Shown: positions 1-64,000 of the stretch, piece by piece | Layout: the number at the start of each line of letters is the position of its first letter | Position numbering within the stretch: position 1 is the first letter of the stretch | DNA from: Halomonas korlensis | GTDB lineage: Bacteria; Pseudomonadota; Gammaproteobacteria; Pseudomonadales; Halomonadaceae | Direction of reading: 5' to 3' | Length of the DNA stretch: 64,000 nt | NCBI RefSeq assembly: GCF_900116705.1 | Contig: NZ_FPBP01000001.1 | Location: 124,001-188,000 of the forward strand | Made by a program: the position numbers and the translations under genes | Notes under the pieces: generated by a model | The model's input: the letters and a program-made list of their open reading frames with translations, nothing else | Database searches by the model: none | What the model was told of the DNA's origin: nothing

Positions 1-29
1 CCCTCGAAACCAAGCGACTGATGCGCCAT
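1..29 (-). CDS. 5' end of a divergent gene, product unknown (partial)
   Basis: On the minus strand an AGGAGG Shine-Dalgarno sequence lies nine bases before an ATG at 29. The nine codons that follow (MAHQSLGFE) are open to the window edge. In enterobacteria ygfZ is divergent from sdhE, so a succinate dehydrogenase assembly factor is possible, but nine residues cannot decide this. Confidence 0.4.
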
Positions 30-171
30 ACACATCTCCCTCCTGACTTGGCATGCCTGACAAGGTTCCAAGTCTAGCATGACCACAAAACTGCAAAGTG
101 GTTGCAATGCCGTACCCGAGCCCGCATTGAATGACATGAACGATTCCTCTCATCGCAAGGAGCCACCGGAA

Positions 172-1209
172 ATGACCGATTGGATCGCTGCCACCGGCGG
201 CCGGCTGGAAGCCGAAAACCGGGTCTTGTTCGACACCCCCGATCAGGCCCGCCTGGCCCTGGAAAATACGATATTGACCCCGCTGGCCCATCTTGGCGTG
301 CTCGACGTAGTCGGTAGTGATGCCGAGACATTTCTACAGGGGCAGACCAGTGCCCAGGTGGCTCTGGCCGACGGCGACTTCGCGCCACTGACCTGCTTTT
401 GCACCCCCAAAGGCCGCATGTTGGCCAATGCCCAGCTATGGCGAGTCGCCAAGGATCACTATCGGTTGCTGATGCATACCAGCCTGCTCGAGCCGCTGGC
501 CGAGCATCTGGGCAAGTTTGCCGCCTTCTACAAGGTCAACCTCGACATCCGCGACGATCTGGCGCTGCTGGGTCTGGTCGGCCGCGAAGCGGCGGCGCTG
601 GCCGAGGTACGCTTCGATGTTGTACCGCCCCGGCCCTGGCACCAGACAGCCAACGATGATCTGCAGTTACTGGCCCATCCCGGCCCGCGCCCTCGCCTGC
701 TGGCCTGCCTGTCCGCCGAGCGGGCCATAGAGGTCTGGCAACGGCTGAGCGAACATGCCACACCGGTCGATAATGCTGTCTGGCGCTTGCACGACATCCA
801 GGCCGGCCTCGCGTGGCTGGATGCCAACCAGCGTGATGCCTACCTGCCGCAGATGATCAATTGGGAGGCCCTGGGCGGCATCAGCTTCAAGAAGGGCTGC
901 TATACGGGCCAGGAAGTGGTCGCTCGGGCGCACTTTCGTGGTCAGGTCAAGAAGCGCCTGGTCCGGGCCCAGCTCGACGGCAATCGACTTCCCGCCCCCG
1001 GCAGTGCTATCGAGGATGCCGACGGCAAACGTCTCGGCGAGGTGTTCTGCGCCGAGTTGGATGCCTATGGAGAAGCCGAAGTGCTGGCAGTGATCAGCAC
1101 GCGCGAAGCGGCCCTGCCGTTGAGTGTCGCGGGCCAAAAGCTCAAGCTGCTGAAATTACCATACGAGGTGGAGCGGCTGGACCCCGAGAGCCTCGCAGCC
1201 CGAGGCTGA
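172..1209 (+). CDS. ygfZ: YgfZ folate-binding tRNA-modification / Fe-S repair protein
   Basis: This is a 345-residue cytoplasmic protein of the GcvT-related YgfZ/COG0354 family, which binds tetrahydrofolate and supports Fe-S enzymes such as MiaB. The family signature K-G-C-Y-T-G-Q-E is at about residues 241-248, including the conserved cysteine. The frame is open from 79, but the ATG at 172 is preferred because AAGGAG lies ten bases upstream; the 31 codons before it have no family character. It is convergent with the TatD-family gene, the two stops being three bases apart. It is unrelated in function to the true gcvT at 19228. Confidence 0.93.
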   Translation: MTDWIAATGGRLEAENRVLFDTPDQARLALENTILTPLAHLGVLDVVGSDAETFLQGQTSAQVALADGDFAPLTCFCTPKGRMLANAQLWRVAKDHYRLLMHTSLLEPLAEHLGKFAAFYKVNLDIRDDLALLGLVGREAAALAEVRFDVVPPRPWHQTANDDLQLLAHPGPRPRLLACLSAERAIEVWQRLSEHATPVDNAVWRLHDIQAGLAWLDANQRDAYLPQMINWEALGGISFKKGCYTGQEVVARAHFRGQVKKRLVRAQLDGNRLPAPGSAIEDADGKRLGEVFCAELDAYGEAEVLAVISTREAALPLSVAGQKLKLLKLPYEVERLDPESLAARG

Positions 1210-1212
1210 ACC

Positions 1213-1977
1213 TCAACGCTGGAACAGACGCTTGGCGCTGGCGGTACTGTGAGCCGCCACCTGATCGATCGTTTGCTCACGCAGCCTCGCCACATGCTTA
1301 CACACCTCGGCAACGTTGGCCGGCTCGTTGCGCTGGCCTTGGAGGCCGGCAAGCGGCATGTCGGGGCTGTCGGTTTCCAGCACGTAGCCTTCATCCGGCA
1401 GTGAAACGACCGCGCGATGAAGACGCTTGGCGCGCTTATGGGTCAATGCCCCGCCGAGTCCCAGGGTAAAGCCGAGGTCGAGAAACTGGCGGGCCTGTTC
1501 GGGGGAACCGGAAAAGGCGTGAATCAGCCCGCCGGCCGGTAGATCAAGCTGACGCAAGCGCTTGGCTACCCTGTCGTTGGCCTGTACGCAGTGAATCACC
1601 ACCGGCAGTTGGTATCGCTTGGCCAAACGCAACTGAGCATCGAAGAAGAGCCACTGGTCGTCGAGCGTGTCGGCAAGACGCGCATCGATGCCGCACTCGC
1701 CGACGGCAACGACCTCGGGGTGGGCGCCCAAGGCTTGATCCAACGCCTCGAGATCCGACTCGCGATGCTGGTCCATGAAGTAGGGATGCAGTCCCAGACA
1801 GACCTCGACGTCATCGCGCTCACCAAGCGCCAGCACATTATCCCACCGTGCTCGGGTCGTGCCCGGCACCACGAAACGGCGCACATCTTCTGCCCTGGCC
1901 CGCTCGAATACCGCCTCGCGGTCGGCATCGAAGTCGGGGAAATCCAGGTGACAGTGGGCATCGATCAGCATGAGCAT
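1213..1977 (-). CDS. yjjV: TatD-family metal-dependent hydrolase, YjjV type
   Basis: This is a 254-residue TIM-barrel metallohydrolase of the TatD deoxyribonuclease family. Visible metal and active-site motifs are D-A-H-C-H-L-D at the N terminus, G-E-C-G-I-D near residue 95, V-I-H-C near 129, H-A-F-S-G near 155 and E-T-D-S-P-D-M-P-L near 204. The last motif followed by G-L-Q-G-Q-x-N-x-P is typical of E. coli YjjV rather than TatD or YcfH. Its natural substrate is not known. The start could also be the ATG two codons downstream. It lies 19 bases downstream of prfC on the same strand and may be co-transcribed. Confidence 0.9.
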   Translation of the reverse strand: MLMLIDAHCHLDFPDFDADREAVFERARAEDVRRFVVPGTTRARWDNVLALGERDDVEVCLGLHPYFMDQHRESDLEALDQALGAHPEVVAVGECGIDARLADTLDDQWLFFDAQLRLAKRYQLPVVIHCVQANDRVAKRLRQLDLPAGGLIHAFSGSPEQARQFLDLGFTLGLGGALTHKRAKRLHRAVVSLPDEGYVLETDSPDMPLAGLQGQRNEPANVAEVCKHVARLREQTIDQVAAHSTASAKRLFQR

Positions 1978-1996
1978 CGATCCGTAGGGTAAAGCA

Positions 1997-3586
1997 TCAG
2001 TGTTCGCGTGTGGGCTGGAAACGGATCGCCGGCCAGCGCTCCTGGGTCATCTGCAAATTGACCCGGGTGGGCGCAATATAGGCCAGATAACCGCCGCCAT
2101 CGATAGCCAGATTAGTGCTGGCCTTGCGCTTGAACTCATCGAGTTTCTTGTCATCTTCACTGTAGACCCAGCGAGCGGTATGTACATTCACCGCCTCGTA
2201 AAGGCAGTCGACCTTGTATTCTTCCTTCAACCGGTGGGCGACCACATCGAACTGCAGCGTTCCTACTGCACCGAGGATCAAGTCGTTGTTGTCCAGCGGC
2301 ATGAACACCTGGGTCGCGCCTTCCTCGGAGAGCTGTTGCAGACCCTTCTGCAAGGCCTTCATCTTCAGCGGATCCTTGAGTCGCACGCGCTTGAACAGTT
2401 CCGGAGCGAAGTGCGGGATGCCGGTGAAGCGCATGTCCTCGCCCTGGGTGAAGGTATCGCCGATCTGGATGGTGCCGTGGTTATGCAGGCCGATGATGTC
2501 ACCCGGCCACGCCTCCTCGACCTGCGAACGGTCCGAGGCCATGAAGGTCAAGGCATCGGCAATCTTGATATCCTTACCGATACGCACGTGGCGCATCTTC
2601 ATGTTGCGATCATACTTGCCTGAACAGACCCGCAGGAAGGCGATACGGTCGCGGTGGTTAGGGTCCATGTTGGCCTGGATCTTGAAAACGAAACCACTGA
2701 AGCGCTCGTCGTCGGCCTCGACGGTACGCATATCGGTATCGCGAGGCTGTGGTGTCGGCGCGTACTCGACGAAGCCGTCGAGCATCTCGCGCACGCCGAA
2801 GTTGCCCATGGCGGTCCCGAAATAGACCGGCGTCAGCTCGCCACGCCGGTACGCTTCCAGATCGAACTCATGCGAGGCGCCACGCACCAGTTCGATTTCC
2901 ATTCGTAATTCCTCGGCCTGTTCCTCGCCTAGCACCTCGTCCACCTCAGGGCTATCGAGTCCCTCGATACGCTTGTCGTCGGGGATACGGCTGCCCTGCC
3001 CCTGGGTATAGAGATGAATGACGTCGTTCTGCAGATGATAGACGCCTCGAAAGTGGCGCCCCATACCGATCGGCCAGGTCATGGGCGCGCACTGGATGTT
3101 GAGCACCTCCTCGACCTCATCCATGACCTCGACCGGGTCGCGGGTATCGCGATCCATCTTGTTGATGAAGGTCAGGATCGGCGTGGTACGCAGACGGCAA
3201 ACTTCCATCAACTTGATGGTCCGCGCCTCCACGCCCTTGGCGCAGTCGATGACCATCAGCGCCGAATCCACAGCGGTGAGGGTCCGATAGGTGTCCTCGG
3301 AGAAGTCCTCGTGACCCGGTGTGTCGAGCAGGTTGACGATGCGCCCGCCGTAAGGAAACTGCATGACCGAGGTGGTCACCGAGATGCCGCGTTCCTGCTC
3401 CATTTTCATCCAGTCGGATGTGGCATGGCGGTCGTTGCGTTTGCTCTTGACCGAGCCGGCCATCTGGATGGCATTGCCGAACAGCAGCATCTTCTCGGTG
3501 ATGGTGGTCTTGCCGGCGTCGGGGTGACTGATGATCGCGAAGGTTCTGCGCAGCCCGACTTCACGGGCCAAGGTGGGGTTTGACAT
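1997..3586 (-). CDS. prfC: Peptide chain release factor 3 (RF3)
   Basis: RF3 is the translational GTPase that recycles RF1/RF2 from the ribosome after peptide release. The protein begins [10 protein letters not shown] and carries the P-loop H-P-D-A-G-K-T-T, the G3 motif D-T-P-G-H-E-D-F and the G4 motif N-K-M-D. With the ATG at 3586 the product is 529 residues, the same length as E. coli RF3. The open frame continues 48 codons upstream to 3730, but that extension is not RF3-like and would run up to the start of the divergent DCC-family gene, so it is rejected. Confidence 0.97.
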
Positions 3587-3729
3587 CAATACTGTGCCTG
3601 GTCGGGTCTCGAATGAATTCTCGAAAGGTTGCCATGATAGCGCGACAGGCCAGCGGGCTGCACCCCGGCCATTGCGCAAACCACTGCCAAGCAGGCTAGG
3701 CTGAGCATACGCTCCAGAGAGGTACTCCA

Positions 3730-4104
3730 ATGAAGTTGGTCTACGACGGTCAATGCCCGATGTGCCAGCAATATATACGCGTGCAACGCATCCGACGTGA
3801 TCTCGGCGAGCTCGAACTCATTGATGCCCGTGACAACAGTGCCGCGAGGGACGAGCTGACTCGGCTCGGCATTGATCTGGACGAAGGCTTCGCATTGAAG
3901 ATCGGCGAACGGTGGTATCACGGCAGTGAGGCGCTGCACCGGCTCAGCGTGATGAGCACCCGTAGCGGTCTTGTCAATCGCGCTATGGCGAGCCTCTTCG
4001 CCTCTCCCGAGCGATCCGCACGCTTCTATCCGCCGCTCAAGGCTGGCCGAAATGCCCTGCTGAGGCTCCTGGGTCGCGCCCCCATCCATAATCTGCGCAA
4101 GTAA
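3730..4104 (+). CDS. DCC-family (DUF393) thiol-disulfide oxidoreductase-like protein
   Basis: This is a 124-residue protein beginning [12 protein letters not shown], the D-G-x-C-P-x-C signature of the DCC family (DUF393), which is thought to have a thioredoxin-like redox fold. A GAGAGGTAC stretch just before the ATG can serve as ribosome-binding site. It is divergent from prfC with 143 bases between the starts. A C-terminal basic segment (about residues 100-124) is normal for the family. The substrate is unknown and there is no partner gene nearby that reveals one. Confidence 0.85.
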
Positions 4105-4327
4105 CTGTCCCGCTTTCCCCACTTGCTGTTCCCAGCATTATCATCAACCTTGTTATTAGGTTTACTTTCCATCAAGCCGTCAGGTCAGCCTCTGAACCGC
4201 CATGACGGGGTCTTACGGGGTTATTGTTGGCCCGAGCAGAGCGATCTTTCAAAGGATTGAACGCCCAAGCAGCTTGGGCCTCCCATGGCTCAAGCATCTT
4301 GAGATAAGAGCAATCAAGGAGATTCTC

Positions 4328-4861
4328 ATGAGCCGTTTGTATTTTCTGACGCCGGATCTGGACACCACGGTCAATATCACCCATGAGCTGTATGACCTCA
4401 ATTTGACCAAAGAGGAAATCCACGTCGCAGGCCCCGCCTGGGAGCAGCTCAAGGAGCAGGGGGTGAATGTCGCCACCCTGCGCCATACCACTGATGTGGG
4501 CAATGCGGCAAAGCGTGGTGTCATTCTGGGTATCTTGCTGGGGTTTGTGCTGGGGCTTATCACTCATTACTTTCTCGACAGGGCCATGGGCGATGTCAAT
4601 TTCTGGCTGGTCACCTTGGGCATGACGGCGTTTGGCGGATTGTTCGGTGTCTGGAGCAGTACTCTCGTCGGGGTGGCGGTGCGTGATGTCAAGCTCGACG
4701 AATACGATGAAGCGATCGAAAACGGTGCCTTCCTGATGATGGTTGACGTGCCCGAAGGGCGCGAAGACGAGATCAATGCGGTCATTCACCGCCATCACCC
4801 CGAGGTGGTCATCGACAAGGCCAGTCCCAAAGAAAAGAGATTCTGGGGGCAAGGCCAGTAA
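4328..4861 (+). CDS. Small inner-membrane protein, DUF1269-like
   Basis: This is a 177-residue protein starting MSRLYFLTPDLDT at an ATG six bases after AAGGAGA. A cytoplasmic N-terminal half is followed by two closely spaced hydrophobic segments (about residues 62-80 and 90-112) and a charged C-terminal domain of about 55 residues. The layout of an alpha/beta domain, a glycine-rich membrane hairpin and a second alpha/beta domain resembles DUF1269 proteins, whose role is not established. The frame is open from 4202 but the extension has no ribosome-binding site. Confidence 0.75.
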   Translation: MSRLYFLTPDLDTTVNITHELYDLNLTKEEIHVAGPAWEQLKEQGVNVATLRHTTDVGNAAKRGVILGILLGFVLGLITHYFLDRAMGDVNFWLVTLGMTAFGGLFGVWSSTLVGVAVRDVKLDEYDEAIENGAFLMMVDVPEGREDEINAVIHRHHPEVVIDKASPKEKRFWGQGQ

Positions 4862-4898
4862 TATTCATTGACATTTCCGCTTACAGCTTGATGGAGAC

Positions 4899-4931
4899 GA
4901 TGCGCTGCCCTGAATGCCGAGACAGCGCATC
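4899..4931 (+). terminator. Possible hairpin terminator after the DUF1269-like gene
   Basis: GATGCGCTG at 4899-4907 is perfectly complementary to CAGCGCATC at 4923-4931, with a 15-base loop. It sits 38 bases after the upstream stop codon and between convergent genes. There is no strong T-run, so termination is uncertain. Confidence 0.35.
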
Positions 4932-4979
4932 AATCTTACTGTCGTGAGACGCTTGGCAAAATACTAACAAGCCCTTTTA

Positions 4980-5972
4980 TTAACGAAAGCACTTCCTATA
5001 AAAGCGCTGCATGACTTGTTTCGTTGAGTCGGGAGTCATCAAGAGGAATTTCCTGCGAAGTTTCCGCATGGCCACCCTTACCAAGTGTTGTTTGCCGTTC
5101 TTGGCGACCGACCCCATACCCGGATGACACATCTCGCTTGATTCCAGGCAGAAAACGGGCTTTCCTGAATGCTCTGCCACCCGTCTCGCCATTAGTTCTT
5201 TTTTCGCAAAAAACAGCCTGGCTATGGAGCTTCCATAATGATTGGCTAGCTGGGCGGCATATTCTTCAAAGTCCTCGGCCTTCCGCGTTGATGATGCATC
5301 GCTCATTATCAAGTGATCGTGCTCTATGTTGTGCTTTTCCAACCAACGCAGCGTTAGCTCACGATATTCTTCGCTACGATGGGTCACGATAGTATGCAGC
5401 TTGTAGGTCGGTAGGACGAGCGGCTTGGCATTCATGAGGTAATCTCGATACCGTTCCTCTTCCTGGATAACTCCTCGGTCAGGTTCAAGACATAACACCC
5501 CCTCAAGCTCCACGTATGAACTACCCAGTACGGGATGATGGAAGATATTCCACTGGAAGACTCTCGGGCCAGGCGCTATTTCAAAAAATATATCGATGAA
5601 TTTAATACTATCCCTTTCGACATAGATGGCCAGACGAGTCACTTGACGCGATGTTCTGTCTTTAATTTGCTCAAGTGCTGCTCGTATCGAGCGGCCCGTC
5701 ATGACGCTATCATCCACAAGTAATATCTTTTCGGCATCCCATGCAGTATTCAGTGTCCTCGCGCCCTTTCTGGTGATACCGGACTTTATACTCGCATTAT
5801 TAAGAAAAGAGTTAAGGTCTGTACAGTTAACGTTAAGCAACAAACCTATCATATAGGCAGGAATCATTCCGCTGCGGGGAATACCGACCACCAGATCGTA
5901 GCCTTCCCCCTGTAGCTTATGGATATTATTTTGAATATCCTGACCCAGATCCTTATATGACTTAAATTTCAT
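4980..5972 (-). CDS. Phosphoribosyltransferase fused to a degenerate HAD-like domain
   Basis: This is a 330-residue, two-domain protein. Residues 1 to about 125 form a type I phosphoribosyltransferase domain, with V-V-G-I-P-R-S-G near residue 28 and the PRPP loop V-D-D-S-V-M-T-G-R-S at 86-95. Residues from about 150 to 285 align in my reading with the HAD domain of PRTase-HAD proteins found in polysaccharide loci. There the usual D-x-D-G-V-L-C motif I is E-L-E-G-V-L-C (155-161), motif II is I-V-T-H-R near 195, and K-P-V-F-C-L-E is near 271. Both motif I aspartates are therefore glutamates. The gene stands alone and is visibly more AT-rich than its neighbours. The substrate is unknown. Confidence 0.8.
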   Translation of the reverse strand: MKFKSYKDLGQDIQNNIHKLQGEGYDLVVGIPRSGMIPAYMIGLLLNVNCTDLNSFLNNASIKSGITRKGARTLNTAWDAEKILLVDDSVMTGRSIRAALEQIKDRTSRQVTRLAIYVERDSIKFIDIFFEIAPGPRVFQWNIFHHPVLGSSYVELEGVLCLEPDRGVIQEEERYRDYLMNAKPLVLPTYKLHTIVTHRSEEYRELTLRWLEKHNIEHDHLIMSDASSTRKAEDFEEYAAQLANHYGSSIARLFFAKKELMARRVAEHSGKPVFCLESSEMCHPGMGSVAKNGKQHLVRVAMRKLRRKFLLMTPDSTKQVMQRFYRKCFR

Positions 5973-6551
5973 AGCCTGACCTTGCTGAATTTTTCAATAA
6001 GATTTTCTTGTATAACACAATCAAGAAAAATTAAAAAAATAGTTAACTAAGTACCAAAAAAACCGTTAAGTATGATCATTAATTACACTCAATATCCACA
6101 TAGATATGCCCTCTAAAAACGAGGTTAGCACGCTTCGACCTGGTGGCGAAAAAACATTTCTCCAATATGACAGAAAAAATACTTTTATCTAAAAGGCCGA
6201 TCACTTTTTTATATCATGATTTTTCGGATGCATGAGAATGTCTCTCCTCACGCTATGCCATGTTTAAACAACTAATTATTTTAAATTAACTATCTAATAC
6301 TTTTGTTCATTGTATTGGTAACTCTTAAACCAAGTGATGCTTCTCTGACAACACCCAGCAAACAATGTTTCTCAAACATTAACACTGGCTCGCTCGACGC
6401 ATTATGCCTCGAGCAAGATAAACCATGTGTGCCGTGATTTTTACACCTGTCCTGAAAAGGGTAGTGATCTCCAGGCGTTCAGGCACTGGCTTTATCGGTG
6501 AGACGCGTGAGATCGGGTATCATCTGGGGTTCGTGCCCCCTTGGAGTGACC
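5973..6551. other. AT-rich gene-free stretch
   Basis: There is no convincing gene in these 579 bases. The first 350 or so are strikingly AT-rich compared with the rest of the window. An inverted repeat GCTCGA ... TCGAGC lies near 6394-6416. The stretch must hold the promoter of the PRTase-HAD gene and probably that of the regBA pair; no clear -35/-10 pair could be assigned. It may be the remnant of a transferred segment. Confidence 0.6.
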
Positions 6552-7826
6552 ATGCTCGCCGCCCTGCCCCTGCCGCTTTCCACGCCCAGCCGGAACCTAG
6601 TGCGCCTGACCTTCGTACGCGGCATCACCTGGACCGGTTTTCTTGCCGGCATCATCATCGGTATCGAAGTGCTGAGTTTCGAGCTCGACGTGACCATGGT
6701 CATCACAGTGATCGTGAGCATGGCGTTGATCAATATCACCACCTGGTGGCGTCTCGGCCGCCCACGTGCAGTCACGCATGGTGAGTATCTGATCCACTTG
6801 ATGGCCGATGTCGCTGGGCTGTCCCTGCTGTTCTACTTTACCGGCGGCTCCACCAATCCGTTCATCACCTACTATCTCGTGCCGGTCACCATTGCCGCTG
6901 CTACCCTGCCCTGGCGTCATGCCTGGACCGTCGCCGGGGCAGCAATGCTGGCCTACACCATCCTCTTGTTTCACTTTCAACCGGTACCTCAGCTAAGCCA
7001 AGGCCCTGCCAGCGGCGGCCCCCTTAACTTGCATGTGTTGGGCATGTGGCTGAATTTTGGCCTTTCGGCGGGACTTGTGACGTTTTTCATCTTCAAGATG
7101 GCCCACGCCTTGCGCAGCCGCGATCAAGCGCTGTCGCGCACTCGCGAGGCAGCATTGCGCAACGAGCAGGTGCTGGCCGTGGCTACCCAAGCGGCCGGTA
7201 CGGCTCACGAGCTTGGGACACCGCTGTCGACCATGGCAGTGCTACTCAGCGAGATGCGTGAGGAGGCACGAGGCAATCCTGTCCTCGAGAAGGACCTAGC
7301 GGTGCTGCGCGATCAGGTGGATACCTGCAAGTCGCGATTGCGTCATCTTGTGGAAAACGCCGACCAACGACGCATGGCCAAACCCGAGATTCTCGACGCC
7401 GATCTATGGCTGACTGGAGTGGTTCAGCGCTGGCTGGTGCTGCGGCCCGATGTCAGCTATCACCTTGATGTTGCCGATCGCCGTGGTCGACCCTGGCTGG
7501 CAATCGATGCCACCCTTGATCAGGCACTGACTAACCTGCTGAACAACGCTGCCGATGCCAATCCGGACGATATACACATTCATCTGGATTGGACGGCTAA
7601 GGATGTGATCATCGATATCCGTGACCACGGCCCCGGTGTGGCCATGTCCATCGCCGATCAGCTAGGCGAAACCTTTATCTCCACCAAGAGCAAGGGCCTG
7701 GGAATGGGACTCTTCCTGACACATGCCACCATCAACCGCTTTGGCGGTGGTGTCAGCCTGTACAATCATCCTGAAGGCGGGACCTTGACCGAGGTAACCT
7801 TGCCACGCAGTAAGCCTGCTGCCTGA
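6552..7826 (+). CDS. regB: RegB/PrrB/RoxS-type redox sensor histidine kinase
   Basis: This is a 424-residue membrane kinase. The N-terminal half holds about six hydrophobic segments. G-G-S-T-N-P-F at residues 98-104 matches the quinone-binding box of RegB. The H-box A-A-G-T-A-H-E-L-G-T-P-L places the phosphorylated histidine at residue 219. The redox-active cysteine of RegB is kept in L-R-D-Q-V-D-T-C (Cys259). The C-terminal ATPase domain has N-N-A-A-D-A-N, D-H-G-P-G-V and G-L-G-M-G-L-F. The ATG at 6552 follows TTGGAGTG; the frame is open from 6498. It is followed after 35 bases by its response regulator. RegB proteins respond to quinone redox state and set expression of oxidases; that role here is inferred. 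Confidence 0.93.
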   Translation: MLAALPLPLSTPSRNLVRLTFVRGITWTGFLAGIIIGIEVLSFELDVTMVITVIVSMALINITTWWRLGRPRAVTHGEYLIHLMADVAGLSLLFYFTGGSTNPFITYYLVPVTIAAATLPWRHAWTVAGAAMLAYTILLFHFQPVPQLSQGPASGGPLNLHVLGMWLNFGLSAGLVTFFIFKMAHALRSRDQALSRTREAALRNEQVLAVATQAAGTAHELGTPLSTMAVLLSEMREEARGNPVLEKDLAVLRDQVDTCKSRLRHLVENADQRRMAKPEILDADLWLTGVVQRWLVLRPDVSYHLDVADRRGRPWLAIDATLDQALTNLLNNAADANPDDIHIHLDWTAKDVIIDIRDHGPGVAMSIADQLGETFISTKSKGLGMGLFLTHATINRFGGGVSLYNHPEGGTLTEVTLPRSKPAA

Positions 7827-7861
7827 CGACGAATGATCGTTAACATCCCTGCGAGGACGCC

Positions 7862-8401
7862 ATGCGAGAGAGCACTCAACGCCTGCTGATCATCGACGAT
7901 GATGAGATGTTCTGCCACGTGCTTGATCGGGCCATGAGCCGGCGCGGGTTTGAAGTGCTGGTGGCGCGCAATGCCAGCGAGGCACTGACTCTGGCCCGAC
8001 GTCACCTGCCAGAAATAGCTACATTGGATCTCAAGCTTGAAAATGAATCCGGCTTGAAACTGTTACCTGAGTTATTGGAACTAGTGCCGCACTGCCGAGT
8101 GGTCGTGCTCACCGGCTATTCCAGCATTGCCACGGCGGTGGAGGCGATCAAGCTGGGCGCGGTAAACTATCTATGCAAGCCGGCCGATGCCGACGAGATT
8201 CTGGTCGCCCTCGAGAGACAGCAGGGCGACCCTGACACTGAGGTGGCGGATAACCCGCCGTCGATCAATCGTATCACCTGGGAACACATTCAGAAGGTGC
8301 TACAGGAGCACGACGGCAATATCTCGGCGACCGCCCGCGCCCTGGGGATGCACCGGCGTACCCTGCAGCGCAAGCTGCAAAAGCGGCCGGTACGACGCTG
8401 A
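7862..8401 (+). CDS. regA: RegA/PrrA/RoxR/ActR-type response regulator
   Basis: This is a 179-residue regulator. The receiver domain has acidic residues D-D-D at 12-14, the phosphoacceptor Asp56 in T-L-D-L-K-L, Thr in V-L-T-G-Y near residue 84 and Lys in C-K-P near residue 105. The C-terminal Fis-type helix-turn-helix reads H-D-G-N-I-S-A-T-A-R-A-L-G-M-H-R-R-T-L-Q, which is nearly invariant across the RegA family. The start follows GAGGACGCC, 35 bases after regB, so the two form an operon. Targets in relatives include terminal oxidase, carbon and nitrogen genes. Confidence 0.95.
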   Translation: MRESTQRLLIIDDDEMFCHVLDRAMSRRGFEVLVARNASEALTLARRHLPEIATLDLKLENESGLKLLPELLELVPHCRVVVLTGYSSIATAVEAIKLGAVNYLCKPADADEILVALERQQGDPDTEVADNPPSINRITWEHIQKVLQEHDGNISATARALGMHRRTLQRKLQKRPVRR

Positions 8402-8413
8402 GGATTAACGCAA

Positions 8414-9184
8414 TTACTGGGCTGTCCAGCCCAGGTCAATATTCCAGCTGGATCCGGTCACCGCACCGGCCGCATCCGACGCCATGTAGGCAACCAGTTC
8501 GGCAACTTCGGAAGGCTCGATCAGGCGCTTGATGGCTGCGTTCTTGAGCATGATCTGCTCAATCACTTCCTGCTCCTGCATGCCGTGCATCCTGGCCTGA
8601 TCAGCGATCTGATTATCGACCAGCGGGGTTTTCACATATGCAGGACAGATCGCATTGGCAGTAATGCCCTGAGCACCACCCTCCAGCGCCGCCGTCTTGG
8701 TCAGACCGATCATGCCATGCTTGGCACTGATATAGGCCGACTTGCCGGGCGAAGCCACTTGAGCGTGAACCGAAGCGATATTGATAATGCGCCCCCAGCC
8801 GTTTTCGCGCATCGAAGGCCAGACCGCCTGGCTCAGCAGGAAGGGAGCGGTGAGCATCAGATCGATAATCCGTCGCCACTGCGTCTCGGGAAACGACTCG
8901 ATGGGAGCGACGTGCTGGATGCCGGCGTTATTGACCAGAATGTCAACTCGGCCGAAGCGCTTGATGGCATCGGCCGCCGCTGCCTTACAGGCCTCACCAT
9001 CGGTCAGGTCCGCCTGAAAGAAAGCCGCCCCCATCGATTCTGCAAGCGCCTTGCCATCTGGATTGAAATCCACTGCCAGGACCTGATGGCCCAATTCCCG
9101 GAAGTGGCGGACCACGGCCTCGCCAATACCACTGCTGGTGCCGGTCACCAGGGCAACGCGGGGAGTGGCTGCACTCGATGTCAT
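8414..9184 (-). CDS. bdhA: 3-hydroxybutyrate dehydrogenase
   Basis: This is a 256-residue short-chain dehydrogenase that interconverts (R)-3-hydroxybutyrate and acetoacetate with NAD. The nucleotide loop is T-G-T-S-S-G-I-G, N-N-A-G-I is present, and the catalytic set is S-V-H near residue 140 with Y-I-S-A-K near 153-157. The strings N-A-G-I-Q-H-V-A-P-I-E, V-K-T-P-L-V and G-S-S-W-N-I-D-L-G-W-T are typical of the BdhA group rather than other SDRs. AAGGAGA precedes the ATG. It is convergent with regA. With ScoAB at 12274-13720 it gives a route from hydroxybutyrate to acetoacetyl-CoA. Confidence 0.93.
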   Translation of the reverse strand: MTSSAATPRVALVTGTSSGIGEAVVRHFRELGHQVLAVDFNPDGKALAESMGAAFFQADLTDGEACKAAAADAIKRFGRVDILVNNAGIQHVAPIESFPETQWRRIIDLMLTAPFLLSQAVWPSMRENGWGRIINIASVHAQVASPGKSAYISAKHGMIGLTKTAALEGGAQGITANAICPAYVKTPLVDNQIADQARMHGMQEQEVIEQIMLKNAAIKRLIEPSEVAELVAYMASDAAGAVTGSSWNIDLGWTAQ

Positions 9185-9292
9185 GTATCTCTCCTTAACT
9201 TTGCATTTTAGGGTAAGGATGTGTATTCAGATCAAACGTCGGCAAGCGCTTGCCATGCCTTCAGCATACGGATGCGGCCAGGATGGCACCAG

Positions 9293-9709
9293 TCAGCCAT
9301 CATCGGACGTCATGACGCGCTCCATGAGCTGTTGGGCCAGGCGACTGGCCTGCTGCAGCGACTCGACATCCGAGAGATCATCAAGCACCTGGCAGCGCCA
9401 GAATCCGAGACCTGGTTCGAGACGTTCGGCAGCAAACCAATAATCTCCCGAAGGCAGCGCGACTCGACGTGTCGCCCCAACGTCCGGTGGCAAAGCCTCA
9501 GGATCCTGGGACAGCATCGCCAGCGACAATGATAGTGGCGTGATAAGCGCCCCCAACAGCTCGTCGCCTAACGGCTGAAAACACAAGGCATCGACGCCGA
9601 GTCGTGGGTTGAAATGCGGCTCTTGCTTGGCCGCTTTGAAGTGATGGCGTGTCCAGGCATCGGCAAGCTGGCGTAGCCGGCCATATTGTTCGGGACTCAA
9701 GGCCTGCAT
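9293..9709 (-). CDS. HybE-like ([NiFe]-hydrogenase chaperone family) protein
   Basis: This is a 138-residue protein from the ATG at 9709, which follows GGGAGGAAAC. Motifs F-N-P-R-L-G-V-D-A near residue 38, G-A-L-I-T-P-L-S-L-S-L near 58 and L-P-S-G-D-Y-W-F near 85 match the HybE family consensus, best known as a Tat-substrate proofreading chaperone for hydrogenase 2. No hydrogenase gene lies in the window, so its client here is unknown. The family call is by pattern only. The frame is open to 9784. Confidence 0.7.
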   Translation of the reverse strand: MQALSPEQYGRLRQLADAWTRHHFKAAKQEPHFNPRLGVDALCFQPLGDELLGALITPLSLSLAMLSQDPEALPPDVGATRRVALPSGDYWFAAERLEPGLGFWRCQVLDDLSDVESLQQASRLAQQLMERVMTSDDG

Positions 9710-9819
9710 CGTTTCCTCCCTTGGTTGCCTCCATGATACCCATCCCGGGAGGCGTTCGGCAGCACTGTCGCGAGCTGCTAGCATAAGGCAACCCTCCCGC
9801 TGCCGATGAGTTGAAGCCC

Positions 9820-10644
9820 ATGACCCCTGCCGAGCGCCTGAAAATCACCGTGAATATCGCTGAAGAGGCGGGCCGCATGATCGTCAAGGCTCGTCAGGAA
9901 CAGAGCTTCGCGCACCGCTACAAGGACCAGGGACGCGAACTGGTCACCGATGTCGACGTGGCGGTAGACACGCTGATCAGTGAACGCTTGCAGGACCATT
10001 TCGGCGACGAAGCGCGCCTCAGCGAGGAGCTGGCACCCGATCAAGATGCCCTGGGACGGCAAGGTCCGCTCTGGGTCATCGACCCGATCGACGGCACCGT
10101 CAACTTCGCCCATGGCCTGGTCCATGTCGCGGTCTCCATCGCCTGGTTGCTCGATGGTCAGGTTCGTATCGGCGTGGTGCACGCGCCATTTCTCGGCGAG
10201 ACCTTCACCGCCATCGCCTCGAAGGGCGCGTGGTGCAATGACACTCCTATTCAGGCCAGTGCTAGCGAGGCGCTAGAGCGTTGCCTGGTTGCCACCGGCT
10301 TTCCCTATCGCCGCGACAGCCGTCCACCCCTGATGCGACGGTTCGCCGCCGTGCTCATTCGTTGCCAGGATGTGCGACGCAACGGGTCGGCGGCATTGGA
10401 CCTGTGTGATGTCGCTTGTGGTCGCCTCGATGCCTATTACGAGAGCGTCTCGCCCTGGGACTTCGCCGCCGGCTGGTTGGTCGCCCGTGAAGCGGGCGCC
10501 CGTACCGGGCATCTCTACCCTTGCCCAGCGGGAATTCCCGAAGATCTGTTCGGTGAGAACCTACTGGTTGCAAGCCCGGCGATCTATGACGAACTCGGCG
10601 AGTTATTGCGCCTCGCCGATGACGGCGACGCGACTTTCGGCTAG
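9820..10644 (+). CDS. Inositol monophosphatase family phosphatase
   Basis: This is a 274-residue Mg-dependent phosphatase of the inositol monophosphatase / SuhB / CysQ superfamily. Metal-binding motifs visible are L-S-E-E near residue 67, W-V-I-D-P-I-D-G-T near 87-95 and W-D-F-A-A-G near 213. V-T-D-V-D near 43 completes the site. The ATG at 9820 is chosen; a TTG three codons upstream is the alternative. The substrate (inositol phosphate, PAP or FBP) cannot be fixed from the motifs. Confidence 0.88.
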   Translation: MTPAERLKITVNIAEEAGRMIVKARQEQSFAHRYKDQGRELVTDVDVAVDTLISERLQDHFGDEARLSEELAPDQDALGRQGPLWVIDPIDGTVNFAHGLVHVAVSIAWLLDGQVRIGVVHAPFLGETFTAIASKGAWCNDTPIQASASEALERCLVATGFPYRRDSRPPLMRRFAAVLIRCQDVRRNGSAALDLCDVACGRLDAYYESVSPWDFAAGWLVAREAGARTGHLYPCPAGIPEDLFGENLLVASPAIYDELGELLRLADDGDATFG

Positions 10645-10829
10645 GCGTCACCTAAGCGGAATAGCTCATCAAGCCGGACACAAGCTTTGCGAAATAGCGT
10701 GATGTTATGGACAGGCTAGTCGACTGCTATTGGCCGCAAGCTTCACTTCTCGCCATAATAAGCGTCAATATTTCTTGACCTTTCCTTTTCAACCTTGAAG
10801 TGCGCCACCTCGGCGCCAGGAGATCTTGC

Positions 10830-11105
10830 ATGTTCGTGGTCATTTTCGGCCGTCCCGGCTGTTCTTTTTGTGTACGCGCTGTACAGCTGGCGAAAACCCT
10901 CGAAGCGGCCAGCGCCATCGACGGTTTTCGCTATGTTGATATCCATGCCGAAGGCATTACCAAGGCCGATCTGGGCAAGACCATCGGTAAGCCGGTGCAT
11001 ACCGTGCCGCAGATTCTCATCGATGAGACGCATATCGGAGGATTTACCGAGTTCGACCGCTATGTGCGCGATCACAACCTCCAGGCGTTAGCCAGCGCAC
11101 GCTGA
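10830..11105 (+). CDS. grxA: Glutaredoxin, GrxA type
   Basis: This is a 91-residue glutathione-dependent thiol oxidoreductase starting MFVVIFGRPGC after CAGGAG. The active site is C-S-F-C (Cys11, Cys14) instead of the usual C-P-Y-C. Y-V-D-I-H-A-E-G-I-T-K, T-V-P-Q-I and I-G-G-F-T-E-F are typical of the glutaredoxin 1 group, which reduces ribonucleotide reductase and OxyR in E. coli. It is a single gene, about 185 bases from the upstream phosphatase gene. Confidence 0.92.
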   Translation: MFVVIFGRPGCSFCVRAVQLAKTLEAASAIDGFRYVDIHAEGITKADLGKTIGKPVHTVPQILIDETHIGGFTEFDRYVRDHNLQALASAR

Positions 11106-11294
11106 GCTAGCCCTCTTCCTTCGTCACGTGTTGCTGATGCCCGTGCCGTTGTCGCCCGACAGCGGCGACGGCAAGTTTCCTTGTCTGTGAAAGCGTCATC
11201 TCCTCGTTGAATGCTCCCATGCTTCCTCTGCCTATACTTTTGTCCGAAGCGTTACGGCGAGAGCCAGAGCATCACGACAGAGGGATATGCCACG

Positions 11295-12065
11295 ATGCAG
11301 CGGGAAGAGTTCATCCAGCAGCTATGGCTGGACTACATCCATCAGCACCCCGATATTGGTGGGCTGAGACTCTGGCCGGTCGATGCGCCGATAGAGTACC
11401 TGGCGCTGCTTACCCTGAATCATGGCGAATATGCCATGGACAGTCTATTGCCGATGCTGGCACTTCTTGGCTACCGCCGTGTGCATCGCCATGCCATGGC
11501 CGACCGAGGCCTGCTGGTATCCTTGCTCGCACCTCCTGATAATGGCGCCTGGCTGTTGCTGACCGAATTACAACTCGGCACCCTGTCGCGTCATCCTCGC
11601 GACACACTCAAGACATTAGTATCAACACACGCCGCGCCGACGGCACAACGCGTCGAGAACCTGCTGTGTCATGGTCGCCCCTGGCCAATGCCTGACTGGT
11701 CGACTTACCAAACGTTGTATCTTGCCAACCCCCTGGCCGGCTGGCTGGCGGTCATGGGGCCACGCCTGCATCACGTCGGCTTTGACTGCGCGCAGTTGGG
11801 CTCTGATATCGAGATACTGGATCAGAAGATGAATCAGGCAGGGCTCAATGGCCACAGCAACCGCCATCAAGGAGTGTTTCCTGTATCTCCTCTTCTCGAT
11901 TTTCGTTTCTACCCGACACGCTCTCGACGCATGGCATTTGCGCAGGGCGATGAGCATCGCATCGAACTGGGCGGCCTGGCCTTGGTGCAAAAACAGGTCA
12001 GTGCCAACCAGGAGCGCACCTCGGAGCTGTTGCTGCCACACCATACTCGTTGTGAAATGTCCTGA
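11295..12065 (+). CDS. Degenerate DUF1338 (2-oxoadipate dioxygenase-like) protein
   Basis: This is a 256-residue protein that aligns by eye with DUF1338/HglS-type proteins along its length: a start like F-x-x-x-L-W-x-D-Y, then L-T-E-L-Q-L, then H-G-R-P-W followed by W-x-x-Y, then L-H-H-V-G. In active relatives the metal is held by two His and one Glu. Here the first ligand in D-H-I-A-L-R-T is Tyr35 (E-Y-L-A-L-L-T), the second is kept as His160, and the Glu of Y-Y-E-F-A appears as Ala229. The protein is therefore probably not an oxygenase of that class. The ATG at 11295 gives the family start; the frame is open from 11211. Confidence 0.65.
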   Translation: MQREEFIQQLWLDYIHQHPDIGGLRLWPVDAPIEYLALLTLNHGEYAMDSLLPMLALLGYRRVHRHAMADRGLLVSLLAPPDNGAWLLLTELQLGTLSRHPRDTLKTLVSTHAAPTAQRVENLLCHGRPWPMPDWSTYQTLYLANPLAGWLAVMGPRLHHVGFDCAQLGSDIEILDQKMNQAGLNGHSNRHQGVFPVSPLLDFRFYPTRSRRMAFAQGDEHRIELGGLALVQKQVSANQERTSELLLPHHTRCEMS

Positions 12066-12211
12066 CAGCAGCACCACGAAATCCTCTCATCCACAGAATC
12101 TGTGGATAACGCTGTGCAAGAGACAAGCGCAAGCGGTGACAAGCACCGAAACGACCGGCTTGAGCGAGACTGGTCAGTTTTTCATCATCGATAGGTCGAC
12201 CACCCTTCGAA

Positions 12212-12254
12212 ACGCATGACGGCCCGAATAAATCTTATCCGGGCCGTCATGCGT
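12212..12254 (-). terminator. Terminator hairpin downstream of scoB
   Basis: A 15-base arm at 12212-12226 (ACGCATGACGGCCCG) is perfectly complementary to 12240-12254, and the stem continues across one mismatch. It lies 19 bases after the scoB stop and between convergent genes, so it can serve both strands. T-runs are short. Confidence 0.7.
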
Positions 12255-12273
12255 TATTCAGCCAAACGATCGA

Positions 12274-12936
12274 TCAGACGTCGAAAGTCATCTCCGGCAC
12301 ATGATCGGGAACGATCAGCTTGCCGGCGGTCTTCTCGATAATCTCCTCGACGCTGATGCCCGGCGCGCGCTCCTTGAGGATGAATGTGCCGTTCTCGATT
12401 TCCAGGTAAGCGAGATCGGTCAGCACCCGGTTGATGCAGCCCGCGCCAGTCAGCGGCAGGCTACAGGACTCCAGAAGCTTGGATTCGCCATGCTTGGAGG
12501 CATGCGTCATGGTACAGATGATGTTCTCGGCGCCAGCGACAAGGTCCATGGCCCCGCCCATGCCCTTGATCAACTTGCCAGGGATCATCCAGGAGGCAAT
12601 GTTGCCGTTCTGGTCGACTTCAAACGCGCCCAGCACGGTCAGGTCGACGTGACCGCCGCGGATCATCGCGAAGGATTCGGCCGAGGAGAAGATCGCGGCG
12701 CCTGGACGGGCGGTGACCGTCTCCTTGCCGGCGTTGATCATGTCGGGGTCAAGTTCATCCTCAGTGGGATAACGCCCCATACCCAGCAGGCCGTTCTCGG
12801 ACTGCAGCATCACGTCGATGCCACCGGGAATGTAGTTGGCTACCAGGGTCGGGATGCCGATCCCGAGGTTGACGTAGAAGCCATCTTCGAGTTCACGCGC
12901 TACACGCTGCGCCATTTGCTCACGGGTGAGTGCCAT
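12274..12936 (-). CDS. scoB: 3-oxoacid (succinyl/acetoacetyl) CoA-transferase subunit B
   Basis: This is a 220-residue subunit B of a heterodimeric CoA-transferase. The catalytic glutamate lies in S-E-N-G-L-L-G-M-G (about residue 51), with G-I-P-T-L near 28 and G-A-M-D-L-V near 127. It starts at an ATG after GAGGC. The gene follows scoA by 82 bases on the same strand, and the pair moves CoA between succinyl-CoA and acetoacetate or similar acids. The hydroxybutyrate dehydrogenase at 8414 suggests a ketone-body or PHB role; an AtoDA-type acceptor range is an alternative. Confidence 0.93.
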   Translation of the reverse strand: MALTREQMAQRVARELEDGFYVNLGIGIPTLVANYIPGGIDVMLQSENGLLGMGRYPTEDELDPDMINAGKETVTARPGAAIFSSAESFAMIRGGHVDLTVLGAFEVDQNGNIASWMIPGKLIKGMGGAMDLVAGAENIICTMTHASKHGESKLLESCSLPLTGAGCINRVLTDLAYLEIENGTFILKERAPGISVEEIIEKTAGKLIVPDHVPEMTFDV

Positions 12937-13018
12937 CTTGTTGCCTCTTGTGTTCGGTCAGAGAAGCGGTCGCTTGCCAAGTCCCGGCGAACTGGGCCGG
13001 TACATCCTGCTCTGGGGA

Positions 13019-13720
13019 TCACCCCTGATGCACGGTGCGCTTCTCGATACGTTTCTCGAAGGTGCCCTGAATGATGCGATCGACGTAAATACCCGGAGTA
13101 TGGATCTGGTCGGGCTTGAGTTCGCCGGGCTCGACGATCTCTTCGACTTCCACCACGGTGATCCTGCCGGCAGTCGCGGCCATCGGGTTGAAATTCTGGG
13201 CTGTGTCGCGATACACCACGTTACCGTAACGGTCGGCCTTCCAGCCCTTGACGATGGCGAAGTCGCCGACCACGGATTCTTCTAGAATATAGTGACGTCC
13301 GTTGAACTCGCGAACCTCCTTGCCCTCACCGATGGGCGTGCCATAGCCGGTGGCCGTATAGAAGGCCGGTATGCCGGCACCCCCTGCGCGCATTTTCTCG
13401 GCCAACGTGCCCTGGGGAGTCAGTACCACCTCGATCTCATCATTGAGCATCTGCCGTTCGAACAAGGCGTTCTCACCGACATAGGAGGCGAAGATTCGGC
13501 TGATCTGGCGATCTTCCAACAGCAGGCCCAGGCCGAAGCCGTCGACGCCACAGTTGTTGGAATAGACTGTCAGATCCTTGACGCGGCGGCGCTTGATCTC
13601 GGCAATCAGGTTCTCGGGGATACCGCAGAGCCCGAAGCCGCCGGCGATCACGGTCATGCCGCTCTCGATACCGTCCATCGCGTCTTCATAGGAGTACACT
13701 CGCTTATCGAATCCGGCCAT
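13019..13720 (-). CDS. scoA: 3-oxoacid CoA-transferase subunit A
   Basis: This is a 233-residue subunit A that pairs with the downstream subunit B. It starts M-A-G-F-D-K at 13720; the open frame runs back to 13771 but those 17 codons look non-coding. The glycine-rich G-G-F-G-L-C-G-I-P near residue 28 and N-N-C-G near 58 are the CoA-binding motifs of the family. It is divergent from a LysR gene with 160 bases between the starts, the usual arrangement for an operon controlled by its neighbour. Confidence 0.93.
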
Positions 13721-13843
13721 AGTGGCGCCTCGTGTTGTTGTGACATGAGTATTCAGCGTAGTCGTCGCCAATCAATATGGCGTTGTCTGACCAGTGTTGT
13801 TCGTCAGGATATATTTGTTAAGTTTGTTTTTTTTATCGATTAA

Positions 13844-13859
13844 TTATTTCTCCAAATAA
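13844..13859. promoter_or_regulatory. AT-rich dyad in the scoA-LysR divergent promoter region
   Basis: TTATTT-CTCC-AAATAA forms a perfect 6-bp dyad, 21 bases before the LysR start codon. LysR regulators often bind AT-rich dyads of the T-N11-A type at such positions. Whether this one is bound is inference. Confidence 0.3.
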
Positions 13860-13880
13860 ATTACACCTTGGTAGCATGCC

Positions 13881-14786
13881 ATGACCGTCAAACAGCTGCG
13901 TGCCTTTCTTGCCGTGGCCCAGACCCTGAGCTTCACCCAAGCCTGCGAGGTGCTGCACCTCTCGCAGCCCGCTCTCAGCCTGGCCATCAAGGGCCTGGAG
14001 GAAAGCCTGGGGGGCCGCCTGTTGATCCGCAGCACCCGCAGCGTGCGCCTGACTCCCGAAGGCGAATCCCTTGTCCCGCTGGCCAAGCGTCTGTTGGCCG
14101 ACTGGGACAACACCGAAGAGATGCTGCGCCAGCGCTTCACGCTGCAGCTTGGTCGTCTCTCGGTCGCCACTATGCCCTCCTTCGCCAGCAACCTGCTGCC
14201 GCCAGTGCTGATGGCCTTTCGGCGCCGATATCCCAGGGTCAATATCACGGTCCATGATGTAATCAATGAGCAGGTCATCGACATGGTGCGCAAGCGTCAG
14301 GTGGAACTCGGCATCGCTTTCGAACCCGAGGCCACCGGCAGTCTTAACTTCACCCCGCTGTTCATCGATCGCTTCGTCGCCGTGGTACCGTCAAGCTCGA
14401 TGCTTGCCAGCCATTCCCGGCTTGAGTGGTCGACGCTGCTGACCCATGATTTCATCGCCCTTCAGCGCCCTTCCATGGTACGCCGACTGCTTGACCAGCA
14501 GCTCGGTGAAGGGAATATTCATCTGCCGATCGCCTTCGAAAGTCACCAACTGGCCACCGTCGGCCGGATGGTTGCAAGCGGCTTGGGGGTCAGTGCAGTA
14601 CCCTCACTGTGTATCCGTCAGATGCAGGAACTTGGTGCGGTCTGCCTACCGCTTACCCAGCCGGTCATCGAACGCGCCGTCGGCGTGCTTACCTACGGCA
14701 CTCACGAGCTCTCGGTCGCAGCCTTGGCACTGCAAGAAGTACTTGCCGAGACGATCGATACCCCCATGCTCGAATCGCGACGTTGA
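13881..14786 (+). CDS. LysR-family transcriptional regulator, probable regulator of scoAB
   Basis: This is a 301-residue LysR protein. The winged helix-turn-helix is at residues 1-60 (LysR pattern F-L-A-V-A-Q-T-L-S-F-T-Q-A, then L-S-Q-P-A-L-S-L-A-I), followed by a linker helix and a periplasmic-binding-protein-like effector domain. The weak ribosome-binding site before the ATG at 13881 leaves the start slightly uncertain, but an earlier ATG at 13876 hits a stop at once. The divergent position suggests control of scoAB. The effector is unknown. Confidence 0.9.
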   Translation: MTVKQLRAFLAVAQTLSFTQACEVLHLSQPALSLAIKGLEESLGGRLLIRSTRSVRLTPEGESLVPLAKRLLADWDNTEEMLRQRFTLQLGRLSVATMPSFASNLLPPVLMAFRRRYPRVNITVHDVINEQVIDMVRKRQVELGIAFEPEATGSLNFTPLFIDRFVAVVPSSSMLASHSRLEWSTLLTHDFIALQRPSMVRRLLDQQLGEGNIHLPIAFESHQLATVGRMVASGLGVSAVPSLCIRQMQELGAVCLPLTQPVIERAVGVLTYGTHELSVAALALQEVLAETIDTPMLESRR

Positions 14787-14858
14787 TAGCCGCGTCTGGG
14801 CACCCCGGGTGTGATCCTTTAGCATGAGCGCTTTCGCATCCTGCCGAGGAGTCCTGGC

Positions 14859-15731
14859 ATGTCGTTGCTCAAGGGGATCGCCAGCGCCTTGCTGCTGGCC
14901 CTCAGCACGCTTTTCTGGGGGGTGCCATTGATCCTGCTGACACTCCTCAAGGTGATCACACCGAGCCGCCCGCTACGCCGGCGGGTCCTGGAGGGCCTCA
15001 ACCGGGTTGCTCTCAACTGGATCGGCACCAACCTGTGGTGGATGCGCCGTTGGCTGAAGCCGACTCTCGATATCGAGTTGCCCGAGGGGCTGAGCCGTGA
15101 CCAGTGGTGGCTCGTGTTATCGAACCATCGTAGCTGGACCGACATCTTCCTATTGTTTTTTGCCCTGCACCGCCGCATTCCCATGCCGCACTTCTTCGTC
15201 AAGCGCCAGTTGATCTGGATCCCTGTCGTTGGCCTGGCCTTCTGGGCCATGGAGTTTCCGATGTTACGTCGCCTGACGCGTGAAGAACGTGACCGCAATC
15301 CCCAGCTGGCAAGACGGGATCGTGACGCCACCGAGCGTATGTGCCGCCATGCCAGGGAGCGACCGATTGCCATCTACAACTTCGTCGAAGGTACTCGCTT
15401 CACGCCGTCCAAGCAGGCCACCCAGGCGTCGCCATACACCCACCTGTTGCGTCCACGCGCTGGCGGTATTGCTCAGGTGCTGAATCTGTTGGGAGACCGC
15501 CTGGATGGCATCCTCGACGTCACCCTGCGCTACGAAAACCCCCAGCCAAGCTTCTGGGGCTTCCTCTGTGGGCGCGAAGGTGGTGTGACGCTGCATGCGA
15601 GACGACTGGACATCCCCGCCTGGATGACTCATGGCAATTATCATGATGACCCGCTGACCAAGGAACGCTTCCATTCATGGCTGAATGCCCTGTGGCAGGA
15701 AAAGGACGACGTCCTTTCACACTCCCGATAG
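14859..15731 (+). CDS. Membrane 1-acyl-glycerol-phosphate acyltransferase family protein, YihG type
   Basis: This is a 290-residue PlsC-superfamily acyltransferase. A hydrophobic anchor spans about residues 8-36. The catalytic motif is N-H-R-S-W-T-D (about residues 89-95), the substrate motif is F-V-E-G-T-R-F (about 175-181), and H-F-F-V-K-R lies between them. The length and the E-G-T-R-F motif match YihG, a minor lysophosphatidic acid acyltransferase that affects fatty-acid composition. GAGGAG precedes the ATG. Its 3' end overlaps the next gene by 55 bases, so the two are probably translated together. Confidence 0.85.
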   Translation: MSLLKGIASALLLALSTLFWGVPLILLTLLKVITPSRPLRRRVLEGLNRVALNWIGTNLWWMRRWLKPTLDIELPEGLSRDQWWLVLSNHRSWTDIFLLFFALHRRIPMPHFFVKRQLIWIPVVGLAFWAMEFPMLRRLTREERDRNPQLARRDRDATERMCRHARERPIAIYNFVEGTRFTPSKQATQASPYTHLLRPRAGGIAQVLNLLGDRLDGILDVTLRYENPQPSFWGFLCGREGGVTLHARRLDIPAWMTHGNYHDDPLTKERFHSWLNALWQEKDDVLSHSR

Positions 15732-16657
15732 CTCGCGCAACAACTCTGGTACTCATGCTTATGCTGCTGGCTGGCTGCGCCTCTAGTGCCGACAGGGCAA
15801 CACAGCGCGATGGCACGACCATGGCAGGTAGCTGGATCAGCGTGCAGCGTGGCGACACCCTTGGGGAGTTGGCGCGTCGTGGTGGCGTCCCGCTCGAGCG
15901 CCTGCAACGGTTCAATCCTGGCGTTGACTCGCGAAGGCTCGCGGTCGGTCAACGCCTGTTGATGCCGACCCATAACGAGCGTGCGCCAGCAAACGGCCCC
16001 TATCGTTATCAGATCCGCCCCGGTGATACCTATACCAGTATCGCCAGACGCTTCAATACGCGCGCGTCTCACGTGCAGGCGGCCAATTCCAGCATATCGG
16101 CCACTGCGCTCAAGGTCGGCCAGATTATCGCGGTGCCTCTCAAGGGTGGCTCAGGGGCCACAAACCAGGTCAACACCGGCGGTGGGAAGGCCAGCGATAC
16201 CAAGACAAGAGTTACCAAGACCAGCCCTGCCAGTGCATCGACCCGACAGGCCAGCTTGCCCGATCCGGGAAACTTGCCAGCTTCGGCCCGTCGATGGCCC
16301 TGGCCCTTGCAGGATTACCGCATCGTCAGACGCTTCGGCAACGACAGCCGAGGCACGCTACAGCCGATGCTGCTGGCGACGGAACGCGGCGCCCGCGCGA
16401 CGTCGGTGGCCGATGGCGACGTGCGCTTTGCCGACAGCATGCGACAGCTCGGCGAGGTGGTGATCGTCCATCACGCCGACAACATCCAGAGTGTCTATGC
16501 CCTGTGCGAGGAGCCCCTCGTCGCCAACGGCGATCGGGTCAGCCGCGGTGACGAGGTGTGCGAGGTTGGTTACAGCAACGCCTACGAACGCTTTGACCTG
16601 CTCTTCGACTTGCGACATGGAGGCAAGCCCATCGACCCACATCAAGTCCTGCGATAA
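15677..16657 (+). CDS. LysM lipoprotein with degenerate LytM (M23) domain, NlpD-like
   Basis: This is a 326-residue envelope protein. The signal peptide ends in a lipobox L-M-L-L-A-G-C near residue 34. Two LysM repeats follow (about 53-97 and 110-153), then a low-complexity Thr/Ser/Ala-rich linker and a C-terminal LytM-type domain (about 205-326). The metal ligands of active M23 peptidases (H-x-x-x-D and H-x-H) are absent: R-G-T-L-Q-P-M-L-L-A stands where G-x-x-H-x-G-x-D is expected, and V-Y-A-L-C replaces Y-x-H-L. This is the pattern of amidase activators such as NlpD and EnvC. The ATG at 15677 follows AAGGAA and lies inside the acyltransferase gene. Confidence 0.8.
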   Translation: MAECPVAGKGRRPFTLPIARATTLVLMLMLLAGCASSADRATQRDGTTMAGSWISVQRGDTLGELARRGGVPLERLQRFNPGVDSRRLAVGQRLLMPTHNERAPANGPYRYQIRPGDTYTSIARRFNTRASHVQAANSSISATALKVGQIIAVPLKGGSGATNQVNTGGGKASDTKTRVTKTSPASASTRQASLPDPGNLPASARRWPWPLQDYRIVRRFGNDSRGTLQPMLLATERGARATSVADGDVRFADSMRQLGEVVIVHHADNIQSVYALCEEPLVANGDRVSRGDEVCEVGYSNAYERFDLLFDLRHGGKPIDPHQVLR

Positions 16658-16778
16658 GTCAGCATTCCCGGTTGAGGTCATGGACTTTTCATCGGCATGT
16701 CGCCGGGTTGTCATCCTTTAGCACCATTCTCGTCCTTGACGTGGCCCCGCCAGGGCCTGCAACAGGACGAGGCATTTC

Positions 16779-17939
16779 ATGCGCATCGCGCTGGTCAGTG
16801 AGACATGGTCACCCGATATCAACGGCGTGGCCCATACCCTGAAGCAGATCAGTAATGAGCTGCGCAACCGCGGCCACGCGTTACAGCTGATCCGACCAAG
16901 GCCTGCCGATGGCAGCCATGCTCGCGCCGATGGCATGCAAGCCGAGCTCCAGGTGCGTGGCATATCGGCCCCGAGATATCGCGAAGTGCGCTTCGGCATG
17001 CCCGGCACGCGCGCCATTTCCCGTCTCTGGCGCGAGCAACGACCCGATGTTATCTACCTCGCGACCCAGGGCCCGCTGGGATGGTCCGCGCAGCGCGCTG
17101 CGCACCGCTTGTCCATCCCGGTCGTCGGGGGCTGGCACACCAACTTCGATCACTATTGTGCCGATTATGGCCTCACCTGGTTGACTCCGCTGGTCAGACA
17201 GCGACTGCGCACCTTTCACAATCGCTGTGCGGCCACTCTGGTGCCCACCCACCAGCAGGCCAACAGCCTCAGCGACCAGGGAATCGACCATCTTCGTGTC
17301 ATGGCTCGCGGCATCGACGGGGAGTGTTTTTCTCCTGAAAAGCGCGACCCTGCACTGCGCCAGCGGTGGGGTGTCGGCGCCCATGAGCCGGTGGCGTTGC
17401 ACGTAGGTCGACTCGCCCCCGAAAAGAACCTCGACCAGTTGCGCGAAACCTTTCAAACCATGCTCGCTGCACGGCCGGACCTGAGGCTGATCATCGTCGG
17501 TGACGGCCCGGGCCGGCAGGCACTTCAAAAAGCGCTGCCCGAGGCACACTTCACCGGCTTTATCAATCCCCAAAGCCTGACCCGTCATTACGCCAGCGCG
17601 GATATCTTCGTCTTTCCCTCGCTTTCGGAAACCTGGGGGAATGTCGTGCTGGAAGCCATGGCCAGCGGCCTCGCGGTGGTGGCGTATCGGCATGCGGCCG
17701 GGGATGAGCTGATCGACAACGACGTCAACGGCGTTAGTCTGGCAACCGACGATGCGGAGGGATTTCGCGAGGCGGCGGCGCAGCTGTGTCTCGAGCCGGC
17801 CCGCTATGCCCGGTTGGGGCGAGCCGCAAGGACCCGCGCCCTGTCCTACCGTTGGTCGGCCATCACCGATGATTTCCTCGCCACCCTCGAATTTGCCCGG
17901 GAGAGCCGACATGAAACCACGAGCCCCTATCATGTTTGA
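16779..17939 (+). CDS. GT4-family glycosyltransferase
   Basis: This is a 386-residue GT-B fold glycosyltransferase. The N-terminal domain starts R-I-A-L-V-S-E-T-W-S-P-D-I-N-G-V, the typical acceptor loop of GT4 enzymes. The donor domain carries H-V-G-R-L-A-P-E-K-N near residue 207 and F-P-S-L-S-E-T-W-G-N-V-V-L-E-A-M-A-S-G near 280-298, which includes the E-x7-E motif. Resemblance to glycolipid mannosyl- or glucosyltransferases fits the downstream lipid-phosphatase gene, whose start overlaps this 3' end. Donor and acceptor are not determined. Confidence 0.87.
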   Translation: MRIALVSETWSPDINGVAHTLKQISNELRNRGHALQLIRPRPADGSHARADGMQAELQVRGISAPRYREVRFGMPGTRAISRLWREQRPDVIYLATQGPLGWSAQRAAHRLSIPVVGGWHTNFDHYCADYGLTWLTPLVRQRLRTFHNRCAATLVPTHQQANSLSDQGIDHLRVMARGIDGECFSPEKRDPALRQRWGVGAHEPVALHVGRLAPEKNLDQLRETFQTMLAARPDLRLIIVGDGPGRQALQKALPEAHFTGFINPQSLTRHYASADIFVFPSLSETWGNVVLEAMASGLAVVAYRHAAGDELIDNDVNGVSLATDDAEGFREAAAQLCLEPARYARLGRAARTRALSYRWSAITDDFLATLEFARESRHETTSPYHV

Positions 17940-18453
17940 CCGTCTCGACCTGCTCGAATGGCAACTCTGTCATCGCATGGCCGGCTTGAGCATTCACCGC
18001 CCCTGGCTTGCCGCCCTCAGGCTCGCCAGCAAGCTGGGAGACTGGCCGGCATGGGTCGTATTGATCGCGCTGCAACCCTTGCTGCACGGGGCTCTTGGGT
18101 GGGTTTACCTGCTCCAGTACAGCGTCACGGCATTAATCGCTATTGGCGTGTATCGGCTGCTCAAGACACGCCTGTGCCGTGAGCGCCCCTTCATCACCTT
18201 CGACGGTTCCATCGTCTGCACCGAACCCGCACGCGACCGCTACAGCTTCCCCAGCGGCCACACCATGCATGCGGTGATGTTCTGCCTGCTCACCGCCAGT
18301 CACAGCCCTTGGCTGTTGGTCCTGTTGTTGCCACTGTCGCTATTGATTGCCATCTCCCGAGTCGGCCTGGGATTGCACTATCTTTCGGACGTCGCTGCTG
18401 GCGCCTTGATAGGCACGGCTTTTGCGTGGGCGAGCCTGCAATTGGCCGGTTAG
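17911..18453 (+). CDS. PAP2-family membrane phosphatase
   Basis: This is a 180-residue membrane phosphatase with about four hydrophobic segments. The three PAP2 motifs are present: K-T-R-L-C-R-E-R-P-F near residue 82, P-S-G-H-T-M-H near 112 and S-R-V-G-L-G-L-H-Y-L-S-D near 150-161. Likely substrates are phosphatidate, phosphatidylglycerophosphate or undecaprenyl pyrophosphate. The ATG at 17911 follows GGAGAG and overlaps the glycosyltransferase by 29 bases; an ATG at 17932 (8-base overlap) is possible. The overlap suggests a shared pathway. Confidence 0.85.
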   Translation: MKPRAPIMFDRLDLLEWQLCHRMAGLSIHRPWLAALRLASKLGDWPAWVVLIALQPLLHGALGWVYLLQYSVTALIAIGVYRLLKTRLCRERPFITFDGSIVCTEPARDRYSFPSGHTMHAVMFCLLTASHSPWLLVLLLPLSLLIAISRVGLGLHYLSDVAAGALIGTAFAWASLQLAG

Positions 18454-18492
18454 ACGCTGTCCCGGCCGTCCGGCCCATGGCATGCTGAGGCC

Positions 18493-19098
18493 ATGCCATG
18501 TCCCGACTCTCATCTTATCCTGGCTTTGCCTTCGCTTTACCGACACGACGTGCTGCTCGGGGAACCGGCAGCCGGTTCGGCTTTAGCGTGCCTGAATGAA
18601 ACGCTCGACTGGCAGCAGCCACGCTTGCGCCTCTACGGGCGCGAACATCCCATCCCGCGGCGCCAGGTGTGGATGGGAGACGCCGACGCCCGCTACCGCT
18701 ACTCAGGGCAGCACTTCTCGCCCGAGAACTGGCATCCTGTTGTCATGGACATCCGTAATGCGGTGATTGAACGGCTCGGTCGCGCGGGCATCGACGCCGA
18801 CTTCAATAGTGTCCTGCTCAACCGCTATGCGACTGGCCAGGAGCGCATGGGGTGGCACAGCGATGATGAGCCCGAACTCGGTCCGGACCCCTTGATCGCC
18901 GCCGTCAGTCTTGGATGTGAACGTCCCTTGCGGTTTCGCTGGAAACATAAGGGAAATGCCGCTTTCAATGTCTGGCTGCCCCATGACAGCTTGCTGGTAA
19001 TGGGTGCTGGTGTTCAAGCTCGACTCCAGCATGCGCTTTTGCCTCGCAAGCTGTCTGGGCTGCGCATCAGCCTGACATTTCGCTTGATTCATTGCTGA
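18493..19098 (+). CDS. alkB: AlkB-family 2-oxoglutarate/Fe(II)-dependent nucleic acid dioxygenase
   Basis: This is a 201-residue dioxygenase that would reverse N-alkyl damage on DNA or RNA bases. The iron ligands are visible as H-S-D-D-E near residue 122 and the distal histidine in L-Q-H-A-L-L-P-R near 178. The oxoglutarate-binding arginine pattern is R-I-S-L-T-F-R near the C terminus, and N-R-Y near 110 belongs to the fold. It is closer to the short AlkB2/AlkB3 type than to E. coli AlkB. GAGG lies before the ATG. Confidence 0.9.
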   Translation: MPCPDSHLILALPSLYRHDVLLGEPAAGSALACLNETLDWQQPRLRLYGREHPIPRRQVWMGDADARYRYSGQHFSPENWHPVVMDIRNAVIERLGRAGIDADFNSVLLNRYATGQERMGWHSDDEPELGPDPLIAAVSLGCERPLRFRWKHKGNAAFNVWLPHDSLLVMGAGVQARLQHALLPRKLSGLRISLTFRLIHC

Positions 19099-19227
19099 CG
19101 ATGTTCCGCTATGACTGAGCGGAAAAAGTCACTTCAAAAGAAAAGGCTACTCCTCACTTAAAGCAGCCTTGTGATTGGACTCAGCTAGATAACGGTATAA
19201 ATAAACCAAGAAAATTCTTGTGTAGCC

Positions 19228-20337
19228 TCAGCCACGGTGGTAACCCGGCGTGAAAAAGGGCATTTTGCTGACGATCATGGGCAAACGCTTGCCTCGCACG
19301 TCGGCAAACACTTGCGTGCCCACCTGGGATTGCTCGATACCCACATAGCCCATGGCCACTGGCTTACCGATGCTGGGTCCGAACCCACCCGAGGTCACCA
19401 CCCCGATAGACTTGTCATCTTCGGTGTACAGCTCGGCGCCCTCGCGCACCGGCGCACGGCCCTCACCGAGCAGTCCCACGCGCTTGCGATGGTGATCCTT
19501 CTCTGCCACTTGGTGCAGGATGATGTCGGCACCCGGAAAGCCACCGGGGCGCTCACCACCGCGGCGGCGTGGTTTGCCGATCGCCCAGATCAGTCCCGCC
19601 TCCACCGGTGTGGTATGAGCATCGATATCGTGCCCATACAGACAAAGGCCAGCCTCCAGCCGCAAGGAATCCCGAGCACCCAGCCCGATAGCTTCCACTT
19701 CCTGCTCGGCCAGCAATCGACGCGCCAGGGCCTCGGCGTTTTCGGCGGCAACGGATATCTCGAAGCCGTCTTCGCCGGTGTAGCCACTGCGGCTGATCCA
19801 CACCTCGATACCACCGATCGAGTAACGGCCATGTTGCATGAATACCAGATCACAGGCCTCCGGGCAGCACCGCTGCATCACGGTTGCCGCCGCGGGTCCT
19901 TGCAAGGCCATCAGCCCACGATCGAGCACCTCTACCTCATGCTCGCCAAGCCCTCGCCGCAAGTGGGCAACATCCTGGTCCTTGCAGGCGGCGTTGACCA
20001 CCAGATAGAGATATTCACCGGCATTGACGATCATCAAATCATCAAGAATGCCCCCTTCTTCGCTGGTGAACAGGCCATAGCGCTGCATGCCGTTGGCCAA
20101 TCCGACCAGATCGGACGGCACGAGCGTCTCGAGCGCCTCAGCCGGATGCGGTCCTTTCACCAGTATCTGGCCCATATGCGACACATCGAACAGGCCGCAG
20201 GCTGCTCGGGTATGCTCATGCTCCTTCTTCACGCCCAGTGGGTACTGGACTGGCATTTCGTAGCCGGCAAAGGGCACCATCTTGCCGCCGAGTTCTACAT
20301 GCAGCGCTTGCAGTGGGGTTTGTTTCAATTGGCTCAT
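19228..20337 (-). CDS. gcvT: Glycine cleavage system T protein (aminomethyltransferase)
   Basis: GcvT transfers the methylene group from lipoyl-GcvH to tetrahydrofolate and releases ammonia. The 369-residue product begins MSQLKQTPLQALH, and has F-A-G-Y-E-M-P-V-Q-Y, G-L-F-D-V-S-H-M-G-Q and R-S-G-Y-T-G-E-D-G-F-E, all GcvT signatures. The start at 20337 aligns with the family; an ATG at 20352 and a GTG at 20397 are in frame but not family-like. Unusually it is on the opposite strand from gcvH-gcvP, 79 bases downstream of a symporter gene with which it is probably transcribed. Confidence 0.95.
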   Translation of the reverse strand: MSQLKQTPLQALHVELGGKMVPFAGYEMPVQYPLGVKKEHEHTRAACGLFDVSHMGQILVKGPHPAEALETLVPSDLVGLANGMQRYGLFTSEEGGILDDLMIVNAGEYLYLVVNAACKDQDVAHLRRGLGEHEVEVLDRGLMALQGPAAATVMQRCCPEACDLVFMQHGRYSIGGIEVWISRSGYTGEDGFEISVAAENAEALARRLLAEQEVEAIGLGARDSLRLEAGLCLYGHDIDAHTTPVEAGLIWAIGKPRRRGGERPGGFPGADIILHQVAEKDHHRKRVGLLGEGRAPVREGAELYTEDDKSIGVVTSGGFGPSIGKPVAMGYVGIEQSQVGTQVFADVRGKRLPMIVSKMPFFTPGYHRG

Positions 20338-20416
20338 GTTGTCATCACTCATGATGGAAAACGGTTTCCCGATGCAGGAGAGATGCCGATCGGACACCTC
20401 TCCTCGGGCATACCAG

Positions 20417-21823
20417 TCAGGATTTGTCGTGATCGAGTTCTTCGCCTGGCAGGATCTCCTTGCCGTCGAAATAGTCTCGAGCCAGCTTGAACACTACCGG
20501 CGACAGCAGCCCCAGCGCGATCAGGTTGGGAATGGCCATCATGGCGTTGAAGGTATCGGCCATCAGCCAGATGAAACCCAGCTGCGCCATGGCACCAAGC
20601 GGAATCGCCAGAACGAACAACACACGATAGAGCATGATCGAACGAGTGCCGAAGAGGAACTGGAAGCATTTTTCGCCGTAGAAGGACCAGCCCAGGATAG
20701 TGGTGAAGGCGAACACCGCAAGCGCCAGCGATACGATCTGGTTACCCATCCCTGGCAGCGCCTCGTCGAAGGAGAGCGCGGTCAGAGATGCCCCGGCCTC
20801 GCCGGTTTCCCAGACCCCTGCGGTCAGGATGACCAGGGCAGTAATGGAGCAGACGATGATGGTGTCGATGAAGGTTCCCAGCATGGCGATCAAACCCTGC
20901 CGGACCGGGTTCTTGGTCTGTGCCGCGGCGTGGGCGATGGGCGCACTGCCCAGGCCGGCCTCGTTGGAGAAGATACCGCGCGCTACACCGAAGCGAATCG
21001 CCGCCATTACTGCCGCCCCCGCGAAACCACCCATGGCCGCATGGGGGTTGAAGGCGTAGTAGAAAATCATACTGAAAGCCTCGCCGATCTGACCGGCGTT
21101 GATGACCAGCACGATCAGGCCGGCGAACACGTAGAGAATGCCCATGATCGGCACCAGCTTGCCCGCCACCTTGGCGATACGCTTGATGCCGCCGAGAATC
21201 ACGGCACCAGCCAGTACCATGATCACCACGCCGGTAATCCAGTGGGGAAAGCCGAAGGTGGAACTCAGCGCATCCGCCACGGAATTCGACTGAACCGTAT
21301 TACCGATGCCGAACGCAGCCACGGCGCCGAAGAACGCGAAGGCACCGCCCAGCCATAGCCACTTCTTGCCCAGGCCATTCTTGATGTAGAACATCGGACC
21401 ACCGACGTGATAGCCCGTGCTGTCGGTTTCTCGATAGCGCACCGCCAAAACCGCTTCGGCAAACTTGGTAGCCATGCCCACCAAGGCCGTGATCCACATC
21501 CAGAACACCGCTCCCGGGCCACCCAAGGCAATGGCTGTCGCCACACCGGCGATGTTGCCAGTGCCGATGGTCGCCGACAATGCGGTCATCAAGGCATTGA
21601 AAGGGGAAATTTCCCCTTCATCCAAGACCTTGGCCGTTTCACCTGGCCGAGGCTTGCGATCCCGCCCCTGCCACATCAGCCTGAATCCCATACCGAGCTT
21701 GCGAATCGGCAGGAATTTCAGCCCGAGCTGGAGATAAAGCCCTACCCCCAACAGCAGGATAAGCATCAACGGCCCCCAGACCACGCCATTAATGGCCCCA
21801 AAGATATTGTTCAAGGTTTCCAC
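20417..21823 (-). CDS. AGCS-family sodium:alanine/glycine symporter
   Basis: This is a 468-residue transporter with about 10-11 hydrophobic segments. Family signatures include G-T-G-N-I-A-G-V-A-T-A near residue 87, A-V-L-A-V-R-Y-R-E near 125 and F-S-N-E-A-G-L-G-S-A-P-I-A-H-A-A near 280. The start is a GTG at 21823 preceded by GGGAGG. Together with gcvT downstream and gcvH-gcvP across the divergent gap, the context points to glycine (or alanine) uptake linked to its oxidation. Confidence 0.92.
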   Translation of the reverse strand: METLNNIFGAINGVVWGPLMLILLLGVGLYLQLGLKFLPIRKLGMGFRLMWQGRDRKPRPGETAKVLDEGEISPFNALMTALSATIGTGNIAGVATAIALGGPGAVFWMWITALVGMATKFAEAVLAVRYRETDSTGYHVGGPMFYIKNGLGKKWLWLGGAFAFFGAVAAFGIGNTVQSNSVADALSSTFGFPHWITGVVIMVLAGAVILGGIKRIAKVAGKLVPIMGILYVFAGLIVLVINAGQIGEAFSMIFYYAFNPHAAMGGFAGAAVMAAIRFGVARGIFSNEAGLGSAPIAHAAAQTKNPVRQGLIAMLGTFIDTIIVCSITALVILTAGVWETGEAGASLTALSFDEALPGMGNQIVSLALAVFAFTTILGWSFYGEKCFQFLFGTRSIMLYRVLFVLAIPLGAMAQLGFIWLMADTFNAMMAIPNLIALGLLSPVVFKLARDYFDGKEILPGEELDHDKS

Positions 21824-22059
21824 GAGCGCCTCCCTTTTCGTTTGTACTTTTCACTTGAATTTTCATTAGACGCTGGGCCTTGCCTCCTAGCCTGACAAGA
21901 CTCAACAGATGATCCTGTTGTCCGAACGTCCATTCATGACAGGAAGTTCAATCAGTTCCCGGATACCTTAGCGGAACATGTCTGTCCGAGACCAGGCAGG
22001 CGGAACGAAACGACGTCATTTTTCACGGACCGAGATCGACGCCAATTCAGCATGAAACA

Positions 22060-22076
22060 TTTTTCGTATCGGAAAC
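22060..22076 (+). repeat. Motif copy 1: TTTTTCGTATCGGAAAC
   Basis: This 17-base sequence is repeated with one change at 22390. It contains an imperfect dyad TTTC-N6-GAAA, as expected of an operator. It lies about 240 bases upstream of the symporter start on the opposite strand. Confidence 0.6.
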
Positions 22077-22389
22077 AAGCGCTGCCCGAACCCTATGCAG
22101 CGTACAGGGTATTAATTTCCCCACGCTGTCGCCCTGCCAAGGAAGCGTTAACGGCACATGGTTCACAGCAATGCCGCGATGCCACCCACCTTGCAGAATA
22201 GGAATAAAATCCACACAAGGGCCCAGGTTTTCCATCAGTGGAAAGTGAATGGCTTCGATGGCTGGACGCCGAGTCGTGTCCGGGTCACCCTGAGGGGTGG
22301 CTCTCTAGTGGCCCGCATGCCTCCGAGAGGCCAAGGTCAGACTCGCCAAACGTCGTCAATGACGTTAGCATTCGGATATTCTATAAACC

Positions 22390-22406
22390 TTTTTCGTATA
22401 GGAAAC
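22390..22406 (+). repeat. Motif copy 2: TTTTTCGTATAGGAAAC, directly upstream of gcvH
   Basis: It differs from copy 1 at one of 17 positions and is exactly 330 bases away. It follows the possible -10 box and its GGAAA also lies where the gcvH ribosome-binding site should be. A regulator bound here could block transcription start. The binding protein is unknown. Confidence 0.6.
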
Positions 22407-22410
22407 CGAG

Positions 22411-22803
22411 ATGAGCACGATTCCTACCAATCTGCGTTATGCCGAGACACATGAATGGATTCTGGACAACGGTGACGGCACCGTTACGATCGGCATCACG
22501 GATCATGCCCAGCAGGCCCTGGGCGATGTGGTGTTTGTTGAGTTGCCAGAGGTCGGCACGCAGCTGGAGCACAAGCAAGAGTTCGGGGTGATAGAATCTG
22601 TCAAAGCGGCTTCCGACCTCTACGCACCGGTGGCTGGCGAGATTCTCGAGGTCAACGAAGTACTCGAGGACGCCCCCGAAACCCTCAACGAATCCCCCTA
22701 TGAAGACGGTTGGCTCATGAAGGTACGACTCGAGGACGTCAGTGCACTCGACGCCCTGCTCGATGCCGACGCTTACCAGGCGGCTACCGACGCCGAGGAT
22801 TGA
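22411..22803 (+). CDS. gcvH: Glycine cleavage system H protein
   Basis: This is the 130-residue lipoyl carrier of the glycine cleavage system. The lipoylated lysine is Lys65 in V-I-E-S-V-K-A-A-S-D. Y-A-E-T-H-E-W and D-H-A-Q-Q-A-L-G-D-V-V-F-V-E-L-P are family hallmarks. The Shine-Dalgarno sequence is only GGAAA, within motif copy 2. gcvP follows after 93 bases, separated by a hairpin that could lower gcvP expression relative to gcvH. Confidence 0.97.
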   Translation: MSTIPTNLRYAETHEWILDNGDGTVTIGITDHAQQALGDVVFVELPEVGTQLEHKQEFGVIESVKAASDLYAPVAGEILEVNEVLEDAPETLNESPYEDGWLMKVRLEDVSALDALLDADAYQAATDAED

Positions 22804-22821
22804 TCCAGTTTTAGCTATCCG

Positions 22822-22851
22822 CCGCCCCGAGCCGCTGACCGGGGCGGTTTT
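22822..22851 (+). terminator. Hairpin with T-run between gcvH and gcvP
   Basis: CCGCCCCG at 22822-22829 pairs with CGGGGCGG at 22840-22847 and is followed by TTTT. It is probably a partial terminator that sets the gcvH:gcvP ratio, or it terminates gcvH with a separate gcvP promoter downstream. Confidence 0.65.
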
Positions 22852-22896
22852 CCATGACCCGGGGCTCTGACCCCGCCACACTGAACAGGGTGTTGC

Positions 22897-25791
<2,895 letters not shown>

Positions 25792-25817
25792 TTCAGGCAG
25801 TTGACCTCGCCAGACCA

Positions 25818-25849
25818 AGCCCTCGACGCCTCGTGTCGAGGGCTTTTTT
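25818..25849 (+). terminator. Rho-independent terminator of gcvP
   Basis: AGCCCTCGAC at 25818-25827 pairs perfectly with GTCGAGGGCT at 25835-25844, with a 7-base loop, and runs into six T residues. Confidence 0.9.
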
Positions 25850-26022
25850 GCGGGGCTGTTACGCCTCTATTGTTATTGAGCTCCTTGGTAGCATGGCGAA
25901 AGCGGACTCGCCCCCGCGACAACGCGGATTTTAGGGCTACACTAGCAAGCGTGGGGCCTGAAGTATCAAGGCTACTGATGGCTCCCTTACATCAAAGGAT
26001 TATCGTCGTGACAGGAGGTCAC

Positions 26023-26463
26023 ATGGTCGTAAGATTCGCACTTATCTTCGGTATCATTTATACCCTCGTCGGCATCCTGGGTTTCGTGCCTGGCTTGGTT
26101 ACCATGCCAGAGATGCAGGCGGGTATGACAGATGAAATGGCAGCCGAGATGTCGCATGGCCGACTCCTCGGGCTGTTTCCCGTCAACCTCTGGCATAACC
26201 TGGTGCACTTGGCTGTCGGTGTGTGGGGCATTGTGGCCTCCAAGCAAGGATTCAATGCCTCGGTGACGTATGCCCGCGCCAATGCCGTGCTATTCGCCGT
26301 CCTGGCCATTCTGGGCCTGATCCCCGCCACCAATACCCTGTTCGGGCTGGCTCCTCTGTATGGCCACGACATCTGGCTGCATGCGCTGAATGCCATTGCG
26401 GCAGGGTATTTCGGCTTCGGTCCTCCCAGCCGCAAGAAAGCGGATGTCTCCTACACTCGCTGA
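26023..26463 (+). CDS. DUF4383 membrane protein
   Basis: This is a 146-residue protein with four hydrophobic segments. G-L-F-P-V-N-L-W-H-N-L-V-H-L-A-V-G-V-W-G near residues 50-68 is the DUF4383 signature. AGGAGG lies six bases before the ATG at 26023, while the longer open frame from 25801 runs through the gcvP terminator. The function of the family is not known. It is a single gene with its own terminator. Confidence 0.82.
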   Translation: MVVRFALIFGIIYTLVGILGFVPGLVTMPEMQAGMTDEMAAEMSHGRLLGLFPVNLWHNLVHLAVGVWGIVASKQGFNASVTYARANAVLFAVLAILGLIPATNTLFGLAPLYGHDIWLHALNAIAAGYFGFGPPSRKKADVSYTR

Positions 26464-26547
26464 CTATCTCCGCAGACGGCAGGGCAGCTTGCATGAATCG
26501 CCGGCTACGAGAAAACATTAGGCAAATATAATCACTGTAAATCACTT

Positions 26548-26573
26548 CGGCCCGCTTAGGCGGGCCGTATTTT
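26548..26573 (+). terminator. Rho-independent terminator after the DUF4383 gene
   Basis: CGGCCCGC at 26548-26555 pairs with GCGGGCCG at 26560-26567 around a 4-base loop, followed by TATTTT. Confidence 0.85.
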
Positions 26574-26653
26574 CTAACGTGTGACAGCCTGCGTCAGTAT
26601 GACGGGCCATGTTAGCATCAAGACATCACTCCGCAGCGAGAACCCTACCCCCG

Positions 26654-28015
26654 ATGCCCGAGACTATTTCAACGACTATCTCGCCGGAAGGCAGCCTGGA
26701 GATCCTTTCGCAGCATGAGGTCAGTCGCCTGCACGACACCTCCCGCTCCGGGTTGCACGAACTGCTCCGGCGCTGCGCCCTGGCCGTCCTCAATTGCGGT
26801 ACCCCCACCGACGATAGCCTGGCCTTGATGGAGGCCTATCACGACTTCGATATCGAGGTCATCCAGCAGGATCGAGGCGTGCGGCTCAAGCTGACCAACG
26901 CGCCGGCCGAAGCCTTTGTTGATGGCCGCATGATCCGCGGCATTCGCGAGCACCTCTCGGCGGTGCTGCGCGATATCGTTTATGTCTACAACGAGATCCA
27001 GAGCCACCAACGCTTCGACCTGAGCACGGGCGAAGGCACGACCAATGCGGTATTCCACATCCTGCGCAAGGCCGGCACCCTGAAGCCCGGTCGAGACCCA
27101 AGTCTGGTGGTTTGTTGGGGCGGTCACTCCATCAACCGGGAAGAGTACGAGTACACCAAGGACGTGGGCTATCATCTGGGTCTGCGCGAACTGGATATCT
27201 GCACAGGCTGCGGCCCGGGGGCCATGAAGGGGCCCATGAAAGGCGCCAACGTGGCGCATGCCAAGCAGCGGCGCCATCAGGGTCGTTATCTCGGAGTATC
27301 GGAGCCCGGCATCATTGCTGCCGAGGCGCCCAACCCCATCGTTAACGAACTGGTGGTGATGCCGGACATCGAGAAGCGCTTGGAGGCTTTTGTTCGGCTA
27401 GGCCACGGCATCATCGTTTTCCCAGGCGGCGTGGGTACCGCCGAGGAGATCCTTTACCTGCTCGGCATCCTGTTGCACCCCGATAATGCTGATATGGAAT
27501 TGCCGGTAATTTTCACCGGCCCGGCCAATTCCGCCGATTATTTTCGGCGCATTGACGAGTTTCTGGTCTACACACTGGGTGAAGCGGTGAGGCGCCACTA
27601 TCGCATCATCATCGCCGACCCGACGGACGTAGCTAGAACCATGCGCAAGGGAGTCGATGCAGTGACCGATTACCGGCGGGCGCGTCAGGATGCCTTTTAT
27701 TACAATTGGCGGCTGACTGTCGACCGGGACTTTCAGGAGCCCTTTGCAGCAACTCACGAAGCGATGGCTTCTCTGGCTCTTCGTCGCGACCTGCCGGTAC
27801 ATCGTTTGGCCGCCAACCTACGCCGGGCGTTTTCCGGGATCGTGGCAGGCAACGTCAAGGAGGACGGCATGCGGGCCATCGCGGCGTATGGCCCGTTTAC
27901 CTTGCATGCCGAGGCTGAACTGATGGCTCGCCTGGACGCGCTGCTGAATTCCTTCGTGGCCCAGGGTCGTATGAAGCTCTCGGGGGAGTATTCGCCCTGC
28001 TACCGTCTGGCCTGA
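26654..28015 (+). CDS. ppnN: Pyrimidine/purine nucleotide 5'-monophosphate nucleosidase
   Basis: This is a 453-residue protein; E. coli PpnN (YgdH) has 454. PpnN splits nucleotide monophosphates into base and ribose 5-phosphate and is controlled by (p)ppGpp. The LOG-like core is clear: C-T-G-C-G-P-G-A-M-K-G-P near residue 190 and F-P-G-G-V-G-T-A-E-E near 256. N- and C-terminal extensions typical of YgdH are present. The ATG at 26654 matches the family start; the frame is open from 26609. Confidence 0.94.
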   Translation: MPETISTTISPEGSLEILSQHEVSRLHDTSRSGLHELLRRCALAVLNCGTPTDDSLALMEAYHDFDIEVIQQDRGVRLKLTNAPAEAFVDGRMIRGIREHLSAVLRDIVYVYNEIQSHQRFDLSTGEGTTNAVFHILRKAGTLKPGRDPSLVVCWGGHSINREEYEYTKDVGYHLGLRELDICTGCGPGAMKGPMKGANVAHAKQRRHQGRYLGVSEPGIIAAEAPNPIVNELVVMPDIEKRLEAFVRLGHGIIVFPGGVGTAEEILYLLGILLHPDNADMELPVIFTGPANSADYFRRIDEFLVYTLGEAVRRHYRIIIADPTDVARTMRKGVDAVTDYRRARQDAFYYNWRLTVDRDFQEPFAATHEAMASLALRRDLPVHRLAANLRRAFSGIVAGNVKEDGMRAIAAYGPFTLHAEAELMARLDALLNSFVAQGRMKLSGEYSPCYRLA

Positions 28016-28051
28016 GACTCTGGAAGGAGGCGTTTTACCGGGAGGGCAGGA

Positions 28052-28420
28052 TCATTCTCTCCCGATTTGCCATCCCAGGGTCAGCGCATGGAGCAGTAGC
28101 CCGAGCGTGGCTCCATGAGAAATCAAACGCTGCCAACTCGTCCAGTCGCTGAACAGCAAATGCCAGAGCCCCATCACGACGAGTCCGGTAATCATGGCGA
28201 TGGCCAAGCGAGCCAATAGCCTGGGCAAGAACCTCTTATCATCGACAGACAGCAGCCACCACTGAACTAACGCCACCACTCCCACTACCGAGAGAGAGAT
28301 CACGATCAGGGTCAAGCGGGTTTGATGCCCTCCAGCTAAGTAGCGAGGAAGAATCGACAGCATCAATATCCCCAGGCCCAGCAACAGACTCACACGCTCG
28401 GGAGTGGGCCGGGCTTCCAT
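28052..28420 (-). CDS. Four-helix membrane protein of unknown function
   Basis: This is a 122-residue protein with four predicted membrane segments (about residues 10-28, 33-55, 68-88 and 95-118). The ATG at 28420 overlaps the stop of the upstream flavodoxin gene (TGATG), implying translational coupling. The longer open frame to 28465 would run into the flavodoxin gene. I do not recognise the family. The coupling suggests a link with flavodoxin, but nothing in the sequence shows it. Confidence 0.7.
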   Translation of the reverse strand: MEARPTPERVSLLLGLGILMLSILPRYLAGGHQTRLTLIVISLSVVGVVALVQWWLLSVDDKRFLPRLLARLAIAMITGLVVMGLWHLLFSDWTSWQRLISHGATLGLLLHALTLGWQIGRE

Positions 28421-28884
28421 CAGGCCACCTTCAACTGCTGAGTTTCGATCCACTCTTCCACCCAAGGCAGGGCTGCGTCGTCGGCCATGAAGGTCTCCAT
28501 GGCATCGATCTCCAGCCGCTCGCCCAAGCGTTGTGCACCGAGTCCGGCGAGCAGCTCATCGAGGTGGCGCCCCGCCCCGCAGAAGGTTTCGCCGTAGGAA
28601 CTGTCACCCATGGCGATCAAGCCGTAACGAAGCCCAGTCAGCGGCGGAGAGGTCTCATCAAGAGCATTAGTCAACGGTACAAGGCTACCGGGATAATCAC
28701 CGCTGCCGGTGGTGGAGGTACAGAAGAGCGCCAGGTCAGTGGGAGAACCAACCAGGTCATCAAGGGTCGGTTGGTCAAAGATCGATACTTGGTAACCGGC
28801 TTCTTCAAAGAGCGGCTTGACTTGCTCAGCGACATCCAGCGCGCCACCGTACACGGTTCCTACAAAAATTTTCAGCATTGGCAT
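28420..28884 (-). CDS. yqcA: Flavodoxin, YqcA/MioC type
   Basis: This is a 154-residue short-chain flavodoxin. The FMN phosphate loop is V-G-T-V-Y-G-G-A-L-D near residue 8. T-S-T-T-G-S-G-D-Y-P near 56 and M-G-D-S-S-Y near 92 form the flavin-binding loops. The pattern V-P-L-x-N-A-L and L-R-Y-G-L-I-A-M-G-D-S-S-Y is closer to YqcA than to FldA. The start could also be the ATG two codons later. In enterobacteria yqcA sits near truC, a gene that is not seen here. Confidence 0.87.
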   Translation of the reverse strand: MPMLKIFVGTVYGGALDVAEQVKPLFEEAGYQVSIFDQPTLDDLVGSPTDLALFCTSTTGSGDYPGSLVPLTNALDETSPPLTGLRYGLIAMGDSSYGETFCGAGRHLDELLAGLGAQRLGERLEIDAMETFMADDAALPWVEEWIETQQLKVA

Positions 28885-29085
28885 GTCATGGATTTACCTG
28901 AGAATTTAACTCGGATTTTAACATGCACGGCCTTCCTGGCACATCCCGAGGGCGGGGATGTAATGAGAAAGAGAAAGGTAAAAGAGAGCGACACGGGATG
29001 AGACAACGGGTCGCGGCGCGACGCACTGCGCTGGTCTTGCCGCCCCCGTATAATACCTTTGATGAATCCCTTCAGTGGAGCCACC

Positions 29086-29295
29086 ATGCAGCAAACCTTC
29101 GAGGCCTGGATTACCCCGATCATGATCGGCGGTCTGATGCTCTTCATGTGTTTCATCATCTGGGACTTAGCGCGCAAGTCCAATGCCGGCAAATTCGGCA
29201 CCATCATGCTGTTCGTTGTGCTGGGTGCCGGCATGCTCGGCTACATTCTCAAGGTGGTCATCACTTGGATGCTCGAGAACGGCGGCGGCGTCTGA
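29086..29295 (+). CDS. DUF2788 small membrane protein
   Basis: This is a 69-residue protein with two membrane segments (about residues 10-28 and 38-60), starting MQQTFEAWITP after GTGGAG. The pattern F-I-I-W-D-L-A-R-K-S-N-A-G-K-F-G-T matches DUF2788, a family common in Pseudomonas and Halomonas with unknown function. An in-frame ATG at 29062 would add eight residues. Confidence 0.78.
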   Translation: MQQTFEAWITPIMIGGLMLFMCFIIWDLARKSNAGKFGTIMLFVVLGAGMLGYILKVVITWMLENGGGV

Positions 29296-29387
29296 GGGGG
29301 GCGTCCTACCGAGAAAAACACCACCTCATGGGTGGCGTTGCGATCTATTAGAAGCTTGTCGTCAAGATGACGTAGCGTAAGGTCCTG

Positions 29388-29690
29388 TCACTGAGCCTCG
29401 CCCTGATAATTTTCAACTTGGCTCTTGAGCTTCTGGCCGGGCCGGAAAGTCACCACGCGCCGCGCCGAAATGGGGATTTCCTCGCCAGTCTTGGGGTTGC
29501 GCCCCGGCCTTTCACGCTTGTCGCGAAGATCAAAGTTACCGAATCCCGATAACTTGACTTGCTCATTCTCGCGCAAACAAGCGCGAATCTCCTCGAAGAA
29601 GGCCTCCACCATGGACTTGGCCTCACGCTTGGAGAGGCCAAGTTCGGCGTGCAGATGTTCGGCCAGTTCCGCCTTGGTCAACGCACCCAT
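29388..29690 (-). CDS. ihfA: Integration host factor subunit alpha
   Basis: This is a 100-residue DNA-bending protein that forms a heterodimer with IhfB. It starts [10 protein letters not shown] at 29690, preceded by GAGGA, and contains V-K-L-S-G-F-G-N-F and the DNA-clamp sequence [10 protein letters not shown], a HU/IHF family hallmark. The order pheS-pheT-ihfA is the classic gammaproteobacterial one. The gap to pheT is 73 bases. The frame is open to 29843, but that part overlaps pheT and is not IHF-like. Confidence 0.96.
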
Positions 29691-29763
29691 GTTCACTTCC
29701 TCATGGTGGGGTCTGCCCCGCCGGCCGACACTCTCACTGCTGTCGAAATGATCCGATTCGACG

Positions 29764-32142
29764 TTATCCACGCAGCTCAGCACCCAGATGCTGACGAGAT
29801 TCGGTGACGATGGCATCGACCAACTGATTGATTTCCTCGTCATTCAGCGTGCGCGAAGGATGCTGCCAGGTCAAGCCCAAGGCAACGCTCTTGCGCCCTT
29901 CCGGTACTCCCTGCCCTCGATAGACATCGAACAGCCGAGCCTCGGACAGCCATTCGCCGGCCTGGCTCGCGATGGTATCGAGCAGCGCCTGCACCGGAAG
30001 ATCCGCGCCGACAAGAAAGGCCAGGTCGCGACGCACTTCAGGATGACGCGACAGTGGCGTAAAGGTCGGCACCCGGCCCTGCGTCAAGGCGTCGAGCCGG
30101 ACCTCAAAAAGCAGCGCATCTACCTTGAGGCCCAGAGAGGCACGAACCGCCGGATGCAATGTCCCGATCCAGCCCGCTTCCTCACCCCGATGCAGTATCC
30201 TCGCACACTGACCCGGATGCAGCGCTGGATGTGCAGCCGGCTCGAAGCGCCAGGCATCAACCTCTCCGAGCGACAACAAGCTTTCCAGATCGCCCTTGAT
30301 GTCGAAGAAATCGGCCTGGCGGTTATCGCCGTTCCAGCCCTCGGGGTCGCGCGACCCGCAGGCCAGCGCTCCCAGCATCGGAACCTGGTGCAAATCATCC
30401 AGCGGTCCGCGGAAGGTGAGGCCCGTCTCGAAGAGCCGCACCCGGGTCTGCTGGCGATTCAGGTTATGCTGCATGGCCCGCACCAGGCCGGGAAAGAGAC
30501 TCGCGCGCATCACCGAAAGATCACTGGAAATGGGGTTGGCCAACACGGGCGATACCGCCTCGGGGAACATGGCGCGCTGTAGTTCCGGCGCCACGAAGCT
30601 ATAGGTAATCGCTTCCTGATAGCCGCGAGCAACCATCTGGCGACGCAGACGAGTAAGCGGCACCTTGGCCTCGTTATCCGCCCGCAAGGCCAGGCGAGCA
30701 GCAGGACGACGTACCGGCAAGCGATTGTAGCCATGGATACGTGCCACTTCCTCGATCAGATCCTCCTCGATGGCGACATCGAAACGCCAGCTGGGGACCC
30801 GAACCACCCATTCTCCCGCGCGCTTGTCCACGGTCATGCCCAGGCGCTGCAGTATCTCGGTAACCTCGTCAACCGCCAAGGGCATGCCCAGCGCCTGCGT
30901 GAGGCGCGTCTCACGCAGTGTGGTCGAACGCGCCGCGGGCAAGTGATCATTATCTTCGACCACTACCAGGGGGCCGGGCTCGCCGCCGGTAATGGCAAGC
31001 AATAGCGCCGTGGCTCGCTCCGCGGCATCGCGGGCGAGGTCAGCATCGACACCGCGCTCGAAACGATGCGAGGCATCGGTGTGCAGGCCGTAGCGACGCG
31101 CTTGGCCGGCAATTGCCAGGGGGGCAAAAAAGGCAGCCTCGAGGAAAATATCGCGTGTCTGACCACCAACGCCCGAGTGCTCTCCTCCCATGACACCGGC
31201 GATCGCCAACGGCCCCCGCTCGTCGGCAATGACCAGCGTGTCAGCGTCGAGGGAAATATCCTGACCATCGAGCAACACCAGCCTCTCGCCCTCGCGAGCA
31301 AGTCGAACGATCACTGCTCCGTGGAGATTGGCCAGGTCGAAAGCATGCAGGGGTTGGCCAATTTCGAGCATGACGTAGTTGGTGATATCGACTACGGGAT
31401 CAATGCTACGAACCCCGCTACGCCGGAGCCTTTCCACCATCCAGAGCGGCGTTTCGGCAGTAACATCGACGCCCTTGATCAGTCGCCCGATATAACGCGG
31501 ACAGCGCTCTCCGACTTCGACCCTGACTGGAAAATCGAGGTCGTGGGTACTGGGCACCGGGGCGATATCAGGCCCCGCGACCGGTAGCCGGTTGAGAACA
31601 CCGACCTCGCGAGCCAGGCCCTTGAGACTCAGACAGTCGCCTCGATTAGGCGTGAGATCCACGTCAATGGTGTGGTCGTCAAGGCCCATGAAGTCTCGAA
31701 AACTCTCGCCAACCGGGGCGCTGACTGGAAGCTCGAGGATGCCTGCGGAGGTTTCCTCCTCGAGCCCCAGTTCCGAGGCCGAACAAACCATCCCGCGCGA
31801 CTCGACGCCGCGCAGCTTGGCCTTCTTGATCGTGAAATCTCCAGGCAGCAAAGCACCGACTTGGGCAAAGGGCACTTTCTGGCCCACGGCTACATTGGGC
31901 GCGCCGCATACCACTTGCACCGGCTCGCCGCTACCGTCGTCTACCCGGCAGACATTGAGCTTATCGGCGTCCGGGTGCGGTTCCTTGCCAACGACCTCGG
32001 CCACCACCACGCCGTCGAAAGCTGCCGCCACCGGCGCGATCGCATCGACCTCCAGACCCGCCATGGTGAGCTGATCGGCCAGGGCCTGAGTGGAGAGCGG
32101 CGGCGAAATCCAGTCACGCAGCCACTGTTCGGAAAATTTCAT
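29764..32142 (-). CDS. pheT: Phenylalanyl-tRNA synthetase beta subunit
   Basis: This is a 792-residue subunit (E. coli 795). It begins [12 protein letters not shown]. An EMAP/tRNA-binding domain (about residues 40-150, with [10 protein letters not shown]), the B3/B4 editing domain, B5 and a C-terminal anticodon-binding domain ([13 protein letters not shown]) are recognisable. The ATG at 32142 follows AGGA. The gene lies 34 bases after pheS. Confidence 0.96.
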
Positions 32143-32176
32143 GGCAAATCCTGTGTTCTGCTTATCCGGTGGACGA

Positions 32177-33289
<1,113 letters not shown>

Positions 33290-33337
33290 TCAACAACCCA
33301 TCGGGTAATACCGATTCAAGGTTGCGGTCGATGCCAC

Positions 33338-33691
33338 TTACTGGGCAGCCTTGGCCTTCTCGACGATAGCGGCAAAGGCCGCCTTCTCATTCACGGCCAG
33401 GTCAGCCAGCACCTTGCGGTCAATTTCGATGCCCGCTTTCTTCAGGCCACCGACGAAACGGCTGTAGGACATGCCGTGCTGACGGGCGCCAGCATTGATA
33501 CGCTGGATCCACAGGGCGCGGAACTGGCGCTTGCGCTGGCGACGGTCGCGATAGGCATACTGGCCAGCCTTGATAACCGCCTGCTTGGCAACACGAAAGA
33601 CACGCGAACGGGCACCATAGTACCCCTTGGCCTGCTTGAGAATCTTCTTGTGACGGCGACGAGCAACGACGCCACGCTTGACACGAGTCAT
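33338..33691 (-). CDS. rplT: 50S ribosomal protein L20
   Basis: This is a 117-residue basic protein with the L20 start [16 protein letters not shown] and the conserved [18 protein letters not shown] and [11 protein letters not shown]20 is needed for early 50S assembly and in E. coli represses its own operon by binding mRNA before rpmI. It lies 35 bases after rpmI. Confidence 0.98.
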
Positions 33692-33726
33692 AGCAATCTC
33701 CTGACGTTAATGAAACCTACCAAGGT

Positions 33727-33921
33727 TTAGAGGTTAGGCAGCATGCGCTGAACGAGCTGCTTGTCGGCGTCGTGGATCTGCTTCATCCCACGCAGCTGAC
33801 GCTTACGCTTGGTGGATTTCTTGGTCAGAATGTGGCTACGAAATGACTGCTTGTGCTTGAAGCCATTGGCCGTCTTCTTGAAGCGCTTGGCTGCACCACT
33901 GTTGCTCTTGATTTTCGGCAT
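33727..33921 (-). CDS. rpmI: 50S ribosomal protein L35
   Basis: This is a 64-residue basic protein, [17 protein letters not shown] at the start and a [10 protein letters not shown] segment typical of L35. It lies between infC and rplT in the standard order. The 87-base infC-rpmI gap is where the L20 translational operator lies in E. coli. Confidence 0.98.
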
Positions 33922-34008
33922 GAGAGTAAACTCCGCTCGAGGTTTTTTAGAAAATTCGGGGCCGACAAAAGCCAGGGTAAGCTTCTGTCCGTTGGACGGG
34001 CCGTCGAA

Positions 34009-34548
34009 TCACTTCTTCTTGGGGGCAATGATCATGATCATCTGACGTCCTTCCATCTTAGGGAAAGACTCCACGGTACCAATCTCTTCGAGATCGGCGG
34101 CGATCCGCTCCATCAGCTTACGGCCAATGTCCTGGTGCGCCATTTCACGACCACGGAAACGCAGTGTCACTTTGCCCTTGTCGCCACCTTCGAGGAAACG
34201 CGTCAGGTTCTTCATCTTGACCTGATAGTCACCCTCGTCGGTGCCAGGCCGGAATTTCACTTCCTTCACCTGGATCTGCTTGGTCTTCTTCTTCTGAGCC
34301 GCTTTCTGTTTCTTCTGCTCGAAGACGAACTTGCCGTAGTCCATGATCTTGCAGACGATCGGATCGGCATTGGAAATCTGGACGAGGTCCATACCGGCCG
34401 TTTCGGCACGCTCCAGCGCTTCAGTGGTAGGCACGATGCCCATCTGCTCGCCGTCGCTGTCGATCAGGCGAACCTGATCTTCGGTAATCCGCTCGTTCAT
34501 TGGTGGGCGCTTATCCTGAACACGCCCTCTTGGATTGCTTCTCTTGAT
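34009..34548 (-). CDS. infC: Translation initiation factor IF-3, with a non-ATG (ATC) start
   Basis: IF3 keeps ribosomal subunits apart and checks the initiator tRNA. The first ATG in frame (34500) gives only 163 residues and cuts the N-terminal domain. Reading upstream, an ATC at 34546-34548 lies eight bases after GGAG and is followed by [15 protein letters not shown], like the IF3 start of relatives. This gives 179 residues against 180 in E. coli, where infC starts with AUU and is autoregulated by that codon. [10 protein letters not shown] and [11 protein letters not shown] are IF3 signatures. It follows thrS by 34 bases. Confidence 0.93.
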
Positions 34549-34582
34549 GGTTCCGTCTCCACTATAGCCTTGGAAGATGTCG

Positions 34583-36481
34583 CTATCGCCGTTCGGCCTG
34601 AATCAAGTCGGCGAAGGCATCGACTGCCATGGTACCAAGATTCTCTCCGCTGCGCGTGCGCACGGCCACCGAATCGGACTCGACTTCTTTATCTCCCACC
34701 ACCAGCAGGTAGGGGACCTTCTGCAACGTATGTTCGCGAATTTTAAAGCCGATCTTCTCGTTCCTCAAGTCCGCCTTGACGCGTAGGCCGCTTTTCTGAA
34801 GTCGACGTTCCAGATTAACCGCATAATCACGCTGCGAGTCGGTAATAGTCAACACCGCCGCCTGCTCAGGCGCCAACCATAACGGCATGGCACCGGCATA
34901 GTGTTCGATCAGGATACCGAGAAAGCGCTCGAAGGAACCGAGGATAGCACGATGCAACATCACCGGCGTCTTGCGTGCACCGTCCTCATCGACGAACTGG
35001 GCGCCGAGGCGTCCCGGAAGATTGAAATCGAGCTGCAGGGTACCACACTGCCAGACACGATTGAGACAGTCTCGCAACGCAAACTCGATCTTGGGCCCAT
35101 AGAAAGCCCCCTCTCCCGGTTGCAGCTCCCACTCAAGCCCCGTCGCGTTGAGCGCGGCCTCGAGTCCGGCCTCGGCGCGATCCCACAGACCCGGCTCACC
35201 CATGAAGCCCTCGGGTCGGGTCGAAAGCTTGAGCTCCACGTCTTCGAAGCCGAGCTCTTTGTAGACCTTGAGCGTCAAGGCAATGAAGGCCTCTGCCTCG
35301 GACTGGATCTGACCCTCAGTGCAGAAGATGTGCGCATCATCCTGAGTGAACCCGCGGACTCGCATCAAGCCATGCAGGGACCCGGATGGCTCGTTGCGGT
35401 GACAGCTGCCGAATTCGGCCAGACGCAACGGCAGGTCGCGGTAGCTCTTGAGCCCTTGGTTGAATACCTGCACATGGCAGGGGCAGTTCATCGGCTTGAT
35501 GGCGTATTCGCGCTTCTCGGACTCAGTGGTGAACATCAGGTCGCTATAGTGGCCCCAATGACCAGACTTCTTCCACAGCGACAGGTCGACCACCTGTGGC
35601 GTCCTGATTTCCTGATAGCCGTTCTCAAGCTGCACGCGGCGCATGTACTGCTCGAGCGCCTGATAGATTGTCCAGCCATTGGGATGCCAGAAGACCATCC
35701 CGGGCGCCTCTTCCTGAAGATGAAAGAGGTCCATCTTCTTTGCCAATTTGCGGTGATCACGCTTCTCGGCTTCCTCGAGGCGCTTGAGGTAACCAGTGAG
35801 CTGCTTCTTGTCGCCCCATGCGGTGCCGTAGATGCGAGTCAGCATTGGCCGGTCAGCGTCACCTCGCCAGTAGGCGCCTGCCAGCTTGGTCAGCTTGAAT
35901 ATCTTGAGGTGGCGTGTGTTCGGCACGTGGGGGCCACGGCACATGTCCGTGTATTCCTCGTGATGGTAGAGACGAATGCTCTCCCCCTCCGGAATCTCGC
36001 GAACGATTTCCTGCTTGTAGGGTTCGTTTCGCTCGAGAAACGTCTGCAAGGCCTGGTCACGGTCTACGTATTCGCGCACCACATTGTAGTCATGATCGAT
36101 CAGCGCCTTCATCCGCGCCTCGATGGCGTCGAGATCTTCTGGCGTCACTGAATGACCGAAATCGATATCGTAATAAAAGCCGTCATCAATCACCGGCCCG
36201 ATGGCCATCTTTGCCTCAGGATAAAGCTGTTTGACTGCATGGCCGATAAGATGAGCGCAGGAGTGGCGAATGATCTCTAGCCCTTCTGCATCACGGGCGG
36301 TAATGATCGACACATGCGCGTCGCGGTCAATCGTATCGGCGGCATCCACCAGCACGCCATCGATTTTTCCAGCGATACACGCCTTGGCGAGACCAGGACC
36401 AATGCTCTCCGCCAATTGCATAACGGTTAGAGGCTCGTCGGAGGTTTTCTGGCTGCCGTCCGGCAGCGTCACGATGGGCAT
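34583..36481 (-). CDS. thrS: Threonyl-tRNA synthetase
   Basis: This is a 632-residue class II synthetase. The order is a TGS domain (start [10 protein letters not shown]), an editing domain with H-S-C-A-H-L-I-G-H near residue 74, the catalytic core with R-T-P-Q-V-V-D and N-C-P-C-H-V zinc cysteine near 336, and a C-terminal anticodon-binding domain. The ATG at 36481 follows AAGGA and matches the family start; the frame is open to 36559. It heads the thrS-infC-rpmI-rplT-pheST-ihfA series. Confidence 0.97.
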
Positions 36482-36821
36482 GAGACAGTCCTTGAGCGCA
36501 GTGGTGGCCCATACGAAAGACCACATGTCGCGATGAACGAAATTAGCGCAATAAAACACCGCAGACGCATCAGGCCCTTGCCCCTACAGGGCAGGCGAAA
36601 CGCTTCTGGCATCACTCGCGGCGGAGGGAGACTTTAACAGAAAAGCGGCATGGCACGCCATGCGCAACGCGGCGGCCTTCAATTACAGCCAAGACGGCCA
36701 CCAGGACTCAGCAGCACAAAGGTCTGTTGGCAACCGACAGTGGGGGGAAAAATCAGGGGCGCCCTGAGGCGCCCCTGACAACCGAGACATGGCCCGGTGA
36801 TATCGCAAGAAATCAGACCAA
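36482..36821. other. Gap between ompA-type lipoprotein gene and thrS
   Basis: This stretch holds no gene. It contains the terminator at 36748-36778, the upstream region of thrS, and a perfect palindrome GCATGGC-AC-GCCATGC at about 36648-36663 that might be an operator or mRNA hairpin. No confident promoter was assigned. Confidence 0.6.
36748..36778 (-). terminator. Rho-independent terminator of the OmpA-type lipoprotein gene
   Basis: TCAGGGGCGCC at 36753-36763 pairs perfectly with GGCGCCCCTGA at 36768-36778 around CTGA. On the minus strand it is followed by TTTTT, about 45 bases after the lipoprotein stop. Confidence 0.92.
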
Positions 36822-37487
36822 TTACTGGCTGTTGATTTCCACGCGACGGTTCTGTGCACGACCAGCATCCGTATCATTGCTGGCGACCGGACGCTCTTCG
36901 CCGTAACCAACAGTACGCAAGCGGTTGCCGGCGATCCCCTGCGACTGCAGGTACGAGCTTACGGACTCGGCACGCCGCTGCGAGAGGTCACGATTGTACT
37001 CGGCGGTGCCGATGGAATCGGTATGACCTTCGATAACAACGCGGACCTCAGGGCTTTCGCGAAGCGTCCTGGCGACCTGATTCAGCTCACTCTCGGCGGC
37101 AGGGCGCAGCTCAGCCGAGTCGAACGGGAAGGTCACGTCACTGTCGAGAACCACCGGCTCGAACTCGGGCTCGGGCTCGGGTTCCGGCTCGGGCATCGGC
37201 TCGGGTTCCGGCTGCGGCTCAGGTGAACGATCTGCGCACAATAAGCCGCCGATGGCCGCACCAGAGACACCGCCGATAGCAGTGCCTCTATCTTCGTCAG
37301 ACTCGCTGCTGGTGGCATAACCGATACCCCCACCGATCAAGCCACCCGCGAGACCACAGACGACTGGCTGCTGGTACCACGCGCGGTCTGAGGCACCGGA
37401 AGTGGATTGTGACGCCGAACTGGCGCAGCCAGAAAGGCCAACCACCAATGCAGAACCGAGCAACAAACCAGTTGTTGATTTCTTCAT
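36822..37487 (-). CDS. OmpA-family outer-membrane lipoprotein with glycine zipper
   Basis: This is a 221-residue protein starting MKKSTTGLLLGS with the lipobox V-G-L-S-G-C near residue 20. A glycine-zipper segment (G-G-L-I-G-G-G-I-G-Y and A-I-G-G-V-S-G-A-A-I-G-G) is followed by a Pro-Glu repeat linker (about residues 90-113) and a C-terminal OmpA peptidoglycan-binding domain with G-H-T-D-S-I-G-T-A-E-Y-N and N-R-R-V-E-I. It resembles Pal/YiaD-type proteins that tie the outer membrane to the wall. The start at 37487 follows AGGGAG. Confidence 0.88.
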   Translation of the reverse strand: MKKSTTGLLLGSALVVGLSGCASSASQSTSGASDRAWYQQPVVCGLAGGLIGGGIGYATSSESDEDRGTAIGGVSGAAIGGLLCADRSPEPQPEPEPMPEPEPEPEPEFEPVVLDSDVTFPFDSAELRPAAESELNQVARTLRESPEVRVVIEGHTDSIGTAEYNRDLSQRRAESVSSYLQSQGIAGNRLRTVGYGEERPVASNDTDAGRAQNRRVEINSQ

Positions 37488-37768
37488 GTAAAACTCCCTT
37501 GACCCAGTGATGACAAGACAAGCCATTAGCTTATCGATAATGCCATACAGAGTATTTTATCGGTTGGCTGTTATCAGCCACCTTTTGAACCTTGATCCCT
37601 TACCGACCATCTCAGAAACATAACTTATTCAAGAAACGTAACTTATCTGGTCGACCTATGACGCAGCAATGCAGATAGGCACTGCCCGAAAATCAGTCGT
37701 CTACGACTACCGAACAGCATGGGTCAGTTTGGCCCAACATGCAATCGCGTTTTTACCGCCTGATCCGA

Positions 37769-38236
37769 TCAATATCGGCTTTCGGGCCAGCGTCGATGAA
37801 ATTCTAGCACAGCACTGGCAGCGGCGAGTACTGGCTCGCGCATCTCGTCTTCGACAGCAAGCCGTTGTTGATCTTCTTTGAGGCGTTCCTGAGAACTCAA
37901 GGCATCACGTGCGGAATGCGTATGCAGGTGGCGCGTCCGTTCATGGACCTCCCCAAAAGCGCGAAAAGCTGGCCGTTCCATGAGGTCAGGGTCGAGTATC
38001 TCCAACAACACCTTGCACCGCCAGGCGCCTTCTGTGACATCAACTTGCCCCTGCGCGAGCGCCGATGCCACCATCTCTAGGTTGTCCAGACAGTTTTGAC
38101 GAGCTCGTTGATCTTCTTCCTGTCGATACTCGCGACGCCGTCGCACCTCACGCCACAACGTATAAGCGTAAACCGATAACCCGATGACAAGCATCAAGGC
38201 CAAAGCAAGAAGCACAAGACTGGTGTTCGTCGACAT
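37769..38236 (-). CDS. DUF2489 protein
   Basis: This is a 155-residue protein with one N-terminal membrane anchor (about residues 6-25) and a long charged, helical cytoplasmic part containing R-A-R-Q-N-C-L-D-N-L-E-M-V-A and V-T-E-G-A-W-R-C-K. These strings fit DUF2489, a proteobacterial family of unknown role. The ATG at 38236 is preferred because GGAG lies six bases before it; the frame is open to 38257. Confidence 0.75.
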   Translation of the reverse strand: MSTNTSLVLLALALMLVIGLSVYAYTLWREVRRRREYRQEEDQRARQNCLDNLEMVASALAQGQVDVTEGAWRCKVLLEILDPDLMERPAFRAFGEVHERTRHLHTHSARDALSSQERLKEDQQRLAVEDEMREPVLAAASAVLEFHRRWPESRY

Positions 38237-38387
38237 GGACATCTCCGTGAAAATCATCGGCTGTACAAATACTATACAGCATGAGCCTTCACGCCCCCAA
38301 CGCCTACTGGATAAACATCAGGCGAGAAGCCGAGGGTGTCCGTCAATATGAGCGGCAAACCGAAACTTGAAATAAATGGTGGATCAA

Positions 38388-39305
38388 TCAAGTAACCCAA
38401 AGCACAGCGTAATGATCAAGCAGCAAAATGCCAAAGACGCCAAGAATATAGCGTATGGAGAACCAGAAAGCGGCCAATGGCGCCTCCAGATCACGGCCCC
38501 GCCAGACTTTCCAGTTCCAGTACATGAAGCGCAGGTTCAATGCCATCACACCGACCAGGTAAATAGCCCCGCTCATGCCAATCACAAAAGGCATCAATGT
38601 CACAGCCACCGTCAACCAACCGTAGAGCCAGACCTGGAGGCGCGTAAACGCATCACCATGGGTTACCGGCAACATGGGCACGCCAGCGCGGGCGTACTCA
38701 TCACGCTTGTAAATCGCCAAGGCCCAGAAGTGCGGTGGCGTCCAGGCAAAGATGATCAACAGCAACAGCAAGGGTTCCGGACCGAGTTGACCAGTTACCG
38801 CCGTCCAGCCCAGCAGCGGCGGTGCGGCGCCGGCCACCCCGCCGATAACGATATTCTGCGGTGTGGCCCGCTTCAAAAAGGTCGTATAGATGAGGGCATA
38901 GCCGATCAGCGAGCCTAGCGTTAACCAGGCTGTCAGAACATTCACCTGCCATATCAACACCGCTATACCTGCGACAGAAAGCAGAGTTGCCCACCCCAAT
39001 GCAACAGGCATGGGCATCCGCTGAGAGGCTAGCGGACGACGTGATGTTCTGAGCATCAAAGCGTCGAGACGGCGATCGACTACATGGTTGAAGGCCGCCG
39101 CCCCTCCTGCAGCCAGGCCGATTCCCAGCAGACCAAAAACGACAACTGACAATGAAGGCAACGTAGGAGTAGCGAGGGCCATGCCCACTAACGCACAGGC
39201 CAGCATGACCACGACCACTCGTGGCTTACACAAGGTCAGCAGGTCACGCCAGCTCCATTGAACGTCTTCCATCGACTCAGCACGCTCGACCATCGCGTTA
39301 GGCAT
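38388..39305 (-). CDS. ctaB: Protoheme IX farnesyltransferase (heme O synthase)
   Basis: This is a 305-residue UbiA-superfamily prenyltransferase that adds farnesyl to heme B, the first step to heme A for the aa3 oxidase. The prenyl-diphosphate motif N-H-V-V-D-R-R-L-D-A near residue 73 and Y-T-x-x-L-K-R near 144 are clear, with about eight or nine membrane segments. The start overlaps the end of ctaA by 8 bases. It is the last gene of the oxidase operon; a sco gene is not found after it. Confidence 0.94.
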   Translation of the reverse strand: MPNAMVERAESMEDVQWSWRDLLTLCKPRVVVVMLACALVGMALATPTLPSLSVVVFGLLGIGLAAGGAAAFNHVVDRRLDALMLRTSRRPLASQRMPMPVALGWATLLSVAGIAVLIWQVNVLTAWLTLGSLIGYALIYTTFLKRATPQNIVIGGVAGAAPPLLGWTAVTGQLGPEPLLLLLIIFAWTPPHFWALAIYKRDEYARAGVPMLPVTHGDAFTRLQVWLYGWLTVAVTLMPFVIGMSGAIYLVGVMALNLRFMYWNWKVWRGRDLEAPLAAFWFSIRYILGVFGILLLDHYAVLWVT

Positions 39306-40377
39306 GCACCCACTCCTTCTCAGCCCGTAAATGTCTGTTCGGTTCCCGTACCGACTGCCGCCAATGCCATACCGCTAGCGTCATAAGAATGACCAACAAT
39401 ACCGCTCCGGCGGTATGGGCCAACGCCAACCACAAGGGCAACCAAAGCAAGACGTTAGCGACGCCCAAAAAGAACTGTATAGCATAACCTCCCAGCACGG
39501 CACCAAGCCAGGGGCGTAAAGGTGGTTCTTGCCAGTATCGCCAGGCGAGGATCAATAACGCTAGCCCCAGCAAACCTGCACCTACTCGATGCCCAATCTG
39601 GATGGCAGTACGAGCATCGGCATGCAACTGTCCATGAAGATAGCTCGGCCCGACGGTTTGTGTCAGATGAAAGCCTTCGCTCCAGTCGGTACCCGGCCAC
39701 CATTGGCCGTTACAGGTGGGAAAGCCCTGGCAGGCAATACCCGCATAGTTGCTGGAGACCCATCCGCCGAGCGCCAATTGCAAAAACAGCAACAGCACCG
39801 CCGCTGCCCAGAGAGGGGTTAGACGTCGAGGCTTAACCGCCGTTCGCTCACCCCTCGCTAACCGGCGCAATCTCAAGTGTAACCACAAGAACAACAACAT
39901 GACCGATAAACCACCCAAAAGATGGAGGGTTACTACCTGCGGCCAGAGTTTAAGGGTCACGGTAAATGCACCAAAGGCACCCTGAACCAGAATCATGGCC
40001 AGGAGGGCGAGACTCACCCGCCAAGGATAGCCGGCAACACGACGCAACGAAGCACCGAACACCAACAAGGCAATCACCAGCAGACCCAGCGAAGAGGCCA
40101 GGTAACGGTGCGTCATCTCGACCCAAGCCTTGAAGCTTTCCAGCGGGGTATCAGGACTGTGGCTCAAGGCACGCTCGGCATCCGGCACGACCATCTCACC
40201 ATAACAACCCGGCCAGTCGGGACATCCCAGCCCCGCATCGACCAACCGTGTCCAGGCTCCCACCAACACCACTATCACGGTAAAGATCACGCCGACCAGA
40301 CTCAGAGTGACCAATACGTTAAGCCGGCGTTGCTGCCTTGCACTTACTCCCTCTCCAACCGCCTGCTGCGCTTTCAT
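39298..40377 (-). CDS. ctaA: Heme A synthase (Cox15/CtaA)
   Basis: This is a 359-residue, eight-helix membrane monooxygenase that converts heme O to heme A. Conserved heme-binding segments include V-E-M-T-H-R-Y near residue 88, V-T-L-H-L-L-G-G near 150 and I-G-H-R-V-G-A-G near 262. The start overlaps the preceding gene by 4 bases (ATGA). The long C-terminal type without the Bacillus loop cysteines fits type 2 CtaA. Confidence 0.94.
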   Translation of the reverse strand: MKAQQAVGEGVSARQQRRLNVLVTLSLVGVIFTVIVVLVGAWTRLVDAGLGCPDWPGCYGEMVVPDAERALSHSPDTPLESFKAWVEMTHRYLASSLGLLVIALLVFGASLRRVAGYPWRVSLALLAMILVQGAFGAFTVTLKLWPQVVTLHLLGGLSVMLLFLWLHLRLRRLARGERTAVKPRRLTPLWAAAVLLLFLQLALGGWVSSNYAGIACQGFPTCNGQWWPGTDWSEGFHLTQTVGPSYLHGQLHADARTAIQIGHRVGAGLLGLALLILAWRYWQEPPLRPWLGAVLGGYAIQFFLGVANVLLWLPLWLALAHTAGAVLLVILMTLAVWHWRQSVREPNRHLRAEKEWVHA

Positions 40378-40925
40378 CGCTTGGCCACCTCGGCGTCAAC
40401 CGATCCAGGTGGCTGAGGGTTCATGTCAAGCAACTGCTGCACATCGTCCAGCACATCGGCAGCATCGACTCCTTCCGTATAGGAAACTGCGGCCATTCCC
40501 TGGGGATCCAGCACCCAAAGCTTTCCCGGAGACCGCCACTCCGGCACCTCGGCCCACTGGGCCAGGGTTTCACCAGGCAAGGGTTCCGTGGCCTGTCCAC
40601 CGATACGCAAGCGGCTGATACGATCGGCCTCTCGACCAAGGGCACGATGTAGCCGCCACCACTGATCGGCCTGGGCATCGCATTCGGTGCCGCAATCGAA
40701 GGCGAGAATCCAATCATTGGTCTGTAGAGATAGAGGTAATTCATTAAGTGGCCACTCAGCGAGCAGCGGCACTTCTGGAGAAAGCTCACCATGCGCGGTA
40801 CGCTGCTCGGGAATGCCTACACGCCAGGTCACCATGACCCAGGCCGCCAGCATGGGGAGCGCAAAAACGGTAATCAAGGCCAGAAGTTTCAGTCGGGAAC
40901 GGCGCAGGGCGCGATCGGGATTCAT
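40374..40925 (-). CDS. Membrane-anchored Sco-like / thioredoxin-like assembly protein with CxxxC
   Basis: This is a 183-residue protein starting MNPDRALRRSRLK, with one membrane anchor (about residues 12-34) and a periplasmic domain. Cys78 and Cys82 in D-C-G-T-E-C form the C-x-x-x-C spacing of Sco copper chaperones, followed by a strand-helix layout ending L-W-V-L-D-P-Q-G. The place between surf1 and ctaA is that of a conserved hypothetical in pseudomonad oxidase operons. A role in CuA or heme assembly is inferred. Both ends overlap or nearly touch the neighbours. Confidence 0.75.
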   Translation of the reverse strand: MNPDRALRRSRLKLLALITVFALPMLAAWVMVTWRVGIPEQRTAHGELSPEVPLLAEWPLNELPLSLQTNDWILAFDCGTECDAQADQWWRLHRALGREADRISRLRIGGQATEPLPGETLAQWAEVPEWRSPGKLWVLDPQGMAAVSYTEGVDAADVLDDVQQLLDMNPQPPGSVDAEVAKR

Positions 40926-40932
40926 CAAGAAA

Positions 40933-41664
40933 TTACTCGTCAGGTTTGGAAAGAGGTAGTCGAGGTGCATCGCGTGTCAGGCGCCGACCACCTATTACCA
41001 TGGCTATCAAAGCAGCAAGCGTCAGTGACCACCACTGTACGGCGTAACCTAGGTGACGACTGGGTGGCATCACATTGGGCGTCCACCAAGCCTCAAGCAT
41101 ACCGGGGCCTTCAACGAGATGCAGCCAGCCTGCAAAGGCGAACTCGTGGTCCCAGGCTTCCAATGCGATACGTTGTAGACGCAAACCCTCCTGGTTGGGC
41201 CCAAACAAGGGAGCCCCTTCGCTTTCCGTCTGCCACTGCCCTCTCAACGTGACCTCACCAGCGGGCGTAGCCACTTCTGGCGTACCACGGCCCATATCGG
41301 TCGCCATGAAGCCGCGCTGCACTAACCAGTACTGACCTTGTTCGTCACGCAGTGGTGTCAACACAGCAACGCCGAGGCGACCATCAAGCGTGCGGTTATC
41401 GAGGAACAGCGTATGATCTGCCAAATACTCACCGGAAAGCATGAGCGTGGCGCCTTCGGGTGGCGACGCAGAAGGATCCTGAACAAGGGGAGCCGCCTCA
41501 AGGGCGGCCAGGAAATTGCGCTTGTCCTCAGCTCGCTCCCACTGCCATAGTCCCAGACATAATCCGAGTACCACGATCACTGTCCAGAAAGACCACCAGA
41601 GCCATATCCGTCGGTGCCGGGCACGCGCTTGTTTCCTACCAGCCCCTATTACGGAGTTTTTCAT
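40933..41664 (-). CDS. SURF1-family cytochrome oxidase assembly protein
   Basis: This is a 243-residue protein with two membrane segments near the ends (about residues 20-40 and 212-228) and a periplasmic domain. G-L-W-Q-W-E-R near 38, V-Q-R-G-F near 115 and N-x-H-x-x-Y-A-V-Q-W-like R-H-L-G-Y-A-V-Q-W-W near 205 are SURF1 motifs. It helps deliver heme A to subunit I. The start codon at 41664 overlaps by two bases the start codon of a plus-strand gene. The frame is open to 41739 but that part lies inside the opposing gene. Confidence 0.9.
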   Translation of the reverse strand: MKNSVIGAGRKQARARHRRIWLWWSFWTVIVVLGLCLGLWQWERAEDKRNFLAALEAAPLVQDPSASPPEGATLMLSGEYLADHTLFLDNRTLDGRLGVAVLTPLRDEQGQYWLVQRGFMATDMGRGTPEVATPAGEVTLRGQWQTESEGAPLFGPNQEGLRLQRIALEAWDHEFAFAGWLHLVEGPGMLEAWWTPNVMPPSRHLGYAVQWWSLTLAALIAMVIGGRRLTRDAPRLPLSKPDE

Positions 41665-41857
41665 GCTGCTAAAGATCCTGATTGCCCTCGTTTTCACCGC
41701 CATGGTGGCCAGCCTTGCAGCTGGCGCCGGCTTCCTCATCCGTGATCAGGGACACTCGAGGCGCCTGCTGATATCTCTCAAGTTCCGGGTTAGCCTAGCA
41801 GCCGCCCTTCTGGCGTTGCTCTTCTATGGTTTTTACTTCGGAGAACTGGGCGGCTAG
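41663..41857 (+). CDS. DUF2909 twin-transmembrane small protein
   Basis: This is a 64-residue protein with two hydrophobic segments (about residues 3-26 and 43-60) starting MLLKILIALVFTAM after ACGGAG. R-D-Q-G-H-S-R-R-L between the segments is typical of DUF2909, which accompanies cox operons on the opposite strand in pseudomonads. It is convergent with ctaE (22 bases between stops) and head-to-head with surf1, whose start codon it overlaps. Confidence 0.8.
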   Translation: MLLKILIALVFTAMVASLAAGAGFLIRDQGHSRRLLISLKFRVSLAAALLALLFYGFYFGELGG

Positions 41858-41879
41858 CAGATCCTATTGACAATAAGCG

Positions 41880-42743
41880 TTAGAAAACGTAAACGAACAG
41901 GAAAAGCCCGATCCATACCACATCGACGAAATGCCAGTACCAAGCGGCCGCTTCGAAGCCAAAATGATCTTCACCGGTAAAATGGCCCTGTAAGACTCGA
42001 GCCAGCATGACTGCCAAAATGATAGTGCCGATAATGACATGTAGACCATGAAAGCCAGTCAGCATGAAGAAGGTGGCCCCATAAATACCCGCCTCGAGAG
42101 TGATGCCGTAGTGAGCATAAGCCTCGTAGTACTCCACCCCCTGGATGGTGATAAAGCAGAGACCCAGCAGCACAGTGCCGGCCAGCCAATTGCGAGCAGT
42201 GGCGCGGAGTCCTTCCTTGAGGGCTTCGTGGGCAACTGTCAGCGTAATACTGGAACTCACCAGAATCAGCGTGTTGACTAGCGGCAGGTGCCAGGGGCTG
42301 AAGGTATCTGTCGGCCCAGCAATGGAAGAGTCCGGCGGGTTCAGCAATGGCCAACTGGCGGTAAAGTCCGGCCAGAGCAGTGAGGCCACGCCCTTGGCTC
42401 CTTCTCCATCCAACCAGGGGAGTGCGAAGGTACGCACATAAAAAAGCGCCCCGAAGAAAGCGGCAAAGAACATCACCTCCGAAAAGATGAACCATGCCAT
42501 TCCCCAGCGAAAGGAGCGATCCATCTGGTCATCATATAACCCGCCGCGCGACTCCTTGATGACATCCCGAAACCAAAACCCCATCACAGTCAATATGCCG
42601 AACAAACCGATCAACATCACCGGCATACCAACAGCTCCATGTACCAGCATGACACCGCTGCCCAGCATCATGGCGCCTAGAGCCAGTGACCCTAAGATTG
42701 GCCACTTACTCGTCTCGGGAACGTAATAGCTGCCACCACTCAT
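41880..42743 (-). CDS. ctaE: Cytochrome c oxidase subunit III
   Basis: This is a 287-residue, seven-helix subunit of the aa3 oxidase. M-A-W-F-I-F-S-E-V-M-F-F near residue 85 carries the conserved helix III glutamate, and F-H-G-L-H-V-I-I-G-T near 232 and W-Y-W-H-F-V-D-V-V-W near the C terminus are diagnostic. AAAGGAGA precedes the ATG, which overlaps the end of ctaG by 4 bases. Confidence 0.96.
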   Translation of the reverse strand: MSGGSYYVPETSKWPILGSLALGAMMLGSGVMLVHGAVGMPVMLIGLFGILTVMGFWFRDVIKESRGGLYDDQMDRSFRWGMAWFIFSEVMFFAAFFGALFYVRTFALPWLDGEGAKGVASLLWPDFTASWPLLNPPDSSIAGPTDTFSPWHLPLVNTLILVSSSITLTVAHEALKEGLRATARNWLAGTVLLGLCFITIQGVEYYEAYAHYGITLEAGIYGATFFMLTGFHGLHVIIGTIILAVMLARVLQGHFTGEDHFGFEAAAWYWHFVDVVWIGLFLFVYVF

Positions 42744-43339
42744 GCCTCATCTCCTTTGCCAATAGTCACCTGCGCCTGAAGTGGCTCATTTTTATGGGCG
42801 ACCGGATATAGGGTATATACAAGGGTTACGGTCTTGATCTCGGGCGGAAGATCGCGGGTCAGCTGAAATACCAGCGGGGCTTCGATTCGCTCGCCTGGCT
42901 GCAGATGCTGCTCCTCAAAACAGAAGCAGGTTACCTTGCGCAAGTGGAGTGAGGCATTCGAAGGCGACACGCTGGGCACTGCCCGACCCCAGCTACTGTT
43001 GTCGCTGCGGTTATGAAAGGTGAAATTGACCTCATTGGTTTGTCCAGGGTGAACCCGGACTTGCCGAGACTCGACGTCAAGCTCCCAGGGTAGACCGGAG
43101 CTGCCACGAGTAATGAACTGGACGGTAATCATGCGCGACTCATCCACTTCCTCATGAATGACAGCCTGCGCACTGCTGTTTGTCTTGCCGTTGATGCCCG
43201 TTACCTCACAAAAGACGTCATAAAGCGGCACCAACGCGAAAGCGAAGGCAAACATTCCGGCCAGGGCCGCCACCGTACGAACCACGGTGCGCCGTACCCC
43301 CTTCTTGGCACCGTGGTCGTCGCGGTTCGGCTGAGTCAT
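42740..43339 (-). CDS. ctaG: Cytochrome c oxidase assembly protein CtaG (Cox11)
   Basis: This 199-residue, single-anchor periplasmic protein delivers copper to CuB of subunit I. The copper motif C-F-C-F-E-E is near residue 142, with V-P-L-Y-D-V-F-C-E-V-T-G-I just after the membrane anchor. GAGGA lies nine bases before the ATG. It sits between ctaD and ctaE with a 32-base gap to ctaD, the standard order. Confidence 0.95.
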   Translation of the reverse strand: MTQPNRDDHGAKKGVRRTVVRTVAALAGMFAFAFALVPLYDVFCEVTGINGKTNSSAQAVIHEEVDESRMITVQFITRGSSGLPWELDVESRQVRVHPGQTNEVNFTFHNRSDNSSWGRAVPSVSPSNASLHLRKVTCFCFEEQHLQPGERIEAPLVFQLTRDLPPEIKTVTLVYTLYPVAHKNEPLQAQVTIGKGDEA

Positions 43340-43371
43340 GAAGTTGGTCCTCGAAAGATCCTTGACGGCAC

Positions 43372-45006
43372 TCAGTGCACGGGACGCTCGAAATTGGGCG
43401 GCGTTTCAAATGTATGGAGCGGGGCCGGACTCGGTACGCTCCACTCGAGATCTTCCGCCCCTTCCCAAGCCTTGGCTGGAGCCTTCTTGCCACCACGCAC
43501 ACACATGACGATGACCAGTACGAAGACAAGCTGGGAAGCGCCATATAATAGCGCCCCGAGGCTTGACACCATATTGAAGTCAGCAAACTGCAGGGCATAG
43601 TCAGGAATACGGCGCGGCATACCAGCCAACCCGGAGAAGTGCATCGGGAAGAAAGTGAGATTCACCCCGATAACCGAGAGCCAGAAGTGAACCTGGGACA
43701 AGCGCTCGTGCGGATAGTGACCTGTCCACTTGGGCAGCCAATAATAGACGGCTGCCATAATGGCAAATACGGCGCCCGGCACCAGTACATAGTGGAAGTG
43801 AGCCACTACGAAATAAGTGTCGTGATATTGGAAGTCAGCCGGAGCGATCGCCAGCATCAGTCCCGAGAAGCCACCGATGGTGAAGAGCACCACGAATGCC
43901 AGCGCGAAGAGCATCGGCGGCTCGAAGGTAATCGAGCCACGGAACAGCGTCGTGATCCAGTTGAATACCTTCACCCCAGTGGGCACAGCGATCAGCATGG
44001 TGGCATACATGAAGAACAACTCAGCGACCAGCGGCAAGCCCACCACGAACATATGGTGCGCCCAGACAAGGAAGGACAGGATGGCGATGGAAGCTGTGGC
44101 ATACACCATTGAGGCGTAACCGAACAAGCGCTTACGCGCGAACGTCGGAATGATGGCAGAGACGATCCCGAAGGCGGGCAAAATCAGGATATAGACTTCT
44201 GGATGGCCGAAGAACCAGAAAAGATGCTGAAAGAGCACCGGGTCGCCACCGCCTGCGGCGCTGAAGAAACTGGTGCCGAAGTTGATATCCATCAACATCA
44301 TGGTGATGACGCCTGCCAGAACCGGCATGACGGCGATCAACAGGAATGCAGTGATGAGCCATGTCCATACGAACAGTGGCATATCCATCATGCGCATGCC
44401 GGGGGCACGCAGATTTAGAATAGTAGCAATGATGTTGATCGCGCCGAGAATGGAGCTTATGCCGGCCAGGTGCAGGGAAAGAATAAAGAAGGTCGTGGAA
44501 GGCGGTGCATAGGTAGTGGAAAGCGGCGCATAAAACGTCCAACCGAAGTTCGGGGCTCCGCCGGGCATGAATAACGTCGACAGCAAAAGCGTGAATGCCA
44601 CCGGCAACAACCAGAAGCTGAAGTTGTTGAGGCGAGGCAAGGCCATATCTGGCGCCCCAATCTGAAGCGGCACCATCCAGTTGGCCAGCCCCACGAAAGC
44701 AGGCATCACAGCGCCAAATACCATGATCAGCCCATGCATGGTGGTCATCTGGTTGAAAAACTCGGGCTCAACCAGTTGCAGCCCTGGCTGGAAGAGCTCG
44801 GCGCGCACCACCAAGGCGAAGATGCCGCCGATGAAGAACATCGTCAATGAGAAAATCAGATAGAGACTGCCGATCTCTTTATGACTGGTGGTCAGCACCC
44901 ATCTCATCAGACCGCGAGGCCGCTCATGATGGTGCGAATCGGCCAGGCCGGCGTCGGCCGTGGTCGTACTTTGTTCTGGAGTCGGCTTGGGAAAATGAAA
45001 AGCCAT
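43372..45006 (-). CDS. ctaD: Cytochrome c oxidase subunit I (aa3 type)
   Basis: This is a 544-residue heme-copper oxidase subunit with 12 hydrophobic helices. The heme a ligand region T-M-H-G-L-I-M-V-F, the CuB histidine and cross-linked tyrosine region [10 protein letters not shown], and the two further copper histidines in V-W-A-H-H-M-F-V are all present. [12 protein letters not shown] holds the heme a3 and a ligands. The Glu of the D channel is within G-H-P-E only indirectly and was not assigned. AGGGAG precedes the ATG. Confidence 0.97.
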
Positions 45007-45059
45007 CGGAAATCTCCCTGGTTACGATCGCAATAGAGAAACGGAAAGGCCGGTTGCTG

Positions 45060-46178
45060 TCATTCTTCCAGCAATTCGACGATTTCCGACGGTTGTACGG
45101 TATCGCCAGCATCGTTACCCCAGGCGTTACGCTCATAGGTGGCCACCGCGGCAATCTCCACTGGGTTCAGAGTGCTACGGAAGGCCGGCATGGCGGAACC
45201 CGACACCCCGTTAATAATAGTATCGATGTGCCATTCCACATCGTCGAGCATATCGGTATTGCCCGCCAGTGCCGGGAACGCTGGTGGACTTCCCGAGCCA
45301 TCGGCCTGATGGCATGAGGCACAGATGCTGCCGTAGACCTGCTCACCGCGCTCCATCAGCTCGGCCAGTTCCCATTCGCGATCTACTCCCATGGCCTCCT
45401 GCTCAGCCGCCTCCTTGCGCTCGGCCAGCCAGGCTTCATACTCATCTTTTTCCAGCGCCTCGACGACAACCGGCATGAAGCCATGGTCCATACCACAAAG
45501 CTCGGTGCACTGCCCTCGATAGATACCGGGCTCTTCGATACGCACCCAGTTCTCGTTCACAAACCCGGGAATAGCGTCCTGCTTCACCGCTAATTCAGGC
45601 ACCCACCAGGAGTGTATGACGTCGTCTGCCGTCAACAGCAAACGCACTTTGGTATCGACAGGCAACACCAGCGGCTCATCGACTTCGAGAAGATAGTTTT
45701 CAGTCTTTTCGGCCTCACCACTGATCTGCTCGCGCGGGGTGCTCATATTAGAGGTGAAGGCAATATCCTCGCCCAGGTATTCGTAGCGCCAGCGCCACTG
45801 CTGCCCCGTCACCATGACATCGATTTCTGCATCGGAAACGTCATACATATTCTTAAGCGTAGCCGTAGCAGGAACGGCCATGGCGACAAGAATCAACAAG
45901 GGAACTGCCGTCCAAAGGACCTCCACGCCCGTATGCTCGTGGAAATTGGCCGCCTCTGCGCCCTTGGAGCGACGGTAACGGAACAGGGAGTAGAACATCA
46001 CCCCGAAAACCACTACACCGATCGCCACGCAGATCCAGAAGATGGTCATGTGCAGGGAGTGGATCTCACGGCTAAGCGCTGTCACCCCGATCGGCATGTT
46101 CCAGCCATTGGCCAGAACCAAGGGAGAGATCAGGGCCAGCGTCAGACCTGCTGCCACCCTCACGAGCAACGTGCGCAT
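45060..46178 (-). CDS. ctaC: Cytochrome c oxidase subunit II with C-terminal cytochrome c domain (caa3-like)
   Basis: This is a 372-residue subunit. A signal peptide (ends near A-N-G-W), two membrane helices (about residues 40-62 and 85-105) and a cupredoxin domain with the CuA site G-Q-C-T-E-L-C-G-M-D-H-G-F-M near residue 222 are followed by a cytochrome c domain with C-A-S-C-H near 287. The fused heme c is the caa3 arrangement, which takes electrons directly from a soluble cytochrome. GAGGAGG precedes the ATG. It heads the oxidase operon. Confidence 0.95.
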   Translation of the reverse strand: MRTLLVRVAAGLTLALISPLVLANGWNMPIGVTALSREIHSLHMTIFWICVAIGVVVFGVMFYSLFRYRRSKGAEAANFHEHTGVEVLWTAVPLLILVAMAVPATATLKNMYDVSDAEIDVMVTGQQWRWRYEYLGEDIAFTSNMSTPREQISGEAEKTENYLLEVDEPLVLPVDTKVRLLLTADDVIHSWWVPELAVKQDAIPGFVNENWVRIEEPGIYRGQCTELCGMDHGFMPVVVEALEKDEYEAWLAERKEAAEQEAMGVDREWELAELMERGEQVYGSICASCHQADGSGSPPAFPALAGNTDMLDDVEWHIDTIINGVSGSAMPAFRSTLNPVEIAAVATYERNAWGNDAGDTVQPSEIVELLEE

Positions 46179-46399
46179 CGGCGCCTCCTCATGATTGTTG
46201 TCGTCAATAAATGAATTCAGTGTGTTAATGAAGCATCAGCTCAGGAGGCGTCACGATCCACCACCGCCGAAACCATGCAGAGCACATACCAGAATACAGT
46301 AACACCAACCGATATTTTGTCGAGTATACGGAACGCTACCGACGAATTGAGTCGCCGCCGGTCCGAACCCTAAACGTATGCATCAACGGTCAGACGATT

Positions 46400-46573
46400 T
46401 CAACCCGCGGCCAGTGTCGCTATCAACGCCACGAGCGCCACCAGGAGCATGGCCATGGCAATACCCACAATAATAAAGCTGACGGGCTTGCCGTGCTCGA
46501 AATCTTCTCGCCGCTGCTGGTCACGCTGAACACCGAAAAAAGCTGCTAAAACCGATTTTATCACACTCCACAT
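46400..46573 (-). CDS. DUF2970 small membrane protein
   Basis: This is a 57-residue gene that begins M-W-S-V-I-K-S-V-L-A-A-F-F-G-V-Q and has one membrane helix at about residues 32-55. F-E-H-G-K-P-V-S-F-I-I-V-G fits the DUF2970 consensus. GAGAGGGG precedes the ATG. DUF2970 genes usually sit beside cytochrome oxidase genes; here it lies 221 bases upstream of ctaC on the same strand. Confidence 0.78.
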   Translation of the reverse strand: MWSVIKSVLAAFFGVQRDQQRREDFEHGKPVSFIIVGIAMAMLLVALVALIATLAAG

Positions 46574-46797
46574 GCCAAAATTCCCCTCTCCAGGCCCAAT
46601 GTGCTTAAGGCTTTAGTCGAAGCTTACGTCTTCCGCTTATTAGCGGCCGAGGCATTATCCTTTGATTGACGTCAGGAGAATGCGAATGCCGTCCTGGCGC
46701 ATCACCCAAAGCGTCCGTGTCAACTATAATCTTAGTGAAGACCAAGCACGTTGATCGCTTTCAGTCAAACAGCTCAAGTAAGTAAAGGAGGCCTATC

Positions 46798-47157
46798 ATG
46801 AGCAAAGCTCGATCCAGAGATGCCAACACTCCCGCTGCCCCCTCAACCCAAATGTTCGAATGGTGGCAGGAGCAATGGGCGCAGAATGCCAACCCCATCG
46901 CCCGCATGCAGCTCGCCTGGATGGAAAGCCTGACACAGGCGATGCAATTTGAGGCAGAGTTCCTCGCCGCCATGGCCGAAAACGGAGTGAAAATGGCCAA
47001 TTGTTTCCACGGTGAAGAAGCTCCCAAGACCCCGGGAGAGCTGCACAATTGTTACCAAAAGCTTCTCAAGCATGCCACCGAGGCACACATGGAAAGAATG
47101 GAAAAGGCCTCTTCGCTTACGCATGACTTTCGCAAGCGGATCTGGGAAGAAATCTAA
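46798..47157 (+). CDS. Phasin-like protein
   Basis: This is a 119-residue, mostly helical, soluble protein with a strong AAAGGAGG site before the ATG. F-E-W-W-Q-E-Q-W near residue 20 and amphipathic helices with frequent Ala, Met and Gln resemble phasin-type granule proteins. A possible -10 box TATAAT is at 46725-46730, with no clear -35. PHB-type enzymes elsewhere in the window (bdhA, scoAB) fit the idea. The family call is tentative. Confidence 0.5.
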   Translation: MSKARSRDANTPAAPSTQMFEWWQEQWAQNANPIARMQLAWMESLTQAMQFEAEFLAAMAENGVKMANCFHGEEAPKTPGELHNCYQKLLKHATEAHMERMEKASSLTHDFRKRIWEEI

Positions 47158-47229
47158 TGGTCCCTATCACATCCGCCATGCTGCCTTCTCTTCCAACTGC
47201 CATGTGGCTCGCGAAAAAGCATAGAATTC

Positions 47230-47961
47230 TCAGCCCATACCTACCAAACGAACGAGAAGAGGAAGGAGAAAAGCTGTGAGCAGGCCCGTTAACCCCATCG
47301 CCAACCCCGAAAAGGCACCGGCCACGGCGCCAATTCGTGCAAAAGCATGTGCGGTGCCGAAACCATGAGCCGCAAGCCCTAATGTGAACCCCTGCACGGC
47401 CGGATCCCGAACCTTGAGTACACGAAAGATCCAGGGAGCGACAACGCAGCCAATCGACCCGGTCAACAGTACCAGCCCGGCGGCCAAGGACGGAATGCCG
47501 CCAATCTGCTCGGCAACACCCATGGCGATGGGCGATGTCACCGACCGAGGCGCGAGAGAGAGGAGCGTTTCGGGTTTTGCCCCCATGAGAGCCGCCAGCC
47601 CTAGCGTCGACCCTACCGCGGTGATGATGCCTACTATGCAGGCAAGCAGCAATGGCCAGAGCAACTGGCGGACTTTCTCACGATGGTCGTAGAGAGGTAT
47701 CGCCAGCGCCACAGTGGCCGGCCCGAGAAGGAAATGGATGAACTGGGCCCCTTCAAAATAGGTGGCATAATCCATATCCACCAGCAACAGTAAGCCGATC
47801 AGCATTGCCACGGAAAGCGTAACCGGGTGAAAAAGCGAACTCCCTCCCAAGGCCCGATTGATACGTACCGCCGCAGCAAAAGCCACCAGCGTTATCAACA
47901 AGGACAGCAAGGGGTTACCGGAAAGGTAGACCCACAGCTGGTCAAAGGCCGCAATATTCAC
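47230..47961 (-). CDS. lrgB: LrgB/CidB-family membrane protein
   Basis: This is a 243-residue membrane protein with about seven hydrophobic segments. P-A-T-V-A-L-A-I-P-L-Y near residue 82 and S-V-T-S-P-I-A-M near 140 and H-G-x-G-T-A-x-A near 199 are family signatures. LrgB/CidB proteins act with LrgA/CidA holin-like partners in murein hydrolase control or metabolite export. The start overlaps the end of lrgA by 4 bases (ATGA). Confidence 0.92.
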   Translation of the reverse strand: MNIAAFDQLWVYLSGNPLLSLLITLVAFAAAVRINRALGGSSLFHPVTLSVAMLIGLLLLVDMDYATYFEGAQFIHFLLGPATVALAIPLYDHREKVRQLLWPLLLACIVGIITAVGSTLGLAALMGAKPETLLSLAPRSVTSPIAMGVAEQIGGIPSLAAGLVLLTGSIGCVVAPWIFRVLKVRDPAVQGFTLGLAAHGFGTAHAFARIGAVAGAFSGLAMGLTGLLTAFLLPLLVRLVGMG

Positions 47962-48320
47962 CGCTCTACTCTCCGGTTGCGACGACGGTTGAGTTGTTCG
48001 AGCATTTTACCCGTCACGGCAAGCGTCACCGCAGTGGAAACCACTAACGTGAAGATGATGGGCCAGAGATCCTTCCCGATCAGCTCGAAGTGCGCGATCA
48101 AGCCGACGCCAGCAGGCACAAACAGCAGAGTCAGGTAACGAAGCAGCCCCTCGCCTGCCAAGCGCAAGCTCCCCGGCACCTTGCCCCAAATAAGCAAGCC
48201 TATTAATAGTATCACCATGCCAATAACCGGACCCGGAACCGGCAGGCCCCACCCACGAGTCACCAGTTCCCCCAGAAACTGGCATGCCAACAGCACACTC
48301 ATCCCCATGATCAACGGCAT
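47958..48320 (-). CDS. lrgA: LrgA/CidA holin-like protein
   Basis: This is a 120-residue protein with four hydrophobic segments. C-Q-F-L-G-E near residue 13 and the G-P-V-I-G-M segment near 28-33 are typical. The ATG at 48320 is chosen because AAAGGAGA lies six bases before it; the frame is open to 48356. It is coupled to lrgB. Confidence 0.9.
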   Translation of the reverse strand: MPLIMGMSVLLACQFLGELVTRGWGLPVPGPVIGMVILLIGLLIWGKVPGSLRLAGEGLLRYLTLLFVPAGVGLIAHFELIGKDLWPIIFTLVVSTAVTLAVTGKMLEQLNRRRNRRVER

Positions 48321-48527
48321 GCCGTTCTCCTTTTCTGGCAGTAACTGGCGGATCAACCCCTAGGACAAGATAACCCCTCGACCCCGACCCACCCAATATC
48401 CAGCGATGGCTAGCCAACCAATTGAAACAAAAGTGCAAACGCGACTTTTCATTTTATCGGGAACGCGCTAGTATACGCCTCGTCTTCGAGAGAGTGTCGA
48501 ATCTATTCGCTCATCCCGAAACGACAT

Positions 48528-48604
48528 CGGAGCGTGGCGCAGCTTGGTAGCGCGTTGCAATGGGGTTGCAAAGGTCGCAGGTTCGAATCCTGTCGCTCCG
48601 ACCA
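48528..48604 (+). tRNA. tRNA-Pro (anticodon GGG), CCA encoded
   Basis: A 77-base cloverleaf was folded by hand: acceptor CGGAGCG/CGCTCCG, D stem GCGC/GCGC, anticodon stem TTGCA/TGCAA with loop ATGGGGT (anticodon GGG at positions 34-36), T arm GCAGG-TTCGAAT-CCTGT and a 3' ACCA. It reads codon CCC and CCU by wobble. A strong terminator follows after 11 bases. Confidence 0.95.
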
Positions 48605-48615
48605 GAAACATCGAG

Positions 48616-48652
48616 AAAAGCCGCCGCTGGGCATTTCCCAGCGGCGGCTTTT
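48616..48652 (+). terminator. Terminator of tRNA-Pro
   Basis: A perfect 16-bp stem (arms 48616-48631 and 48637-48652, beginning AAAAGCCGCC) with a 5-base loop, ending in TTTT on both strands. Confidence 0.92.
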
Positions 48653-48708
48653 CGATGGCAGGCGCTCAAATCAAAGGCGATGCCAGAAAAGCAGTTCTCA
48701 CCGTCATG

Positions 48709-48754
48709 CGCACAAAGAGACGGCCGCCCCAGAGGGCGGCCGTCTCTTTGTGCG
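48709..48754. terminator. Long perfect hairpin between convergent genes
   Basis: A 21-bp perfect stem (arms 48709-48729 and 48734-48754) with loop CAGA. The arm reads CGCACAAAGAGACGG and on. It lies after the minus-strand Spy-like gene (stop 48795) and is a likely terminator for it, although the T-run is broken. Confidence 0.75.
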
Positions 48755-48794
48755 AGTGTCCGACTCATTGCCGGTCATTCTGGGCCGATGAAGA

Positions 48795-49274
48795 TCATTC
48801 CGGCTGCTGTTGCTGTTGTTGTTGCATCTGCTCCTGCATCTGCTCCATCTGCTCCTGCTGGACTTGCATCTGGCGTTCGAGCTCGTCGCGTTGCTCCTCG
48901 GTAAGCGTGGCCTCGATGCGTGACTGAAGCAGCACGCTTTCGGCAGTCATGTCGCCGGTGAGCTGGCCGAGACGCTCGGCATCCTGACGAATGGCGTTCT
49001 CATTGAAATCGGAGCTGACGCTTTCTTGGAGCTGTAGCTGGACCTCCTGAGCTTCACTCTCAAGCTCCTGGATACGGCTCTGGGCATCATTAAGAAGCGT
49101 AGTGAGCTCTTGCTCCTGTGCATCGTCGAGGTCGACAAGCTCGTCGAGCTGGTTGACTTGATCTTCTGCACTTGGCGGCTGACCTTGACCCTGGGGCATT
49201 TGTTGTTGCGCCAGGGCGGGGGCAGCCATGGCGAGAACCAGGGAAGAGGTGGCGATAAGCTTCAGTGCAAACAT
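48795..49274 (-). CDS. CpxP/Spy-like periplasmic protein with Gln-rich tail
   Basis: This is a 159-residue secreted protein. The signal peptide ends at A-P-A-L-A-Q (about residue 22). The mature part is helical, with L-T-E-E-Q-R-D-E-L near residue 125, which fits the L-T-x-x-Q motif of CpxP/Spy chaperones, and a glutamine-rich tail (about residues 136-157). GGAG lies before the ATG. The role as a periplasmic chaperone is inferred; the sequence is low in complexity and other helical proteins are possible. Confidence 0.6.
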   Translation of the reverse strand: MFALKLIATSSLVLAMAAPALAQQQMPQGQGQPPSAEDQVNQLDELVDLDDAQEQELTTLLNDAQSRIQELESEAQEVQLQLQESVSSDFNENAIRQDAERLGQLTGDMTAESVLLQSRIEATLTEEQRDELERQMQVQQEQMEQMQEQMQQQQQQQPE

Positions 49275-49455
49275 GGAATCTCCATTGCAATCATTGATTT
49301 AGTGTGACCCTAGCGCCGAATAACGTGGCACTGACACCCGGACCAAGAGGCGCCTGTAATGGTTTTGGCGCTCGTGGGCCATCCGGTGTCACAAGTCGGT
49401 GGCTGGGCGTAGACTACGTTTGATTCGATGAGTTCAGCCGCTCGAAGGAATCTCC

Positions 49456-49814
49456 GTGACCCGAATCCGTGCTTTTCGCACCACCGATTGGCTGGCCCTC
49501 TGGGCTCTCATTGAGCCGGTATTCCTGTCCGGAGAAACCTATGCCGTGCCCCGCGACTTCACCCAGGCCTCGGCTCGAGAACAGAACTTAACCACCATGC
49601 AGTACAATCTGATGGTATCCACGAACCAAACGGCGATTCGGCTCTGGCAGCGGCATAGTTTTAGATCGCCAGTGTACTACCCGACGCCTTCCGTCATCCC
49701 ACCGCAGGGCTGGTGGATGCTTTTTCATACATCGACAGCTTTGAGTCCCCCAGTTTGACGCTTCATATCGACCTCGGGCATTCTTCCCAAGCTACTGACA
49801 TCAATAAGGAATAA
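49456..49814 (+). pseudogene. GNAT acetyltransferase pseudogene
   Basis: The frame starts at a GTG after AAGGAA and reads R-I-R-A-F-R-T-T-D-W-L-A-L-W-A-L-I-E-P-V-F, a GNAT beginning. It then jumps straight to the C-terminal pattern M-Q-Y-N-L-M-V-S-T-N-Q-T-A-I-R-L-W-Q-R, so the middle of about 70 codons is missing. At about 49662 one base is lost; if it is restored the frame reads I-A-S-V-L-P-D-A-F-R-H-P-T-A-G-L-V-D-A, the family end, and runs to a stop at 49814. The unshifted frame stops at 49758. Confidence 0.8.
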
Positions 49815-49819
49815 GCACA

Positions 49820-50815
49820 ATGCAGAAAATCGCCCGCCATGCGTTGACCCTGGGGATCTCACTCGCCGTGGCCGCTACCGCCAGCGCCGCCGATTTCGCC
49901 GACATGGAGCCCATCAACCTGCGCCTCGCCCATGTGGTCAACGAGCAGGATGGCTTTCATATCGCTGCCGAGAAGTTTCAGGAGTTGGTGGCAGAACGCA
50001 CCGAAGGTGCCGTGACCGTCGAAATCTTCCCCAACGCAAGCCTGGGAGACGAACGCACCCTGCTGGAAGGCATGCAGATCGGGACCGTCGACATGGGCGT
50101 GATCACCAACGGGCCGGTGGCCAACTTCGTCGAGGAAATGGCGGTGTTCGAACTGCCCTTTCTCTTCCCCTCGCCCGAGGCCGCCTATGAGGTGCTCGAC
50201 GGACCCATCGGCCAGGAATTGCTGGACAAGCTCGCCGAGGTCAACCTCAAGGGCCTGGCCTATGCGGAGCGCGGCTTTCGCAACCTCACCAACAGCGAGC
50301 GCGCGGTTACTACACCAGACGATATCGATGGCCTGCGCATTCGCGTAATGGAGAACCCCGTCTACGTCGACACCTTCCGCGAGCTTGGCGCCAATGCGGT
50401 TCCGATGGCCTGGACCGAGGCGCTGACCGCCATGCAACAGGGCACCATCGACGGCCAGGAAAACCCGGTCAATGTCATCCACTCCTTCAAGCTCGACGAG
50501 ACGCAGAGCCACATGACCCTGTCTCGCCACACCTACGCACCGGCAATCTTCGTCATGGGTATGCCCATCTGGAACCAGCTGCCCGAGGCCGCCCAGGAAG
50601 TGCTCGAAACGTCCGCCCAGGACGCCGCCGAGCACGAGCGACGCATGAATGCCGAAATGGAAGCCGAGCAGCTTGCCGAGCTGCGCGAGGCGGGCATGCA
50701 GATCGTTGACGAACCCGACATGGCCGCCTTCCAGCAAGCCGTCGCGCCGGTCTACGAGCAATACGGCGAGCAGTTCGGTGATTACCTGCCGCGCATCCAG
50801 GAGGCCCTGAAATAA
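49820..50815 (+). CDS. TRAP transporter substrate-binding protein (DctP family)
   Basis: This is a 331-residue periplasmic receptor. The signal peptide ends at A-T-A-S-A-A (about residue 23). E-I-F-P-N-A-S-L-G near 71 and the Arg in G-L-R-I-R-V-M near 172 match DctP proteins, in which that Arg binds the substrate carboxylate. AAGGA precedes the ATG. It is followed directly by the DctQ and DctM genes. The ligand is probably a C4-dicarboxylate, sugar acid or similar organic acid; it cannot be chosen from the sequence. Confidence 0.92.
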   Translation: MQKIARHALTLGISLAVAATASAADFADMEPINLRLAHVVNEQDGFHIAAEKFQELVAERTEGAVTVEIFPNASLGDERTLLEGMQIGTVDMGVITNGPVANFVEEMAVFELPFLFPSPEAAYEVLDGPIGQELLDKLAEVNLKGLAYAERGFRNLTNSERAVTTPDDIDGLRIRVMENPVYVDTFRELGANAVPMAWTEALTAMQQGTIDGQENPVNVIHSFKLDETQSHMTLSRHTYAPAIFVMGMPIWNQLPEAAQEVLETSAQDAAEHERRMNAEMEAEQLAELREAGMQIVDEPDMAAFQQAVAPVYEQYGEQFGDYLPRIQEALK

Positions 50816-51334
50816 GTGCTGCCCCTGCTCCAGCGCATCGAGCAGGGGATCGACGCCGTCACACGCCCGGTCGTTTTCCTGGCCATGGCGGCGCTGATTG
50901 GCGTGATCACCCTGCAGATCATTTCCCGCGTGTTCTTCTCCGCCGTCGGATGGACGGAGGAGGTCGCGCGCTTTCTGCTGGTATGGATCACCTTTCTCGC
51001 TGCCACCCTCGCCTACCGCCGCAGGCGCCATATCGCCGTGACCTTCGTGGTCGACGCCCTGCCTCCCAGGATCCGTCAGGCCAGCCGCCTCCTGGCGACC
51101 CTAGTGGTAGTGGCATTCATGATCTCGCTGATCGTCATCGGTTATCGATACATGCAGATTCAGAGCTTTCAGAAGTCTGCCTCGCTGCGCCTGTCGATGA
51201 CCTGGGTCTATGCCGTGATGCCGTTCTGCGCCGCCCTGATGGCCTGGACCTCGCTGGTCGATCTCGTCTCGTTGGTACATAGCGGTCGATACGCCACGGT
51301 GAACGACCCCGATAGCGACGCACACGACCCATGA
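50816..51334 (+). CDS. TRAP transporter small permease (DctQ family)
   Basis: This is a 172-residue protein with four hydrophobic segments and F-L-L-V-W-I-T-F-L-A-A near residue 45, a DctQ signature. It begins at a GTG immediately after the dctP stop and ends with a 4-base overlap with dctM, so the three are translationally linked. Confidence 0.9.
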   Translation: MLPLLQRIEQGIDAVTRPVVFLAMAALIGVITLQIISRVFFSAVGWTEEVARFLLVWITFLAATLAYRRRRHIAVTFVVDALPPRIRQASRLLATLVVVAFMISLIVIGYRYMQIQSFQKSASLRLSMTWVYAVMPFCAALMAWTSLVDLVSLVHSGRYATVNDPDSDAHDP

Positions 51335-52590
51335 CCGCCCTGCTCTTCGCTTGCTTTCTCGGCTTCATGTTGCTCGGCGTGCCCATCGCGCTGACCATCG
51401 GCGCCAGCGCAATGATCGCCCTGACAGCCCAGGGAACCCCCCTGATGGTGGTGACCCAGCAGATGTTCCAGGGCATCAACTCCTTCGCCCTGGTCGCCGT
51501 GCCGATGTTCATTCTCGCCGGCGACCTGATGGCCCAGGGCAAGGTCAGCGAGAAACTCGTCGATTTCGCTGACTCGCTGTTCGGCTTCCTCAAGGGGGGC
51601 CTGTCGATCGTCTCGGTACTGGCGGGCATGTTCTTCGCCGCCATTTCCGGCTCAGGGGCCGCCACCACCGCCGCCGTGGGCTCGAGCCTGGTGCCCGAGC
51701 TGCGCAAGAAAGGCTATGACCCCGCCTCCGCCGCGAGCCTGATTGCCGCCAGCGGCACCATCGGCGTGGTCATTCCGCCCTCGGTCCCCATGATCATCTA
51801 TGCGGTGATCGCCCAGCAATCGGTATCGCAGCTGTTTCTCAGCGGTTTCCTGCCTGGCCTGGCCATGGGGGTGGGGCTGGCGACCATCTCCATCGTCCAG
51901 GCCTACCGGCGTAACTACCCGCGAGGCACCGCCTTCTCGCCGGCGACCATCTGGCGCACCTTGAAGAGCGCCAGTTGGGGACTGATGACTCCGGTGATCA
52001 TCCTTGGCGGTATCTTTTCGGGTGTCTTCACGCCCAGCGAGGCCGCGGTCGTCGCGGTGAACTACGCGCTGCTGGTATCGCTGTTTGTCTACCGTGACCT
52101 GACGCTACCCGATGTCTATCGCATCCTGATTCGCTCGGCGGTCACCACCTCGGTGATCATGCTGGTGATCGCCACCTCGGCCGTGCTGAGCTGGACCCTG
52201 TCCAGCTGGCAAGTGCCCGGGGCCATCGCCTCGGCGGTCCTGTCGTTCTCCACTGACCCCTATGTCATCATGCTGCTGGTGGTAGGCGTCATCCTGCTGA
52301 CCGGCGTGTTCATCGAGACAGCCAGTGCGCTGATCATTCTCACGCCGGTACTGCTGCCGCTGGTGTCTCGTATCGGCATCGACCCGATTCATTTCGGGCT
52401 TATCATCGTGGTGGGACTGGCGATCGGCATGATCACCCCTCCCGTCGCGATCAATCTGTATGTGGCCTCGTCGGTCACTCGACTGCCGCTGGAGCGTATC
52501 ACTCGCGCGATCATCCCCTATTTATTGGGGTTGATCGTGGTACTGCTGCTGGTAGTTTATGTCCCGATACTGCTGGGCCTCTCCGGCTAA
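51331..52590 (+). CDS. TRAP transporter large permease (DctM family)
   Basis: This is a 419-residue protein with 11-12 hydrophobic segments. V-A-V-P-M-F-I-L-A-G-D-L-M near residue 51, A-A-I-S-G-S-G-A-A-T-T-A-A-V-G near 106 and P-P-S-V-P-M-I-I-Y near 150 are diagnostic of the DctM family. The start ATG overlaps the dctQ stop (ATGA). Confidence 0.94.
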   Translation: MTALLFACFLGFMLLGVPIALTIGASAMIALTAQGTPLMVVTQQMFQGINSFALVAVPMFILAGDLMAQGKVSEKLVDFADSLFGFLKGGLSIVSVLAGMFFAAISGSGAATTAAVGSSLVPELRKKGYDPASAASLIAASGTIGVVIPPSVPMIIYAVIAQQSVSQLFLSGFLPGLAMGVGLATISIVQAYRRNYPRGTAFSPATIWRTLKSASWGLMTPVIILGGIFSGVFTPSEAAVVAVNYALLVSLFVYRDLTLPDVYRILIRSAVTTSVIMLVIATSAVLSWTLSSWQVPGAIASAVLSFSTDPYVIMLLVVGVILLTGVFIETASALIILTPVLLPLVSRIGIDPIHFGLIIVVGLAIGMITPPVAINLYVASSVTRLPLERITRAIIPYLLGLIVVLLLVVYVPILLGLSG

Positions 52591-52600
52591 GGAAGTTTTC

Positions 52601-52792
52601 ATGCATCGTTCAACAAGGCTGGTTACCGCGGGTCTCGCCCTGGCACTGCTGGCCGGCTGCACCACTTACACCTACGAGGATGGCCGCAAGGAAACGGTCT
52701 GGGGCGTGCCCACCGAGGACGAGACGAAGACTCGAGAAGAACGGCAGGCGGAAGGTGTGAGATATCGGGAGCCCGGAAAGATACCCGAGTGA
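52601..52792 (+). CDS. Small lipoprotein of unknown function
   Basis: This is a 63-residue protein with signal sequence and lipobox L-L-A-G-C near residue 20, followed by a short charged mature part (T-T-Y-T-Y-E-D-G-R-K-E). AAGGA precedes the ATG, which is ten bases after the dctM stop, so it may be the last gene of the TRAP operon. Not recognised as a named family. Confidence 0.7.
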   Translation: MHRSTRLVTAGLALALLAGCTTYTYEDGRKETVWGVPTEDETKTREERQAEGVRYREPGKIPE

Positions 52793-52798
52793 TCGGGC

Positions 52799-53461
52799 TC
52801 AACCATCGTGCACCGTCTCCTGTCCGGGCGACGCTGACACCTCGGGTATTGCTTGCTTTTTGAAGACAATGCTCAGGTTATTCGCCGGCATCTCCGCGAC
52901 TCGCTCCAACTTCAAGCCCTGCTGTTCAGCTTCGGCGACCACGCTTTCCAGATGCCGTATCCCCCAACGCGCATCGCGAGCCTTCAGGTCAGCATCGAAG
53001 GCCTCGTTGCTCGGTGACGTATGGCGTCCCTCTCGCTGATAGGGTCCATAAAGATAAAGCACCCCACCGTCTACCAAACGCTCTTGCGCACGCATCATCA
53101 AGGTTTTGGTGACGAACCACGGCGAGATGTGCACGAGATTGATGGCAACCACGGCATCGACTCTCACGTCAGGCCATACACCCATCACGTCCAGCTCGAC
53201 GGGCTCGAGAAGGTTCGACAGGCGGGCCTGCTCTCGCCATGCCGCAATGGAGGCAAGTGCTTGCGGTGTCGGGTCGCTGGCCAGCCAGCGCCATCCCGGC
53301 ATGGCGCTGGCAAAATACACGGCGTGCTCGCCGCTGCCGCTTGCCAGCTCGAGAACGTAGGCTGGCTTGGGAAGTGCTTGCTCGAGCACCTCAAGGATCG
53401 GCTGGCGATTGCGCGCCACTGCAGGGCTCTGCAAGCGGAGATCACTCACGGGGTTCCTCAT
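52799..53461 (-). CDS. DUF938 SAM-dependent methyltransferase-like protein
   Basis: This is a 220-residue protein with the class I methyltransferase motif L-E-L-A-S-G-S-G-E-H near residue 37 and A-I-N-L-V-H-I-S-P-W near 106, the DUF938 pattern. F-K-K-Q is at the C terminus. The substrate is unknown. It is convergent with the small lipoprotein gene, six bases between the stops. The Shine-Dalgarno sequence before the ATG is weak. Confidence 0.85.
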   Translation of the reverse strand: MRNPVSDLRLQSPAVARNRQPILEVLEQALPKPAYVLELASGSGEHAVYFASAMPGWRWLASDPTPQALASIAAWREQARLSNLLEPVELDVMGVWPDVRVDAVVAINLVHISPWFVTKTLMMRAQERLVDGGVLYLYGPYQREGRHTSPSNEAFDADLKARDARWGIRHLESVVAEAEQQGLKLERVAEMPANNLSIVFKKQAIPEVSASPGQETVHDG

Positions 53462-53501
53462 GGCTTGTTAATTCAGTAAAGCTTGATAGTTCAGTAAAGA
53501 G

Positions 53502-54440
53502 TTACTTCCTGCCCCTCGGTTTGCGAGGCGGGTTTGCACCCTGCTGACGAGGCCCCGGCGAGCGGGAGGTTTTCGCCGGCTGGACCGCTGACTTCCGGGG
53601 TTTGGGTGTCTTGCGCTTCGCCACCTTGCCGACACCTGGCTTGCCCGAGCTGCCCTTGGCGTCCTGACCTCCCTTGCGTCGGGCCGACCGGCGGCTGGTG
53701 TCCTCGGCCTCGGAAGCGGAATGCTCCGTCAGGGAGAGGATCGTCGACACCTCTTTTGCCGTCAGATCCCGCCAGTCCCCAGGCGCCAGCCCCTTGAGCG
53801 ACACATTCATGATGCGGATGCGCTCGAGCTTCACCACCTCATAGCCGAACACCTCGCACATGCGGCGTATCTGGCGGTTCAGTCCCTGGACCAGGATGAT
53901 ATTGAAGACGAACCGAGACTCCTTGACCACCCGGCACTTGCGGGTGACTTCACCCAGGATCGGCACACCCCCACCCATGCCGGCGATAAACTCATCAGTG
54001 ATCGGCTTGTTGACGGTGACCCGATACTCCTTCTCGTGCTGGTTGCTCGCGCGCAGGATGCGATTGACTAGGTCGCCGTTGTTGGTCAGGAAGATCAGCC
54101 CTTGGGAATCCTTGTCCAGCCGGCCGATGGGAAATATCCGCGCGCCGTGCTTGACGAAGTCGACGATATTGGCCTTTTCGCCGGGTTCCGTGGTGCTGAC
54201 GATGCCCACCGGCTTGTTGAGCGCGATGAACACCAGGTCCTCTTCTTCCAGCTCCAGCGGCTCGATGACCTGGCCGTTGACCTTCACCACACTGCCCGCG
54301 ACGACCTGGTCACCCGGGGTGGCGCGCTTGCCGTCGATCCGGACATTGCCCTGTTCGACGTAGCGGTCCGCCTCCCGTCGGGAGCATAGCCCGCTCTCGC
54401 TGATGTATTTATTGATCCGTTTCGAGAGGGTCTGGGCCAT
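53502..54440 (-). CDS. rluF: 23S rRNA pseudouridine synthase RluF
   Basis: This is a 312-residue enzyme. The S4 domain (residues 1-65, [18 protein letters not shown]) is followed by the RsuA-type catalytic domain with [10 protein letters not shown] near residue 105, where the Asp is catalytic. It follows E. coli RluF (U2604) closely, including G-V-P-I-L-G and [12 protein letters not shown] basic Lys/Pro/Arg-rich tail covers about residues 245-312. The frame is open to 54482; ATG at 54440 is the family start. Confidence 0.93.
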
Positions 54441-54773
54441 GGCACACGTCCGGGATGGGATAGGAAAAAGCCGTGGTCGCACGGCACGTTGCTACCTCAC
54501 ACTACAACAGTACTTGAACTTGTGAGGCCTTCCACAGAAGCAGGGATTGTCGTGAGTGATTATGCAATCGCCATCCAGGCAGGTCCATCATCGGCCCGGC
54601 TTGGAATCTCGCGCGTATCGATGGGCCGCCAACGCTTCAGGTTGCCACTCACGTGGGTTATCACCCTCTTACGCTCATCATCTTGTCCTGGGTCACTGCA
54701 GTGCAGCATGGAGTATGCTACACCAGTAGCCTTGACAGCGGTGACAGCGATGCTCAGAGCCGGAGGTAACAGG
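54441..54773. other. Divergent rluF-ATPase intergenic region
   Basis: This stretch of 333 bases holds no convincing gene. The plus-strand ATPase frame is open through much of it, but without a ribosome-binding site or family character. A small palindrome CACTGCAGTG is near 54692-54701. Promoters for both genes must lie here; none was assigned. Confidence 0.5.
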
Positions 54774-57533
54774 ATGCCCGAGCGAAAGCCCCATGAACGC
54801 CCCAACTGGCATGCCATGACGTCTGACGAGGCGTTGGGAAACCTCGAGAGTTCACTCAAAGGTCTGAGCAGCTCAGAGGCCGAGGCGAGACTGACTCAGT
54901 ACGGACCCAATGAGCTTCAACAGCAAAAGGGCCGACCCTGGTGGCAGCGCCTGCTGGAGCAGTTCAACAATATTCTGATACTGATCCTCATTTTCGCTGC
55001 TGCGGCCAGCCTGTGGCTGGGAGAAGCGTTCGACGCGGGCGCTATCCTCGGCGTGGTGATCATCATTGCGCTGATCGGCTTCTTTCAGGAGGGCAAGGCC
55101 GAGCAGGCGCTTGAGAGCATACGACAGATGCTCACGCCACAGGCCCAGGTGATGCGTGACGGCAAACGCGAGACCGTGCCTGCCGAGAACCTGGTACCAG
55201 GTGACATCGTACTGATCGAAAGCGGCGATCGGGTACCGGCCGACCTTCGACTCGTGGAAGCCAGGCGCTTTCGCAGCGAAGAGGCCTCGCTGACCGGGGA
55301 GTCAACCCCGGTGGACAAGGACACGGCGCCTGTAGAGGCAGCGGCCGACCTGGCCGACCGCAGCAGCATGGCCTACGCCAGCACCATCGTTGTCCAGGGC
55401 AACGCCCGGGGCCTGGTGGTGGAAACCGGCATAAACACTCAGATCGGACGCATTTCGGAGATGCTGCGCGGGGTCGAGCAGCTCAAGACTCCGCTACTGC
55501 GTCAGATCGACCGCGCCGGCCGGGTCCTCGCCATCTTCATTCTTGTGACTGCCGCCCTGACGGGTGTCATCGGTGCCCTGGTACACGGCCAACCGCTGGG
55601 CGACATGTTCATGGCGGCCGTGGGCCTGGCCGTGGCCGCCATCCCCGAAGGCCTGCCGGCCATCGTCACCATCGGTTTGGCGCTCGGAGTCCAGGCCATG
55701 GCCAGGCGCAATGCCATCATCCGACGGCTGCCCGCGGTAGAGACGCTAGGCTCCATCTCCACCATCTTCTCGGACAAGACCGGCACCCTGACCCGTAACG
55801 AGATGACTGCCCAGGCGATCTGGCTGCCGCAAGGCGAGCTCCGCATCAAGGGCATCGGCTTCGCCCCGGAGGGCAGCTTCCATCGGATTGGCAACAGCGA
55901 GCCGGCGGCAACGGCGCTGAATCTCGACGAGAACCACGCCCTGCGCCACTTCCTCAAGGTCGGGGTGCTGTGTAACGACGCCGAACTCGCCGAAGAGGAC
56001 GGTCGTTGGCAGATACACGGCGATCCTACCGAGGGCGCCCTGGTGGTTGCTGCGGCCAAGGTGGGCCTGACCACCGGGAAGCTGCGCGGCGACCACGACC
56101 GTAAGGATGCTATTCCCTTCGAGTCCGAGCGCAAATACATGGCCACTCTCCATGAAGTGGATGGCGAACCGTTGCTGCTGGTCAAGGGCGCCCCGGACCG
56201 TCTGCTGGAGATGTGTCACCGTGTCCGCGAAGACGGCCAGGACAGCGAACTGGATGTGGCTCTGTGGGAGGAGCGTATCCATGACCTCTCCGCACGCGGC
56301 CTGCGGGTACTGGCGCTGGCCGAGAAGCCGATTCACGACGTCCATGAGCTAGAGGACGAGCACGCCGAGGAAGGATTGGTGCTGCTGGGCCTGGTGGGGC
56401 TGCTCGACCCGCCCCGAGACGAGGCCATCGAGGCGGTCAAGGACTGCCAGACTGCCGGCATCCGTCCGGTGATGATCACCGGAGATCATGCGGTAACGGC
56501 GCTAGCCATCGCCAGGCAGCTGGGCTTCGTCCACACCGAGCGGGCCATCAGCGGCCGCGAGATCGAGGCGATGTCCGACGCAGAGCTCGAGGCGATCATC
56601 CTTGAAGTGGACGTTTTTGCCCGCGCTGCGCCTGAACACAAGCTGCGCCTGGTCAAGGCGATGCAGGCCCGCGGCGGCATCTGCGCCATGACCGGTGACG
56701 GGGTCAACGACGGCCCGGCACTCAAGCGCGCCGACGTCGGCGTGGCCATGGGTATTCAAGGCACCGAGGCCGCCAAGGAGGCCGCCGAGATGGTGCTCGC
56801 TGACGACAACTTTGCCACCATCGTCGGGGCCATCCGCGAAGGCCGCAAGGTCTACGACAACATCCGCAAGACCATCACTTTCCTGCTGCCCACCAACGGC
56901 GGCCAAGGCCTAGCCATCATGCTTGCCGTGCTGGCCGGCACCACCCTGCCGGTGACACCGCTGCAGGCGCTATGGGTGAATATGGTGGTGGCGGTGACCC
57001 TGGGTCTCGCTCTGGCCTTTGAGGACGCCGAGCCCGACATCATGCAGCGCCGGCCACGGGACCCCGACGCCGCCCTGCTCGACCTCTTCCTGCTGTGGCG
57101 CGTCGTCTTCGTCTCGCTGCTGCTGCTCGCCGGCGTGTTCGGCATGTTCTCCTGGATTCTCTACGGCCAGGGCGGCAGTATCGAGCTGGCCCGCGCCGGC
57201 GCGGTGAACATGCTGGTGACGGGCAGCGCCGCTTACCTGATCAACAGCCGCTTCCTGCTCAACAGCACGCTGTCGATCCCCGGCATCTTCGGCAGCCGCC
57301 CGGTGTGGATCGCCATCGGCCTGGTCATGGTCCTGCAGCTTGCCTGGACATACCTGCCCTTCATGCAGTTGACCTTCGGTAGCGCCGCGCTGGGTCTTGG
57401 CCACTGGACGGTGATCCTGACCGGCAGCATGGCGATCTACCTCGTCGTCGAATTGGAGAAGCGGATCCTGCGCACCCGAGCCCACGGCAGGCGGAGTCGA
57501 GCACCGCACGGGCATTATCCACGCCTGCGGTAA
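54774..57533 (+). CDS. P2-type cation-transporting ATPase, copy 1
   Basis: This is a 919-residue P-type ATPase. The order is an N-terminal cation-ATPase domain (W-H-A-M at about residue 12), A domain with T-G-E-S, M4 motif I-P-E-G-L-P (290-295), phosphorylated Asp334 in D-K-T-G-T-L-T, hinge T-G-D-G-V-N-D-G-P near 640-648, and a C-terminal set of about six helices. In M5 the segment P-T-N-G-G-Q has Gln711 where SERCA has a cation-binding Glu, and in M6 N-x-x-x-A has Ala740 where SERCA has Asp800. Na+, K+ or Ca2+ could be carried. The ATG at 54774 follows GGAGG. Confidence 0.85.
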   Translation: MPERKPHERPNWHAMTSDEALGNLESSLKGLSSSEAEARLTQYGPNELQQQKGRPWWQRLLEQFNNILILILIFAAAASLWLGEAFDAGAILGVVIIIALIGFFQEGKAEQALESIRQMLTPQAQVMRDGKRETVPAENLVPGDIVLIESGDRVPADLRLVEARRFRSEEASLTGESTPVDKDTAPVEAAADLADRSSMAYASTIVVQGNARGLVVETGINTQIGRISEMLRGVEQLKTPLLRQIDRAGRVLAIFILVTAALTGVIGALVHGQPLGDMFMAAVGLAVAAIPEGLPAIVTIGLALGVQAMARRNAIIRRLPAVETLGSISTIFSDKTGTLTRNEMTAQAIWLPQGELRIKGIGFAPEGSFHRIGNSEPAATALNLDENHALRHFLKVGVLCNDAELAEEDGRWQIHGDPTEGALVVAAAKVGLTTGKLRGDHDRKDAIPFESERKYMATLHEVDGEPLLLVKGAPDRLLEMCHRVREDGQDSELDVALWEERIHDLSARGLRVLALAEKPIHDVHELEDEHAEEGLVLLGLVGLLDPPRDEAIEAVKDCQTAGIRPVMITGDHAVTALAIARQLGFVHTERAISGREIEAMSDAELEAIILEVDVFARAAPEHKLRLVKAMQARGGICAMTGDGVNDGPALKRADVGVAMGIQGTEAAKEAAEMVLADDNFATIVGAIREGRKVYDNIRKTITFLLPTNGGQGLAIMLAVLAGTTLPVTPLQALWVNMVVAVTLGLALAFEDAEPDIMQRRPRDPDAALLDLFLLWRVVFVSLLLLAGVFGMFSWILYGQGGSIELARAGAVNMLVTGSAAYLINSRFLLNSTLSIPGIFGSRPVWIAIGLVMVLQLAWTYLPFMQLTFGSAALGLGHWTVILTGSMAIYLVVELEKRILRTRAHGRRSRAPHGHYPRLR

Positions 57534-57625
57534 CAACTCCACAACGCACGCGACCTGCAGCGCGGCGAGACCTGTGCTACTCCTAGATCATCATGGAAGA
57601 TAATGGATGACAAGGGAGAAACGGC

Positions 57626-60436
57626 ATGCCCGATCACGACGGCAAGGGAGATAAGGAAGAGAAGGAGCGGACACCCTGGCACGCCATGGCCGGCGACGAG
57701 GTGCTCGAGCGCCTCGACTCCCGTAAAGAAGGCCTCAGCGACGACGAAGCCAGAGAGCGGCTCAGCCAGCACGGCCCCAACCGGCTGCAGCAGGACGAAG
57801 GCCAGCCCTGGTGGCGTCGCCTGCTTGCCCAGTTCAATAATGTTCTGATGCTAATCCTGATCGTCGCGGCAATCGCCAGCCTGCTGCTGGGGAAGAGCCT
57901 CGACGCCGCGGTGATACTCGCCGTTGTGGTCATCATCGCCCTGATCGGTTTTTTCCAGGAGGGCAAGGCCGAAAAGGCGCTGGACAGCATACGGGACATG
58001 CTCTCGCCCCAGGCTTCGGCCCGCCGTGGCGGGCGCGAGACGAAGATCGACGCCGAGGAGCTCGTGCCCGGCGACATCGTGCACTTGGAGAGTGGCGACC
58101 GCGTGCCCGCCGACATCCGACTGCTCGAGGCCAAGCGGCTCAACGCCGAGGAAGCCGCGCTGACCGGGGAGTCCACGCCGGTTGACAAGAGCGAAGAGCC
58201 GGTGGAGGAGGATGCCGACCTAGCCGATCGCAGCGCCATGCTGTTCGCCGGCACCATCGTCGCCAAGGGCAACGCCACCGGCGTAGTGGTACAGACCGGG
58301 GCACAGACCGAGATCGGGCGCATTTCCGAGATGCTGCGCGGGGTCGAGCAGCTCAAGACACCGCTGGTGCAGCAGCTCGATCGTGCCGGACGCATTCTCG
58401 CCATCTTCATCCTTGTCGCCGCGGTCCTGACCGGCGCCATCGGCGTGCTGGTGCATGAACAGCCCTGGACAGAAATGTTCATGGCAAGCGTGGGGCTCGC
58501 CGTCGCCGCCATCCCCGAGGGGCTGCCGGCCATCGTCACCATCTCCCTGGCCCTGGGCGTGCAGACCATGGCGAGCAAGAACGCCATCGTTCGGCGCCTG
58601 CCAGCGGTGGAGACCCTCGGCTCCATCTCCACCATCTTCTCCGACAAGACCGGTACGCTGACGCGCAACGAGATGACCGCTCAGGCCATCTGGCTAGCCG
58701 AGCGCGAGATACGCCTGTCGGGCATCGGCTTCGCCCCCGAGGGCAAGCTGTACGACCCCGAACGCAGCGACAGCGAGGAGGACGCCGAGGCGCTCTCGCT
58801 GGAGGAGGTTCCCGCCCTCTCCCGCTTCCTGCTCGCCGGCGCGCTGTGCAACGACGCCGAGCTTGTCCACGAGGAGGAGGAGTGGTCCATCGACGGCGAC
58901 CCCACCGAGGGCGCGCTGGTGGTCGCGGCGGCCAAGGCCGGGCTGGATATCGGCGACCTGCGCAACGAGCATGAGCGTCGCGACGCCATTCCCTTCGACT
59001 CCGAGCGCAAGTACATGGCCACCCTCAACGACTTCGACGAGGGGCCACGCCTGCTGGTCAAGGGCGCACCGGATCGCCTGCTTGACATGTGCGACAAGGC
59101 GCGTGGCGACGAAGGCGATAGCGAGCTGGATCGCGATACCTGGCAGGGGCGCATTCACGACCTCTCCTCGCGCGGCCTGCGGGTGCTCGCGTTGGCCGAG
59201 AAGGAGACACCCGACACCAGCCGCGAGCTCGACGACGACGAGGTCGAGCACGGCCTGGTACTGCTCGGCCTCGTCGGGCTTCTCGACCCACCCCGCGAGG
59301 CCGCCATAGAGGCCGTCGAGAACTGCCAGCAGGCCGGCATCCGGCCGGTGATGGTGACCGGCGATCACGCCGTCACGGCCTGCGCCATCGCCGATCAGCT
59401 CGGTTTCAAGCGCACCGACCGCGCCCTGAGCGGCCATGAGATCGAGGAGATGAGCGACGAGGAGCTGGAGCGCGAGATCACCGAGGTCGACGTCTTCGCC
59501 CGGGCCGCGCCGGAGCACAAGCTGCGGCTGGTGCAGGCGATGCAAGCGCGGGGCGGCATCTGCGCCATGACCGGCGACGGCGTCAACGACGGCCCCGCAC
59601 TCAAGCGAGCCGACGTGGGCGTGGCCATGGGCATCCAGGGCACCGAGGCGGCCAAGGAGGCCGCCGAGATGGTGCTGACCGACGACAACTTCGCCACCAT
59701 CGTCGGCGCCGTGGCCGAAGGGCGCAAGGTCTACGACAACATCCGTAAGTCGATCACTTTCATCCTGCCCACCAACGGCGCCGAGAGCCTGGCGATACTG
59801 CTCGCCATCCTGGCGGGCTTCACGCTGCCCATCACCGGCCTGCAGGTGCTGTGGGTCAACATGATCACTGCCGTGACCCTCGGCGTGGCCCTGGTCTTCG
59901 AGCTGGCCGAGGCGAACGTGATGCAGCGTCAGCCCCGCGATCCGGCCGCCCCGCTGCTCGACCTCTTCATGCTGTGGCGGGTGATCTTCGTCTCGATCCT
60001 GATGGTGCTGTGCATCTTCGGCATCTTCCTCTGGATCCTGCACGGCCAGGGCGGCAGCATCGAGCTGGCCCGCGCCGGTGCGGTCAACATGCTGGTGGCG
60101 GCCGAGGTCGTCTACCTGATCAACAGCCGCTTTCTCATCGACAGCAGCCTGTCGCTGAAGGGCATCCTCGGCAGCAGGGCCGTGCTCCTGGCCATCGGGC
60201 TGGTGGCAGTCTTCCAGCTGGCCTGGACCTACCTCCCCTTCATGCAGGCCATCTTCGGCACCGCCGCCCTCTCCCTGCTTCACTGGGTCGTGATCGCCGC
60301 CGCCAGCATCGTGATCTTTCTTATCGTGGAGGGTGAGAAGGGGCTGCTGCGGCGCCGCGAGGCCGCTCGTCGGCGAGACGCGGCCACTTCTGATTCGGGA
60401 GGCGACGCAAAGAAGAAGCCCGCCGCGACCAGCTGA
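57626..60436 (+). CDS. P2-type cation-transporting ATPase, copy 2
   Basis: This 936-residue ATPase is clearly related to the preceding one, 92 bases upstream on the same strand. It has I-P-E-G-L-P in M4, phosphorylated Asp340, T-G-D-G-V-N-D-G-P and the full set of helices. In M5 P-T-N-G-A-E keeps Glu720, unlike copy 1, and M6 N-M-I-T-A again has Ala749 at the Asp position. The C terminus is basic. GGGAGA precedes the ATG. It looks like a tandem duplication that has diverged in ion-site residues. Its stop abuts the stop of hrpB with no gap. Confidence 0.85.
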   Translation: MPDHDGKGDKEEKERTPWHAMAGDEVLERLDSRKEGLSDDEARERLSQHGPNRLQQDEGQPWWRRLLAQFNNVLMLILIVAAIASLLLGKSLDAAVILAVVVIIALIGFFQEGKAEKALDSIRDMLSPQASARRGGRETKIDAEELVPGDIVHLESGDRVPADIRLLEAKRLNAEEAALTGESTPVDKSEEPVEEDADLADRSAMLFAGTIVAKGNATGVVVQTGAQTEIGRISEMLRGVEQLKTPLVQQLDRAGRILAIFILVAAVLTGAIGVLVHEQPWTEMFMASVGLAVAAIPEGLPAIVTISLALGVQTMASKNAIVRRLPAVETLGSISTIFSDKTGTLTRNEMTAQAIWLAEREIRLSGIGFAPEGKLYDPERSDSEEDAEALSLEEVPALSRFLLAGALCNDAELVHEEEEWSIDGDPTEGALVVAAAKAGLDIGDLRNEHERRDAIPFDSERKYMATLNDFDEGPRLLVKGAPDRLLDMCDKARGDEGDSELDRDTWQGRIHDLSSRGLRVLALAEKETPDTSRELDDDEVEHGLVLLGLVGLLDPPREAAIEAVENCQQAGIRPVMVTGDHAVTACAIADQLGFKRTDRALSGHEIEEMSDEELEREITEVDVFARAAPEHKLRLVQAMQARGGICAMTGDGVNDGPALKRADVGVAMGIQGTEAAKEAAEMVLTDDNFATIVGAVAEGRKVYDNIRKSITFILPTNGAESLAILLAILAGFTLPITGLQVLWVNMITAVTLGVALVFELAEANVMQRQPRDPAAPLLDLFMLWRVIFVSILMVLCIFGIFLWILHGQGGSIELARAGAVNMLVAAEVVYLINSRFLIDSSLSLKGILGSRAVLLAIGLVAVFQLAWTYLPFMQAIFGTAALSLLHWVVIAAASIVIFLIVEGEKGLLRRREAARRRDAATSDSGGDAKKKPAATS

Positions 60437-62887
60437 TCACCGCCTCGATCGGGTCCGTGCCGTAGCCACGGCGCTGAGCGGGTCCTCCGGCCAGGGGTGT
60501 TTCGGATAGCGGCCGCGCATTTCCTTGCGCACCTGCGGGTAGCCATTACGCCAGAAACTCTCCAGATCACGAGTCACCTGCAACGGCCGGCGTGCCGGCG
60601 ACAACAGGTGCACCAGCACCGGGACTTGCCCTCGTACCAGGCGCGGCGTCGTCCGCCAGCCGAACAGCTCCTGAAGCTTGGCGGCCAGCACTGGCTCGCC
60701 ATCCTGCAGGCAGGGCGTATAGTCCACCTGCACGAACGACCCGCTGGGCACGGGCAAGCGTTCGGGGGCTAGCTCCTCGAGGCAAGCGCGCCGGGATCCG
60801 TCCAGGCTATCCCGCAGGAAGCGCCCCAGCGGCAACCGGTCGAGGGCATCGAGCCGGTTCTCCCGATCGAGATAGAGGGCCAGCCAGGTATCGAGGCGAT
60901 CCAGGAGCGAGGCCGTCGACCAGTCGGGCCAGGCATCACCTTCGATGCGCCGCAACAGCGCCATCCGTCCGCGCAGCTGATCGTCTGCCGGCGTGAAAGC
61001 CAGTGTGCCACGTCGACGCACCGCTTCGAGCAGTGCTTGATGCACCGCCTCGCGCGGCATCTTCTGTAGCGGCTTGCGCGCCAGGACTACCGCCCCCAGT
61101 CCACGCACCTGCTCGCCAAGCAGCTTGCCCTCGCTGTCCGACCATTCGAGGCGGGTGCGCCACTCGAGTGACTCGGGATACAAGGCCTCAAGCCGCCGGG
61201 AAGACAGCGACACGGCGCGAAAGATGCGCGCCTCACCGTTTTGCCCGTCGAGCTCGACCGCCACCAGCAATTCGCTATGGGCCAAGGGGGTGTCTTCCGG
61301 CAGCGTCGCAAGCCCACCGCCGACCAGGCGAAAGCAACCCGGCTCGAGCCGTTGGCCGACGCGCTCCGGATACGCCAACGCCAGCAACTCTCCCAGCGGG
61401 GCCAGACTGGCAACCTCCAGCTCACAACCGGCAATTCGCGCCAGCCGTCGCGCATCTCGCTGCCATGGCCCGTTGGATCGCTCCGCCAGGCGTGATTGGA
61501 GGGCGCGTTCCAGGTCGCGTTCGCCGTCCAGTTCGCGGGTTTCAAGGGTGGCCACCACGGCGCAGGCCAGCGGCCGGGCCTGGAGATCAACGGCCCGCGT
61601 CAGCATCACGGCCAGCCGCGGGTGGGTTGGCCAGCGCACACAGGCGCACCCTAGCGCGGTAAGGTGAAAGGCGTCATCGAGCACGCTGAGACGCTGCAGC
61701 AACTCTCGCCCTGCCGCCAAGGCCGCAGCGGGCGGCGGCGTCACCCAGGCCAGGGCCGCCGGATCGCTGATGCCCCAGCGCGCCAGCTCGAAGGCCAACG
61801 GCGCCAGATCGGCCTGGCGGATCTCCGGCTCGCCGTGGGGGATCAGCGGCTGCTCCTCGGCCCACAGGCGAAGACAGAGACCGGGGCCCTGGCGACCAGC
61901 CCGGCCACGGCGCTGATCGGCGCTGGCGCGGTTGACCCGCCGGGTTTCCAGTCGCGTGAGCCCGGTGCGCGGCTGATACACCGGCACCCGTTCCTGCCCG
62001 GCGTCGATCACGATGCGCACGCCATCCACGGTCACGCTCGATTCCGCGATAGCGGTGGCCAGCACGACGCGACGACGACCCTCGGGATCGCGACGCAAGG
62101 CGCGACGCTGCTCGGCCAGCGACAGGCGACCGTGCAACTCCCTCACTTCGAACGACGCTGTCTGGACATCGAGCTGCCGGGCCAGGCGGCGTATTTCACC
62201 CACCCCAGGGAGAATCACCAGCGCATCGCCGCCTTCGAAGCCGTCAGACTGCAAGGCCTCATTCACTACCGCGGCCTGCTGACGGGCGGTGTCCTCGCGG
62301 CTGTTCAAGGGCCGATAGCGGGTTTCGACGGCAAAGCTGCGTCCCGGGCAGTCAATGATCGGCGTCGACTCGCCGAGTACCGCAAGCAGGCTGGGCACAT
62401 CCAGGGTCGCCGACATCACCAGCAGTCGCAGATCCTCACGCAGCCCCTGCTGGGCATCCAAGGCCAATGCCAGCCCGAGATCGGCCTCAAGGCTGCGCTC
62501 ATGAAACTCGTCAAAGACGAGCCCGGCCACGCCCTCAAGCAGCGGGTCGTCCTGCAACAGTCGCGTCAATACGCCCTGAGTGACCACTTCGAGACGTGTG
62601 GACGGTCCCGTCCGGCTTTCGCCGCGCATGCGATACCCAACGGTTTCCCCCACACGCTCGCCGAGCTGCTCTGCCATGTAACCGGCTGCCAGACGGGCGG
62701 CCACTCGGCGCGGCTCCAGCAGCAACAGCTTGCCGCTGCGACACCAGGGCTCGTCGAGCAGGGCCAGCGGCACCCGCGTGGTCTTGCCGGCACCAGGGGC
62801 GGCGATCAACAGGGCACGTGTATGTTCGGCGAGTACCGACCGGATGGCCTGGAGCCGGGAATCAATGGGCAGCGCCATCATTGCCAT
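60437..62887 (-). CDS. hrpB: ATP-dependent helicase HrpB
   Basis: This is an 816-residue DEAH-box helicase; E. coli HrpB has 809. Motif I is A-P-G-A-G-K-T-T-R, motif II D-E-F-H-E-R-S, motif III S-A-T-L-D and motif VI Q-R-R-G-R-A-G-R. The C-terminal HrpB domain follows. The biological substrate is not well known. No strong ribosome-binding site marks the start: the ATGs at 62887, 62881 and 62878 are close together, and a GTG at 62923 overlaps the TetR gene. The first of the ATGs was chosen. Confidence 0.93.
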   Translation of the reverse strand: MAMMALPIDSRLQAIRSVLAEHTRALLIAAPGAGKTTRVPLALLDEPWCRSGKLLLLEPRRVAARLAAGYMAEQLGERVGETVGYRMRGESRTGPSTRLEVVTQGVLTRLLQDDPLLEGVAGLVFDEFHERSLEADLGLALALDAQQGLREDLRLLVMSATLDVPSLLAVLGESTPIIDCPGRSFAVETRYRPLNSREDTARQQAAVVNEALQSDGFEGGDALVILPGVGEIRRLARQLDVQTASFEVRELHGRLSLAEQRRALRRDPEGRRRVVLATAIAESSVTVDGVRIVIDAGQERVPVYQPRTGLTRLETRRVNRASADQRRGRAGRQGPGLCLRLWAEEQPLIPHGEPEIRQADLAPLAFELARWGISDPAALAWVTPPPAAALAAGRELLQRLSVLDDAFHLTALGCACVRWPTHPRLAVMLTRAVDLQARPLACAVVATLETRELDGERDLERALQSRLAERSNGPWQRDARRLARIAGCELEVASLAPLGELLALAYPERVGQRLEPGCFRLVGGGLATLPEDTPLAHSELLVAVELDGQNGEARIFRAVSLSSRRLEALYPESLEWRTRLEWSDSEGKLLGEQVRGLGAVVLARKPLQKMPREAVHQALLEAVRRRGTLAFTPADDQLRGRMALLRRIEGDAWPDWSTASLLDRLDTWLALYLDRENRLDALDRLPLGRFLRDSLDGSRRACLEELAPERLPVPSGSFVQVDYTPCLQDGEPVLAAKLQELFGWRTTPRLVRGQVPVLVHLLSPARRPLQVTRDLESFWRNGYPQVRKEMRGRYPKHPWPEDPLSAVATARTRSRR

Positions 62888-62897
62888 GTCGAGCGCA

Positions 62898-63566
62898 TCA
62901 CGCCTGGCGAGGCGTGACGCCACATCCCTTGAGAATTACTTGGGTCAGAAAGCCGGTAATGGCCTCCACATCGCTGTCCGTCAGCGCGTCCTTGTCGGTG
63001 ATACCGAGTACCTGGGCCTCGAAATCGGCGTAGTGCTGGGTAGCCGACCAGATCAGGAAGATCAGCCAGACCGGATCAACCGGGTCCATCAGCCCACGCG
63101 CGCTCCATTGCTCGAAAATCCGCGCCCGCGCCTTCACCCAATCGCGCAGTTCGCCGCGTAGATAGTCCTGGAGAAAGGGCGCGCCGCCGAGGATCTCGGC
63201 GGCGAAAAGCCGCGAGCCTTCTGGATGGCGACGAGACAGCTGCATCTTGCTGCGGATGAAACTTTCCAGGACTTCCGCCGGGTCGTCATCCACCGAGATA
63301 TCATCGAGTAAGGCATTCCAGCGCGCCATCATGCGCTCCAGCAGGCGGACGTAGAGGCCACGCTTGCTGCCCATGTAATACAGGACGTTCGATTTGGGCA
63401 GACCCGCTTCATGGGCGATGGCCTGCAGGCTGGCGCCACGAAAGCCGTGCTGGGCGAAGATCCGTTCGGCGGCGGCGAGGATAGCTCGCTCGTTGCGCTC
63501 GCGGATCGCCCCGTTGGCTTCGCCTTTTTCTTCGCCCGTATCTTGGGGCACCTTGCATAGCGTCAT
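62898..63566 (-). CDS. TetR-family regulator, RutR-like
   Basis: This is a 222-residue TetR protein. The helix-turn-helix is at about residues 25-72 (F-R-G-A-S-L-Q-A-I-A-H-E-A-G-L-P-K-S-N-V-L-Y-Y as separate blocks in two helices), and the C-terminal ligand domain ends with A-T-Q-H-Y-A-D-F and I-T-G-F, close to RutR. RutR is a pyrimidine/purine regulator that binds uracil and thymine. The gene is divergent from xdhA, and a RutR-like palindrome lies between them. GAGG is before the ATG at 63566. Confidence 0.82.
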   Translation of the reverse strand: MTLCKVPQDTGEEKGEANGAIRERNERAILAAAERIFAQHGFRGASLQAIAHEAGLPKSNVLYYMGSKRGLYVRLLERMMARWNALLDDISVDDDPAEVLESFIRSKMQLSRRHPEGSRLFAAEILGGAPFLQDYLRGELRDWVKARARIFEQWSARGLMDPVDPVWLIFLIWSATQHYADFEAQVLGITDKDALTDSDVEAITGFLTQVILKGCGVTPRQA

Positions 63567-63698
63567 CGACTGCCTCACTACCCTGACGGGGCGCTGCGAT
63601 GGCCCGGGAAGGACAAGTGACGGCGATAGTGCCCCACCCTGCCACCGTGTGCAAACGACCTTGCAACGCCCGCTTTTTTGAACCAAGCTTGAGATATC

Positions 63699-63714
63699 CT
63701 GACCGAATGGTCAG
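63699..63714. promoter_or_regulatory. RutR-like palindromic operator upstream of xdhA
   Basis: CTGACCGAATGGTCAG is a perfect 6-bp inverted repeat around GAAT. The known RutR consensus is TTGACCA-N2-TGGTCAA, so the core TGACC-N4-GGTCA is shared. A TTGACCA half-site follows at 63719-63725. It lies between the TetR gene and xdhA, about 117 bases before xdhA. Confidence 0.7.
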
Positions 63715-63830
63715 TAACTTGACCAGGCCAGGCCTGCGGATATTGATGCTGAGCGCCCAACCGAGGGCCAAGCTGTTAGCGCGGCGCCTGATGACATCTT
63801 CACAGGCACCTACCCACGAGAGACCCGGGC

Positions 63831-64000
63831 ATGATTGATTTCCTATTCAACGGACGGCCACGCCATTGCGAGGCAGCCCCCGAAACCAGCGTACTTGAAC
63901 TGCTGCGTGAAACCCTCGGCACCACGGGTACCAAGGAGGGGTGCGCGTCCGGCGACTGCGGTGCCTGCACTGTTGCCATCGGCGAAACAGGGCCCGACGG
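63831..64000 (+). CDS. xdhA: Xanthine dehydrogenase small subunit (partial)
   Basis: The 3' end is beyond the window. The visible 56 residues begin M-I-D-F-L-F-N-G-R-P and carry the plant-type [2Fe-2S] motif K-E-G-C-A-S-G-D-C-G-A-C-T-V, the N-terminal iron-sulfur domain of the XdhA/molybdenum hydroxylase family. The adjacent RutR-like regulator supports purine catabolism. Only a short piece is visible, so other molybdenum hydroxylase iron-sulfur subunits remain possible. Confidence 0.85.
   Translation, partial: MIDFLFNGRPRHCEAAPETSVLELLRETLGTTGTKEGCASGDCGACTVAIGETGPD

What the first reader, a model, noticed from the sequence alone, without database searches (positions are those of the whole stretch)
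54774..60436. Tandem P2-type ATPases with different ion-site residues
Two related pumps lie 92 bases apart. Both keep I-P-E-G-L-P in M4 and the Asn of M6 but have Ala where SERCA has Asp800 in M6. In M5 copy 1 has Gln711 where SERCA has Glu771, while copy 2 keeps Glu720. Loss of acidic ligands argues against ordinary Ca2+ transport and suggests monovalent ions such as Na+ or K+, with different specificity for each copy. For a halophile, a paired primary Na+ or K+ pump would be of real interest.
Basis: partly seen in the sequence, partly recalled or inferred. Interest (0 to 1): 0.6.

Follow-up and report, generated by a model that had tools for sequence, protein, structure and literature searches.

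The report
Paired cation pumps with divergent ion sites
Two neighbouring membrane pumps of a salt-adapted bacterium belong to a widespread, poorly understood bacterial pump family; they are an old, maintained pair in which one partner has lost most of the charged groups that hold the ion in well-studied calcium pumps.

Summary
In detail: two P2-type ATPases 92 bases apart, 70.5% identical, with Ala at SERCA Asp800 in both and Gln711/Glu720 at Glu771. Two further site differences were missed: Thr799 is Val/Thr, Glu908 is Ser/Glu. Copy 1 keeps one of SERCA's four site carboxylates (Glu309); copy 2 keeps three, the published pattern of mycobacterial CtpF.

Missing Asp800 is not special to this pair: it marks a large bacterial branch (no acid in 105 rows) that includes PA1429, apart from SERCA, LMCA1, PMCA, SPCA and Na,K-ATPase. 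CtpF is published as a Ca2+ pump (weak assay), so this loss alone does not argue for monovalent ions.

The pair is old: 10 of 90 genomes of the genus have it, always one Gln-type and one Glu-type. In a branch of 73 sequences, 60 are Q/V with no acid at 908 and 13 are E/T/E. All nine columns fixed differently (90% rule) lie in M5-M9. One Glu-type subclade has Gln at Glu309.

Best reading: paralogues specialised for different ions or stoichiometries. Copy 1 has site I dismantled as in PMCA and lacks Asp800; a single monovalent ion is plausible, unproven.

The parts
54774..57533 (+). copy 1, Gln-type P2 ATPase (919 aa)
   Evidence: ORF and ribosome-binding site; Pfam and NCBIfam; AlphaFold2 model mean pLDDT 84.9; the 50 listed PDB fold matches are all P2 pumps
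57626..60436 (+). copy 2, Glu-type P2 ATPase (936 aa)
   Evidence: ORF, Pfam and NCBIfam, nearest PDB sequences LMCA1 and SPCA1
55647..55649 (+). copy 1 Glu292 (SERCA Glu309, M4 IPEGLP): the only one of SERCA's four site carboxylates left
56904..56906 (+). copy 1 Gln711 (SERCA Glu771, M5)
   Evidence: Q in 60 of 60 Gln-type rows of the branch defined by the tree
56988..56993 (+). copy 1 Val739-Ala740 (SERCA Thr799-Asp800, M6)
58517..58519 (+). copy 2 Glu298 (SERCA Glu309, M4)
59783..59785 (+). copy 2 Glu720 (SERCA Glu771, M5)
59867..59872 (+). copy 2 Thr748-Ala749 (SERCA Thr799-Asp800, M6)
60104..60106 (+). copy 2 Glu827 (SERCA Glu908, M8)
53502..54482 (-). RluF-like pseudouridine synthase, upstream neighbour also found in relatives
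   Evidence: Pfam PseudoU_synth_2 and S4; synteny; the name RluF is recalled
60437..62923 (-). HrpB helicase, downstream neighbour also found in relatives
   Evidence: Pfam HrpB_C; synteny

Best explanation
Shown: the two genes are an old, maintained paralogue pair of a bacterial P2 ATPase clade that lacks an acid at SERCA position 800. Copy 2 keeps the other site carboxylates (Glu309, Glu771, Glu908) and has the pattern published for CtpF. Copy 1 has the side-chain ligands of SERCA site I replaced (E771Q, T799V, E908S) besides Asp800, so of SERCA's four carboxylates it keeps only Glu309. Inferred: both are ATP-driven exporters that run the normal phospho-Asp cycle. Copy 2 most likely exports a divalent ion, Ca2+ being the first guess. 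Copy 1 most likely carries one ion per ATP at the site II position, and with one carboxylate a monovalent ion (Na+, or H+) is more likely than Ca2+. The pair would thus export two different cations, or one cation at two stoichiometries, from one locus when membrane-potential-driven antiporters fail.
For: Ligand differences: in a tree of 99 family-level rows the branch that holds both window copies has 73 rows, which split into 60 Gln-types, all N/Q/N/V/A with S50, C9 or T1 at 908, and 13 Glu-types, all N/E/N/T/A/E; each type is one branch. All 9 columns fixed differently at the 90% level lie in M5-M9, positions 711-845 of 919 (Fisher p 9e-7 against equally conserved columns elsewhere; 2e-5 when the two columns used to label the groups are left out). 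Catalytic motifs kept in 61 sequences with the Gln-type pattern: TGES and DKTGTLT in 60 (the miss, L199, is a fragment), KGAP and TGDGVND in 61, PEG[LM]P in 59 (misses L199 and L184). Pair in 10 of 90 genomes of the genus, always one of each type. E771 and E908 tend to change together in the wider clade: E/E 57 and Q/Q, Q/S or Q/C 31 of 113 rows; 11 independent pairs, same direction 5.9, opposite 0.1, no difference 5.0, median p 0.031. PMCA2 site I is disabled at the same positions, T799M and E771A, leaving E309/N796/D800 equivalents (PMC12488499, passage). CtpF: all Ca2+ ligands kept except D800 and A305, Ca2+-stimulated ATPase (PMC7525011, passages). Na,K-ATPase with sites I and III disrupted still binds Na+ at site II and is phosphorylated (PMC10812997, abstract).
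Against: No transport data for a Gln-type or Glu-type pump were found. Ligand counting is a weak predictor of ion identity. At the 80% level only 11 of 16 fixed differences lie in 700-900. The E771/E908 coupling is borderline (p range 0.008 to 0.375), and 6 rows are Q/E and 6 are E/Q. The CtpF Ca2+ claim rests on an assay with Km 1.34 mM, Mg2+ stimulation as well, and 100 mM KCl in the buffer, so copy 2 as a Ca2+ pump leans on weak ground. The own genome has 5 genes with Na_Ca_ex repeats and one NQR2/RnfD-type gene, so neither ion needs these pumps. The best profile matches of copy 1 itself are Ca2+ pump models.
Confidence: 0.45

Rival explanations
1. Both copies are Ca2+ (or Mn2+) exporters; copy 1 has merely become a one-ion pump by losing site I, as PMCA, SPCA and LMCA1 did, and the two differ in affinity or stoichiometry.
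For: Nearest solved structures by sequence are LMCA1 and SPCA1 and the AlphaFold model's best fold matches are Ca2+ pumps; CtpF reported as Ca2+ ATPase without D800; PA1429 reported to affect Ca2+ homeostasis (PMC5770612 citing Guragain 2013, passage).
Against: All five characterised pumps aligned keep an acid at 800 (SERCA, LMCA1, PMCA1, SPCA1, Na,K-ATPase); copy 1 lacks it and has one carboxylate only. Both copies fall outside the Ca2+ pump branches and below every NCBIfam equivalog cut-off they were compared with.
Confidence: 0.3
2. Both copies are monovalent pumps (Na+ or K+), a paired primary Na+/K+ system of a halophile.
For: Neutral residue at 800 in both; salt-adapted host (ectoine synthase); Gln at 908, as in Na,K-ATPase, occurs in the clade.
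Against: The clade is found in many bacteria whose names give no sign of halophily, and 22 of 90 genomes of the genus have no PF00689 match at E <= 0.001. Copy 2 keeps Glu309, Glu771, Glu908 and Thr799. CtpF vesicles were reported not to respond to Na+ or K+ (with the KCl caveat).
Confidence: 0.15
3. Copy 1 is not a transporter on its own but a partner or regulator of copy 2.
For: Conserved tandem arrangement in both gene orders.
Against: Of 63 genomes of the genus whose pumps I examined, 45 have a Gln-type without a Glu-type, 10 have both and 3 have a Glu-type alone; the catalytic motifs are kept.
Confidence: 0.07

Closest known systems
Mycobacterial CtpF (P2 ATPase, reported Ca2+ pump)
   Same: Published as having all SERCA Ca2+ ligands except D800 and A305 (PMC7525011, passages), which is the copy 2 pattern apart from A305.
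   Different: I did not obtain its sequence; copy 1 further lacks E771, T799 and E908.
PA1429 type (Pseudomonas aeruginosa; identified by its place next to lasR)
   Same: 52.7% identical to copy 2; neutral residue (Ser) at 800; N/E/N/T/S/E.
   Different: Linked in print to quorum sensing and Ca2+ homeostasis and listed among genes changed in a study with Anr in its title.
PMCA, SPCA, LMCA1 (one-site Ca2+ pumps)
   Same: Site I disabled: PMCA2 and SPCA1 at 771 and 799, LMCA1 by an Arg in the site I region; copy 1 is altered at 771, 799 and 908.
   Different: They keep an acid at 800; copy 1 does not.
SERCA
   Same: Fold (copy 1 model), catalytic motifs, E309, N768, N796; copy 2 also E771, T799, E908.
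   Different: D800 missing in both; separate branch.
Na,K-ATPase
   Same: P2 fold (copy 1 model).
   Different: Has Asp at both SERCA positions 796 and 800 where these have Asn and Ala.

Membership tests
P2-type ATPase (general) | TGES, PEGLP-type M4, DKTGT, KGAP, TGDGVND, Cation_ATPase_N and _C membrane regions | tested here: met
   fold of copy 1
Asp800-less (CtpF/PA1429-like) clade | non-acidic residue at SERCA 800 and position inside the supported branch | tested here: met
   SH-aLRT 100 for 105 rows in the full-length tree (residues recounted), 99 for 51 rows in the tree with characterised pumps
Asp800-less (CtpF/PA1429-like) clade | mycobacterial CtpF itself lies in the branch | not tested
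SERCA-type or PMR1-type Ca2+ ATPase (NCBIfam equivalogs TIGR01116, TIGR01522) | score over the curated cut-off | tested here: not met
   585 and 590 of 703 bits; 677 and 679 of 798 bits
PMCA-type Ca2+ ATPase (TIGR01517) | score over the curated cut-off | tested here: not met
   425 and 454 of 507 bits
SERCA-type Ca2+ ATPase | acid at position 800 | tested here: not met
   Ala in both
Fungal-type Na+/K+ efflux ATPase (TIGR01523, P2D) | score over the curated cut-off | tested here: not met
   532 and 506 of 645 bits
Na,K-ATPase alpha (TIGR01106) | score over cut-off; acids at 796 and 800 | tested here: not met
   466 and 489 of 946 bits; Asn and Ala
Ca2+ pump by function | Ca2+-dependent phosphorylation and transport | not testable with these tools
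   needs biochemistry

The most novel reading that the evidence does not exclude
A P2 pump lineage that works with one, and in one genome none, of the four SERCA site carboxylates. Gln-types keep only Glu309. A Glu-type subclade (4 genes: in L066, L067, L068, L090) has Gln at Glu309 but keeps Glu771 and Glu908; so in the three of those genomes that have the pair (G140, G125, G148) the two ancestral ion sites are split between two neighbouring proteins, one keeping the site II Glu and the other the site I Glu pair. One further pump with the Gln-type C-terminal pattern (L184) has Gln at 309, Gln at 771, Ala at 800 and Ser at 908. Such pumps would need a new ion or a new charge-balancing scheme.
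Probability: 0.2. Interest if true: 0.75.

Novelty: new variant of a known kind. Interest (0 to 1): 0.5.

Why it matters
The ion of the Asp800-less bacterial P2 clade is open: its best-known reported member is called a Ca2+ pump on thin evidence. Here nature gives a matched pair, 70.5% identical, whose types differ at strictly conserved positions only in the M5-M9 membrane region, ion ligands included. That is a direct test bed for which ligands set ion choice and stoichiometry. [quoted passage not shown]

Tried and rejected
Asp800 loss as a special mark of this pair: rejected, clade-wide. Recent in-place duplication: rejected; the types are separate branches in the largest family-level tree (13 and 60 rows), the Glu-types are one branch with SH-aLRT 99, and the Gln-types are not rejected as one clade (p-AU 0.73). 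In the earlier quick trees the Glu-types stood as two branches at an unresolved fork. The two window copies are no nearer each other (70.5%) than each is to its own type. Degenerate copy 1: rejected by kept motifs. Shared anaerobic (FNR/Anr) control of the window pair: no box with at most 1 mismatch upstream in the window, the nearest candidate has 2. In relatives, 8 of 80 stretches (250 bases before to 150 bases after my chosen start) have one with at most 1 mismatch against 0.23 expected by single-base shuffling; several of the eight are close relatives of one another, and none is a Glu-type. Salt induction from papers: nothing on these genes seen. Prior description of this pair: not seen in the searches, which cover open-licence papers only and of which I saw listings and some passages. 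Rfam, PADLOC and PHROGs were not searched. Named CtpF sequence: not obtained. Maya-Hoyos 2019 and Guragain 2013 are not held and are cited only through other papers.

Rows dropped or picked: the 38 Gln-type rows and the 61 were picked by their residues at 771 and 799, so their uniformity there is partly by construction; therefore defines the branch by the tree and repeats the count, and leaves those two columns out of the Fisher test. Two short frames, L069 (520 aa) and L074 (499 aa), were dropped; three pumps of other families (L032, L040, L051) before the column count; L128 (669 aa); 17 Gln-type rows and six far rows; L069 (520 aa) and L205. L184 has the Gln-type pattern but falls outside the branch of 73. 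In one search only the best 30 matches became loci, and 29 were examined. All trees are quick searches.
Full report
What is there. The window holds two complete P2-type ATPase genes on the + strand, 54774-57533 and 57626-60436, 92 bases apart. Pfam finds the actuator, P, N and membrane parts in both. They are 70.5% identical. They are the only two genes of the 4.04-Mb genome that match Pfam Cation_ATPase_C, among nine matches to the P-type family PF00122. An AlphaFold2 model of copy 1 has mean pLDDT 84.9 and pTM 0.77. All 50 listed PDB fold matches are P2 pumps, first SPCA1 and SERCA in E1 states.

The residues. With SERCA1a as ruler (letters confirmed by PDB search), the site positions E309, N768, E771, N796, T799, D800, E908 read E, N, Q, N, V, A, S in copy 1 and E, N, E, N, T, A, E in copy 2. 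T799 and E908 are additional. So copy 1 keeps one of the four site carboxylates and copy 2 keeps three.

Asp800 is missing in a whole clade. In a tree of 113 proteins, 105 rows without an acid at 800 form one branch (SH-aLRT 100), next to a small Asn800 branch (4 rows) and apart from four Asp800 rows. In a second tree over the P domain and membrane part with SERCA, LMCA1, PMCA1, SPCA1 and Na,K-ATPase added (PMCA1 membrane part only), 51 such rows form one branch (SH-aLRT 99), apart from all five. Both trees are quick searches with a simple model. The clade includes the PA1429-type pump that sits next to lasR in a P. aeruginosa plasmid record. Named members of the sample include Azotobacter, Comamonas, Paraburkholderia and Bradyrhizobium, so the clade is not confined to halophiles. 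Published text says mycobacterial CtpF keeps all SERCA Ca2+ ligands except D800 and A305 (PMC7525011, passages). I could not place CtpF itself, because I did not obtain its sequence. A review lists CtpF next to Synechocystis Pma1 in its tree legend (PMC10654040, passages).

What is known of the ion in this clade. PMC7525011 (passages) reports that CtpF membrane ATPase rises with Ca2+ (Km 1.34 mM) and Mg2+ but not with Na+ or K+. Its buffer held 100 mM KCl while added salts were 0.2-3 mM, so the K+ test says little; that is my criticism. PA1429 is said to affect Ca2+ homeostasis (PMC5770612, passage, citing a paper that is not held).

The pair is old and kept. Of 90 held genomes of the genus, 68 have a PF00689 match at E <= 0.001 and 66 over the cut-off; in 10, two matches lie 2.8 to 2.9 kb apart. 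In a sample of 101 genomes of the family, the only such pair was the window's. I fetched the nine other pairs. Every pair has one Gln-type and one Glu-type, Gln first in seven genomes (window included) and Glu first in three. In G176 the Gln-type reads as two frames, so that pair is not intact. Of 63 genomes of the genus whose pumps I examined, 45 have a Gln-type without a Glu-type, 10 have both, 3 have a Glu-type alone (G108, G151, G166, the last 79% complete) and 5 have only other members (completeness). The two types are separate branches of 60 and 13 rows in the largest family-level tree, although two earlier quick trees left the Glu-types as two branches at an open fork. A single old duplication is the simplest history. 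The place between the pseudouridine synthase and hrpB recurs in relatives with one or two pumps.

The difference between the types is concentrated in the membrane part around the ion site. Defined by the tree and not by residues, the branch that holds both window copies has 73 rows: 60 with N768, Q771, N796, V799, A800 and S50, C9 or T1 at 908, and 13 with N, E, N, T, A, E. With 38 Gln-types and 13 Glu-types, nine columns are fixed differently at the 90% level, and all nine lie between residues 711 and 845 of 919, in M5-M9. Among columns conserved in both groups, 97 lie in 700-900 and 346 elsewhere (Fisher p 9e-7; 2e-5 without the two columns that served as labels). At the 80% level 11 of 16 lie there. 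Sequences are related, so the p-values overstate independence. In the wider clade E771 and E908 tend to change together: 57 rows E/E, 20 Q/Q, 10 Q/S, 1 Q/C, but also 6 Q/E and 6 E/Q of 113. In 11 independent pairs the second follows the first in 5.9, opposes it in 0.1 and does not differ in 5.0, median p 0.031, so this is suggestive only.

Outside the family. In 369 genomes of the class, 169 have a match at E <= 1e-150; the best listed outside the family is 56% identical to copy 1. Of 29 such loci examined, none has Ser, Cys or Thr at 908, one has Val at 799 with Gln at 908, and all 29 are neutral at 800. The full Gln-type pattern was seen only within the family in what I examined.

Glu309. 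Of 221 protein reads (some genes fetched twice), six (five genes) have PQGLP instead of PEGLP: four Glu-types (L066, L067, L068, L090) and L184, which has the Gln-type pattern in its C-terminal part. In L184 the stretch 241-300 resembles the Glu-type of L066 (82%) more than its Gln-type (65%), while the C-terminal part is Gln-like, and L184 falls outside the branch of 73. It may be a gene-conversion mosaic or a separate line. L184 has none of the four site acids. [quoted passage not shown]

Mechanism. SERCA site I is built from N768, E771, T799, D800 and E908; site II from E309, N796, D800 and M4 backbone (established knowledge). In PMCA2, site I is disabled by T799M and E771A while the E309, N796 and D800 equivalents hold one Ca2+ (PMC12488499, passage); LMCA1 has an Arg in the site I region (PMC11977196, passage). 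Copy 1 is altered at the same positions and lacks D800 as well, so site II has one carboxylate. A single monovalent ion is then the simplest guess; this is inference. Copy 2 keeps the site I acids and Glu309, which would suit a divalent ion, or two monovalent ones. That Na,K-ATPase with sites I and III disrupted is still phosphorylated with Na+ at site II (PMC10812997, abstract) shows that a one-ion cycle can start in principle.

Physiology. The genome also has five genes with paired Na_Ca_ex repeats (ten matches), one NQR2/RnfD-type gene and an ectoine synthase gene. The pumps are therefore probably accessory. Some relatives have FNR/Anr-like boxes near the start (8 of 80 with at most one mismatch, 0.23 expected by single-base shuffling), and PA1429 appears in a gene list of a study with Anr in its title (PMC8087004, passage), but the window has no such box near the pair. 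ATP-driven export under low oxygen is a fair idea for the clade and untested for this pair.

Verdict. The family is known in outline; the Gln-type and the Glu309-to-Gln variants are new variants as far as my searches show.

Noticed in passing
L184:955-3726 (+), genome G180: A pump with the Gln-type C-terminal pattern, IPQGLP in M4 and no site carboxylate at all; residues 241-300 are nearer a Glu-type (82%) than a Gln-type (65%), and it falls outside the branch of both types.
   Followed up: partly
L066, L067, L068, L090 (Glu-type genes): A Glu-type subclade with Gln in place of SERCA Glu309 while Glu771 and Glu908 are kept.
   Followed up: partly
L052, L084, L093 and five others, near the start of the pump gene: FNR/Anr-like boxes (three perfect, five with one mismatch) in relatives, absent in the window pair and in Glu-types.
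   Followed up: partly
L056, L057 (plasmid records), L055: Universal stress protein gene directly upstream of the pump in Legionella and Klebsiella plasmid records, small Hsp20 gene downstream in Cereibacter.
   Followed up: no
L054 (NZ_CP131792.1): An 847-kb P. aeruginosa plasmid record carries the lasR-rsaL-lasI region with the PA1429-type pump, normally chromosomal as I recall.
   Followed up: no
L163, L166, L169, L170: A small sister branch with G/A/N/T/N/Q at the site positions (Asn at 800), another ion-site pattern.
   Followed up: no
L069 and L216, genome G176: The Gln-type of this pair reads as two separate frames beside a full-length Glu-type.
   Followed up: no
window 49820-52590 (+): TRAP transporter genes (DctP and DctM by Pfam; a small ORF between them) lie upstream; DctM is also found near the pump locus in L035, L066 and L067.
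   Followed up: no
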